Shown: in pieces, positions 1-64,000 of the stretch
Layout: every line of letters begins with the position of its first letter
Numbering within the stretch: position 1 is the stretch's first letter
NCBI GenBank assembly: GCA_029582155.1
Contig: CM055895.1
Coordinates: 9,371,544 to 9,435,543 of the forward strand
Direction: 5' to 3'
Length of the DNA: 64,000 bases
Source of the DNA: Panopea generosa
Taxonomy: Eukaryota; Mollusca; Bivalvia; Adapedonta; Hiatellidae
Translations under genes and position numbers: made by a program
Notes under the pieces: generated by a model
Seen by the model: the letters and a program-made list of their open reading frames with translations, nothing else
Databases searched by the model: none
What the model was told of the DNA's origin: nothing

Positions 1-304
1 TAATTAAGTTCTAGGGATATGTGATTTTCTTGCATTCCCTATATAATATATCAGTCTTTACAAGGACATTAAGACCGTCGAACTTATCGTCTCAGTTTTT
101 AGCTTAGTACCTTTCACTATATGCAATGGCAGCTGGTTGCCAGTCTTGGTATACCGGTTGTATGTCAAAGCTTTGTTAGTGGTTGAATTTTGAATTAACC
201 AATCAAGTTACCAAGAACTTCAATAAGCAATATTCAATCATTTGAGGTCAAAAATGAAGTCAATGAAATACAAATATGAGAAGAATATATGAACAACGAT
301 TCGC

Positions 305-490
305 CATTCGTCTATCACTACAGATTCAAGTGGAGAAGTTATCAATTTGCAGAGATGTGTGTGCTCGAGCACTGTTTAACCTTCCAGGATTCCACAAAAA
401 AGTGGTAAGATTAAATGATCGTCTATTAGCCACCTCGCTGTCATAAAAATGACGCCAAATATTCAAAACAAACAAAGAAACACATATACA
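305..490 (+). mobile_element. SINE 3' part (bivalve-type body and tail)
   Basis: The stretch with 'cattcgtctatcactacag' and 'attcaagtggagaagttatc', ending in 'caaaacaaacaaagaaac', reads as the body and A-rich tail of a tRNA-derived SINE that I recognise as common in bivalves. The same body ('attcgtctctcaccactga') occurs next to a tRNA-like head on the minus strand near 43.3-43.46 kb, which supports calling it a family. No tRNA-like head is visible here, so the copy is 5'-truncated or its head has decayed. It is non-coding; mobilisation would have relied on a LINE reverse transcriptase. The family assignment comes from memory. Confidence 0.6.
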
Positions 491-1520
491 CGACTAAGAC
501 GAGTGCGCCTAACTACAATGCAAAGCAAGCATTAGAGTTGATGTTTCGTGCTACGGGAGGTAGTTTATTCCATTCCAGAATGACAGATGGGAGAAATGAA
601 TTGGGAGTACAGATTAGTACAAGTACTGGGATTTATGAAGTCATAAGAATTTCTTAGACTTCAGTTTGCTGCAATGCTGACAAGTGGAGGAACAACGGAA
701 GACAGATAAGGAGGTGTTAGTCTGACAACCATTGTTTTGGAATTCGAGTTTCAAGAGATTCCCAGCCTCCATGTAGAGGTGACAAGTTTTGTTGTTCCAG
801 TTACTATACGAGTTATATTATCATATCCATCAATGTTTTCATAGTGCAGTTATTTCATATAACATATATTTGTGTACACCAACCAAGGGTCTTGTTAATG
901 AAAAGTAAATATTTGGAGATATTTTCTTGTAAGTTAGTGGTTTAGTCTTCCAGTATTGTTAGCTCGAGTCCAAGCTTTCGCTTTAATATAGTATTTGAAC
1001 ACCTTTCTCACTGTAAACAATAAGATATACACTACTGTCATTCGCAAAAGAATAAAAAGGTAAAGCCATTAAGATTTATCTCTGGGGAACAACTGCATTA
1101 ATTATTTTTCTAATTAGACTTCTGACAGGTACATTAATTTGTTGTTGTCTATTATGAAGGCAGTTATATATCTTATATTTTCGGAGCGAATGCCTTTGAT
1201 TTAGAATTTGTTAATTAAAATATTGGCATAAATAAGACAATAGAATCTTTGATCCTGATTAAAGAAATTATCGGTTACTCCACATGCAATTCAGCTGCCA
1301 GTGTTTGTTTACGAGATGAGGTAAATAAGATATGACGAATATTCTGTAAAACGTGTAGGTACATTCATAATACATTGAATACCGAACTGTTGACAAAGTT
1401 GAACATGTTTCTATGAGGTAGGTTGGGTCAACATATTCATATTAAAGTTGCCAGGGATACTTCAATATTTTGAAAGCCTACATACAAAACCTATTAGAAC
1501 ATGTTCGATTTGGTCTTGGC
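491..1520. other. No gene recognised
   Basis: This is AT-rich DNA with frequent stops in all frames. I see no tandem repeat, RNA gene or recognisable element. Confidence 0.6.
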
Positions 1521-2121
1521 TAGTGCTGTGCATTGGCATATTTTTCATTTGCGTTGCGCATCGCGATACTTCATTTTCATAACGATACGTATCACGGTAC
1601 ATAATAAAATGCGATGCGTATTGCAATATTTAAGTCGCGATGCAATGCGCATCACGATACTAATTTTTAAACTGTATCTAATGCAATCACCAAGATTATT
1701 TGATAAGATATATGAAATAACTATGCTCGTATGCAACTTAAAAGTATATTTACTAAGTGAGAAAAACAGAACTAATTACACTATATTACTGCAAGAGGGT
1801 TGAAATAAAATTAGTGGGATAGTACCTGGTGGGAAGGAAATGCTGTCCGTAATATTCATCACGTGTTTAGCCAAATTCATCTTGATATTTTAAAAAAAAA
1901 CACGTTATTTTCTTTTTGTTTTTTTAGTTTTTATTAGCTATTTTTTCTTTATGTTTCATCAATAATGGAATTGCAATGCACACTATCTGACAACTGTATC
2001 GGTGCATTGTAGGTATAAAGAATGCATTGCATCGCAATTTTTTGGAAGTTTCATTAAACGCCCGATACACACATCGGCTGAAAGGTGAATCGTGATCCAT
2101 CGATGAATCGTTGCACCCCTG
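1521..2121. mobile_element. hAT-like non-autonomous element (MITE), about 600 bp
   Basis: The left end begins tagtgctgtgcattgg. The right end, read inward on the minus strand, begins caggggtgcaacgattc. These resemble the imperfect yAGkGsTG-type termini of hAT transposons. Just inside both ends are clusters of alternating gcgatgc, gcatcgcgat and tgcaatgcgc words, a pattern of subterminal repeats usual for hAT elements, whose transposase binds them. There is no transposase; the short frames inside are chance. The expected 8-bp target duplication is not clear (gtcttggc against atttatgc), so the element is old or the ends are slightly misplaced. Confidence 0.45.
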
Positions 2122-2385
2122 ATTTATGCCTTCAGATTCGTTAAAAGTTGGGAATGTAGTGTCGACTGTTTGAATATATTCATTCAGCCAGGCTAGGAAA
2201 AATATATTTTAATGTCAAAGTGAAAAGTGTTTTTTTAACATGTCTAATTTGGGAGAATTGTACTGAATCATCGATAAATTGTGTGGAAAAATCCAGATTG
2301 ACAGAACGGGAATGTGCCGGAGAAACGTTTCAAGAATGAACATGTGTTAACAGTACATTCAGCAGTTACCTTATCAAGATGTGTA

Positions 2386-2492
2386 TGGTTGTACTCAGAT
2401 TCATTCTGTGGTCTTCCTTCACCAATAGCACATACCGGTTATGCCATGTATAATCTGAAATAGGTTAAAAGTGGCTTCATCCCATTAAAATC
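2386..2492 (+). mobile_element. SINE family L, 3' fragment
   Basis: The segment carries 'tactcagattcattctg', 'ggtcttccttcaccaat' and 'cattaaaatc'. It matches the body of the full-length SINE at 4340-4600 and those near 38.4, 40.6 and 51.2 kb. The tRNA-like head is absent. Confidence 0.65.
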
Positions 2493-2785
2493 TTTTTGAT
2501 GTTGTTATCTTATATTCTGAAGTGGTTACCTTACATTCTGCTGTGATGTCTTATATGTTTTGTAATATTTTTTTTGTTAATTTATATTCTGATGTAGTCA
2601 CTTCAGACATGCGTTTGACATGCGTATAATGGGTAGAAAACATAGATTTAGATATTTCAATAAAACAGGAATTGATACATGTGTAAAATATATCACTTAC
2701 ATACAAGGTATACATAGACTGCGATCACAGGTATACATCACAAATAATCAAAGCGAAAGTCACAGTAACAGCAAATTTACCACAG

Positions 2786-3003
2786 CCTGGTATAGTGTCG
2801 GAGTATCCGCCTCGCAAGCGGAAGGTCGCGGCCGTTCGATCTCCGGCTCGGTCATACTAAATACTTGAACAGTGGTACTTAAGCTTCCTCGCTTGGCGAA
2901 CAGCATTTGGAGAATTGTTCTAGGTCTGGTCCGCACCGTCGTGCAACAACAACAACAACAGCAACAGCAGCAGTAGCAGCAGCAACAACAACAACAACAA
3001 TTT
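2786..3003 (+). mobile_element. tRNA-headed SINE family V with (CAA/CAG)n tail
   Basis: The head holds a pol III B box-like 'cgttcgatctcc' and the block 'gagtatccgcctcgcaagcg', which is tRNA-like. The body runs 'tacttaagcttcctcgcttg' then 'gaattgttctaggtctgg'. It ends in a tail of CAA and CAG triplets at about 2944-3000. A second member lies at 61573-61765 with the same order of blocks. A SINE this structured, with B box and tail, would once have been transcribed by RNA polymerase III. This head is diverged and activity cannot be judged from sequence. Confidence 0.75.
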
Positions 3004-3417
3004 TACGCACTTCCATGTTTCCTTATTTAAATGAGATCATTTACTGTAAATTCACATGATAATTGTCGCGCACAGATATCACACACTCATAGGTCCTCAA
3101 TACACTGAATTGTCTTTATATGGCTTTTTATATGATTTTTTTTGAAGATTTGCCGAAAATACATGCAAAAACGCAGTTTGTTTCAAACTGCAAAAGTAAT
3201 GTGTACCCTTGAAGACTCTCAAGCTGTAATGAAGCAATGGAGTTAACCGATTTCAATGCATCATTGTTATTTCGTTTGTATCTATTCAATCGTAATTTCG
3301 TACCAACTGTACTTGAACGCATAGTTTTTTTAAACAATTCAAACGCTGCACAGTTTGTTATACATGAAAGATTTCATTTATTTTTAAGTTTCCTGCTACC
3401 CATATGTCATGGCCGGT
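3004..3417. other. No gene recognised
   Basis: Two overlapping short frames on opposite strands (about 60-70 codons) look like chance. No repeat or RNA gene is seen. Confidence 0.55.
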
Positions 3418-3935
3418 AACAAACTGTAACATGCTCGTAGCTCGAATGTTTCTCTAATGTAGCTTCCATGTCGTATAGACAATCTGCAGGAACAAACTGT
3501 AACATGCTGGTAGCTTACATGCTTCTCTCATGTAGCGCACATGTCTTATAGAGAAACTGCAGGAACAAACTGTAACATGCTGGTAGCTTACATGCTTCTC
3601 TCATGTAGCGCACATGTCTTATAGAGAAACTGCAAGAACAAACTGTAACATGGTAGTAGTTTGCATCTCTCATGTAGCGTCCATGTCATATAGACAAACT
3701 GTAGGAACAAACCGTACCATGCTGGTAGCTTGCATGCTTCTCTCATGTAGCGCCCATGTCATATAGACAAACTGCAGGAATAAACTGTAACATGCTGGTA
3801 GCTTACATGCTTATTTCATGTAGCGCCAAAGGCATAAATACAAACTGCAGGAAAACACTATAACATGCTGGGAGCTTACATGCTTCTCTCATGTAGCGCC
3901 TATGTAATATAGACACACTGCAGGAATAAACTGTA
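3418..3935. repeat. 73-bp tandem repeat, about 7 copies
   Basis: Units start with 'aacaaactgtaacatgct' at 3418, 3491, 3564, 3637, 3706, 3779 and 3852, with a partial eighth at 3925, so spacing is 73 bp (69 once). Each unit contains 'tctcatgtagcgc' and 'tatagacaaactgcagg'. Units 2 and 3 are nearly identical and the outer ones are more diverged, as expected when a minisatellite grows from the middle. The open frame on the minus strand across its right end is a by-product. Confidence 0.9.
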
Positions 3936-4339
3936 CGCTTATCAACTATAAATGTTTTTACATATAGGTACTTGTGCCATTCCTTTAAAAAGCATAGATC
4001 ATTAAAATCACTTTCGTTAGGCCATAAGAAATTAATTGTTAGATTATCGTCCTCGCCAGCCACTTCTTTCATGCCGCCCCGACCCTTTTTGTTAAAAAAA
4101 CAACCACAAAGAATTATAAAATAGATAAATAAAAAACAAAATCCCACCTCCATATTTTCAAGAAAAATTTGGATAACAATCTAACAATAGATTTATAATA
4201 CCTTAGAGAAACATGCAAACGTGTGTTATTGTATTGAAATGTAAATATAAATACTTAACTTTATTTATTGAATGTTCATTGGCTAGGAATATACATTTAA
4301 TGAGCACCTTTTACGCGAATACTATTATCATTCAACAAT

Positions 4340-4600
4340 GGTCCTCATTGGCCGAGTGGTCTAAGGCGCCGCCTGAAGATCTCTTCCTCTCACCACTAAG
4401 GTCATAGGTTCGAATACCGCTCGCTCCAAAATCTTTTTTATAAGAAAGATTGTCATTTCCATGCTGAAGGATGGTGGTTCTACTCAGATACATTCTGAGG
4501 TCTTCCTCCACCAATTAAACTGGATTTGCCGCATGTAACCTGATAACCTGATGTATTGAAAGTGGCGTTTAACCCAATTAAAAAATCAACAAAAAACATC
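4340..4600 (+). mobile_element. SINE family L, full-length copy with tRNA-Leu/Ser-like head
   Basis: The head at 4340-4427 looks like a class II tRNA (Leu/Ser type): A box 'tggccgagtggtctaagg', a long variable-arm region, B box 'ggttcgaatac' at about 4408-4418, and 'ctcgctcca'. The body carries 'ggtggttctactcagat', 'gaggtcttcctccacc' and 'gtggcgtttaaccc'. Related copies in this window are at 2386-2492 (fragment), 38365-38572, 40608-40843 and 51137-51371 (minus strand). Five copies with a shared body show this is a retroposed family and not a single tRNA gene. Confidence 0.85.
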
Positions 4601-5964
4601 GATACCTTAATACATTAAAAAGAAAACAACGGTAACGATCTAAATTGAACTGTTTGCACAGGTAACAATTATTGTACATATTATAGCAGTATCCAAGTAA
4701 ATATAATGCATCCATTATTCAAAACTCAAAATACACTTCAAAATATAAATTTAAAACGGGCTGTTTCCACTCATCTCACTCGACATTGTTTGCCTAATGG
4801 AATGTTGGTAGGCCCAAACAATCTTGGACCCTTTTCGTATTTGTCTCCATTATACCAAATATATTATTTCATCTCAGAGGTTATTATGTTTTTAAACAAA
4901 TTATGTGTTTTCTAGAAATACATTTCCGTTTAACGAAGATAGGGTTCGTCTGATAAAAATGGTCGTATAAAACCATTTCTTGCTCAATATACATAGAACA
5001 GTGAAGACTATGGCTATGGCATATTTCTCGAAATCTGAAACGCTTGAAAAAGGAAGTTGACAAAACGGAGTCACTGTTAAAATCACTTTACCATTATAAT
5101 AATACAAATACATAAATATAGGTATTAAGAAGCAGTTTCCTCCTTCAATAATCAGATTTAGTCTTTAACTTGACAAATCCTATTACAATGTATATGTTTC
5201 TTGTGGGTATTGACAGATACGCTTTGTATCAATTTCCTCTTACCACTGTGTGAGAAATTGCGCACAATAACGACAATGCATGTGTACTAATTTAATGACG
5301 CACGTTAAAAAATAGCGTTATAAATCATTATAGAAAATGTGCTTTAACCATGATTTAATTGCTATAACAAAACATTGTCAAGCGGATATCCACTGGGTGT
5401 ATATTGGCCTATGCGGCTCAGGTTGTCTAAAACATTCTAGAAGCATATCAGCTATTAACAGATTGAATTGCCATACTGTATGGATAACGTTAATTTCTTT
5501 AGAGAATTTCAGAACCTCATAAAACCTTTTATAACAAATGAATTAATGTGCTTAACATTATTACTTTCATAAGTTCAAAATGTTCATACTAGCACAGTTG
5601 CAAATATTAACATATTAAGGTCGTATCCAAAAAAGACGTTAATCACAGTAAAGTATTGTTTATGCATGTGCATGTGCATTAAGAATTATTTGGTTTCTGA
5701 AAAAGTAATATTTACAAAATGCATACTCTCAAAAATGATATTGCTAAATTTATAATACAATATGATTTGTAGAATATAAACGCATTGATGACATGTGTGA
5801 GTTACGTCTTTTAACAAAAGAACCCCAGCCAGACATTGCTGTTATAAAATACTGATTACCTCTATTCAAACATCTGAATTTAATAATTTTCAATAAAGTT
5901 CCAAATTTCAAAAAAACGACAAAAGTATGACCACATATTTAATTATAAATTACCGTAACAACAT
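4601..5964. other. No gene recognised
   Basis: AT-rich sequence with only short chance frames. Nothing is recognised up to the start of the 52-bp minisatellite. Confidence 0.6.
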
Positions 5965-8900
5965 TACAAATACAAAAACAGCGGCGATTCAACAAAGGTC
6001 ACTAATGTGACAACATTACAAATACAAACACTGGGAGTTTCAACAAAAGTCACAACTATGACAACATTACAAATAAAAACACTGGGAGTTTCAACAAAGG
6101 TCACTTATGTCACAACATAACACATATAAACACTTGGAGATTCAACAAAGGTCACTAAGGTCACAACAGCACAAATACAAACACTAGCCTAAGGGAGTTT
6201 CAACAAAGGTCACGTCACTTATGTCACAACATCACAAATATCAACACTGGGGAGTTTCAACAAAGTTCACTTAAGTCACAATATCACAAATGCAAGCACT
6301 GGGAGTTTCAGCAAAGGAAACTTAAGCCACAACATCACAAATGCAAACACTGGGAGTTTCAACAAAGGTCACTTATGTCACAACATCACAAATGCAAACA
6401 CTCGGGAGTTTCAACAAAGGTCATTTATGTCACAATATCACGAATACAAACATTGGGAGTTTCAACTAATGTCACTTATGTCACAATATCACAAATACAA
6501 ATACTTCGGAGATTCAACAAAGGTCACTTATGTCACAACAACACAAATACAAACACTGGGGAGTTTCAACAAAGGTCACTAATGCCACATTATTACAAAT
6601 ACAAACACTGGGGAGTTTCATCAAAGGTCACTAATACCACAATTTCACAAATACAAACACTGGGGAGTTTCAACTAACGTCACTTATGTCACAACATCAC
6701 AAATACAAACACTAGCCTAAGGGAGTTTCAACAAAGGTCAATAATGTCACAACATCACAAATACAAACACTGGGGAGATTCAACAAAGGTCACTTATGCC
6801 ACAATATCACAAATACAAACACTGGGGAGTTTCAACAAAGGTCACTTAAGTCACAATATCACAAATGCAAGCACTGGGAATTTCAGCAAAGGAAACTTAA
6901 GCCACAACATCACAAATACAAACACTGGGAGTTTCAACAAATGTCACTTATGTCACAACATTACAAATACAAACACTGGGAGATTCAACAAAGGTCACTT
7001 ATGTCACAATATCACAAATGCAAACACTGGGAGATTCAACAAAGGTCACTTATGTCACAATATCACAAATGCAAACACTGGGAGTTTCAACAAAGGTCAA
7101 TTATGTCACAACATCACAAATACAAACACTGGGGAGTTTCAACAAAGGTCACTTATGTCATAATATTACAAATGCAAACACCCGGGAGTCTCAACAAAGG
7201 TCATTTATGTCACAACATCACGAATACAAACATTGGGAGTTTCAACTAATGCCACTTATGTCACAATATCACAAATACAAATACTTGGGAGATTCAATAA
7301 AGGTCACTTATGTCACAACAGCACAAACACAAAAACTAGGGAGTTTCAACAAAGGTCACTAATGCCACATTATTACAAATACAAACACTGGGGAGTTTCA
7401 TCAAAGGTCACTAATGCCACAATATCACAAATACAAACACTGGGGAGTTTCAACTTACGTCACTTATGTCACAACATCACAAATACAAACACTGGGTGAT
7501 TCAACAAAGATCACTTATGTCACAACATCACAAATACAAACACTAGCCTAAGGGAGTTTCAACAAAGGTCAATAATGTCACATCATCACAAATACAAACA
7601 CTGGGGAGATTCAACAAATGTCACTAATGCCACAATATCACAAATACAAACACTGGGGAGTTTCAACAAAGGTCACTTATTTCTCAATGTCACAAATACA
7701 AACACTGAGGAGTTTCAACAAAGGTCACTAATATCTCAATATCACAAATACAAACACTGGGGAGTTTCAACAAAGGTCACTAATGCCACAATATCACCAA
7801 TACAAACACTGGAGAGTTTCAACAAAGGTCACTTATGTCACAATATCACGAATACAAACATTTGAAGTTTCAGAAAAGGTCACTTATGTCACAACATCAC
7901 AAATACAAACACTGGGGAGTTTCAACAAAGGTCACTTATGTCACAACATTACAAATACAAACACTGGGAGTTTCATCAAAGGTCACTTATGTCACAATAT
8001 CACAAATACAAACACTGGGAGTTTTAACAAAGGTCAATAATGTCACAATATCACAAATGCTAACACTCGGGAGTTTCAACAAAGGTCACTTATGTCACAG
8101 CTTCACAAATACAAACACTACCCTAAGGGAGTTTAAACAAAGGTCACTAATGCCACAACATCACAAATACAAACAGTAGCCTAAGGGAGTTTAAACAAAG
8201 GTCATTTAATTCACAACATCACAAATACAAGCACTGGGAGTTTCAACAAAGGTAACTTATGCCACAATATCACAAATACAATCACTGGGGAGTTTCAACA
8301 AAGGTAACTTATGCCACAATATCACAAATACATTCACTGGGGAGTTTCAATAAAGGTCACTTATGTCACAATATCACAAATACAAACACTGGGAGTTTCA
8401 ACAAAGGTCACTTATGTCACAATATCACAAATGCAAACACTCGGGAGTTTCAGAAAAGGTCACTTATGTCACAACATCACAAATACAAACATTGGGAGTT
8501 TCAACTAATGTCACTTATGTCACAATATCACAAATACAAACACTGGGGAGATTCAACAAAGGCCACTAATGTCACAACAGCACAAATACAAAATTAGGGA
8601 GTTTCAACAAAGGCCACTAATGCCATATTATCACAAATACAATTACTGGGGAGTTTCAACAAAGGTCACTTATGTCACATTATCACAAATACAAACACTG
8701 GGGAGTTTCAACAAAGGTCACTAATGCCACAATGTCACAAATACAAACACTGGGGAGTTTCAACTAAGGTCACTAATGCCACAACATCACAAATACAAAC
8801 ACTAGCCTAAGGGAGTTTCAACAAACGTCAATAATGTCACAACATCACAAATACAAACACTGGGGAGATTCAACAAAGGTCACTAATGCCACAATATCAC

Positions 8901-9030
8901 AAATACAAACACTGGGGAGTTTGCACAAAGGTTACTAATGTCTCAATGTCACAAATGCAAACACTGGGGAGTTTCAATAAAGGTCACTAACGTCACAATA
9001 TCACCAATACAAACACAGGAGAGTTTCAAC
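5965..9030. repeat. 52-bp minisatellite, about 59 copies, with higher-order structure
   Basis: The unit reads roughly 'cactggggagtttcaac', 'aaaggtcacttatgtcac', 'aatatcacaaatacaaa'. A variant with an extra 'tagcctaa' before 'gggagtttcaac' recurs near 6180, 6710, 7540, 8175 and 8805. The variant order around 6240-6600 recurs about 780 bp (15 units) later and again near 8440-8640, so blocks of units were duplicated together. Because 52 is not a multiple of three, every frame rotates through the same three peptide phases. The many open frames of about 65-139 codons here are therefore by-products and not genes. Confidence 0.95.
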
Positions 9031-12000
9031 TGTAATGATTCTGTATAGATACAGTATGTGTACTGTACTATGATGAATCTATATAGATACAGATAGCATA
9101 CTGTACCATGATGATTTTATATAGATACAGTGTTCATACTGTACTAATATGATTCTATATAGATACAATGTTTGTACTTTACTATGAAGATTATGTATAG
9201 ATACAGTATGTGTACTGTACTATGATGATTCTATATATAATTAGTGTGTTTACTGTGCTATGATGATTCTTTATAGATGCAGTGTGTGTACTATGCTATG
9301 AAAACTCTATATAGATACAGTATGTGTACTGTACTATGATGATTCTATATAGATACAGTGTGTGCACTGTAATATGAGATACAGTTTGTGTGTTGTACTG
9401 TGTTGATTCTATATAGATACATTGTTCATACTATACTATGATGATTCTATATTTATTCAATGATTATAGTGTACTATGTTGTTTTTATATAGAAACGATA
9501 TTGGTTATGCACTATGATGATTATATATAATTAAGTGCTTTGTAATGTACTATAATGTTTCTATAAAGATACAGTATGTTTACTGTAGTATGGTGATTCT
9601 ATATAGATACAATATGTTTACTGTGCTAATGGGATTCTATATAGATGCAGTATGTTAACTGTACTATGGGGATTCTATATATATATATACAGTATGTTAA
9701 CTGTACTATGATGATTCTATATATATACTGCTTTGATGATTCTATATAGATACATTGTTTGTAATGTACTATGATGATTCTTTATATATAGTGCTATGAT
9801 GATTCTATATAGATACAGTATGTGTACTGTGCTATGATGATTCTATATAGATATAGTATGTGTTCAGTGCTATGAAAATTCTATATAGATACAGTGTGTA
9901 GTTTGTGCTATGATGATTCTATATAGATACAATGTGTGTTCAGTGCTATAGATACATGTATGTGTATTGTCCTATGATGATTCTATATAGATACAGTATG
10001 TTAACTGTACTATGGGGATTCTCTATATATACAGTATGTTTACTGTACTATGATGGTTCCATATATATACTGCTTTGATGATTCTATATAGATACAATGT
10101 TTGTAATGTACTATGATGATTCTATATAGATAGTGCTATGATGATTATATATAGACACAGTATGTGTACTATGCTATGATGATTCTATGTAGATACAATA
10201 TGTGTACTGTGCTATGATAATTCTATATAGATACAGTGTGTATACTATACTATGATGATTATATATAGATACAATGTGTGTACAGTGCTATAGATACACA
10301 TATGTGTATTGTACTATGATGATTCTATATAGATACAGTGTGTGTATTGTAATATGATGATTTTATAAAGATACAGTGTGTGTACTGTGTTATGATGATT
10401 CTATATAGATACAGTGTGTGTACTGTGCAATTATGATTCTATAAAGATACAATATGTGTACAGTGCTATAGATACATGTTTGTGAATTGTGCTATGATGA
10501 TTCTATATAGATACAGTGTTTGTACTTTGCTATGATGATTTAATATAGATACAATGTGTGTACAGTGCTATAGATACATGTTTGTGTTTTGTGCAATGAT
10601 GATTCTATATAAATACAGTGTATGTACTGTGCTATGATGATTCTATATAGATACAGTGTGTGTATTGTATTATGCTGATTCTATAAAGAAACAGTGTGTG
10701 CACTGTGCTATGATGATTCAATATAGATACATTGTGTGTACTGTACTAAGATGATTATGTATAGATACAGTGTGTGTACTGTGCTATGGTGATCTATATA
10801 GATACACTGTGTGTACTGTACTATGATGTTTCTGTATATATACAGTGTGTGAACTGTGCTATGCTGATTTTGTATAGATACAGTGTGTGTACTGAACTAT
10901 GATGATTCTGTATAGATATAGTGTGTGTACTATACTATGATGATTCTGCATAGACACAGTGTGTGAACTGTGCTATGATGATTTTGTATAGCTACAGTAT
11001 GTGTACTATGCTAAGATGATTCTATATAGATACAGAGTGTATACTGTGCTATGATGATTCTGTATAGATACAGAGTGTATACTGTGCTATGATGATTCTA
11101 TATAGATACAATGTGTGTACATGCTATAAATACATGTATGTGTATTGTGCTATGATGATTCTATATAGATACAGTGTGTGTAATGTACTATGATGATTCT
11201 TTAATGATACAGTGTGTGTACTGTACTATGATGATTTGATATAGATACAGTGTTTATACTGTACTATGATGATTCTATATACAATAAGAGACCACCTGCT
11301 TTAAGAGCCCACTTTTCAGATTTCCTTTTAATGGTCTCTTAAGACAGGTTTGACTATATATACAATGTTTGAACTGTACTATGCTGATTCTATATAGAAA
11401 CGATGTGGGTTCTGCACTATGATGATAATATATATTACAGTGCTGTGTACTGTACTATAATGTTTTATAAAGATACAGTATGTTTACTGTACTATGGTGA
11501 TTCTATATAGAAACAGTATGTTTACTCTACTAATGGGATACTATATAGATACAGTATGTTAACTGTACTATGGGAATTGTATGTATATACAATATATTAC
11601 CTGTACTATGGTGATTCTTTATATATACTGATTTGATGATTCTATATAGATACAGTGTTTGTAATGTACTATGATGATTTTATATAGATATTGCTATGGT
11701 GATTCTATAAAGATACAGTATGTGTACTGTGTTATGATGATTCTATAGAGATACAGTATGTGTACTGTGCTATGATGATTCTATAATACAAATTGTTAGA
11801 ACTGTACTACAAGGATGCTATATAGATACAGTGTGTGTACTGTACTATGATAAATCTATATAGAACGTGTGTGTACTGTGCTATGATGATTCTATATAGA
11901 TACTGTGTGTGTACTGTACTATGATGATTCGATATAGATAAAGTGTGTATGTACTGTGCTAGGATGATTCTATATAGATACAGTGTGTGTACTGTGCTTT

Positions 12001-12835
12001 GATAATTATATATAGATACAGTATGTGTACTGTACTATGATGGTTCTATATAGATACAGTGTGTTTTGTATTATGATGATTCTATATAGCTACAGTATGT
12101 TTACTGTACTATGATTGTTCTATATAGAAACGATGAGGGTTCTGCACTATGATGATTATATATAATGCAGTGCTGTGAACTGTACTGTGGTGATTCGATA
12201 TAGATATAGTGTGTGTGTACTGTGCTATGATGATTCTATATATATATACAGTGTGTGTACTGTACTATGATAATTATATATAGATACAGTATGTGTACTG
12301 TACTATGATGGTTCTATATAGATACAGTGTGTGTTCCGTATTATGATGATTTTATATAGCTACAGTTTGTTCACTGTACTATGTTTGTTTTATATAGAAA
12401 CGATGAGGGGTTCTGCACTATGATGATTATATATAATGCAGTGATGTGTACTGTACTATGGTCATCCTGTAATCCATAATGTGTTTGTATTGTACTGTGA
12501 TGATACTATATAGATACAGCGTGTGTACTGTACTATGATGATCTATATAGATACAGTGTGTGTACTGTACTGTGATGATTCTATATAGATACAATGTTAG
12601 AACTGTTCTATAATGATTATACATTATACAGTTAGTGTACTGTACTGTATTGATACTATATAGATACAGTGTTTGTACTGCATTATGATGATTCTATATA
12701 GATATAGAGTGTGTACTGTTGTATGTTGATTCTATATAGATATAGTATGTGTACTGTACTATGATTATTCTATTTATATTCAGTGTTTGTACTGTACTGT
12801 GATAAATCTATATAGATACTCTGCGTCTATTGTCT
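9031..12835. repeat. About 36-39-bp minisatellite, roughly 100 degenerate copies
   Basis: The unit reads roughly 'tgtgtactgtactatgatg', 'attctatatagatacag'. Copies are imperfect and spacing varies by small indels. It abuts the 52-bp array directly at about 9030 with no spacer. Some copies lack parts, and a 'gctatagatacatgtatgt' variant recurs near 9940, 10280, 10460, 10560 and 11120. A short foreign palindromic insert lies at 11285-11341. No coding content is seen. Confidence 0.93.
11275..11360. mobile_element. Short dispersed palindromic element inside the minisatellite
   Basis: It interrupts the array. Its arms are taagagacca (11285-11294) and tggtctctta (11332-11341), perfect 10-bp inverted repeats, followed by 'agacaggtttgact'. 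A longer relative with 'acctctattaag' and 'cttaagacaggttaactgta' lies at about 30345-30490. I recall similar 'cttaagacaggtt' repeats being widespread in invertebrate genomes, but the class is unknown to me. Confidence 0.5.
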
Positions 12836-13654
12836 TGCATTCTACGTATCATATTTTAGCAGCAGGTAGTTTCTTAGTATTAAGCATGTCTTTTACACTG
12901 CAACGTTTGTGAAAAGGAAAATGTTGGCTTAATACTTCAAATATTATTGACGAATTTACGCAAAAATACAGTTTAGCTAAACATATGGCTAGTATGAACG
13001 TTGACGTTATTCTGTTATAAATGGTTCTGTGATTCTCATCTGTGATACGCAATCATGTACTTTGATGGCATGCACCAATAGCAACCACACATATCTGATT
13101 ATGACATGCTGCTATAGTGTTTCATAATGCTCTGTACTGAAACCACTTCTCTCTTATAAGATGTAATAAATATGTTTTCAATGGAAATACTTGACAGAAG
13201 TGCACAGTTTATGGAGAAATTGCCAGATTGTTTTACAATGATAACAAAAGGATCTTCGCTGTAGCGAACAGAATTCCACTTAATCACGGAGCAGAATGTC
13301 TTCATGGTATCACAATGACACATTTATTGTGCAATTATCCGTTAACACGATATGTACAGACGACGTTTATGAAGACAATTGGCTACAAACATGTTTATTG
13401 ATGTGCGATTTGTTAGTAATTCCAGTTGTTAGAACATCAAATTTTATGTTTAACGTTTCAGAGAAGTTTGTGCATTTTACATTTATTGAAACCGAAAGAT
13501 TAGTCTGCTCTTATACTTCAAACATTTAAATAGCTGTGTCCTCAAGTTTGCAGTAATTTAGTTTAGCTTAGTAATGAAGAAAACTCAGAGCTATATGAAT
13601 CGCTCTAGACACTGTTTCTTTGGTAAAAAGAGTACTGCATTTTGTTCTTTAGAG
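12836..13654. other. No gene recognised
   Basis: Unique-looking AT-rich sequence. Overlapping frames of 60-77 codons on both strands (12849-13529) give no recognisable protein. Confidence 0.5.
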
Positions 13655-13737
13655 GTCATCGGGTCGAGTGTGGGATTGAACCTCCGGCTTCTTGGCTTAA
13701 GCAGCCGAAACTCTATCTACTGCACTACTACCCGACT
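13655..13737 (-). pseudogene. tRNA-like sequence (tRNA pseudogene or SINE head)
   Basis: Read on the minus strand it has an A box-like 'tagtgcagtagatagag', a B box 'ggttcaatccc' and a possible acceptor pairing of tcgggt with acccga. The anticodon arm does not fold as a normal 5-bp stem with a 7-base loop (ggct pairs with agcc around a 5-base loop), so it is not a functional tRNA. No SINE body is recognised downstream, so whether it is a retroposed head or a decayed tRNA gene stays open. Confidence 0.55.
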
Positions 13738-14470
13738 TGTACGCCCCTAAAGTCTACGTCTTCTGTCGGTGATATAGTTTTATTATTCATGAAATAGGCA
13801 ATACAAAGACACACAAATTCAAAAATGTTGCTCCGTTTTAACAGAATAACTGAGGAACTGACCAGTAAGTCAAACGACGCTTTTGAAATCAACCTAAATC
13901 AATAATCACCAATATATACTATAGCGAACTAAAGGATCTGTAGTATAAAGGCTAAAATTGGGTTAATGAAAGGGGCTGACTGGTGGTGTTTATTATGACA
14001 ATGTGATTCAAACAGCGACTCCGCTTTGCTGTCTCTTTTCAACAAAAACGGTATCCATTCAACATGTGTTTTAGAGCTCTTGAAATGTAAAGAAAAACTA
14101 TTACTTTATATATATATATAGCATAATATTCTGCATTATGGTTTTTTAATTGCTGTTATATTGTTAAATATGCGTATCAACACTGTAATTTATCTGATGA
14201 TGGTGAATAGTGGATAGATGGATTTCATACAGACAGAAACAACCATTCCCCACCCACACAGAAGAAACGCTAATTTATATACTAATGCAGCTTGATTTGT
14301 CGATATTACATTCGAACATGTATTTTATTAGTTCACTATATGTTCATCATTTTGTTTAAATTTGTTAAAGGTAATGGTTTTAGCATCGTCATGGTCAGTA
14401 TCGAGTGACGGTGGTAATTTCACGAGACGATTTATTACTACAAACGTGCCAATACGTCTTTCTCAAAATC
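13738..14470. other. No gene recognised
   Basis: Anonymous AT-rich sequence with a short (AT)n run near 14110. It may include the unrecognised left end of the retroelement that follows. Confidence 0.5.
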
Positions 14471-15429
14471 ATTATGGCACCCGGAGCAAGAAAGGGACGA
14501 AAAAAGAGACATAACCTACAGCGGTGATAGATGCTGATGTGGTGGAGCTTCCAGCAGTTTCAACTTAGCTAGTACAGGAGGTTGTGAGGCATGTGACACC
14601 CCAGTTAATAGAGGCCATCAAAGCCATGAGTGAGCCGGCATCATTACATGTACAAGCTCCTCTGTCACCGCTACCAAGGAATGACTCGAGTAATTTGTTA
14701 AGTAATGATGACGATTTGGGTGTTAATGTAAGTGCCACCACAAAGCTAAAACTAATGGACAGTGAGACTTTTGAGTTGGGACTGCTCATCAGCAAGGCGT
14801 AGTATCTAAGGGACTCCAGTAACAGGATATCTGTGGTTGAGGGACAGCTGGTGTTTCAGCCACGGGTTCCAACTACAAAAATCAATGACAGAAGGTAGTG
14901 GTCTGATGCCTTTTTAGTTTTCATTAGTATTTATACAATTAGCCATCCAGAATGTGTTCAGGGTTTACTTAAATACGTGGCACAGTCCGTCTTGGTGCAC
15001 AGCGAGATGGACGCATAGGATTGAAGCTTTATGATGAACAATTTAGAGCAAAGAAAGCTCGAGAACCTAATAAAAGTTGGGTATTGTAGACCAGGAACTA
15101 TGGTTGCTGTATATGTTTCATACGTCAGCGTCCAGTGGCGGTTTGACTTCTGCTCGTAAATGTTATTACTTCAATAATGGTCGGTGCAGCAAACAGCCAT
15201 ACATTTACATACAAATTTGCATACACAGTTTGGTATGAATGGTTCTAATTTTAGGAATGGTATCGACGGTCAGCAAGTGCGGCACTTCACATCTACACAA
15301 AGGAGCCCCTTCCGCCAAGTTTCACAGCCAATGCACCAGTTCGAGGTTCTCCAAGGGAAGTCCCGGAATACGTTTGTCCTCGGTCAAACACCAATCAAAT
15401 TTGAGGCTTTATGTCGTGTTTTTAGCTAC

Positions 15430-16050
15430 TATCCTTATCTAGAAGCAAAAGAAGAATTAATAAGTGGTTTTAAAATTAATAAGTGGTTTTAATAACGGAT
15501 TTTCATTTGCATTATTATTGTCCAAGAAACTTTACTGTTTGTAAAACTTTGATTTCTGTAAAAGGTAATGAAAAACAAGCGTTGAATTTGTTACTTAAGG
15601 AAGTAGTTTTAAGTCGAATAGCGGACCCATTCGGATACAAACCCCTTTACAAATATAAGGCTGTCTCCCATCGGCATTGTGCCAACAAATGATAAAACCT
15701 TTAAATTAATACATCACTTGTCATATCCTCAAGAAGAAAGTGTTAACGATTTTATTGATAATAACTTATGCAGAGTTCATTACACATCTTTTGATAAAGC
15801 AGTTGAAATGGTCAGTTCACTTGGTCCGGCGGTATTATTTGGTAAAATGGACATTAAGACTGCATTTAGACTGCTACCTGTTAATCCACAGGACTTTGAT
15901 CTCTTAGGGTTTAGTCTAGGAAATAAATATTTTACTATAAATTTCTTCACATGGACTGTTCAATATCTTCGTAAAATTCTTCATTTTTTAAGAATGGGCA
16001 GTATTAACAAGAGCCAAATGTGGACAAGCCCTTCATTATTTTGACGATTT
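15430..16050 (+). pseudogene. Reverse transcriptase domain of the DIRS/Ngaro-like fossil
   Basis: Recognisable DIRS-type RT blocks include 'LIHHLSYPQEESVNDFID', 'YTSFDKAVEM', 'GKMDIKTAFRLLPVNP' and 'DLLGF'. In this group the enzyme copies element RNA into DNA together with an RNase H domain, which would follow at about 16.1-16.75 kb. It is part of the fossil element at 14.47-21.44 kb and is not a functional gene. Confidence 0.85.
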
Positions 16051-16749
16051 TTTGTTCAGTGGTCGAATGGCGAATTTGGGGCCATAATGGGTCCCTTTGC
16101 AGACCTTTGCTCAGAGACAGGTGTCCCTCTAGCACATGATAAGACGTGGGTCCTACCCACATTCTAATATTTATTTTAGGTCTGGAAATTGATTCAATTG
16201 TAGTGATGGAGAGTATCCCGAATGAAAAGTTGGTTGAACTGAAGCAATAGTTATGTTATGTTTTGGTAAAGAAGAAAATAAATCTTAAAACACTTCAGTC
16301 ACTAACCTGCTCGCTAATTTTTTGTGCAGATGCTATACCAGCTGCTCATACTTTTTGTAGGCGTTTCTATGACGCTATGTCTGGGATTGCTAAATCGCAT
16401 CATTTCATAAGGGTTACAGATCCCATTAGGGAGGACTTTAATTAATGGTTAATGTTTCTTTCTAGAGCATGAATGGTTAAATAATTCGGAGTTACGGATC
16501 TTTACAGATGCATCTTGGACGTGCCGCATATTTTGAGCCCTTTTGGATTTTTTTCACATGACCTGATGTCTGGCAGTCAACAGAGATAATGAGGGACATA
16601 GCCTTCTAAGAGTTGGTGTCAACTGTTTTGGCTTTTCAAGCTTGGGGACATATCTTTCGGGGCAAAAGATTATTCTTGATACCGAACACCTTGCTCTTGT
16701 TTCTATTTAACATAAACAAAAAGTCGTCAAAATCTAAGAGAGTAATGCA

Positions 16750-17500
16750 TTTGTAACGACCATTCGGTTTGCAAAAAATGCTTTGTAATGTAAAGTGTAA
16801 ACGCATTCATATTGAAGGTAAACTTAATAAGAAAACATGAACTTTCACGCAGGGAATGGGTTCGTTTATCTTTAGCAGTCAATACTAGAGAGGCTTATAA
16901 CACTTGAGAAAAAGCCTTTCAATTGTTTTAATAAATAATGTTTATGATGTTACTCAGAATTTCGTTATTAAGAAAATGGTTTCCGGTATGGAACGCTTTG
17001 ATAAGAGGGTTGACTTCAGATAACTAATTACCCCTGACTTGTTAAAACTATTTTTGAAGTAGTAATTTGCAGTTCTGTATATGAGTCCACATTGTTTTCA
17101 GCAGCGTTTGCGTTAGCATATTTTGGATTGTTAAGGGTTGGGGAAACTATTGCCGATTTTAAAAGTTTTTCTAGTCATGCTATATCTGTATCTGATGTAA
17201 AATTTACTATTGAGAATTCGGTCGTTGAGTTGCGTATTCTGCATTCGAAAACAGATCAATAAGACAAGGATACTTTGATCTCCCTGCAAGCATTAAAGTC
17301 TGCCTTATGTCCAGTCAGCCGTTTGAAAATTTAATTAAAACTCCGGCTTAATAAACCTGGGCAATTTGTGGCGGGCTAGTCACTAGATGTCAGTTTTGTT
17401 CAATTTTAAATAAGTTAAATAATATCACAACATAAGGAACTGATTCGAGTAAATATAAATCGTATTCTTTCCGCATTGGGCTCTAATTCTCAATTAAACG
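16750..17500 (+). pseudogene. Tyrosine recombinase region of the DIRS/Ngaro-like fossil
   Basis: The stretch near 17100-17260 encodes 'AYFGLLRVGETIADFKSF' and then 'RILHSKTDQ', typical of the catalytic core of the phage-integrase-type recombinase of DIRS elements. That enzyme inserts circular or linear DNA intermediates without target duplication. It lies downstream of the RT region in the expected order. Broken, old copy. Confidence 0.7.
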
Positions 17501-18014
17501 AGCCAATTGATGTTCCGTAGGATATTTCTTTATCAGAAATTGTTTTTGTACCAATATGATTGTTTTATTGTTGATGCCGATATAGGCAAACAGAGACATA
17601 TTCTTCTAGACACATTAGTGCCTAAAATACTGTAAAATGTAACAAACGTTGCTGTCGCCACCCTATTTTTTCATCTTCAGGAATTTATGACATTAGATAT
17701 ACGATACTCGTGGCATTATCGTGTTTTTAATATGAATAAACTATGTGTGCTGAAAATGTATGCTTGGCCATTATTCTGTTTAATGACTAAACCTCGTTGC
17801 TAAACTAAATTATTGGATGTTGCCAAACTTCTGTAAAAACGTGATGCCTCTTTTGGAATCAGTGTGAAGATTAGAATAGTAAATTCTATGAATTCTGCTT
17901 TAAACAATAATAAATATATTGACATTTATGGAATTAACTTCAGATCTGGAACAATAAGTGCATATTCTCAGTTTTTTCGATTTTGAATATGAACAATAGC
18001 GTCCGTATTTAAGA

Positions 18015-18198
18015 ATGAAACATACGTTACATGGGTTTTAATGGTCACTTTTATACCTATAGGTATACAACGCTCAGATATTATTCTTCAAGACTAATAT
18101 GTTAATCATGTGCAATGGCTTTGCGAAGCACTTACTAAGTAATTTTTAATAGCACTACAAAGTTTAAATGTAACATACGTTATGAAAACATACGTTAT
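18015..18198 (+). repeat. Cluster of 'aacatacgtta' motifs (left flank)
   Basis: Three copies of the 11-mer aacatacgtta occur here at 18020, 18172 and 18188 (approximate starts), two of them only about 16 bp apart, and a fourth exact copy lies in reverse at 18801-18811. CpG-containing words like this are rare in such AT-rich DNA. See the element entry at 18000-20640 for further, less exact copies. Confidence 0.7.
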
Positions 18199-18272
18199 CA
18201 AGAATGCGCCATCTGATGAAATACGGATAATGTCCGGTTAAGATTGTATAGGGTCCTGTTTTTTTTGTACAC

Positions 18273-18280
18273 TGACGTCA
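18273..18280. promoter_or_regulatory. CRE-type site (tgacgtca)
   Basis: A perfect CREB/ATF consensus octamer lies about 540 bp upstream of the decayed gene's start codon. It may have belonged to that gene's promoter. A single octamer is weak evidence. Confidence 0.3.
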
Positions 18281-18815
18281 TCAACAGAAATCGCTACTGT
18301 GATTTCAAGGCGCTAGCAATTTGAGTTTTGAAGAGAAACGAAACTATCAACCTCATGTCAGGTAAGAATCTACATCTTCACTCTAGTGATCGTTTTATGT
18401 GTAGTTATTTGTTTTTAAAGTTGTTAATGTATTTTTCTATGTTAATAGATAATGCAAATTTGTACTCTTAAGCACTTCGTTCAGATAAAGGGTCGTCTTA
18501 GGTAATGATACATACGTTTCTTATGGTAACGTATATTTCAACAAATAAATATCTATTCCTGACTATAATAATTTTGAAATTACAAAAATATCAAGGGTTT
18601 GTATAACTGTTTTGTCCAACTCGTTATATTTTATTAACAAAAAACGTAAAAGAAACTTGTTTTTTTAATAATGATTATTAAGCACTTAAATCATAATCAT
18701 TCAATAGAATACATATAACTCATTAGCTAAATGCAACTTGCATACGCAAGAAATTGTATTTTAAACATTTTATCTGGTACTGCCTTTATCAAGTTTCGGT
18801 AACGTATGTTTCAGA

Positions 18816-19781
18816 ATGCCGCTTTCACGAGCCGAGATATAGAGACGTTACCGAGAGCGCAAAATGTCTTTAGAAGGTGAGATGTTCCTCCAAATGGAAC
18901 GCAGAAGACAACAGAAGTACTACAAACATTCTTGCAAAACTGCTGATGAGATCCAGACAGCATACTAATCTCATCACAAGTAACACTGCATCCAATTGTT
19001 ATTTACTTCCGAGGAGAAGATGGAAGTCTACAGCATAATAGTTAAGTTGCAGTCTCTGACAATATGTTTCATCCCTCGAGTACAGTTTTGACTATAGTCC
19101 AGAAACTGTTTGATAAAGAAATCAATTTGCTGGCTGCGCCGAAATAAAGTATGTTCATTACTGGACAGACAGTCAGACGTCGCAATTTCGAAATACGTTC
19201 ATTTTCAATTCGATTGTAAACCATGAGAGTGAGTATGGTTGTCACGCCAAATGGAACTATTATGAAGCCGGGTTCGGCAAAAATGTGTATGATGGACTCG
19301 TGGGCACCGTTAAGCGCCCAACTGATGATACAGTGCGTTCAGAAAAGTGCACAACATAAAAATATGAAAGATTTGAATTTCTTTGTCACAAAAGAAGAAT
19401 GTGATGCAATGGCATTAAAATTGTAACAAGTATAAAATGACACCAGTCAAGGGTACATTGCAGTCAGGTTTAACATTGACAGATACTTTGCATACATGCA
19501 AAACGTCGTGCTACTGCGATGACTGTATTGGAAGCCGTATTTGTGACTCGTGGACTGTACGTGACACACAGATATCTAACAATAAAAATATTGAAAAATC
19601 CAGTTCAACAGTCACACGTTTCTGTGAAGGAGACTGCATTGCAGTTGTGTATGAAGGAGATTGGTATGTTGGCCATATTGCAGAGATAGATCCCGATGTT
19701 GACGGTTTCGATTACAAGGTTAGTTTCAAGCAGAAAAAGAAAGCACAGTTCCAGTGGCCCAGTAATGGGGATGTTGTCTGA
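18816..19781 (+). pseudogene. Decayed, internally shortened copy of an uncharacterised invertebrate multicopy gene
   Basis: The start 'MPLSRAEI', a stop codon, then 'RRYRERKMSLEGEM' resembles the N-terminus of a large uncharacterised protein family that I recall from molluscs and cnidarians, starting with MPxSxAEx(Q)RxYRER. About 120 codons further, at 19240-19345, 'WNYYEAGFGKNVYDGLVG' followed by TVKR matches the family's conserved W-x-[YF]-[FY]-E-x-G-x-G-K...DG-x-x-G-T-x-K-R block. The last part (19437-19781) has a Cys cluster 'TCKTSCYCDDCIGSRICDSW' and a C-terminal beta-rich block 'AVVYEGDWYVGHIAEIDPD' ending in FQWPSNGDVV. Full-length relatives are several times longer, so most of the middle is missing. 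An early stop, frame changes and the deletion make it a pseudogene. Function of the family is unknown to me; multicopy distribution and the motif-rich flanks suggest a mobile element protein. Confidence 0.65.
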
Positions 19782-20928
19782 CGTTGAGGAAATAGAGAGA
19801 TGTTACTCAACAGTAGAAATATAACACATTACGACATTTACGCAAGCAGACACATCATAATGCAACTGTACAACCCTTGTAATGATATGACATTTTAACG
19901 TGAATTGAAAGATACGTTACTGTAAATAATAGTTATAAACATTTCATCAATAGTCTAGAAAGAGCTAACGTCACAATCTTACTACATTTAAGTATTGACA
20001 AACAAAAGCTAAAATTATTTTGCTGTGTTCAACGCATCGTTTTCGTCAATATAATGGCCGTCCTTCACTACACGGTACTGTAACAAGTAATATATATTAC
20101 AATACGACTGCATAGACATTAATGTCATATCACTAAAAACAAGATATGCTTCTAGAAGAAATTGTTTTTTTCTTGAATGTTCTATAGCATATAAATATGT
20201 CGGCTATGTTTTACACATGTTTTATTTAATTTCTTAAAAATTGCAGATAGTTAAGTGTTTTTGAAACATACGTCACTATTCAGATACCTCTTCTTATCGA
20301 TCATGTTTTTGGCAAGCTTGACTCGATTGACTAATTTAGGAATTGCTAACTCAAGTTTGATTTTAAATAATTAGTTGTTAAAAGTTTTGCTCTAACATAC
20401 CAGAAAATCGTACAGGTACACGGTTTGAAAAGTTTAACAATATCTTGTTTGCGAAAGTTTTGGTGTTCTCATATAATATTTTTTTGTTCAATTTGTTCCG
20501 TTTGGTCTTGTGAACACACAGTGGTATGGCATAGGTCTATTCTTTGATGATGTGACATTTGTGTGGCGGGGTTGTTCTATCAAAAATATATTTGTTTACT
20601 ACAATAAACATTAATGGTGCTAATGAAACTTACGCTACTGACAAAATGATAATGCCTTTACTTAAATGTGTGTCATTCATAAACCAGAAAGAGATTGTTA
20701 AATTTATTTTGGAATAAAATCCTACAGACCCATAGCTTGAAGACGGGACATAATGAATTAAAAGTAAAAGAAGATGATTTTTCTTTTTTTTTCCAACCCA
20801 AAATGTTCTGTCTTATTGAGAAATAGCGTGGGGCAGTCGAAAGGTTTTAATACTTATATAAGGATCCCAACTGAACATTTAAATTTTCAGTTATATCAAT
20901 AATCTGACCTGCCGGTTAAGTACTGCAG

Positions 20929-21440
20929 ATGTCAGATTTAGAGTATGGATTGCGGGTTCTTCTACAATCTACATCTGCTGGTGTTAACCTTGGTTTTGAG
21001 AGAGGATCTGTCAATTTATGGTGGCAGGGAAAAGGCGGCATGAGATGGCATCAGGTAGAGAGAACAATTAAAATGCTGCTGACAGTGAGTGGTGGATCCT
21101 CCAAACATATTGGTTCTACACGTAGGCGGTAATGATATTGGATTGATTCCTGCTGCTGATTTAAGAAATAAATGACTTAATACCTGATGTACTGATCGTC
21201 TGGTCGCAAATTTGACCTCGGCTAGTGTGGCGGAATGAGCCGGACCATGAAGCTTTGGGAAAAAGTTAGGGTCAGGGTAAACAGTAAAGTTGCAACAAGA
21301 ACTCAGATTAAGTGGAGCCTATATCAAGTACCCGGAAATTGAAAAAGTGGATAAATGACTTTTCTGCGACGGAGTACATTTATTGGACCGGGTTAACCAA
21401 CTATTTCTAAATGGGCTGAAAGAATGGATTAACTGTTTTT
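20929..21440 (+). pseudogene. SGNH hydrolase-like domain of the DIRS/Ngaro-like fossil
   Basis: The stretch encodes 'NLWWQGKGGMRWHQVERTIK', then the block with GGNDIGLIPAADLR, and further on WSQ, WRNEPDHEALGK and a YIKYPE-like segment. These are the landmarks of the SGNH/GDSL hydrolase-like domain that I recall following the recombinase in Ngaro-type elements of vertebrates and molluscs. The GGND block carries the family's conserved Asn region. Its biological role in these elements is not established as far as I know. Broken, part of the fossil. Confidence 0.75.
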
Positions 21441-24400
21441 TAAACTCCATTGTTAGGATTTCCCTATAGGTTTAGTGAATATGGTCATGGCTTTACATAG
21501 TTCATGTGCAGTCATTAACATTGGTATTATATTATTGCATTTGTCATTTATGGCTTTTGCTGTTAATATTCCTGGCAGTTTTTGTTCTTTTGTAGTACAT
21601 CAGTAGTACATCTTCTCCGTTTAAGGAGTTTGTGTTGTTTGTTGGCGCGACAAATCGCTTCCATTTGAAGTGCGTCAGACAAGCCTCCATTTGAAGAGTT
21701 TGCATACGTGAGATTGAGTAACTAATCACATTCATTTGATGTGCACTATAAACGTCTGTGCCCAGGGTTCTTGGTGCAATTTTGTGTAAAGATTGTTGAT
21801 TTATATATTAAGAATTTATTAAGGAATGTTATTAAGGAATGTTTCGTTGCTGCTTGCTTTCCGCTTTCCCCATTGCATGCGGTGCATATAGTGGTATGTT
21901 ATACCCCTAGAGGCATATGTCAGTATATCGCAGTCTCAGCAGCGTATAGTGATCGATGTATAAAGCATATTTATTTAGATGATTGTGACTAAATGTTGAA
22001 TAGCTGTCTTTGTGAACGTCTGTTCCCAGGATTCATAGAGTCAAGTTAGTGGTTACAATTTAATATTTCTGATGTGTTTTCTAGAAAAAACTTTTCGTGA
22101 CTGCACAATTGCAATCCATATTTGCCAAACTCTCTGTTTTATCTTGAAGCCATGGCCATTTTATGCAAATACATATAAACTATAACTATTCATTTGATTA
22201 TGTCATTATTATAACCCATATTCAATTCTATAATAAACCAGATATTCAAACTACTTCTTTCAATTATATAAATCATAAAAAACGGTATAACATGTCTTTT
22301 TTTTGTTTTGGAAGATATATTTTTCTCTCCTCTTATTTTTGATAATTTTTGAAAAAGGAAGTTGGATAATGAAAAGAATTTATGTATCCAAGAATCTAAA
22401 CGAATTAAAAATATCATAATAATCAAATAAACAAAAAAATAAATAAACCACATAAATAGATATGTAAAAATATTTAAATGAAAATTAAACTTTCTTACAA
22501 AGAAAATTCAGGTAACACATGTAATAAACAGGTTAAAGCACTAGGGCCTTATATTGCTTTCATGGGCCACTTGAATATCATCATCCCAGTTGATAACCTT
22601 TTTATTATCCACCTAAAATAGCTATCCCAATGAGCTTCGAGCATTTGTACCACGTGATTGTATATTAGATATCGTTATTGTACGCTTCAAACCGGAAACG
22701 TCCCGAAAATCCGGATAGATTTTTCGTATTGGACGGTTTGACCGTCCCGAAAATCGATATTATTTCGTATTGGACATTTAAGAGCGGTAACTCTAACGAT
22801 ATAAATACTCCGCATATTTTAGATATAGCATATCAGAGAAATCACCGAGGCACTCCTAATCAATATTGTGTCGTTTGAAACAACAAGCAACATGTATATC
22901 TAAGACATTAAAGTATACATTATTCAAAAAGATATAGATACTTAAAAAATATAATTTAAAAAAGAAAGAAAATAGCTGTGATATAGGAATTATATTAATA
23001 TTGATTTATCTATTTGAAAGAGCCAACTCAATATTATAAAAACATGTGATAAACATCAACCACCTTTATTATTCGTATTTTTTAAAAAATGACACTTTGT
23101 GTCATATAAATTGTTTTATAAAATTTTAATTTAATATTGTGATTCATATGTAAAAAAAAAACTCGAGGTAAAAATTTAAAGTGGTAACGGTGAACCAATC
23201 AGACATACAGCTGGCTTTCCAGTATTCAAAGGATGCCACCAACATCAATACATTGTCGTTCAATCTTTTCCCGCAAGTATCTCTCATGCACTAAAATTGT
23301 AAACCACAATAGTAATGTATTATTTCTCAATATTTGTTGTAACATACTAGTAACTTTTTACAACAGAAATTATTATAGTCCAATATATAGTAGCAAAAGT
23401 ATATATTTATATGTATACTTTTTGTATCTCCATTTACATATGACACAGACCCAGCCTCAAATTACTAACTCTCAGAAGTATACTTATAATCAGAAAATAA
23501 CAAATTAACTACTATTTAATCTTTACAATTTCAGTGTTACCACAAAATTTCAATATTGTTTTGCTCTCTTTGTTCTATAACTTTATAATTAAATAATAAC
23601 TGCTCATTTCTATAGAATATAATTACGATCGTATACTTGCAATCTTCGTATATAATTAATATATAGGGAGAGGAACTCATTTAGCTTATTCTATCGTGTC
23701 AATCCATTTCATATTGAATGTATGATTGTCAGTTGTTTTACAAAGATGTACATACGTAAATATGTTTAAAGGGGTTACATCAGAAAAAAACCAAAAAAAA
23801 AACACAAAAAAAAACGCTATCAATGTCTTAAAATAAAATTTATTATAAAAATGGTTGAAATACATCTCATTATCATTAATAAATAAAATCGCTATCCAAA
23901 GCTAGGAAACCAATTTATAATAAAATAACTTAAGCATGTTTAAATAAATATCCTTCTGTCAATACAGAGTCAGCGTGTATATATAGCCATGATATATTGA
24001 AAAGAAAATGTTTATAGCAAATTTTAAAATTTGGAAAAATCCTGATAAATTCCCTTTAAACTAACAATGCAATACGTGTTTTACATACGGGCAACATATA
24101 CTGTGTTTCAGTCAGATGCAGTAGCTAGAACGTTTTTGTCTAGTTAAAATAGACTTATTTCAGCTTCAGTTAGCAATAACTTGATCGTGGGAAGCAGTTA
24201 CAGAAGTGAAACCATTTTCTCAACGGTTTTGTTAATGTTTGACATAATACGATAACCAGACAGTCACATGAGCTCCCGCATGGATTGTATCTTTGATAGA
24301 ATCAGGAAATAAGATATCAAACAACAAGCTTGAACAGTTTTGCCCGAGCCTAATCATTTATTTGATACGAATTCGTGAAATACAGGAATGGTCCATACTA

Positions 24401-24640
24401 AAGTGTTATTGAACTTGTCTGTGAAAGCTTTGTATAGAAATGTACTTTAAAGTCTTTGAACAAATGCTTTTTTTATATATATCCGATGGGATTGTTGTCT
24501 ATCTGTGTTGTTACTTTACTGAAATGCTCTTTTCGAAGGGCATTTCAAATATACGTTTATATTAAAAATTGATGAACATTTCTGTTCTCTTTTATTATTT
24601 TTACTATTAAATCGTTTTATCATGTGGTGACAGGGGTTGT
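21441..24640. other. No gene recognised; anonymous AT-rich DNA
   Basis: Visible structure is limited. A decamer ccatttgaag is repeated near 21660 and 21690. The words 'acgtctgtgcccagggttc' (about 21751) and 'acgtctgttcccaggattc' (about 22015) form a near repeat. There is a short direct duplication at 22698-22776 and an A/C-rich low-complexity run near 23785-23820. Short frames (up to 91 codons) are unrecognisable and AT-driven. Confidence 0.55.
22698..22776 (+). repeat. Imperfect direct duplication, about 35 bp, two copies
   Basis: 'cgtcccgaaaatc' followed by a short variable part and 'ttcgtattggac' occurs twice, separated by 'ggtttgac'. This is a small local duplication in otherwise unique sequence. 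Confidence 0.7.
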
Positions 24641-24662
24641 GGGTGGAGGTGGAGGTGGAGCT

Positions 24663-24684
24663 GGGGGGGGGGGGGGGGGGGGGG
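24663..24684 (+). repeat. Poly-G tract, 22 bases, with G-rich run-in
   Basis: An uninterrupted run of 22 G follows 'gggtggaggtggaggtgg'. It has strong potential to form G-quadruplexes and is prone to sequencing and length error. Confidence 0.9.
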
Positions 24685-25025
24685 TGAGCGAGTGGACGAG
24701 GATAGTTATGTGATTAATTCATAATGAACGTTCCCAGGCGGTAACATAAATGGTCCTACTAAAATTTAAACTTGACATTGCATATTGGCTGTACTTCCTC
24801 CAACAGTATTCATTTTCATATGAAAGTTTAAGGCTTTATTTCCTAAGTTACAAGATATTGATAGAGGAGAATTTCAGTTGAATTATATAGGCGAAAAAAT
24901 GACCGATCTGACGTTGTACGTATATATTGTACTTATATAATGTACTAATGTTAACATACGTTGTTTGTATTTATGTTGTTGTTGCCGTGTCCTTTGCTAC
25001 GTCTCCAGTTCAGTTATTGTCTGTT

Positions 25026-25323
25026 GAACGAACCCAGCTAGTCTGAAGTATGGACCCAGCTCGAGATTCGAGAGATATCAGGTTCTGGGATAGACTAAAA
25101 CCCACCTTTCCCGATTGGCTCCGTCAAATAGCAATCTTGAGAAAGCCCCCATTTGAGGACGTTGATTGGTCAGTTGCTTTAACGGAATGTTTAAATGACG
25201 TCACAGTTTAGTAATCGTTCAATTCCTATGAATTGTGGGACAGGCATAAAATTCCCTGCTTTTTCATTGGGGGTTAATAGATCTGATTCGGGAGAAATCA
25301 GGTTATGTGGTAGACTAGGTTCA
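25026..25323 (+). mobile_element. MITE-like family M, copy 1
   Basis: It shares 'cccgattggctccgt', 'gttgattggtcagttg', 'tgacgtcacagtttagtaa', 'atgaattgtgg' and 'gattcgggagaaatcagg' with copies at 26168-26328, 27191-27412, 52275-52478 and 60906-61103. The ends resemble each other in inverse orientation: 'gaacccagct...cccga' on one side and 'tcggga...taggttc' on the other. This copy has an extra 65-bp segment near its left end that repeats end-like sequence. Non-coding. Each copy carries a tgacgtca-like word in the middle. Confidence 0.75.
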
Positions 25324-25839
25324 GTAACCTTATTAATATTTAAAATTATTTATTGTGTATATATTTAATTTTCTCTAAAAAATTCAAATTGAAACGATTA
25401 TTTCTAACAGTGTCCAGTAAACCATAAATTCAGTATATATTTGAAATTTTTTATTTCAAGATCATGACTTACAAAATAGGAAACTGATAGATCACACTGA
25501 TTTGCTAGATGTATCTGTTTACTACATATCTAGATTAAACACAGACAAGTGTCTTCATTACAGAGATCTGTAAGCTAATATCAATTAAAAAACGGCTGAA
25601 ATTCATAGTCCATTACCATTTTGATATCAAATATTTATACAATGATTTGAAAGCAACAACAACAACAAAAGATATTTCATAGAGAAAATATCACAAAAAA
25701 GCTACAGCAGCACTAAAGATATAGGTAATAGCAATACCGGCAGTAATATAAACGACAACACCAACCTTACAACCTAATCATTAACAACACCAAAAATATC
25801 ATCAATAACTGAAACAAAACTAGTAAAACATTACCGACG

Positions 25840-25851
25840 ACAACGACAACG

Positions 25852-25933
<82 letters not shown>

Positions 25934-25934
25934 A
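25840..25934 (+). repeat. (CAA)n microsatellite
   Basis: There are about 28 uninterrupted CAA triplets (from about 25851), preceded by three 'cgacaa' units. The surrounding 300 bp are also enriched in aacaac words. Confidence 0.95.
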
Positions 25935-26167
25935 GGCATGGACACATAAAGCACAGAAACAAAAACAACTGCTGCAACGACATCAATCGTAATTTTAATT
26001 ACACAGACAACTATCTACAATGGCAACATCTTTAGTAACAAAAATAACAGTAATAAAATAGCAACAACAATAATAAATTAACAAAACTATGAGGAGCAGC
26101 AATAACATGAGTAGCAACAACAATACAGAATTGGCCAACAAGAGTACTAGCAACACTTTAATCTGTA

Positions 26168-26328
26168 GAACGAAACCAGCTCTCCCGATTGGGTCCGTTA
26201 AATGGCAATTGTTACAAGCACGCTGACTGGTCAGTAGATTCAGGGAAAGTTTGAATGACGTCATAGTTTAGTAAGCGTTCAAATGCTATGAATTGTGGAT
26301 ATATTAGGTTCTGGGATAGATTAAGCAA
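26168..26328 (+). mobile_element. MITE-like family M, copy 2 (shorter)
   Basis: It contains 'cagctctcccgattgggtcc', 'ctgactggtcag', 'tgacgtcatagtttagtaa', 'gctatgaattgtgg' and 'attaggttctgggatagatt', in the same order as copy 1. It lacks the 'cattgggggttaatagatct' part of the right side, so it is an internally shortened or older copy. Confidence 0.75.
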
Positions 26329-26583
26329 CATTAAAAACAGTAAATAATTTGTATAAATTCAAAACAGTTGCAACCACAATAAGGTCAACACAATGACTTT
26401 AACATAAAAATAACAATAATAGTACCAACAACCAAACTAAAACAACAACAACAACCACCAAAGCATCAAATAACAATCCAAAATAATCAGCAATCCAAAA
26501 CAGATATAATGCTATTTTATATTTTTGATATTTCGTGATAAGATGTTATTGACTGAGTTTCTATCAATACTATTTGACAGCAT

Positions 26584-26793
26584 TCAAAAGTTTATGGATG
26601 TTATCGAAATACTATATAATCTAATTTTCCTTTGCATACAGTATGGCTCGGAGATATTTTGTGATTCGGTAACGCTGTTACACTTGCAAGTGCTTTTTGA
26701 ATCCCGATAACAGCATTCGTTGAAATTGGTGTTATCTTCTTCTAGCGCTTTTAATATATGCTGTATAAATTCAAATTTGGACATGAATTTCAC
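26584..26793 (-). other. Minus-strand open frame, cysteine-bearing, uncertain
   Basis: A 69-codon frame contains 'NECCYRDSKSTCKCNS' with five cysteines in its middle and a more mixed composition than neighbouring AT-driven frames. No signal peptide, domain or clear splice signals are recognised, and a plus-strand frame of similar length overlaps. It could be an exon of a small Cys-rich protein or simply chance. Confidence 0.15.
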
Positions 26794-27190
26794 ATTATAC
26801 GATTGGATTTCTATTTAATCCAATTTACAGTCACAGTTTTCATATAGATAAAAGTACTGGTATGTCAAAGTGTGAATACAAAATATGTAATTCCAGTATT
26901 ATTACAAATTGTGCGCTGAACTAAATACTAAAAATATCAGTTAATCTTTTATTAAAATGTAAATATTAAGTTGATATGCATTGAACATTGTCCATAAAGT
27001 ACAACGTGGCAAATGTGTAGCACCTGCTTTTTAGAAGATATGTGAAAACGAAGTTTATGAAACCGATCTTATAATGAATTGTTTACACTTTTTTATGTTC
27101 ATGAATACCATACAGTATAATAAAGTACTGATCTCGTTTTAAAATGAAAAAAAAAGAGTATTATTATACTCGATTAAAATATAGTGTATC

Positions 27191-27412
27191 CAAGAACCCA
27201 GATCCCGAATCTTCCAAATCAGGTCTATTAACCCCAAAACGAAAAAAGCAGGAAATTATGTGCCTGTCCCACAATTCTTAGCAATTGAACGCTTATATAA
27301 CTGTGACGTCATTCAAACTTTCAATTGAAACAAATGGCCAATCAACGAGCTCAAATGGAGCTTTTCCAACATTGCTATTATACGGACCCAATCGGGAGAG
27401 CTGGGTTCGTTC
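27191..27412 (-). mobile_element. MITE-like family M, copy 3, with matching inverted ends
   Basis: This is the best-preserved ends of the family: gaacccag...tcccgaatc at the left and the reverse complement of 'gaacccagctctcccgatt' at the right. The interior has 'acgctta...tgacgtcattcaaact' and 'ggccaatcaac', matching the other copies on the opposite strand. It is about 220 bp. No clear target duplication is seen. Confidence 0.8.
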
Positions 27413-27984
27413 TTTAGATAATACTACGGTAAACGTGCTTGTTTAGTTACGTCTGTTTATGCTATTCATCTGCAGTGCTACATGAGTGTTATTGTGTTTT
27501 TTTTTAAAACTTTGATAGAATTCATATCCTACCAAAAGTATAAACAAATAACATAAACCCCAAAGACCACAAGAAACTAAACCATCGACAAGAATACTAT
27601 AAACATCTATTATGTCTTAATCAGAAAAAAACATTTTAGGGAAATACACATAAATGACGGATTTTCTATGTGTCTTTCGATTTACTCTAAGAAAAGTTAT
27701 ACGAAGCTTTTGGGAATCGGCCACCAGGAGGAATTTCATTGTTGCATGCCTGGGACGACGTTGTCACGTTCTATGATGAGCGTCTACTGATTTAACGATA
27801 AAAGATTTCCATAAATTGGCAGCAAGATAAATGTGTGTTTGTATGGATTCTGTAGAAGTGTTAGATAAATCACTGCACCAGTTGATCAGTTCTTGCACGG
27901 TATCGCGATAGTTAAAACAAAGTAATCATAAGGCGAGACACGCTTTCGTTTGGTATATAATATACTCGATATATATGTTACCGC
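27413..27984. other. No gene recognised
   Basis: Anonymous AT-rich sequence. A slightly GC-richer patch at 27710-27790 gives no recognisable protein in any frame. Confidence 0.5.
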
Positions 27985-28155
27985 AACACAGAAAAAGATA
28001 TGAACACGAAACACATGAAGATATATGAAAATGCAACACAAGAAGAGATATGAAAATGCAACACAGGAAGAGATATGAAAACAAAACACAGGAAAAGGTA
28101 TGAAAACGTTTCACATGAATATATATGAAAATATATATGAAAATGCATCACAGGG
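27985..28155. repeat. 25-bp minisatellite, about 6-7 copies
   Basis: The unit is roughly 'agatatgaaaatgcaacacagga'. The central copies are nearly identical and the right end degrades into 'tatatgaaaatatatatgaa'. Two overlapping minus-strand frames of about 65 codons come from this repeat. Confidence 0.85.
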
Positions 28156-28799
28156 TTTATAGAGGACTTGCTTGGAAATGAAAAAGTGATACAAATGCAG
28201 GACGTACCAAATTCAGTAATATCTCAAGTAAATAACAATACCATCAACAGACACTATTTGCTGCAGAACATGGATATACTCACATGCTAAGTATATAACG
28301 TTTTCATACTTCATGAATGTAAGTAACAACAGAGGTAGAAAACACGATATGTTTGTGTAGTTATGCATGTCACAGCAATAAAAATAACAACAATAACAAC
28401 AATAGAGACTTTATTTAACAAGAAAACTCATTTGAATAAATCAATATTTCAAGACGACCCCTGAATATATATATATATATACATATATATGATTGAAAAT
28501 TATCATTTAAACATTTGTAAAACTTCCTACAAACCCATCTGACATCAGCCGCCAATTCATATAAAAACAAAGAAAACAAATATGATTCTCGCTGTATAGG
28601 CAATCATACTTGCACAAACGTATTTTACGTACTTGCATAAAATATAAATAGTGTACGCAAAAGCGAACTTATATATTTAGGATTGTCATCTGGAATATGA
28701 GCCATTGAATAACACATTATGTATCAAACGTGTTATATATAGCACAGGTTATATCTAAATAACATGCAAAATAATATTTAAGATATTATTAAGTACATT
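28156..28799. other. No gene recognised; includes a short (AT)n run
   Basis: AT-rich sequence with a dinucleotide run at about 28464-28490 and 'aataacaacaataacaacaa' near 28380. No gene. Confidence 0.55.
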
Positions 28800-29815
28800 C
28801 ATACATAGTGACATAGTATTTACAGTAACATACAGTAACATACTGTATACCGTAACACACATTGATATATAATGTACAGTATCACACAGTGATATATTGC
28901 ATATATTAATACATAAATACACAGTGATTTACTATATACAGTATATCGCAGTGATATATAATACGCAGTAATACACCGTGATTTACTATGTACAGTAATA
29001 CAACGTGCTATATAATATATAATCATACACACTGATATAGTATATACAATAATATACAATATTATATTATGTAAAATAATACGCAGTAATATATTTCATA
29101 CATTAATATACCGTGATATATACTGAACAGAACAGCTAAACCGCCACCTGACATTTTATTTACCTGACCTTTTATACCTTTTATATATTTTCTCAAAAAT
29201 TATTAAGCCATTTCCTTAAAACAATGGACGTCAAAAAGAAATGACATTTAGGTTATGATAAGAGTCTGTTAATGTCGTATTATTCGTATACAGCTTTTAA
29301 CAACGCTACTCAATATTTTGACGAAAATATTGCAAATACAATGGTGACGGGTTAGCTGTTCCATTCAGTATATTATGCACAATAATACACAGTGATGCAT
29401 TATATTCAGTAATACACAGTGATATATAATATACAGTAATACATAGTGATATATAATATACAGTAATACATAGTGATAAATACTTCACAGTTATACACAG
29501 TTACATATTACATACATTAATACATAGTGATATATTATGTACAATAATGCACAGAGATATATTATATACAGTAATACTAAGTGATATATTATATATAGTA
29601 AAACACAGTGATAAATGATACACAGTTATACATCTATAACATACATTAAAACACCGTGATATACTATATACCGTAATACACAGTAATGTATAAAACAAAG
29701 TTATGCACAGTGATGTATTACATATATTAATACATATTCCTGTATTATATACAGTAATACACAGCGCTAAATTCTATACAGTAATATCCAGGGATAAATT
29801 ATATTACAAAGCCAA
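28800..29815. repeat. 27-bp minisatellite, degenerate, split by a MITE
   Basis: The unit is roughly 'acagtgatatattatatac' plus 'agtaatac', repeated on both sides of the insertion at 29123-29368. Since 27 is a multiple of three, the minus strand shows a nine-residue peptide repeat (ISLCITVYY-like). Frames on both sides are interrupted, and the peptide follows directly from the DNA repeat, so no gene is called. Confidence 0.88.
29123..29368. mobile_element. 246-bp MITE with 26-bp inverted ends and TA target duplication
   Basis: The left end 'ctgaacagaacagctaaacc' and the right end, read inward, 'ctgaatggaacagctaaccc' match over about 26 bp with four differences (both go on to cg-cacc). TA lies immediately outside each end (29121-29122 and 29369-29370), as expected for a Tc1/mariner-mobilised MITE. 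It interrupts the 27-bp minisatellite, which resumes right after it, so the minisatellite is older than this insertion. The interior is non-coding. Confidence 0.8.
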
Positions 29816-30344
29816 ATTAAAAGATTGGGGATCATAGAAATAGGATATTTATTATATGTATAATAACAAAATTTCTCCGGTTTTACACAGGATGGCATAA
29901 ACTAAGTTAAACATTTGAAAAATAAATTCATAACGAGATGCAATACCTCTGCGGAACCCCTCCCCCCAAAAAAAGAAAAGAAAAGAATAAAAACACACAC
30001 ACAAAAAACAACAAAAATATATGGAAACTTCATTGCTTAGCTTTTGTGCATTAATCTTATATTCAGCATTTCAATAGAGCCCAAAATAAAATATGTTGTT
30101 GTGACTGATATTGTGAATACCCTCTCTCTCTTTTCTCTGTCCAACTCCACCCCTGCTTCCTAGTACATGAGCACAACTCCATCTCCGGCAGAAAATCTTT
30201 TTTTATTTATTTCCATCAACAAATGTTGGTCCATTTAATCAACCCGTGATGGGTGTATGAGTGTCAGGTGGACCATCCCTCTGTACTTCTTACAAAATTG
30301 CATATAAAATGAAATAAATAATTTTTTTAAAAAAGCCTGTGTAC
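29816..30344. other. No gene recognised
   Basis: Anonymous sequence with C- and A-rich low complexity near 29960-30020 and a pyrimidine-rich run at 30120-30160. Confidence 0.55.
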
Positions 30345-30490
30345 GTGGTCACCTCTATTAAGTAGCCATCTGTCTTTAGAAATCATATTTTCTATTTCCA
30401 AATTTCTATATTTTCAGAGTTAATTAACCTGTCTTAAAAGGTGACATTTGCTCTTTCCATTGACTGACTGCTTAAGACAGGTTAACTGTA
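30345..30490. mobile_element. Dispersed palindromic element, longer relative of the one at 11.3 kb
   Basis: It contains 'ggtcacctctattaagtagc' on the left and 'cctgtcttaaaaggtgac' then 'gcttaagacaggttaactgt' on the right. The cttaagacaggtt block is shared with 11341-11353. Non-coding; class unknown. Confidence 0.5.
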
Positions 30491-30948
30491 TATGGTTTTC
30501 TGTAGAAGCATTATTTCTAAAGCTGAGATGTGTTAATCTCAGATTTTAAAATATTATTCTAGTTTTTTTTCTTTCATCATGCAATCTGACAGATAATAAC
30601 AACATCATACAATGTCTCGACTAATCCCAGCAACGTCAGATCTTTGGATTTAGTAGAGACAGACGATACTTGTATCTAATTCTTTCAATTTCAATTGTAT
30701 AGAATTATTAATAAATAATAACAACATTCTATGCCAGTGTTGACATATTGGCACTATTCAGAGTATTGTTATTTGAACATACTTCAATTTTTTTTATAAG
30801 ACCTGATGTATGTTGTGTATCAGTTTTAGACTTCGTCAATTTAAACACTTGAAACTAAATAACAGTATAAGTAACATACTAATTAAAAGTAAAAAAAAAA
30901 ACAAAAACAAAAAAACTCCCCCCACCCTGCACATGTTGGAATTCATCT
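30491..30948. other. No gene recognised
   Basis: AT-rich unique-looking sequence ending in an A-rich run beside the satellite. Confidence 0.55.
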
Positions 30949-32048
30949 AGTGTGTCATTTAATGAAAATGCAACAAATCGAAGAGAACTCAGCAATCCGT
31001 GGGAAAATGATGAAATTACAATATTTGGAATCAGCAACATACGTATCCAAAACATAATATAGTGTGTCATTTAATGAAAATGCAACAAATTGAGAGAACT
31101 CAGCAATTCGTGGGAAAATGATGAAATTACAATATTTGGAATCAGCAACATACGTATCCAAAACACAACATAGTGTGTCATTTAATGAAAATGCAACAAA
31201 TCGAAGAGAACTCAGCAATCCGTGGGAAAATGATAAAATTCAGCAACACACGTATCCAAAACGTAACATTGTGTGTCATTAAATAAAAATGCAACAAGTC
31301 GAAGAGAACTCAGCAATCCGCGGGAAAATGATGAATTTACAATATTTGGAATCACCAACATACGTATCCAAAACATAACATAGTGTGTCATTTAATGAAA
31401 ATGCCACAAATCGAAGAGAAATCAGTAATCCGTGGGAAAATGATGAAATTACAATATTTGGAATCAGCAACATACGTATCCAAAACATAACATAGTGTGT
31501 CATTTAATGAAAATGCAACAAGTAGAAGAGAAATCAGCAATCCGTGGGAAAATGATGAAATTACAATATTTGGAATCAGCAACATACGTATCCAAAACAT
31601 AACATAGTGTGTCATTTAATGAAAATGCAACAAGTAGAAGAGAAATCAGCAATCCGTGGGAAAATGATGAAATTACAATACTTGGAATCAGCAACATACG
31701 TATCCAAAACATAACTTAGTGTGTCATTTAATGAAAATGCAACAAATCGAAGAGAACTCAGCAATCCGTGGGAAAATGATGAAATTACAATATTTGGAAT
31801 CAGCAACATACGTATCCTTAACATAACATAACATAACATAACATAACATAACATAACATAACATAACATAACATAACATAACATAACATAACATAACATA
31901 ACATAACATAACATAACATAACATAACATAATGGGTCATTTAATGAAAAAGCAACAAGTCGAAGAGAACTCAACAGTCCGTGGGAAAATGATGAAATTAC
32001 AATATTTGGAATCAGCAACATACGTATCCTAAACATAACATAGTGTGC
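30949..32048. repeat. 112-bp satellite, nine units
   Basis: Units begin 'agtgtgtcatttaatgaaaa' at about 30949, 31061, 31172, 31270, 31382, 31494, 31606 and 31718, with a last unit at 31931. Each ends 'cgtatccaaaacataacat'. Units 5-8 are almost identical, so amplification is fairly recent. The unit starting near 31172 is shortened to 98 bp. 112 is not a multiple of three, so the overlapping minus-strand frames of 63-105 codons are by-products. Confidence 0.95.
31819..31930. repeat. (ACATA)n pentanucleotide microsatellite inside the satellite
   Basis: About 22 perfect ACATA units sit exactly at a junction between two 112-bp satellite units, where every unit normally carries just 'acataacata'. 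It is therefore a slippage expansion of the unit's own end. Confidence 0.95.
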
Positions 32049-33634
32049 CAATTTGATTTCAGGTTGGCAAGAATTTTGAAAGCTTATACATCACAGCATA
32101 ATAAACTTTCAGATGGTAATGATTATCTCATGACATTATAATGATAAGACGATTACGCAGTGAATACGACATGCGATTAATAAGATTTACTATGACAGAG
32201 TTGTCATACTTGTCAGTCTAGAACCATTGTTTATAGAGGTAATACTGATATTAAATAATATTCTAGGGGCTGCCGGCAGATATCTAGACATATTTATGTT
32301 GAAATACGAATAATTTCTAACTTAATATAGTATTGTATACTTCACTGTCTTTATGATACTAATTCAAAATTTGATTTATATGTATATTTAAGAAATGAAA
32401 TAAATGACGTACACCACTGCTCGTGTGGTGCTGTTATCATATTAACATTTTTCAATGTTGCTGTACCAAAGAAGAACATTTGCAAGATAAATATAACTCA
32501 TTAATGCCCTATTGAAAATAATATAGTTTCATAAAAGTTTAATTAACACAAAAACTATAGTTTAGTTTTATCAGTTTTTATTGATATAGCAGAAAGAATT
32601 ACAAAGATATTTAATTCTGGGAAATATTTAACCCACATTTTGGAAAATGTCATCAGTTTATATAAAAAAAAATCTTTTATGATTTCTTGAAATGAATTGA
32701 CCGTGAATTTCAAGGTTTAAAGTTTATCAATAACTTGGTAAACGTTTTTCTTTTTAGCTCTTTACACATAACATTATTTTGTGATAAATATCTCATATTT
32801 GATCATAAGAAGATTTTATTTCCTCGTCATAGGTCAGTTGGGGTCGAGGTCATCTCCAATTAATCGTACAAAGTTTCATATAAATTTATTCATTTTTCAC
32901 AAATGATCATGAACAAACAGATGACATAATAACAATAAAACAAATGTGACTGTGTGTCAAATGGCACGCAAATCGTATAAGATATATTTATCTACCTATA
33001 TATTTAAACCTATTCATGTATAAAGAAACATTCCCCAAATGCTATTATAAGCTAGACGTATTTTATACCTTAAACCCATTCCATAAACAAATAATAATAA
33101 TAATACTTTTTTTGTCATAAGCTTTAGTTCATGTCATCATACGTTCATAGGTATAAATATTGATAGTCTGAATCAATCCGTTTTCATATTTGCCGCGCAT
33201 TACTTTGTTTACGTTCAAATATATAAAAAATGACGTTTGTTTAAGACGTAAGTATGATGCTGGGACGAGCGATCGTCAATTCATTTGATATGTCCTAGTT
33301 TTTGGGTTAAATCTGATCACTCTCGCTCTCAGTAGTGTGTTAAATGTAAGATACCTTTCAATGGGTGTCATGATCATTTTATCATTTTTGTCATGTTCAT
33401 TACTGTGGTTGAATTATCAACTCATATACCAAAATAAGTGATGGCCAGACTAGGACAAGTATAGGTAATGCATGTCGCTACATTTATGTATACCCATAAA
33501 ACATTTTTTAAACAATCATAACATTAATAAAAACTATGAATTGAAAATAAGGTCTACATGTCTACAGCCGCAATTGAACGAAATATTTCCAATTTAATAT
33601 ACGTTTTGGTACATTTATTCCAACCACTATAAAT
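32049..33634. other. No gene recognised
   Basis: 1.6 kb of AT-rich DNA with no long frame, repeat or RNA gene that I can identify. Confidence 0.6.
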
Positions 33635-33800
33635 TACTATAGTTGATATTACTATTGTTTATATTACTATTGTTTAGATTACTATTACTATTGTTTATAT
33701 TACTATTGTTTATATTACTATTACTATTGTTTATATTACTTTTGTTTATATTACTATTATTACAATTATTACTTTTATTACAATTATTACTATAATTATC
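33635..33800. repeat. Degenerate 'attactattgttt' tandem repeat
   Basis: Units 'ttactattgtttata' and shorter 'ttactat' pieces alternate and fade to 'attattacaattattac' at the right. Confidence 0.85.
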
Positions 33801-33997
33801 ATTATTATCATTATTTATTATTTTGTTGTTATGCTTTTATTATATTGTATTGGTATTGCATTAACAATTGTTTTATAAAAATGTAAAGCTAATATAATAA
33901 TCACAATGTATCTATATATCAGTATACAATGTTTCTTTTGTTATTATAATTTTATTTAGATAAAAAACAACATTCTTAATATACATACACACATAAA

Positions 33998-34151
33998 CTC
34001 TCTCTCTCACTGTCTGTCTCTCCGTTCACTCTATATATATATATATCTCTCTCTCTCTCTCCCTTTATATCCTTCTCCCTCTCTGTCTTTCTTTCATTCT
34101 CTCTCCTTCCCCCCCCTCTCTCTCTCCACCATATCTCTCTCGCTATTTCTC
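33998..34151. repeat. Pyrimidine-rich (TC)n low-complexity tract
   Basis: Interrupted tc and tctctcc runs with an internal (AT) run. The minus-strand frame rich in Glu and Arg comes from this tract and is not a gene. Confidence 0.9.
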
Positions 34152-37100
34152 TACACATATCAAATTTCGTCCATGTGTTTGAGCCTTCTGTCAACTAACT
34201 CCAGGCTTGACGATGTAAACACGACTATATCTCAAAATTAACACATATAAATACAGATAATTGGATAACAAGTGTCTTTGGGAGGTTTACGTCTCATTTG
34301 AACAAACATCTTTAAATGTAGCATTGGACTTTTGCGAATAAGTTAGCATAAACCATAGAAAAGCAAATAGAGAGAATAAATTGTTAAACATATATTTTAG
34401 CTGGATATTCTCGATATTGATATTGACAAGAAAAATTAGAAGACATGACATAAACAAAAGAGTCGCTCAAAATTAAATTCTATCAAACTTTGTAACATTT
34501 GGCGTCTCTGATACCCAAACAAAAACACATATGGAATACAATGCACGAATCACATACTTATATTCTGTAGAGATGACTTCTTTCTTATCTTTTTAAATAT
34601 ATTAAACAAGTCACCAAATGTATTGCCTGAACAGGTTATGAAACAGATCATTCTTTAATTAATTTAGATTTTCATGCTATCTTTAGTGGCCCCAAGGTAA
34701 TTACAATTATATAAATCATTATAGCCAAGAAAATCAAACGTAAATAAGAAAAATAAAATAAAGATATCAACGGAAGGAACGCAATTACAAGCCATAATGT
34801 GCTAGTGGAACTTATTAAACTTTAATGTACTAAATACAATCCTAATATCCGTTCTTTACTGTTTAAAACATAAAAATAACACCATTAAAGAACCAGACGT
34901 AGAATTACAATTAATATATTACCCTGCGAAGATAACATGATAAAATTAATTAACAATAAATCCAAATAACTTGAAGATATTACCTTTTAAAGTACAGAGG
35001 GATGTCGTATAAAATAAAACATTACCCTTCAAAGAACACGGGGATGCCGTATAAGAAAAAAAAAAAACTTTTAATGTACATAAGTTAAAAATACCCTTCA
35101 AAGTTCACTGGGGTGACATATAAGATCACATTTAAATGCATCGAATGAACAGATAAAAATATTAATAACACCTCAAAACTTAAAAAGAAAAAATCCGAAA
35201 ATAAACTTGCGCATAATCTATATCTAGATATTACCAGAACAGATGTACTTTTAAAATAAAATCGAACAATTTTATGGACAAATATATGATAAGTACTTTG
35301 GGAATGGCCGTATCCATATCTAATGTTGATAGAACTTGTGGCCAGACCCTTTTGCCTTAAATAGTATTTGACTTATATGCATAAAAAAAATAAATATGTG
35401 TTAACATGGCATAAAATATGTTTAAAATAATATAATACTTCAACTTTAATATAATCAGCTTTTAATTTTTATCTCGAAAATGATTACAATTTAAATTAAC
35501 ATTCATAAACTATCATGTCAAGATTTTCTCGTCAGTCTAGAAAAATCATTCTTATAAATCAATCGTTTACTCTTTTGATCAAGGTAATCTTTCCAGAGTA
35601 AAACAAGCAAAGCATTATAAACTTAATAATTTAAAAAAAAATATTTAGCACCAGTGAATAACTGAAGGCCTTTTTCATTTTTAAATACAGACTATAAAAT
35701 AGCTACAAATTTTATAGTATATAACTCAAATTGAAAAAAAAACCAACAAAACTACCACTGATTGATAACGAACAGACTGTGTTTTTTTTATAAGAAAAAC
35801 GTTACATTGGTGAAAATATAAAACTTTATATGATGTATTCAATTATGGAATTGAAAACAACCAGTCTAAATTATTGGTTTTGTTTTACAGAAAAGTGTGG
35901 CAGTATTGATCAACAGTTAAGTTATAACATCCTCGATTATCTTAACTTCCGAAATGAATACAACAAATCTATTATTTCTGAAAAAAATATTTTAAAACTA
36001 TGAAGCTGTATAGCATATTATTTATTTATTTTATACTTTTTGGTGAATTATAGATATTTCTCAGTGGATTATTTATGGTAATCCACTGATTCAAACAGTG
36101 TTATAATGAAAATATATTTATTTTCTATTTTTTTGTCCTTTCATAATTGATATAATTAAAAAAAAAATATTTAAAAAAAAAATCAAAATAAACAAAATGC
36201 ATAAACTAAAAAAAAGATTGTTTTGGTGTTAAGTTCAAATGATATTTCATCTCGTGAACACTGAAAATGATATTCTCACTCAAGAATTTGACTTTTGGTG
36301 ATCATTCGATGAAATATAATTCGATATTACACCCAAACAAACAAATATCCTCTATAAATTGGTACAATACGTATTCCTGGAACGAAAAACTATTTGATAT
36401 ATTTAAACATTTTCATTTGAAAATCAGTTGTCATTCAACGATTGCTAAAACCCCGTATACTGGTGGCGATATTCTAGGATTATCTAAAAAGTATAAAACA
36501 TGTCCACGGTGGAAAGTTAGTACAGTAGACGCACATCATGCATTATCTGGTTGCTAGTCACGACATATAAAATATTCATCGAATCTCACCATTTCACACA
36601 TTTGATCATTGCAGCTGTTGGAATTATGGTGCTGACCCGATAGTCATTCCTATAGTTCATATCTCCTAAAGTCATTCATAGGTGTGGTAACGAATGGGAA
36701 TATTTCAAAAACGAATTTTAAATATGTATGTGAAAGCTGAACGTCAGAGATTGTGCGATGAATGAATATGGCTCAATGGGCATTATATGATCTGGCGTCA
36801 CATTTCTAGTGTCGATTGTTGATTTATTTATCATAACAGAGTATTTTATTACTACTTACTCACAATTTGTAACGGGGAAAATCTAATCTTTATAACATAG
36901 ATATATGTCGATATTAGTCAATGTTTAAGTCTCAAATTTATTGTATTTAGATGCTTGGTTGGAATTGGTGTAAAGGTATTGTTTCTGTCGCTTTATAAGT
37001 CTCATTAAAAAGGATCGAATGATTGCGTGTTAATTCTTTAGATGTTGGTTAAAATACTTATAGGGGGGATGTGTTAATTCATCCAACGTCTGGTATATCT

Positions 37101-37280
37101 ATTTTTGATCAACATTTGATATATCCGTTTCAATCAGCATCTAATATAATTATTTTTACCTGCATATGTCAATCCAAAGTCATTTTAAAGATTTATATAT
37201 AGAGAACATGTGTACCTGTTAATTGAATTTATGTTAAACGGGTTGAATATATATATTGGAGAGGTCATTTAACATATGGT
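34152..37280. other. No gene recognised; long AT-rich stretch
   Basis: 3.1 kb of anonymous DNA. A word like 'tacccttcaaagaacac' with '...gccgtataag' recurs three times at irregular spacing (about 34981, 35022, 35092). A perfect 10-bp hairpin lies at 36062-36088. A 96-codon plus-strand frame at 36267-36557 is unrecognised and of a length expected by chance here. Confidence 0.55.
36062..36088. repeat. Perfect 10-bp hairpin, 7-base loop
   Basis: cagtggatta and taatccactg flank tttatgg. No U-tract or other feature assigns a role. Confidence 0.6.
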
Positions 37281-37668
37281 AATTAGAGCTGTATAAGGTT
37301 GGGCATATTTTCGGAAATGCTTTTTTTTCTACAAATGAGAATAATGGAAAATTGTCATGAGATCTGCCAAATTTGACTGACACTAAGTGGTATATGGTAA
37401 ATATATACGAGTTAAGATATTCGTAGTGATACACTGCAAGAAATGGACAGAATTGTCAAAAATGAAGAGTGGTCCACAAACCATGGATATTGTGGTAAAG
37501 CAATATGGTCAATCCAATGTCTATTCCTTCACATTTGGGGCAACATATGCCACTCTATTTTATAACTATTGGTAAAGTTTTCAGTTTTCTAGAAGTGCTT
37601 TTCTCTATATGTAGAACAGTGCAAACATAATTGTTGTGTGAGACGTTAACGTTATGTTAGGTTAGATA
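37281..37668 (+). repeat. About 390-bp dispersed repeat R, copy 1
   Basis: Landmarks in order are 'aattagagctgtataa', 'gtcatgagatctgccaa', 'cgtagtgatacactgcaag', 'aagcaatatggtcaa', 'tttctctatatgtagaaca' and 'tgtgtgagacgtt'. The same landmarks occur in the same order on the minus strand at 39228-39624. A 62-codon frame lies across it but is not conserved in the other copy. Its nature (old transposon, duplicated exon region) is unknown. Confidence 0.75.
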
Positions 37669-38364
37669 CATTGTTTTGTATACAATGTCTCTCTTTAAGG
37701 TTTGACGACGGAAGGAGTGACGAGATTGGGTGCACTTTCCTCATATTGCCATTAATGTAAATGAATTGAGTGTAATAAAATAAAAAAAATTATACTAACA
37801 AATTAAGTTTAAGAATGTTAACTAAACTGAATATATCGTTACCAACAGAATAGCATTATAATGTTCTACCATTAAAATATAAAATACAACCATTCGTTTG
37901 ATAAGAGTCGCACCCATTTACTAAGATATTATATTGACACGTCAGGTTGTACAAGGTGACATATGTCTAAACAAACCGTACAGCAAGTGAATTCCCCACT
38001 CGTAGTCATCGGAAGCTATCTGTTCTTTGATAATTGAAAATAAGTTGGAAGGGAAGCAATCTAGATGTCATCGAAAAAAACCCAAAGTAAGTTAGCCGAC
38101 TAACATCGTCTCTTTTCTGGCATTCAACTATTTAGCTGTAAATATTTCATGATGACAACTGTAACAAAGCTACAGCTCATCGTGCTATCTTTCAAGGAAA
38201 TAGTTTGCTAACACAAAACCATGTCTGATCTGCGAACAAAGAGGATTACCAAGATTAAACAGCTGGTCGTTCCCAAATCATCTCAGTATGCCCAAAATGA
38301 AGGTGAACAGTGCAAAATGAAAAGAAGGATTAGAAATGCAAGATATTTTAAAATAACGAATAGC

Positions 38365-38572
38365 GTTCCCGATGGCTGAGTGGACTAAGATGTTGTCCTA
38401 ACATCACTTGTTCGGCTCGGTCCAAAAACGTTAGAAGAGAAAGTTTGCCAGTTACTTACAGAAGGATGACGGTTTGACTTAGATTATTCTGAGGTCTTCC
38501 TCCACCAATAAAACTTGAATATTCCATATATAACATGAATTGTGTTGATATAGCGCCAAACCTCATTAAAAT
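38365..38572 (+). mobile_element. SINE family L, copy
   Basis: The head 'gttcccgatggctgagtgg' matches the class II tRNA-like head of 4340. The body has 'tgaggtcttcctccacca' and 'gtgttgatatagcgcc'. Most B box sequence is diverged, so this is an old copy. It lies between the two inverted repeat R copies. Confidence 0.8.
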
Positions 38573-38577
38573 ATGGT

Positions 38578-38619
38578 TGATACCTCTGTATAAGGTTGCC
38601 TTATCGAACTTTCTGGTGT
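38578..38619 (+). repeat. Short dispersed repeat S, copy 1
   Basis: 'atacctctgtataaggtt' followed by 'cgaacttt' matches 'atacctctgtatatggtt' followed by 'tgaacttt' at 49169-49207. Confidence 0.5.
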
Positions 38620-39227
38620 GTGCAATTCCAAGTCATGGACAAAAGTAAATTGTACGATATCAAATCGATGTTTAACATAAACTTACACAAGTATTAATAT
38701 TCCATCCTTGTGATGCAAGACACAAAGCACTTACAGTCAATAAGTATTTATGATTACAACAAAAGATGTCCGAATGTATTGTAACAAAGTCGACATCAAG
38801 TGTTCTCCAAAGAAATCAAAATCATGCACTAGAGTGTCATAATTATTTTGTAATATAATTTTATGTTAATTTTTTTTATAGTTTCCTCGTTTCCAGATGA
38901 GATGTTATTCACAGAAGAGCAATAAACAGCAACATTGATAGAACTGCAACAAAACAATAATAATTCCTTATTTTGAAACAATGCGAAACAACAGAGAGAC
39001 TATTTCTAATGATCTCCTTAACAAGGGAGTGTTTTCGATATTTCATATTCATAACAACCTTCTTATACTTCTAAATATTAGTATGTTGGTTTTTTGCACC
39101 GTCTGTGGTATTTGCGTTACTATGATGTAATCTGTTTCATTATTCTCTTTTTCTTAATTGTAGCGTTCCAAGGGATCTTTTACCAGATACTGTTGCTATT
39201 ATGAATACGCTGAATGCTATGGGATTC

Positions 39228-39624
39228 TAACTTAAATATTGCTTTCACGTCTCACAACAATGCATTTTGCCCTGTACCACATATAGAGAAATGAACTTCT
39301 TGTACAGTGCCAATGGTTCTAATTGTTTTTTCACAACTAGTCCTCTGTTGGTCCAATTGTGCAGGAAAAACAAAGGGTTGACCAGATTGCTTTTTCATCA
39401 TTTCAATAGTTTAGTGACACCACTTCATTTTTAACAATTTTGCCAATTTGTTGTAGTGTATCACTACGCATCTGTAAACTGTTGTTTCTCCATCTAACCT
39501 AATTTCATCCAAACTTGGCAGAACTCATGAAAATGTTCCAATATGCTCATATATACAAATAAATATGAGTATTTTAAGCATTTTCAACAAAAATAATGCC
39601 AAACCGATTTATACAACTCTAATT
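39228..39624 (-). repeat. About 390-bp dispersed repeat R, copy 2 (inverted)
   Basis: This is the reverse-complement partner of 37281-37668, with clear similarity over its whole length, for example 'cgtagtgatacactacaac' and 'tttctctatatgtggtaca' on the minus strand. The two copies face each other across 1.6 kb. Confidence 0.75.
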
Positions 39625-40170
39625 GCTTGCGCGCAAGAATCTTGCCACCGTCACCAATGGGACTACTGTCACTAACTTATTTCCTTACTTTCTACTTAAG
39701 TTGTTCCTCACATAATACATTGGGCAAAACTATTTTACCTTTTAAGCTGTTATATCACATGTTTACGTGCAGTAAGATACACTATAAAAGTTTCCAGTGT
39801 TAATGGCGACGAAAGCAAATATGAGTTGTATTGTTATACAACCTTCAGTGCTGAAAAATTGCAGACAAATTGAAAAAAGAAATCGATTATAATAGCACAA
39901 TTTCTTAATTTTGTAGTAATATATATAAAACAATGTTGACTAATGTAATATTTTGTACAATTTAGTTGCTTAAAAGAAAAGCCTTTTAATATAACTGAGT
40001 AAATATAACTGAGTGAGTGGAAGCCAAACATTAACGCACATATCAAACGTTTTTATTGAACTCATTTGGTTATAATAATGGTTTACTAGTCCTGAGAATT
40101 GAAATACTTGTAAGCATTGTTCCTAGCTAGATAAGTTCATTAAAATATGATCATGGTTAGAAGAAGATTT

Positions 40171-40330
40171 AACGTAGCAGTGGAACTATTGTTACTTCAT
40201 AATACTAATCTGAACACTGTGGTAAAGCTGCATATTGACATAAGTCGAGTGGAAAATATTTGATAGATAAACTTTAAATGTTTAAAATATTTGAACTTTG
40301 ATAAGTCGTATCACAACAAAAACATGTTAA
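40171..40330 (+). repeat. Direct repeat T, copy 1
   Basis: 'gctgcatattgacataag...gtggaaaatat...tttgaactttgataag...atcacaacaaaa' parallels 41155-41310, where the repeat lies next to a mariner/Tc1-like transposase fragment. It is probably transposon-derived non-coding sequence. Confidence 0.6.
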
Positions 40331-40607
40331 CAAACAAGGTCGTTAATATTGTAAAACCATATTTCATTTTGTAAAAAAACTATATTAAAAACTTATTAAC
40401 TCCATTCATAATTTCCATTAATTTTTTTTTCTTTCACGAACGTATACTTGAACAAAACAAGTGACAAAGGAACTAGTGAGTGTCTAGATTTGTGTTAGAG
40501 TTGAAACACGTGTTTTACTTTCTGTTGATTACGAAGGATAGCGTACGTTAAAAATAGCGCCGGGATCAACATTTCATCTTACATACATTGTATTCTAAAA
40601 AAGGTGA

Positions 40608-40843
40608 GGGTCCTTCGTGGCCGAGAGGTCTAAGGCACCGTCTCAAGATCGCTTACTAATTTTCGAGTCCCGCTCGCTCCAAAAAACATTATGTGAGAAA
40701 AGTTGTTAATTGCTTGTGGAAGGACAGTGGTTCTACTTAGTCTGACTCAGTTTAAAGTCTTCATTCACCAGTAAATCTGGATATGCCATCATTAACCTGA
40801 ATTGTGTTAAAATGGCGTTAAACCCCATTCAAATAAAAAAAAG
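40608..40843 (+). mobile_element. SINE family L, copy with good pol III boxes
   Basis: The head 'gtccttcgtggccgagagg' with 'tctaaggcaccgtctcaag' and B box-like 'ttttcgagtcccgctcgctc' is close to that at 4340. The body ends 'aatggcgttaaaccccattc' and an A-rich tail. Confidence 0.85.
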
Positions 40844-41035
40844 TAGCACAAAAATAAATGATACCGGATGAAAGAACCCGTTGAAATTATTTCAATTTAA
40901 AATGATCAAATCCACATGAATAACCCTCAAGACACCAACATAATTTACCAATACCTAAAAAAATGAGAAACCTTCTTCTGTTCCCCATTGATAGGTAATT
41001 TATACGAACTAATAACAAAGATACTTCACACCACA

Positions 41036-41170
41036 CACGACATGGTCAAATATCTGTCCAGGTCAGGAGCGTTTTTGGCTAGGTGGGACGGTGCGTTATC
41101 TTGGTGGAATAGTTGATTGTTTATTTCAGCAACAGTCCTTGTCTTGGTTGTTGCAGTAATGGAGCTTCAT
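41036..41170 (-). pseudogene. Tc1/mariner-superfamily transposase fragment 1
   Basis: On the minus strand this encodes 'TVAEINNQLFHQDNAPSHLA' followed by KNAPDLDRYL. The block FHQDNAPSH is the hallmark around the second catalytic Asp of Tc1/mariner transposases, which cut and paste DNA at TA sites. Only about 40 codons survive; neither the first nor the third Asp region is recognisable nearby. A second fragment of the same kind lies at 41745-41880 and repeat T lies on its upstream side. Confidence 0.6.
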
Positions 41171-41310
41171 AATAATAAACTGAACCCTTCGGTAAAGTAG
41201 CATATTGACACACTTGTAATGGAATATATATTGATACATCAATTGATAATGTTTGATATATTTGAATTTTGACAAAGTTATATCTCAACAAAATCTTATT
41301 TAGATTTGAA
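41155..41310 (+). repeat. Direct repeat T, copy 2
   Basis: It matches 40171-40330 at about two thirds identity by eye. It directly adjoins the 5' side of transposase fragment 1. Confidence 0.6.
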
Positions 41311-41744
41311 ATCGATTTTTAACAGTTTATCTGAGAATACCCTTAAGAGTTAACAACCAGCTTAGATACCTTCAGTAATATATATCTAGCAACAAAAACT
41401 GCGGTCGTCTAAAGGGAATGGTCTAATGGCTTTAAAATCCAGATAAGATGAAATGTACAGTCCTGAAAGATAAGGTAAAAAACTAATAGGTCCAACATTT
41501 TAATTGATCAGGAAGGTCATACTGACACACCCGCATATGTTTCCTAAAAACTTTAATCAAATTATAAAATACTTCTAAACTTTCGATTTATTTATTAAAA
41601 GGAAAAGATGAAAAAGAAAATCTTTGTATCTTTTATAATATGAGGAAAAATGACCTCTTGCCTAAATAGTGTTATTATTATTATTTTGATTTGTTTATAT
41701 TATTTTATTTTATGTCCATGTATAATGTGCGTCTTACATGAAGA

Positions 41745-41880
41745 TGAGACGACTAACTGAAAAATCTGTCAAAGTCAGCAATCTTTCCGGCTAGGGGGGA
41801 CGGTGCGTTATCTTGGTGGAACAGTTAATAGATTATTCCAGCACCAGTCTTCTTCTTTGTTGTTGTTGCGGTTCCTAGAT
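41745..41880 (-). pseudogene. Tc1/mariner-superfamily transposase fragment 2
   Basis: The minus strand encodes 'LFHQDNAPSPLAGKIADFDR', a diverged copy of fragment 1 (His to Pro in the QDNAPSH block). It is similarly truncated. The two fragments lie 700 bp apart in the same orientation, so they came from two insertions or from a local duplication. Confidence 0.6.
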
Positions 41881-42652
41881 ATCTGCCGGTGACTTGGAAT
41901 GGATCGCCAATTTGCTACAGTAAGATCAACTGTCTTTATTTAGACATTAGTTCATAGTTGGTTTGTAAAGTTTCAAAATATTACTTTATACCATATATAT
42001 TTCTTATTATTTATGGGTATAAATTAATTGGGCACATGCATAATGAAATAATAATGTTGTTTTTGACAATATTGGAAATTCATAGTTTTGCATGTTAAAT
42101 GGAAATTGACAGTAGCTGTTGTGCATGATTAAGGAACATCCATTCAATGATTATGAAAAAAATGAGATGGATTTGTATGATGACTTGGTTGATTTGGTGT
42201 TTTAGAGAGTGTGGATTAGCTGCAATTTCATGCGCTATATCCCCTTTTTACTCTCTGGTTCGAATAAATGTATATATATATATCCCATCGGTGGTTTTTA
42301 TTCTCCGTATTAGTCGTTCGTATCGTCTCAAGATTGCCTTAAATACGAGAATCCGCTGCTCATTTTCTTCGTATTTCAATTTCCGTAGTACCTATCATGC
42401 GCAAACGCTTTCTTTAAGTATGGTCCCTATAAACAGCAGATTAACCTATACTTTCTTATGCGGACTGTTCTCCGCATTTCAGTTTGAGCGGATTTAATTT
42501 GACCGCACCTAAACACTACCTGCGAGTCGCTAATGACATTTGAATCCAAGGCTCTTTGAACATTTCAGTTAAAGAATTGACAATTAATTTTATATGTATG
42601 TCTGAGTCATTCCAGAGTCGTCACAAACTTTAACGACATCGCACATATTCGC

Positions 42653-42666
42653 ACGTGACGTCACGT
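42653..42666. promoter_or_regulatory. Palindromic CRE (acgtgacgtcacgt)
   Basis: A perfect 14-bp palindrome contains the CREB/ATF octamer tgacgtca. A second tgacgtca lies exactly 80 bp further at 42736-42743. The local GC content is raised over 42.5-43.0 kb. No transcript start or gene is recognised nearby. Confidence 0.4.
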
Positions 42667-43299
42667 CAATGCTTTTACAGTTGTCAGAGAAACACCCCGG
42701 TTTTGTGCAATCCGTAATACTTAAACGTTAGCATATGACGTCATTCATTTCAGATTGGGGGAATTGTTGGGGGCAGAATATACGTAGATCATGTAGTAAA
42801 ACTGTTTAAAAATCACATTATACCAAACATTTAAATGACACCCATACCATTTATCCTACAAACTCACTTAAAGCAGAATTTGGTGTTTTAAATAAAATGA
42901 ATTCCGATATGCCCCGTCCCGCTACTATCCCAATCCCGCCAATTCTACTCGCAGTGCATAAGGTACCAGGTTGCAAAACCGGTTAAGACTCATTTTTATA
43001 ATTTGCACATTTTGTGCGTATGTGTGTGAGTTCTATTAAAAAGATTCAAAAGCCACAAAAAATTGAGTAAATCAAAGCAATTTTCCCCCGAAAATTACTA
43101 CAATGACGAATTTTGTTTGTAAGATATCAAAATGTTCCCATTCAGACCCCATATTCCATCCAGCGACGACATCTTTATCCACACGTCTGTCTTGGTGTTT
43201 TTGTGTGTGTTTTTAATAAAAACTTTTAATTAAAAGTAACCAAATATCAGAATAAACAACAATAGTACTATTATCCTCAAACCAACTAGAATGAGACAT

Positions 43300-43465
43300 T
43301 TTTTTAAACAAATCGACTTTTTTCCCACTTGAATCAGTGGTGAGAGACGAATGATAATGAGACACAATGTCGTATATCAGTCATCACGGAGACTGTTGCC
43401 GAGCGGGGATTCGAACTCACGACCTCTGGATTGATAGTCAGACGCGTAATCGACTGAGCTAATCT
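43300..43465 (-). mobile_element. tRNA-headed SINE, same body as at 0.3 kb
   Basis: Read on the minus strand the head has A box 'tagctcagtcgattacgcg', B box 'gagttcgaatccccgctcgg' and an anticodon arm with a mismatch and an 8-base loop, so it is not a working tRNA. It is followed by 'cattcgtctctcaccactga', the body block also found at 305-490. The 3' end is lost or diverged. Confidence 0.75.
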
Positions 43466-43473
43466 TCAAAGTA

Positions 43474-45673
43474 TATGAGCAAAAAATGAGCGCATTCTTG
43501 TCAGTAAATCATGAATATACATTGAATAAAAAAGATAATTCTGTAGGAAATTGTTTTTCATCTGTTATTTTGCTAAAGTTGAATGACAGGGGAAGCTATT
43601 TAAATGATGTTTTCGAAATATTCTGATCCTAATCATTTCGACATATTGAAAATAATATCATTTCAAAGCAAATTGTGAAACTGTTAGAAATTTCAAGTAA
43701 ATGAAACGTGATACTTTACAACAGTCTACTTTAATACAACGGTATTACTATTATATTATACACAATTGAATTGAGATAAATTTGAATGGTTCTGGAAATT
43801 TAATTTAATATTTAAAGTTTAATATACTATATTAAATTATAAGAGACAATTGTTAACATGGATAAATAAATATCAATATTTCATCCTTTACTTATCTTAT
43901 GATGTGATGGTGTGTTAAAGAGCGAGGTTGGATACAAATGTTAACCAAAATGTGTGTGTATGTGTGTGTTAAATATTTTAAGAAGATTCGACAATACGGT
44001 GCGTGAAATTTTTGTTACCAGCACAAAACCCTTCGAGAACGTTTAGTAAACGAACGCTTAACGCAAACAGTTTAGCACAACGTTATCCAATTAAAAGTCG
44101 ATTAAACCGTTTCAACTACATGTAACAAGCCGAATTTCATTAAAGTAAAACAAAGAGCAAATGTTCGTAACTGCGTGACTCTGAACGTCTGATCCTCACT
44201 GTAATGAGACGAAAAAAAAACAACAACCAACAAAATGCAACTTAGAATAAGCACTTAAGCTTAATATCTCGAAATGTTCACAATGTCATTTAAATATCTG
44301 TTTTTATTTGACCAGACTTGATGCTATATCAAAGCATGCTATAATCACCTTAAGTGTTTGTTTTATCTAAATTGTTATAAATGCGTATTGAAAATGTAAT
44401 TAAATGTTCCGTTATTGAAATGAAAAAAAATACAATTAATTGATTTCAATAGAGATAAGAAACGAAATTTAATTGAATACGAAAATATCGTTAAATTTCA
44501 TTAAATTATTCGGTATAGCGCGCATTGAAAATATTCAGACGAATGATTGAACAATGAAACACTTCTTCATTGAATTTCAGTCTTAGAAGGACGAGCTAAT
44601 AATATTTAACGACATATCTCAAAAGTTTATAGTTTTGATCGAAAAACTTTAACTAAACTATGACCCAGAGAAATACCTCAACAATATCATCAAATTTTAT
44701 TTTAAGCACATTATTTTCGACGCTATTTTTCCAAAAATGTTAATGTATTTAGATATCTAAAGCTAACGGATTGATACAAGCGCGCTGTATGTATCAAATG
44801 TGTGTGACATTATCATGAATAATATCAGATAACAGGATCCCTAGGAAGTACAGAAAGCAGGTAGCTTGTTATTAATATCTTCTTTGAAATAATAAAATTT
44901 ACACTGTATTGCTCGAAACTAGAATAAAGATTAATCCGGTGAAATACAAAGGTGTTGTTTGTATTTTCCGTTACTCTTCATGAACAGAATCGGTAAGATC
45001 GAGCATGTGATTTCAATTATTTGGTTGCTTTCTGATAATCTTTTTTATAAGATATAGTTATGTTTAGTACGAGTATACTTTTACATTGTTTTTAAATGAA
45101 ATATGGACATTATAATTGAAATATTTCTAAAAATAACAATTACAATAACGACAGGCAAATTCATAATGTATGTATTTTATTTATCTTTGCAAATGACTAT
45201 TTTCTGAATTTTTATGTCACGTCGCGGATGTTTCTCTTCCTTGAATTATTCATTTAATTCACAAAGTAATAGATAAGAGTACATATGTATAATGACAATA
45301 CTTGTTTGCAGAAATAATTGAATGTATGTGGACCATTATAGCAGTAATAGTCTGAAACAAATATCAAATCCCTCGCACACAACGCAATCAATTTTAAATG
45401 AAAATTATTCGTTTAATAACCGGTATTTTCAATGCTGTTTCTTCAGTAAGAAAACTATCATTTATATCAATGGCAAGCTAGAATTATCCTTGAAATGTAA
45501 AAATATGCTTTAGAGACGTTTTAGATTTTAATTCACATTAATAATAGAATACATATTTTGTAATACTTGGGAAATATAACGCACCAGACAAATCATGGTT
45601 CTTAATATGTGTATTTGTCCAAAAAGACAGCATCTTACCATTATAAATTCTAGCAATAATTTGTATTTTCTGT
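43474..45673. other. No gene recognised
   Basis: 2.2 kb of AT-rich DNA with short chance frames only. Confidence 0.6.
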
Positions 45674-45758
45674 ATATCGTCCCATTGGTGCAAGAAGGTA
45701 CCAAGTGCGTTCTTATTTTATATACACTTGGTACCTTATTGCACCAATGGGACGATAT
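45674..45758. repeat. 85-bp near-perfect foldback (34-bp arms, 17-base loop)
   Basis: Arms run 45674-45707 and 45725-45758 with one mismatch. They start tatcgtcccattggtgcaa on each strand and close around 'cgttcttattttatata'. TA dinucleotides sit at both ends of the palindrome (45675-45676 and 45756-45757). Two readings fit: a tiny TA-flanked MITE, or a miRNA-type precursor (stem length and total size are in range). Many animal miRNAs arose from such MITEs, so both may be true. The plus-strand frame of 76 codons across it is a by-product. Confidence 0.7.
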
Positions 45759-48514
45759 TCAATTGATGCACTTACATAGAAATATCAGAATACGCCAGAG
45801 CTTTACTATATCACGAACGAAATAGATTATATTTTACTAAATGTCTCTATATCATACTATTCACAAGACCTGTTCCACGTTATATGTTTATGTTTCCTCA
45901 CGCAATATATAGATTCTGCCTAAAAGCAGTTAAAATATAAATTAGTTGTATACGTTTTTAAGCATTTTAAAGCATTTATGCATTGTTTGGTTTATACTCG
46001 TACACCGCCAAGGAGCACTATAACAACGCAGAGTGGTTAAGGTCGACAACTAAACACAGCTTCGCGATGATCTGCTGCGCGTAAAAACTGCATATTTGAA
46101 TGCATGTAGTCATTAATTAACACAACCATGAGTAATGTGAAAGCTTTTCTTCACGATTTCGTTTCATCTATTAATTTTGATAATTATTTCTAAGGTTTTA
46201 ACTAGCATATACATGTGCATTAGTGAGGGATCTTAAACACAGTCGTTTGCAAGTCCTTATTGAATATTAATGTAAAACGAAAGTAGACGAAACTACATCG
46301 TTAAGAACATTCTTCCATTCAGAACAACCTTGTTGACAGTTAACTTATTCAAATACCTTTGATTAAAACATGATATAACTAATTGCCATTTATCAACTAC
46401 ATGTACAATGTACAAAATATCGCCTGAATAAACTTCATTTTCCACAGCTTTATGTCGATGCTGTTTAAAATGTCGGATTTTCTTCTACGGAGTCACAGAT
46501 AATAGTCGATAGTTTTAACACTTGACTTATCTTTTCGAAGCTGTCTCGGTGAATGCTGAAGTAGATATTTCAACAAATATTTTAGAAATAAACCTTTTTA
46601 CCGAAACAATATTAAAGCGTGTAAGAATATATCAAATACATGTTAAAATTAGTAGCGGGAGATTAAAATGCGGATAATAATGATAATAATAATAATAATT
46701 ACAATTAAGAAAAATGGAAAAAGTTACAAGATTGTTGATCAATCTGAGTATTATACATAATAATATGCGTGCTCTGTTCAACTTGACAAGCCAAATTGTA
46801 ATAAAATAAATTGTAATTAAATATTTTTTTACGCCAACTCAATAGATTTACATACTACAAAACTTGTTAAAATGAAAGATTTGCTTTTAAATATATATTA
46901 TATATTAAGTTGCAAACATGCACCAATTTGTGTGCTAGTGTGTCTTGTCCATATACATATATATTATCTATTATAATATCTGAGAGTGCCTGTCATAAGG
47001 TGGTACAAGAAAATTTAATCATATACTTCTTTCAACTTTTTTATCTGATTATAAAATGTCTCTCACTCTTTCTCTCTCCTTTTAATTCTATTTCTTTCAT
47101 CACTTCACTCTTTCTGTCTCTCGCTCAATCACCTACTGTATGTTTACACTCGTTTATATAAGCATTAACATGTAATTTGTTCTATTATACAGTGTAAACC
47201 TGTTACTTGTAGGGGGAGGGTCGAATCTATGTTGGAAGAACTTGTGGCCCAATCCCATTTAAAAGATATGAAATAAAATATGTTTAAACTAAAAGAGATG
47301 CGCATACAACGGCAACACAAGTCCTATGACTTATGTGACCACAGTTATATGCACTGCATAAGTAGAAATAACACACTCAGCACCAACATGTAGACAGTAA
47401 GTCGTATTCCTGTGCCTTGTTTAAAATGTAACTTAAACAAAATCATATAACATGTATATGTAGACACATGATATCTTATTTAGACACATATTTGGTACTT
47501 GGTAAGTTTAATTAAAATAGCATGTGGAAGGAAAACACATAAAACCTAGGCTCAAACGAAAGAAAAAAGAGATCTGTATAAATTAATTCATTAACTTGGG
47601 AGTATGACATGGATTAGTGTTTGTTCTATGTGAAAATGTTAAACTGTACCCTTTAAACAAACTCAGTGTAGTAGTAATTTAAGTAATTATACTTCATGAA
47701 CATATTTCCTTTTTATTGATTCTGCCAGAAAAATTGCACGTGACTTCCACGTAATAATGGGTCAGACATTCATGAATTTAAGAGAAACAAAATTTGTAAA
47801 TTATGTGAATATTATAAATGTTTTTATTTCATTCATAATAACTTAAATGAAGAATTGTGATAAACTGATTTTTTTACCTTCTTCAGATGATCGCATGTAG
47901 AACTCCTGCAGAAATTTGTTTTCAATGCTTCTTTTATCTTCTTTATTCGAAAGTTTACAATTACTGTTATTTATATATTTAATTCTAATGTCTATATGTT
48001 ACTGCTGTTGGTTAATTGGAATGGACTAATATATATAAATGTACGTCCTTTTCTTCAGGTGCTCTGATATGAAATGCCAAACATCCTCTGTAGCATATCC
48101 GAAGCGTCTTTAATAGTATTTGCTAAGATATGTACTATTTTGCAATGTTTACCATATCGACACTTATCCGTGTCTTTGAATTTATGTCACAAAACTGTGA
48201 CAATTCAAAAATTAAAATATTATATAAACTGATAAATGCGTGATCTAACATTAGACAAAATCAGCAATAAAAAGTTTAATTTTTATTATTGACTAAATTG
48301 ATTTTAATTTAGTGTTCTATTTATGTGATTTACGGAGTAATATTAAAATATATCTAAAGCAGGAAAATTGAAAGAAAATTGCTTGAAAATATAAAGCAAT
48401 ATCAGAGAAAATCTCAGAGATTCAAATCGATCGCGTTTATGTCATTAAGCATAAACACTCCCATGAATATTAAAAATAGCACCAACTAAATATGCTTACA
48501 CATATTTATCACAT
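45759..48514. other. No gene recognised
   Basis: 2.7 kb of AT-rich DNA. An (AAT)n run lies near 46675-46700 and a pyrimidine-rich patch near 47060-47120. A GC-richer patch at 46000-46090 shows no recognisable coding or RNA feature. Confidence 0.55.
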
Positions 48515-48727
48515 TTAAAATATCTCTGGTGATAATACTGCTATAGATAATAAACTGTCACAAACTATTATCTTATCGAGATGATCTGTAACCAACTGTC
48601 GACCTGAATCACTGGTCCTTGTGACATATGCCTTTACCTCAGAGCTCATGCTGGCTCCAAGGTTCCCGGATAGATTACCTGTTAGCTCACGTTCGAGGGC
48701 TTCAAATACACTACCACAGTGATTTTC
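48515..48727 (-). CDS. Candidate host exon (unknown protein), minus strand
   Basis: A 70-codon open frame runs from a plausible 3' splice site (tttctttacattatattgtccag just before 48727, pyrimidine-leaning with a final cag) to a stop at 48515-48517. It encodes 'ENHCGSVFEALERELTGNLS' and later 'SSEVKAYVTRTSDSGRQLVT' then DHLDKI. Composition is balanced and hydrophilic, and the 48580-48727 part is clearly richer in GC than the surrounding DNA, unlike the AT-driven chance frames of the window. The more hydrophobic last 17 residues may be past the real exon end; possible donors are gag|gtaaag and cag|gtcgac. I do not recognise the family, and no neighbouring exon is identified. Confidence 0.35.
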   Translation of the reverse strand, partial: ENHCGSVFEALERELTGNLSGNLGASMSSEVKAYVTRTSDSGRQLVTDHLDKIIVCDSLLSIAVLSPEIF

Positions 48728-49168
48728 CTGGACAATATAATGTAAAGAAATGTTAACATTCGACTTCTAAGAGGTTGTACACGCTCAGTACCGTATTCAG
48801 GGAGACCAATGCCCAATGCATGTAAAAATCCTAATATGTTGGTCTTTGATACAAGAGCCCTCCAATCCTACAATCTTTGACGCAAATATGTTTGTAAAAG
48901 CCGCTGGGTTCCGTAGTTATAGTATGTAATAGGTTCTACCAATTTACAGAAAAACACAATACTAAATTGATATTTGTCAAAATGACCAAACGGCAAAACA
49001 CCATTATCAATCCATTTGATGTACACACCTCGTTTTATAAGGACTCAAGATAATGGATGTTTTCCAATTTAATTTCTGTTAAACCGGTTTCACCAGATGC
49101 TAATTACGAAGGTTTCTGGATGTATTAAATTTATATATATCACCATGTGGGGCATTCTAACATGAAAG

Positions 49169-49207
49169 GGCTAATACCTCTGTATATGGTTTTATTGAAC
49201 TTTGCTG
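49169..49207 (+). repeat. Short dispersed repeat S, copy 2
   Basis: It matches 38578-38619. The surrounding 48.9-49.3 kb region may be part of a larger unidentified element. Confidence 0.45.
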
Positions 49208-49253
49208 TGACATCTGTTAAAGCTTGGGATTAATATTTAAAATGTAATGTAAA

Positions 49254-49275
49254 ACACGCTATACGTATAGCGTGT
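49254..49275. repeat. Perfect 22-bp palindrome
   Basis: acacgctatac is followed directly by its reverse complement with no loop. A second palindrome aaaaccggtttt follows at about 49277-49288. It is a possible protein-binding site or cruciform. Confidence 0.7.
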
Positions 49276-49289
49276 AAAACCGGTTTTAT

Positions 49290-50950
49290 GTCCGATTGTT
49301 ATTTCTCAATTCAATACCTAAGTGGCAAAAGCTGTTTCAATGCCTTAATACAAATATCCCACTTGAACTTTAACCAAAAATGATTTCGAAATATACATTA
49401 TATTAATATGTATGTGTATACAAATAGTTTTCTAATTAGTCGTCTATATTTCTTAGAATATCTCCTGGAAATTGTGACAAATATATACTTTTATTATGTG
49501 AAATATTGCATTTAATGATAAAGACATCGTGAACATTTTATAAAAATCATATACACACACATGAAGTTGTATAGGTTAAAAGTTTGTAAATAAAAACAAA
49601 AAATCTAAATAATTTGAAAAATACTATTGACATTCCATAGAAAACGTATTTGTTTGGACGGAAACTCATTTTAAAAATGAATTTTAGAAAAAATTAATGA
49701 CGAAACATGGCAATAAAGTTGATAATAGAATATCTAATGAGTCACGGGGACACACCCTTTCAGTGTTCCATGTGATTTCTCATTGCATTATAAGGGATTG
49801 GAATAGCTTGATACATGTAGCATGATTTTATATTTGTCCTATTGAAGTCATTGTAAAAAGTTTGACTCAATCTGAGTAAGATACTCTTTAAAGTGATGTT
49901 ACTTTTACACCAAATATGTCATTGTAATGAATGGTTCATACAATAATAACAATTCATATTTGTACACGATTTAATCCTAGTTGTAATCTTTGCTATTTTC
50001 ATTTTTGAGATATGCTAACTATGTTTTAAGCAAAAAGTATACTATGAAGCATATCAATCAATTATATTTTAGTTTTTTCTGAGCGGAATGCCAACAATGA
50101 GTTTTTAAATGTATGATCAAATTTGATGGGAAGTATTATAACATGAAGTTCTCTTAAATATGTTAAAAACATTGACCTGTTTGTCGAAGTATGCCCTGCT
50201 CCGGATACTGTTCTTTTTAAATTTTAAAAAAAAAAGATCCCCTAAAGCACAACTATGATATTTTTCATATTGTATGATCGTCTATTTTCTCTCAGACAAA
50301 CTGTCAAAATTATACCAATTTTGGGGACTAATTTTAACATAGGAAGATTGTAATGTAGAAAGCTTCTTTATAAGACCCGAAACTTTGTGTAAATAACCAA
50401 TATGTATAGGGATTCCAAGTGTGATTAGATAAATTGACCAAGGTTCACCCGGTAAAGAAATTACCACCTTTAATTTGAACAGTGTTTAATTACACCACTT
50501 AAGGTTGGGTCCGCTCAGGGTGTGGCATAAATAATTAAAAAACAGCAGGGGTTCAAAAAGGCATAAGCATGTGAAATTTCAAAAGTCACCGTTTGAAACC
50601 CAAGAACTGATAATCCAAATATGTTAATATTTAGTTTCAATGATCCCCATGAATAGGGTTTCCGGATAGTTACTCAAAAAAAGGGACTAGATTCGTTTTA
50701 GTATCCAGTAAAAGAGTAAAAGGACTTTTAACTTTTATATGACAAAATATTTGGAAAACAGGGAATCTTTATTTCGCATCTATTTTAAGAATTATCTTAA
50801 TTAATCCTTAGATTTGGAGTATTGTTTAGTCAAAGCAAAGTAAACTGGGTCCTTTCAAGGGAATTAAGTGTCCAATAGGGACAAGCAATCGAACCAAACG
50901 TGATAAAGTTGTGAATTTTCAAATTTCTTCCTCTAAAAATTTTGTCGACC
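49290..50950. other. No gene recognised
   Basis: AT-rich DNA with short chance frames. Nothing assigned. Confidence 0.55.
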
Positions 50951-51136
50951 AGCCAAATGTGTTCGTATATATGTTTCGCTTGGCTCTCGCCAAAACAGTT
51001 ATTTTTTTATCCGGACCTCTTACATACGTTTAAACATTAAATACGATAATTATCAGATATATTGTTTTGCACTTCTAATTTTCTTTGCAGTATTTGGATA
51101 TAGAAATATCTCTTTTGGTTGATTCACGTAGTGGTT

Positions 51137-51371
51137 CATAGGGGTTTAATGCCATTTTAACACATTTCAGTTATATATGATATATCCAGTTTTACTGGCG
51201 AAAGAAGTCATCAGCCTGAATCTGAATAGAACTCCCATCCTCCCATAATTAATTGGTAAACTTTGTTAAATAAAATTTTTGGAGCGAGTATGACTCAAAC
51301 CTACGACCTTAGTGTTGATAGGTAAATGATCTTGAGAGGGCTCCTTAGACTATTCAGATCACCGAAGAACC
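51137..51371 (-). mobile_element. SINE family L, inserted after the segmental duplication
   Basis: On the minus strand it reads head 'ggttcttcggtgatctgaat' then 'agtctaagg', 'aggtttgagtcatactcgct', and body ending 'aatggcattaaacccctatg'. The matching place in the other duplication copy (about 59030-59050) lacks it and runs straight from 'ttgattgtttcatatag' to 'aataaagtaactgc'. Confidence 0.85.
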
Positions 51372-52274
51372 TTAGTTTTTTCAATAAAATAACTGCCGAA
51401 ACGACGATGATTGTTGAGACCATACAAATAATTACATGTATACATGAAAAAAAAAGTTCTCTCACATTGTACCATATAACAAACATCAGGACGATGGGTT
51501 TATAATAAATCATCCGAATGATTAAATAATGGGCAGGTGACAGGTGCACATGCAGTAATGATGAAACGGACTTACAATACGTTTATTTAATCATCATTCT
51601 AATACAAGTTTCTAAACTCATCAAATCAAAATCTCTAGTAAATGAATTGTTAAGTGCATACAGCAATTTAGATGAAAACTTGTTATCTCAGAAAGCAAAT
51701 GTATCTATGTAAGTATAATCATTGTCATGATTTATCCCGTTTATTCACTACATAAACAGGGTCTATCTCATCGAAGTAACGGCTAATAAATCATTAATAT
51801 GGACAGCGGTTTATAGATAAAACATAGATAGAATAGCTTAATTCCAATGGATAAATTTATATTAAAAAACTAGTATTATTGATCTTCAGATAGAATTGAT
51901 TTCATGCTTATTCTCATGTAGCATTTGTTTATATATTTGTTCGCGCCAGAACTACACACTGACTGCAGTCATAACATTATATACAAGCATATCATAAGGA
52001 AAGTAGTTTCTCAAATGAAATTGTAAAGATCGCACCAAAGAAAGGAAAGCCACACGTCACCGATTAATTACATATAATTATGTGCGACCCCAAAGGTGGA
52101 AATGGTATAAAGTTGACTATATTATGACATGTGACCATCGTCATTTTGACATTTGTAAGATTCATATTTGTGGAAGGTTTCTGTGGTAAAATTATTTCAC
52201 ATTTTTGACCGTTTTCAAATTTATGACACTTATGACATTTACACATTTTGGGGTCATACATATGTTTTTCCCTT

Positions 52275-52478
52275 ATCTATCCCAAAATCTGATTTCTCCC
52301 GAATCAGGTGTATTTACCCCAATGTAAAAAGAAGGTATTTTATACTTCTCCCACAATTTATAACTATTGAACGCTCACTAAACTGTTAATTCATTCAAAC
52401 TTTCCCTGAGGCAACTGACAAATCAGGGTGCTCAAACGCATTGCTATGTTATGGAACCAATTGCGAGAGCTAGGTCCG
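52275..52478 (-). mobile_element. MITE-like family M, copy 4 (within duplication copy 1)
   Basis: 'ctgatttctcccgaatcagg', 'cccacaatttataactattg' and 'caattgcgagagctaggtcc' match the family. The same insertion is present at the equivalent place of copy 2 (60906-61103), so it predates the duplication. Confidence 0.8.
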
Positions 52479-52729
52479 TAATGTAATCGTTTCCCCTGCT
52501 TTTACTTTACTACCAGTCTCTCCAAATGTCCGCTACGCTACGCTTCATTCACCTCCGTCAACGTCTCAAGATTTGACAACATCATGAAATGGCAGTTTTA
52601 CATTATAATTCCACATTTGCTTAATTTTAAGTTTTTAAACTAGGTTGATATATACGTGATATTAATTAAATAAACGTCACGTTTAATTATGAGTACGGAT
52701 ATATATTTCTCAATATATTATAATAAATA

Positions 52730-52940
52730 TATTTTAACATGCATATTAACTTTGCCTTGAACAATTTTCGTACCGAAAAACAGTGCACAAGAGACGGCAT
52801 CATCTCTTGGATTCACCAGATCACTTAACTTTTTTGTAAGCACCTGGTAACTGAGTGCTTGTATCCGAGTTTTGTTTACCTCAAACTGACGTTTACGACA
52901 TATCTGTACGTTGGTGTTTAAATTTGCACGATAAAAAAAG
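52730..52940 (-). CDS. Possible host exon (unknown), minus strand
   Basis: An open frame (total 52718-52978, 86 codons) includes 'RKRQFEVNKTRIQALSYQVL' followed by TKKLSDLVNPRDDAVSCALFFGTK. That part has a balanced, soluble-protein-like composition and slightly raised GC, whereas the flanks of the frame are hydrophobic and AT-driven. Possible splice sites exist but none stands out. No family is recognised. It may be a decayed transposon piece or chance. Confidence 0.22.
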
Positions 52941-53819
52941 CTCAACATACAGACATAACTTATACATATAAAAAACATACGTTAAAATTACGTTTGCTTA
53001 TGTGGTAACATAATTAAAGACGATTTCTATATTTTTTAATGCGCACCAACTCCGCACACAAAGGGAAGCAATTTTATTGAGACCTGCCAGAGTCACTACA
53101 TACTACTATACAAAAGATGACCCTATATCGGTAGCACAATCATTTACGGATACTCCTAAAATTGGTCTGTTATATTGTGTTCATCATATGAAATTTGCAT
53201 ACTGGTATAAAAATAATTATTTACAACAATTTAACCTCAATATAAAATATAATTAAAATCTTAAATTTATTTAAATATGCTCATTTAGTATAAAAACGTT
53301 AACTTTGCAACTGGAGTTTATTTAACGATGACATATAGAGCTATTTTTTTTCAAATTACGCGGTAATTTTTTTTTATTTTGATTTACATTGGAATATGTA
53401 TAAGAAAGTATTTTGTGAGGCTTCAAGCAAAATTTGTCCATACTCTAAATCAAAATATTAAAAGAAAAACGCTATATTTTCATTACAAAATTGAAAAAAA
53501 ACAATTGACACCCTGCCGAAATGATTTTGTTTTTAAAAACCGCAAACAGTCTGATTCAAGCTATTAATTACAAGTTCCATGACAATTTATATTATATGCA
53601 TGCATATATGTGTAATAGTTTTAATTAAATATTAGATATAAACAATTTTAAATACTTTTTTCGCATTGCTTGTTAAATTTTAAAGGATTGGTAGGTTTAT
53701 GAGGAGGTAATACCACAAAACCTGTACGATAACATGTGTTTTTTTATTTTTGACATAGCATGAACTTACATTTAGTTCAAATACGGGGGAGTTTCATAAA
53801 ATTCTATCCTTATTCATTT

Positions 53820-54480
53820 TAAATAAAATAACTAATATATCTCGAGAGATACATATTGACATGCAACAATATATGAGAATATGCATATAATGATGTGTTA
53901 GTTGTCCCATAAGTGTGCTCAACAGCTCATTGAGATGTTTTTATTCGGTCCAGATTAAGTGTAAATGATAATTGTAGGAGAAACATTCTAACCAAATGTG
54001 ACGGGTGCAATGGTTTTATTTCTCTTTAAAGTAACATTAAATAGCTGAGTCATTTTCAGACTGTACTAGTGCCATTTAATCTAAGCTAGGATCACGTTGT
54101 GTAGTCACGTATATTATCTTTGTAGGACAAAAACATTATGAGACGTATATTAAATACGCGTATAGAGATTTTACAGACAAGATAAGATAAAATAAGACAA
54201 GATAAGATAAAATAATTAATTAATTGAGAGAGTGAGTAAATAAATAAGAAAGTAACATTTTCGGAGCACAATATGTTTGCGTGATTCGGTAATTTCAATG
54301 AAACAATGCAGGTATCACTACACATTTTTTGTCACGACAGCAGGACTCTTGCGATTAAAAGTCTTATGTAATAATGTTTGAATATTTTGAAAATGGTTCA
54401 TAGGTGCTGTGATTTCTTGCTGCATATGAATAAAGCAAAAACTGGTTTAGCATATACTGCAATAAGATATCACTAGTGTT
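53820..54480 (+). repeat. Segmental duplication block 2, copy 1
   Basis: It aligns in the same orientation with about 63090-64000 (the window edge). Landmarks are 'taattgtaggagaaacatt', 'ggttttatttctctttaaag', 'aaaatggttca' and 'gtgatttcttgct'. Between blocks 1 and 2 the two copies have diverged beyond recognition by eye. Confidence 0.85.
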
Positions 54481-54609
54481 AAAAAAGTTTATTGTAGTAT
54501 AGAGTTCTAACAGATGCATGAGCACTTGAGAACTTTTATTTTAAGAACATCTTATAAGAGGGTGTCACTGCACATGTTTTTAAAAAGAAAACTCAGTCTG
54601 GTCATCCTA

Positions 54610-54814
54610 CCTGGCTCCTGTTTCACCAACATATACTTAAATACTTAAAAACTTAAATCTAAAAAAAGCAGCCAGGTGATCATGATTTTAGACTGGTTCC
54701 AGTTAAACTGCATATTGTGTCAATGATATTGATTATATAATAGATAAATAAACAGTCAAAACTTAGTTAAGTTTTTAAGTAATTAAGTAAAATGTTGGTG
54801 AAACAGAAGCCAGT
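54610..54814. mobile_element. 205-bp MITE with about 47-bp inverted ends and TA target duplication
   Basis: Left end 'cctggctcctgtttcaccaa' and right end read inward 'actggcttctgtttcaccaa' continue as matching inverted repeats through 'ttacttaaaaacttaa'. TA lies directly outside both ends (54608-54609 and 54815-54816). This is a typical Tc1/mariner-class MITE. The ends are long and well matched, so the insertion is fairly recent. Confidence 0.85.
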
Positions 54815-54816
54815 TA

Positions 54817-55600
54817 CTGTGCATTTGTCTGTACGGATGCATTCCTGTTATGGAAAGAATGTTTTAAACTATTTATATTACCGTGGATATCCTAGATCTT
54901 ATAGTTTATACAACAAAGAACAAAATGCAATTATGTGGTGAGAACTGTAATACTAATTGTTTGTTAATCACGATCATGTTTGCTTCTTTTATTCTAAACT
55001 AATTCTAAAAATAATTAAAAGACATTACCAAATCAGTAAAAAAGAAACATTTCTTTTTTTTATCTGGTTGTTTTACAGCGGTCTAGTGACAATATATGAA
55101 CATTGATTGCATGAACAATGAAACAATGACGCTGGTAGATATTTAGGAACTTGTCATATAAATATAGATATCGTATGATATAACTTATTGCAGGTATCAA
55201 AAAAGGAAACTTATTTATGTAGGGGCAAACTTTAAACCATCTTAGTTTGAGGTTAAATCTGGCAGCAATACCCAGCCACTTTACTGATGAAAATATACAT
55301 ATAATATCAAAAGATAATTAAAAGATGTAGTCGTCTGTATAATGCATCTAATGTATGTTTGTGCCAATATAATGGATATTGACCCATTCAGGACTTTAGA
55401 CTTGTAAATTCTGCTTATTAAAATCCTAGAAGAACGTTGAATATATAATGGATTTTCATAGCATATACAAGGGATGTTCGAAAATATATTGTGCATATAT
55501 AATTCATGTGAAATTTTACATCAATATTCATTATTATGAATAACTGTATTCAATACCTACACAATGGAATACACATGTATCTGCTGAAACTTGGGATTCC
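54817..55600. other. No gene recognised
   Basis: AT-rich DNA between the MITE and the mariner remnant. Short chance frames only. Confidence 0.5.
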
Positions 55601-55604
55601 AGAG

Positions 55605-56110
55605 TTACAATATAGGCAGTCGTTGACCACAGTTGTAAAAATGGTTAAGAAACGAGTAGCAAATCATGAGGAAATTCGGACTATTCCCTGAATACAACCA
55701 AAGAAATTTTGCAAATTTTGTCACTGGTGACGAAACATTGGTACAATATTTCGAACCAGTGCGAAAGGTTGGGAACGAAATTTGGGCCACCGAAAATGGC
55801 AGTAGGCCAGTCATTGCCAAACGGACGTTGAGTGTATAGAAGATTCTTAAAGTAATTTTCTTCACTGTTGAATGTTTATCAAAACATGTGAGGGTAAACA
55901 AGGGAAAACATGTGACTAGAAGAAATGGCGCTTAGTCGCTGGTTCAAGCATGTTCGCCTCATGCATGACAGTGCCCGAGCACACACCTCTGCCATTGTAA
56001 TGGACTTTTGTAAGTTTGAGAAAGTTTCAGTGCTGCAAGTACTACAACCCTCTTACTCCTCAAACTATGCCCCATGTGACTTTTTCCCTTACCGAGATGG
56101 AAAAACCTCT
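55605..56110 (+). pseudogene. Mariner-like transposase, broken, 3' half
   Basis: The sequence encodes 'NQRNFANFVTGDETLVQYFE', 'SRPVIAKRTLSV', 'FKHVRLMHDSARAHTSAIVM' and 'YAPCDFFPYRD'. These are the three catalytic Asp regions of mariner transposases: GDET at about 55726-55737, MHD at 55961-55969, and APCDFF with its Asp at 56078-56080. The N-terminal DNA-binding half is absent. A stop and frame changes lie between the first and second Asp blocks, and the C-terminus ends at about 56110. Spacing between the second and third Asp is 36 residues here, against 34 in canonical mariners. It cuts and pastes at TA sites in living relatives; this copy is dead. Confidence 0.85.
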
Positions 56111-56194
56111 CTGGTCGTTGATATGGGTCACGACAGGCTCTTGGTTTTGCTATTAACTTTTGGTGCCGTTAACCCTTTACTTCACGCTTTTGGA

Positions 56195-56470
56195 TACCTC
56201 TTATATAGACGCCTTTGGAGATCTCTAATATAGACCCCTTTGGACACCTCTAATATAGACGCCTTTAGACACTTCCAATATAGACGCCTTTGGACACCTC
56301 GAATGTAGACGCCCTTGGACAATTTAAGGACACCTCTAATATAGACGCCTTTGGACACATCTAATATAGACGCCTTACCTTAATATAGACGCCTTTGGAC
56401 ACCTCTAATATAGACGCCTTTGGACACCTCTAATATAGACGCCTTTGGACACCTCTTATATAGAAGGCTT
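56195..56470. repeat. 25-bp minisatellite inside the piggyBac-like MITE, about 10-11 copies
   Basis: The unit is 'ctaatatagacgcctttgga' plus 'cacct'. Copies are mostly perfect with some truncated ones near 56320-56380. Confidence 0.93.
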
Positions 56471-56513
56471 TTGAATTATTGGGTGAATTATGTTTATATT
56501 AACTGACAGAGCG

Positions 56514-56580
56514 GAAAACAGTGCCCGAAAAGTTCACATTGCTCGTTACGAGCAATCTGAACTCTTCCTGCACTGTTTTC
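56514..56580. repeat. 33-bp-arm hairpin inside the piggyBac-like MITE
   Basis: Arms 56514-56546 and 56548-56580 pair with four mismatches around a single central base. The outer parts are gaaaacagtgc and gcactgttttc, the inner parts attgctcgt and acgagcaat. Confidence 0.85.
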
Positions 56581-56639
56581 AAAGGCCTTCTGTTATTGGT
56601 GCGGTAAAACACGTATCTATGGAGTAAAGGGTTTACAGT

Positions 56640-57690
56640 GCCTTCGTAGTATACTCCAATCAGCCTACCGCGACGCTTTCCGAAAATGAATCCACAGACT
56701 AAAGTTGAGTATTCCTAGCCGGGGAAAGTAATTCGAAGGTATGAAATGAAAGACATTAGCGATTTATTAATGGTTAAACGGCAAAAACACAATACATTTC
56801 GAACACCAATCGTATATATATACAGTTATATATGTTTATATCTTTCATATACATACACCATCATGAGCTATAAACCACAACGTGCTGTCGGACTAAAGTG
56901 TGGCTTTGAAAATAAATATAACAAAAACAAAACATTTTAACCAAACAACTGCTATAAATCATAAAACTAGATGGGATTTTGACATTTATATTTCAGCATT
57001 ATAGCAGAGTATTAGAAATTATAAGGTTGTCATACTATCATTACCATGTATCATTTACGTTTTGATGTATTGGAAAACGTGGTTCTAAAATAATGGATAT
57101 TTGTATTTCTTCAATTTATTTTAGTTATAAATATCCCGTAACTATATTTGTAAGCCGACGATATAAAACCATAACCTGAAGTTAGAAATATAATTCGATA
57201 CATTATAGCCTGACAACACTTAATAGAAATCGCTTAAATGTTAAAATCCGATACCATTATTTGCTTATCAAAAAACAGACGCAATCATTATGGAAGTATG
57301 CATAGAATACAGTACAAGATATAAAGGTCGTTGGCATGTGTAATTGAGTGCAATTGCGTGACACTGTCATCAAGGTTATTCAATTTCTGAAATAAATGCA
57401 AATGTCAAACCTTTCTAAAATATCCAACACCTGACATAACACATATAAACGACGCTTAAAATTTTATTTGAAATTTTCAAGTAGCTTTAATACCATGAAA
57501 CTCTCAGGTGTTTATCCAATCTCATGATTTAGAGAAATCATTTGGTAGTTTCTGCTTCTTAAAATGAAGTTGTAAATAGGTGATACTGACCTATTTTTTA
57601 ATATATTAGGATTAAAAATATTGGTATCCGCAGCTATTTCAAGCAGGCTTCTGTATTATCTTCGTCAACATAGAAGGGTTATCAAAATGT
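56640..57690. other. No gene recognised
   Basis: AT-rich DNA with short chance frames. Confidence 0.55.
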
Positions 57691-57697
57691 GTATAAC

Positions 57698-57724
57698 GGG
57701 GGGGGGGGGGGGGGGGGGGGGGGG
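57698..57724 (+). repeat. Poly-G tract, 27 bases
   Basis: An uninterrupted run of 27 G, longer than the 22-G run at 24663, in DNA that is otherwise about one third GC. The plus-strand frame that starts with a glycine run is a by-product. Confidence 0.9.
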
Positions 57725-57729
57725 TTGAA

Positions 57730-58820
57730 GAGAGAGTGTATGATGATGTATTTTAAGGCCCCAAAGTATACGCTACACCTAAATCGTGCGGAGAGGTGTG
57801 ACCCTTCTTGCCCTCAAGCTCCTACGTCTATGACAACACTAGCAGGCAACAATATACTGATTTTACTTACTTACTGAGTTCCAAATTTCAAGGACATTGC
57901 TCCTTTACGAAACAAATTACATTTTTGCAAAAATACATTTATATTTAAATGTTAGGTACACAAAATGTCCGCTACATAATATTTCATGTAGCGGAGCAGC
58001 TGTTCCGTTCACTATTGTTTCATTGTTATATTAACCCTTTAATGAAACTGACTAATAAATACAAAATTTAATGATGCATAAACTGCATGAAAACCTCGAC
58101 GTTTTAACGGACAAGATATATTTATGTGTAACATTGTCATCATAATCATATTGTTTAAATAAAAAACTAAGAGGCTGCTGTTATGATATTAGATTATATG
58201 CTCTAAATAATAAAACATGAAAACGAAGGTGCATTTAATACACAGGATAAACGTTTTGTCATATTTGCCGCAAACAACCTAACGATGTTTCTGTTTTAGT
58301 AATCTCGTTTTGTATAACAAAACATTATCTGTTGCAATGCCTCATTAACTCATCGGATTAAAAGCAAAAACCGTCGTAATGTGTCCTGCATACCTTAAAA
58401 CATTGTTTTAGATTTGTCAGATGCGACAAAAAAATAAACCATTATCTTACAATCCATACCGGGATAATGTATAACGGAGTAATGAAATACGTTTAAGTGC
58501 GGATATCATTTTCAATCAATGAACTTGAATATCGTTTCTTGATATCACCAATCTCTATATTTTGCAGGCTTCGTGGTTAGATATTACTATCTCATCCTAG
58601 GTATATATGATATAATCCTGTTGCTTCCGAACCATCTATAACGTAATGTATGGATAAATAATAATTATATAATTTGACGTCTTTAAAGCGAGTGCTGTCA
58701 AAATATTATGAAGATTGAATTAAAGTAAGTAGAATATGTTTGGTATAAAAGAAAATGAATTGGTTTTGGGATTTTTCGGCTTAGAGAGAAAATTCTTCCC
58801 TTTGGAGCTTCCACGGTAAC
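57730..58820. other. No gene recognised
   Basis: Anonymous AT-rich DNA up to the second duplication copy. Confidence 0.55.
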
Positions 58821-59670
58821 TCGGACTCGTTTTCACCAAAATAATTATTCGTAAGGACGGAATTTTTGTCTGATCGAACCTTAAACTCTTTTAAAATTTT
58901 CATAATCTGCAATAAAACATTATATATATATATATTTTTTTACATTAAATACAATAATTAGCATGTGTATATTGCGCTGACTTATAATTTGATTTGCAAC
59001 TTAAACATTTGGGTTTAGAAATACGTCGTTGATTGTTTCATATAGTTTTTTTTTAATAAAGTAACTGCGGAAATTAAGCAATCTTAATACGCGGAATGCT
59101 GGGACCGTAAAATTACATACTCGTATACATGGGCAAAAAGATTTATACTCTGATGGTGTCACATTACAAACAACATTTAGCTCGAGAGATTTAAACTAAA
59201 TCGTCAGAATGATTAAATCATGGGCGTAAATCATGCACATAGTGATGAACAAGAATTACAATACGATTATTTTAACATCATTCTACTGCTAGTTTCTAAA
59301 CTCATCAAATCAAAATCTCTAATTTAGCAAGTGAATTGGTAAGTGCATAAAGCAATTGAGATGAAACATTCGTTATCTCAGGTGGCGATTGTATCTATGT
59401 ACGTATAATCATTGTCCTAATTTTTTCTCTGATTATTCACTACATAAACAGGGTCTATCTCATCGAAGTAACGGCTAATAAATAATTAATATGGACAGCT
59501 GTTTATAGATAAAACATAAATAGAAAAGCTTAATTCTAATGGATATGTTTATATTCACATATTGATCTTAAGTTATAATTGCTTTCATGCTTATTCTCAC
59601 GTAGTGTTTGTATATATAGTTGTACGCGAAGGAACTACACTGACTGCAGTCATAACATTATATACAGTTT

Positions 59671-60640
59671 CCCAAACTACTCAATCCACCATAGAGAACT
59701 TAGTAAAGCCCTAAAAGTAGTCTCCAAAATTTACAAAATGTTTATGTTCGGTGCAGTAAGGAATCGTTAGTGCAGATTTAAATCTAAAACATAAGTATAT
59801 GTATTGATGGTACTGGAACTGTGTTCAGCGCAGACTTAAAACCTAGGATTGAGTCAGCGCTGACTGCGTGTGGTGGTAATTTGTTCCCATGGTTATTGTG
59901 GGATAGAAAATGAGATTTTATAGTACACTGTAATCAACTGTAACTGTTGGAATTTGATATGCACAATGATAATAGTGTTTTGATGGTCTATACTATGGTG
60001 TCAGTACTGAGATGATGGAATATCAACAAAGTCATGAGGCATTTTGTAAAAAAGTGTCAAACGGCTAATTTGTCTTCAAGACTATGCCAATTAAGTTAAT
60101 ATGTTGGTAACCGTGTCCAGAGACTTATTGTAATAATTGTAATTAGTTGTAGCAAAGTGTGTAGCTCTTCGTTGGAGGCTCTCATCTCCATGATGTTAGT
60201 ATGGGTCCCTGGCAGGCGAGCTGTATTCCAGTGTGTATGCAAATGAGGAATACTGGTCTGTAACTAGTTGCCTTCAACTCCCCCGCCTTTTTTTAAAAAA
60301 ATAAAAATTGGAGTTACAAAAGCATGACTCAAGTCTGATGGGAGTATTCATGTAGATAAAGACTTGTAAAACAGGTAAATACTGGGGCCATCTTAACGGC
60401 ACACTGTTGAAGTACCCATATTTTAATTACATCTAGGCCGGCTTCTTTATGAAATTAATTTTTGGAGACTTTTTTTACCCCATTTCTAGTTACGTTAAGG
60501 TATGGCATGAGTCTTGAATCAGGCATATCCAAATTGTCAGTCCGTGCGAAAACGGATGAAAATTGACTGTTCAATATTTCAGCTTTATCTTTGGCCTTTG
60601 ATTTCAAAATACAATCTTACTCCACAGGACTCATTTACCA
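59671..60640 (-). mobile_element. 5'-truncated LINE (CR1/L2/jockey-type), minus strand
   Basis: On the minus strand the C-terminal part of a non-LTR reverse transcriptase is readable. An upstream part has 'AKDKAEILNSQFSSVFAR' and 'NGVKK', then 'LEYSSPARDPY', 'SLQRRATHFATTNYN', 'LTLFYKMPHDFVDIPSSQY', 'HIKFQQLQLITVYYKISFS' and, after a frame change, 'HAVSADSILGFKSALNT'. The order fits the tail end of the RT and the thumb region of CR1/L2/jockey-type elements that encode an endonuclease and RT. Several stops and at least two frame changes make it inactive. The 5' part is missing, the usual result of incomplete reverse transcription. It is absent from the other duplication copy, so it inserted after the duplication. 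Confidence 0.85.
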
Positions 60641-60905
60641 CATAAGGATAGAATTTCTTAAAATAAAATAGTAAAGAACGAAGGAAATGACACGTCACCG
60701 ATTGGTTTTATATTATATGTAGACCTTTCAAAATGTGAAAATTGTCACAAATGTAATTTTATGACATATGTGACCATTGTCATTTTTACATTTATTGTGA
60801 TCTCATTTGTGGATTTTTATTGGATATGTAATATTATTTCCAATTTTTGTGCCAATATTCACGTTTGTGACCATTTTCAGATATTGAGGTCCTATACTTA
60901 CCCTT

Positions 60906-61103
60906 AGTCTCATCCACAACATAATATCCCCCGAATCAGATCTAATAACACTCACTGAAAAATCAGGGCATTCCATGTCTCTTCCACAATTCATAGCAAT
61001 TGAACACTTACTTAACTTCATTCAAACATTCCTTTAAGCGTCTGACCAATCAACGTGCTCAAACGCATTGGTATGTAACGGACCCAATCGGGAGAGCTTG
61101 GTT
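60906..61103 (-). mobile_element. MITE-like family M, copy 5 (within duplication copy 2)
   Basis: 'cccccgaatcagatctaata', 'cttccacaattcatagcaat' and 'ggacccaatcgggagagct' match the family. It is positionally equivalent to copy 4, so it is one ancestral insertion seen twice. Confidence 0.82.
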
Positions 61104-61320
61104 TTTGTTGTAGTAGTTCCCCTGATACTACTTTACTACCAACCTCCCCAAAGATTGCAATGAGATACACTCCATTAACCTCTGTTCACGTCTTAACACT
61201 TTGCAAGATTCTTGCAATATTAAATCTACTCGCAAATTTGACATTATGATAAAAAATATGGATGTTTTACATTTTTTAATGTTATAAAAATCTTACAGTT
61301 TTAAGACATTGACAGATGTG

Positions 61321-61510
61321 CAACGCACCAGTGGTAGAGCATCAAACCATGCTTGTAGGGTTGTGGGTTCGACCTTCTCCACCTAGGCTAAGAGTGTGTA
61401 GTGTTCAAGTTTCTTTATCCGCAAATGCTTATACAAGGTTTACCCAGGGAGACCTTCAACGTGAATTGAGCGTGAAATTGTGATCGATGTTAAACAAATA
61501 AGGTTAAAAC
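61321..61510 (+). mobile_element. tRNA-headed SINE, third family
   Basis: A box-like 'accagtggtagagcatcaaa', B box 'gggttcgaccttctcc', body with 'aagtttctttatccgcaaat' and 'tttacccagggagaccttc', tail 'gatgttaaacaaataaggtt'. No second copy is seen in this window. It lies in copy 2 of the duplicated region, with no counterpart in copy 1. Confidence 0.7.
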
Positions 61511-61572
61511 AAAACAATACTTTTAATTACTACAAAGGTCCTCTTCTGCTATTTTCGACCGCAGCGGAAAGT

Positions 61573-61765
61573 TCTCAAGGGGTAGAGCGTCCGCCTCGCA
61601 TGTGGACTGTCATAGGTTCAATGCCCTCGTGTCATACGAAATACTTCAAAATGGTATAACATGTAAAGGCTTTCTTTCTTGGCACTCATCATTTAGAGGA
61701 TTATTCTAGTTCGAGTTGGCCCGATGTCAGTAAAATGACCAAGGGCTGACAACTCACTAAGGTAG
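61573..61765 (+). mobile_element. SINE family V, second copy
   Basis: 'ggggtagagcgtccgcctcg' then 'cataggttcaatgccctcg' (B box), 'ggctttctttcttggcactc', 'aggattattctagttcgag' and 'ccgatgtcagtaaaatgacc'. This matches 2786-2944 in order. It lacks the CAA/CAG tail of the first copy. Confidence 0.8.
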
Positions 61766-62325
61766 AATATAACTACAAAGCAAAATAAATTTTATAATTT
61801 TATTTTGACACAAAATAAAATTGTTTAATTACAATTATACAATTATTTTATGTATATGTTACAAATGTTACACTTCAAAATGCCGATTTCCAATACTTCA
61901 TTAGAAACATAATATAAACGTCTCAAAATACGTTCTCGGCATTATCCTAATAAACAACTCTCAGTACTGCGAATATGAAATTTAATTCGCCACATTCTAG
62001 TCTGAATATTTATCAATAAGTTATACAAAAATTTACTTAGATCTGTTTCTGTCGAAATATAGCAGTCGGACATTTAACTTACTATGTAATGGTGAGTTTA
62101 TGTGGAAATCTCTGCCACAGCAATCCGGCAATGTTGGTATTTGCCAGCTGACAATTGTTCCACTCACAGAATTAAATTATTATACGATATCGTACGGCTA
62201 TAAATGTAAGAAAAATGCTAATGGTAAAATACGATTAGTTTAACAATAATAAATCCCTTTACTTTTTCCTAAAATACCCATTACCACGTAAACAAACTTA
62301 TTTTGTTACACAGTATAATGTGACT

Positions 62326-62343
62326 TGGTATGGTACCATACCA
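62326..62343. repeat. Perfect 18-bp palindrome
   Basis: tggtatggtaccatacca, with the related words atggtac (about 62356) and catggtata (about 62530) flanking the next 200 bp. Confidence 0.6.
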
Positions 62344-62349
62344 TTTGTC

Positions 62350-62470
62350 TTTGGCATGGTACTCCAATGTGGCAGCGCTAAGAATACTGTCTCACGAAGC
62401 CACCGTATCGAAATAACCGAAAAAAAAGTGTTTAAAGTGACGTTAAACACCATACATCAACAACATCTTA
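62350..62470 (+). mobile_element. SINE tail fragment
   Basis: 'agaatactgtctcacgaagc', 'atcgaaataaccgaaaa' and 'agtgacgttaaacaccatac' resemble the 3' end of a mollusc SINE from memory. No head is visible. Confidence 0.45.
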
Positions 62471-63079
62471 GTTATTCTCAAATTACTACTGATGTTGTTG
62501 TTCCCTGGTACCCTACTTGTTTACCATAACATGGTATACACACGTGCCTGTACGTCAGCTATTACACGATGGACATCGCTCAACATCCAGCCATTACTGA
62601 ACCAAGAAATTCAATAGTGAAGGAAATGCAACTAAATGAGAGTATGTGAACGCTCTCGTATTCACACAAACTCATGCAATATATCGTTTTCGATTATTTT
62701 AACTTTCAATCGCCTTAGGAACACAAATCAAAATTCTAACATTGCAGAATGGAATTCTCATCAAAACAATACCATTCTCAGCAATTTTTGTTTTAAACTA
62801 TTGAAGTACTTCTGATTACAAAGTGTGTATACTGCAGCTAAAATAACAACACAGTTGCGAGAAAGTTCACTCTAAACCTTATTCGGGATCATTTTACGTG
62901 ATCAAAACATATTAAAACATCTAAGGTTACCTACAACTTACATTTTGTGTACAAGAAAGCAGTTGTCTGACGATTAATTTGCCAAATAATTAATTCTTCG
63001 TGTGCTATTTTATCAAAATTATGTAAGAAAATGCAGGTTTCCTATCCTTCTATATAAATCTTTGCTGGCACATATCATT

Positions 63080-64000
63080 TGCTATGTCTTAAAGCCGTAA
63101 AACTAATATGTCTCGTGAGATGCATATTATCATGCAACAAAAGATGCGAATATACGTCTAATGGTATGCAGGTTGTCCCATGAGTGTTCTAAAATGCTCA
63201 GTATGGTGTTTTTCTGCAGTCGCAATAAAGTGTAAATGGGTTTGAGATAATGTGGACTGATTTAGAGGTAATTGTAGGAGAAACATTGTTGCCAAAGGTG
63301 ACGATTGAGACGGTTTTATTTCTCTTTAAAGTACATTTAATAGAAATCTAATGTCAAGACAGCCAATAACAGTGAGACATTTTAAGACTAGTGCCGTAAG
63401 ATTGCTTAGCTTGTATCCCGTTGTGTACTCAAGTATTGTCACCTTTATAAGTCTAATACATTATGTGAAATTGGATCATTAACGTATCTGAACTACGTGT
63501 ATTGGTATTTAGCAGACTAAGATAAGTGAGTCAGTAAGTGAGTGTAAGTGAGTGTGTGAGCGAGTGAGTGTGTGAGAGAGAGGAAGAGATTGAGTGAGTG
63601 AGCCAGGGAGTGAGGGGATCGATGGAGTGAGCTTTTAGCAATTGTTCAGTCATTTAACGACGGCGTCTGCTTGCAAAATCATTTAAGCAAATGAATATTA
63701 AAGTAAAACAATTTGTAAAAGTGTAAAAAGAAAATAAACGAATAATTATGATTTTCACAGTATGCCATTTTTGGAGGTGCGTTTAGTGTCCGTCAAGATA
63801 AACGTTCAGTAGTCTTATTGTTATACGTCTCACTACACAGTTACGCCCCTTTTTCCCACGGTAACATGTTTCTTACGCTTTAAAAAGAATCCTATGCAAT
63901 TTGGATTTGAAGTATTTCCAAAATGGTTCAAAGTGGTTGTGATTTCTTGCTACAGACGAGTAGAGCAAATGCTGAAATAGTATACATGCAATTAGACATC
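63080..64000 (+). repeat. Segmental duplication block 2, copy 2 (runs to window edge)
   Basis: This is the partner of 53820-54480, same orientation. It includes an additional 63526-63620 purine-rich repeat where copy 1 has 'aagataagataaaataagac'. The duplication probably continues beyond 64000. Confidence 0.82.
63526..63620. repeat. (GTGA/GAGT)n low-complexity repeat
   Basis: Interrupted 'gtgagtgagtgtgtgag' units. Copy 1 of the duplication has a different short repeat (gataagataaaat) at the equivalent place (54170-54245), so the two copies expanded different simple repeats. Confidence 0.85.

Follow-up and report, generated by a model that had tools for sequence, protein, structure and literature searches.

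Does the 11-mer AACATACGTTA, repeated around the remains of a gene in Panopea generosa, belong to a mobile element, and could the protein of this element bind it? The window, that is the whole 64,000-nucleotide stretch of contig CM055895.1 analysed here, holds five exact copies of the 11-mer, at 18019+, 18172+, 18187+, 18800− and, as a stray, 52974+. Dinucleotide shuffles of the window gave 0.08 copies on average (maximum 1; five copies in 0 of 100 shuffles). These numbers agree with the initial annotation, which had expected less than one exact copy and had counted four between 18.0 and 18.82 kb, three forward and one reverse just before an ATG. It had also announced about five diverged copies on both flanks; six were found, all at positions orthologous to sites of intact elements, and the one at 17641 falls outside the 18000 to 20640 then assigned to the block, because the real element runs from 17481 to 20828. 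The reading we favour, with a probability of roughly three in four, is that of a dead cut-and-paste transposon of Sola-like anatomy, whose RNase H-type transposase would dock on palindromic motif copies and dampen its own expression.

The block is a dead and decayed copy of a 4.85-kb cut-and-paste DNA transposon; its parts are given in Table 1. Aligned with L054, one of the intact copies described below, it shows 87.6% identity across 3,326 bases (K2P 0.136), and all ten of its motif sites are orthologous to L054 sites. The pieces previously recognised between the motif copies (an MPLSRAE-type start, a W-x-YYE-A-G-x-GK block, a Cys cluster and a C-terminal block) are indeed there, as separate pieces. 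With the deletion in the gene, the part around the first conserved Asp was lost, and this copy is therefore unable to code for the enzyme.

Table 1. Features of the window copy (positions in the window)
Feature	Position	Strand	Remark
Decayed DNA transposon	17481..20828	+	3,348 bp; ends from alignment to five intact copies
Left target site duplication TGGG	17477..17480	+	
Right target site duplication TGGG	20829..20832	+	
Left terminal inverted repeat, degenerate	17481..17497	+	CTCTAATTCTCAATTAA; intact relatives start CGCTATTTCTCAATAA
Right terminal inverted repeat	20813..20828	-	exact CGCTATTTCTCAATAA
Motif site 1	17641..17651	+	two mismatches; orthologous to intact-element position 183
Motif site 2	18019..18029	+	exact
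Motif site 3	18172..18182	+	exact
Motif site 4	18187..18197	+	exact; two mismatches in L054
Motif site 5	18509..18519	+	two mismatches; first of +/- pair
Motif site 6	18527..18537	-	one mismatch; second of +/- pair
Motif site 7	18800..18810	-	exact; 5 bp upstream of ATG at 18816
Transposase gene remnant	18816..19824	+	stops, frameshifts, 1,245-bp deletion with junction near 18927
Open piece	19117..19359	+	second conserved Asp and E-A-G-x-G-K...D block
Open piece	19419..19781	+	Cys cluster and C-terminal block
Motif site 8	19909..19919	+	one mismatch
Motif site 9	20265..20275	+	one mismatch
Motif site 10	20627..20637	+	two mismatches

The genome (1,474,161,289 bases in 39 contigs) was searched with the 80-aa piece encoded by 19117-19359. 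At least 119 matches were obtained, 150 of 178 candidates being scored, and many lie in long open frames. The surroundings of the best protein matches were then read at 30 loci, the window's own copy included: 27 carry at least one motif site with at most one mismatch within 3.2 kb, and none was found at this distance and stringency in L037, L038 and L053. For alignment, five copies were taken whole, each with long open frames. They align end to end and all stop at the same two points, giving elements of 4,850-4,857 bp which, in all five cases, start with CGCTATTTCTCAATAA and finish with its reverse complement. Four are flanked by 4-bp duplications (ATCA, TTTA, TTAA and TTTA); the flanks of the fifth, L056, are TAGA and AGAA, which is no perfect duplication and speaks against the favoured reading. 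Aligning the flanks of other copies thus recovered the array, common termini and a target duplication around intact genes, as had been anticipated for a mobile element, and absence of the motif around intact copies, the outcome that would have told against it, did not occur. Exact 16-bp ends are found 49 times in the genome, with 11 pairs spaced 4,765-4,857 bp. Allowing one mismatch raised the total to 972 (39 for the reversed control), but a form of the end, CACTATTTCTCAATAA, sits inside an unrelated repeat in the three places read (L065-L067), and only the 49 exact ends were therefore counted.

The five copies differ by 0.39-1.28% and hence moved recently. Each contains a single gene of 794-796 codons. 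Between these genes 15 synonymous and 33 non-synonymous differences were scored; the resulting pN/pS of 0.57 is no more than a weak sign of constraint, and counts against our reading.

L054 has seven exact motif sites, and nine with at most one mismatch; in 200 shuffles the means were 0.0 and 0.18, and the maxima 0 and 2. This is a genuine array, and the fact that it is conserved is informative. Sites follow each other in the order 183, 567, 720, 734 and 1076 on the plus strand, 1094 and 1441 on the minus strand, then the gene, itself devoid of sites with at most one mismatch, then 3924, 4274 and 4654 on the plus strand. The consensus of the ten, T-G-A/T-A-A-C-A-T-A-C-G-T-T-A-C, is close to a 14-bp palindrome, and TGAAACATACGTTAC, a 15-bp imperfect palindrome, occupies about ten fixed places across two non-coding arms. 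The site at 1441 lies 5 bp upstream of the start codon, as does its equivalent in the window copy; the arrangement before the start codon is the same in L049 and also in L068, where the site has two mismatches. The latter (C2:65787500-65788900) is a decayed, more distant relative with a pair of motifs facing each other upstream, and the spacing of this pair, about 1,065 bp, recurs in at least two further places on C2 among the motif matches listed.

A second subfamily, typified by L061, has kept much of this layout. The L061 protein, whose frame lacks the N-terminus, is 45% identical to that of L054. Its 3′ end was placed where seven other copies stop matching (six of the full-identity class, with ends within about 12 bases, and one local repeat). 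Paired ends of this type, with 0 and 2-3 mismatches to an end sequence of their own, were found on C2, C11, C12, C19 and C24, all five with perfect 4-bp duplications (TTTA, TGTA, ATTT, TATA and TGGT), and three copies measure 5.1-5.3 kb. The L061 3′ arm contains three sites with at most three mismatches to the 15-mer, a number reached by 0 of 300 shuffles. A variant, GATACWTACGTTAC, occurs 148 times in the genome, versus 45 for its reversed control; 100 of the 148 positions were listed, on contigs C1-C14 only. In the C12 copy its sites are 181+, 1061+, 1080−, 1405−, 4004+, 4175+ and 4515+, with L054 counterparts at 183+, 1076+, 1094−, 1441− and the three plus sites after the gene; by position, 1405 would thus be the equivalent of the L054 site preceding the start codon. 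Among the matches listed, the C2 and C11 copies have at least six of these seven sites (without 1405 and 1080, respectively). L054 sites 567 and 720 have no counterpart among the exact L061-type variants listed, a point against our reading. BLAST between the 3′ arms of L054 and L061 produced nothing better than E 0.09, and between the L054 5′ arm and the L061 3′ arm the matches below E 0.1 are found only around motif sites. Since the layout is kept where the 3′ arms can no longer be aligned, the arrangement of motifs appears to have persisted longer than the other non-coding sequence. On comparison of the copies, past mobility, the ends, the duplications, the array and a layout common to two subfamilies are demonstrated.

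Other subfamilies gave mixed results. In L059, TACGTTAC is present twice in 841 bp, which none of 300 shuffles reached. Two results run against the favoured reading: TACGTTAC is missing from the 831 bp of L053 3′ flank, and neither motif form was found in the 954 bp of L060 5′ flank. L053, which stands for a third subfamily, has a repeated word of its own, near TAATGTTCGATAC, as judged by eye. L060 (C4:6782500-6786500) and L062 (C5:92329500-92333000) are distant members (26-28% identity) with a long extra C-terminal region, in which an ADG(D/N)CLP(A/S) stretch looks OTU-protease-like by eye; no Pfam match was obtained.

The element encodes a single protein of about 795 aa. Four acidic residues are invariant in the six proteins compared: D448 (HMDFAENY), D534 (TDSPTSQYR), E566 and D575 (EAGHGK...DGxGG..KR). 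Their spacing is like that of DDE/D transposases and would fit an RNase H-type core; a crude average of propensity values places a strand immediately ahead of both D448 and D534, and a helix behind D575. The profile search for known folds that the initial annotation had suggested for intact proteins yielded nothing above cut-off in Pfam, NCBIfam or the PDB. The PDB search returned two weak, unrelated matches (E 0.49 and 1.1). In Pfam the best match, to bZIP_2, came from L053 (E 0.00047; its 20.6 bits fall short of the cut-off of 22.3), with no bZIP_2 match in L054. This borderline match may serve as a lead for the basic N-terminal region alone. Pattern searches of viral and prokaryotic contig collections gave 33 and 43 matches, none of which was confirmed by tblastn. 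Six peptide strings of the family were absent from the largely open-access literature searched.

Taken together, these features suggest the following scheme. The protein would act as an RNase H-type transposase, using D448, D534 and either D575 or E566. Its dimers would dock on the palindromes, perhaps via the basic, coiled-coil-like N-terminal region; docked dimers would bring the two element ends together, and the transposase would cut at the CGC/GCG ends. The site 5 bp upstream of the start codon would let the protein dampen its own expression. Subterminal binding sites are already known from several DNA transposons. In En/Spm, arm motifs vary by subfamily, and TNPA, a protein that the element itself encodes, binds them and is able to block transcription as well (PMC2613891); the present element likewise has short motifs repeated in its arms and differing between subfamilies, but En/Spm differs from it in its CACTA ends, its separate DNA-binding protein and, according to PMC12730594, its C(2)C and H(3-4)H signatures. 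The P element is comparable in that it has transposase-binding sites in its interior and subterminal repeats inside its inverted ends (PMC7776569, which also gives its 8-bp duplications); these duplications and a C/DxxH signature (PMC9587614) set it apart. By analogy, the motif copies are most likely places where the transposase docks, and we infer with good reason that the element's own protein would bind them.

The sites might instead be read by a host transcription factor driving the transposase gene. An ACGT core is typical of bZIP factors, and a site directly upstream of the start codon is found in intact copies as well as in the decayed copies L049 and L068. Sites lie in both arms, however, three of them 3′ of the stop codon in both subfamilies, and the motif flank varies by subfamily (TGAAAC versus GATAC) inside one and the same host genome, so that we consider a role as host-factor sites in place of transposase docking sites unlikely.

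To which kind of transposon does the family belong? The initial annotation had called the element undescribed, and this is now doubtful, as its anatomy (4-bp duplications, a candidate DDD-like triad, size and variable ends) matches published features of Sola. Sola elements encode a DDD-type transposase, make 4-bp duplications, measure 2-9 kb and carry inverted ends no shorter than 11 bp, with very variable termini (PMC10741241), and for Sola2 AT-rich 4-bp duplications, ends of 12-21 bp and an 888-aa transposase are given (PMC3627910). Here, 4-bp duplications were found at 10 of 11 insertions (the window copy, four of five L054-type and all five L061-type copies), the 4.85-kb length and exact 16-bp ends fall within the Sola ranges, and termini vary between subfamilies. 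Regarding the DDD feature, D448, D534 and D575 are invariant in six of six proteins, and E566 equally so. Unlike the present family, the Sola descriptions seen in these two sources make no mention of a palindrome array conserved in position.

Other superfamilies were tried. Kolobok and piggyBac have TTAA-specific duplications, as PMC9587614 also gives for piggyBac, and a C/DxxH signature between the second D and the last acidic residue is described in the same source. TTAA was found at one of 11 insertions, which led us to reject Kolobok and piggyBac, and C/DxxH in none of six proteins, D575 being taken as the last acidic residue, which led us to reject hAT, P, MuDR, Kolobok and Dada. With CMC, Kolobok/piggyBac and the C/DxxH group each failing on a tested feature, and Sola anatomy fitting, the family was filed as probably Sola-type on the basis of published descriptions, and not as a new kind. 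We regard as improbable a more far-reaching view, in which the family would be a DDE/D lineage outside all named superfamilies. In this view a basic, coiled-coil N-terminus would read ACGT-core palindromes set at conserved distances in the two arms, a single set of sites would serve both complex assembly and silencing of the element's gene, and the sites would have diverged in step with the protein among subfamilies of one genome. Membership of the CMC group (Chapaev) in place of Sola, which the 4-bp duplications and the CAC...GTG ends of the L061-type subfamily might evoke, is very improbable: Chapaev/CMC elements have 5′-CAC and GTG-3′ ends (PMC4079192) and CACTA/CMC transposases carry both C(2)C and H(3-4)H between the second D and the last acidic residue (PMC12730594), but the ends are CGC...GCG in the window's subfamily, and between residues 534 and 575 C(2)C occurs in none of six proteins and H(3-4)H in two of six, unaligned.

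Genome-wide, the bare 11-mer is not commoner than its reversed control (1149+1178 versus 1463+1488 occurrences), and denser arrays of it are found in an unrelated repeat family; it is not specific to the transposon. We gave it up as a genome-wide marker for the element, as its count is not above control and many of the clusters listed come from this other repeat. The 15-bp form, TGAAACATACGTTAC, does exceed its control (127 versus 35). Among 100 places listed for it, at least 85 are no more than 4.5 kb away from a gene-family match, 57 of the 119 matches being used for this comparison. Equal density of the motif elsewhere, which the initial annotation had named as a contrary outcome, was therefore observed for the 11-mer and not for the 15-mer. 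It is hardly probable that the transposon acquired a functionless motif from this repeat, even though the repeat, with ends TACACAGGTAAAAATGCC, accounts for at least 12 of 14 other array loci (L009-L022), since L054 gave no match above 80 bp at E 1e-10 to those loci, the motif context is unlike (TGAAACATACGTTAC versus, by eye, TTTAACATACGTTAAAC), and the transposon sites are spaced apart at positions kept between subfamilies. The repeat itself (L009-L017 and L019-L021, contig C1) has dense 11-mer arrays separated by 6-8 kb in several loci; no frame of at least 130 codons was found in five of six loci checked, and L010 has one of 140. L022 (C1:30046500-30051500) is a tandem-like 11-mer run with a period of about 62 bp, possibly a satellite.

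What was a protein family without Pfam, NCBIfam or PDB match can now be described as a mobile element whose ends are defined. In genome annotation, its proteins are best masked as transposases and kept out of host gene counts. Its subfamilies form a natural series, within one genome, for testing any joint change of putative transposase-binding sites and transposases. Should the family prove to be Sola, this superfamily would gain a conserved non-coding layout in the form of the array.

Finally, the insertion site was considered. With the joined flanks as query, 5 of 73 genome matches cross the join (70-72% identity, 68% for the one on C19), and these would be related host repeats without the 3.35-kb block. 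The five carry 16-85 bases more than the query, which counts against our reading; many other flank copies match in two pieces only, split at the join and about 50-66 bases apart. The block had been thought to split a DIRS-type element: the flanking ORF 15622-16044 does read like a DIRS-type reverse transcriptase by eye, but it has no Pfam match at E up to 1. The right-flank host repeat contains a short frame (20920-21129) that is SGNH-hydrolase-like by eye and has no Pfam match. Elsewhere in the window, long tandem arrays occupy 5958-12819 (a 52-bp unit in 5958-9030, units of 38/114 bp in 9035-12819), and a further array, at 31240-32047, has a 112-bp unit containing AACATACGTAT.
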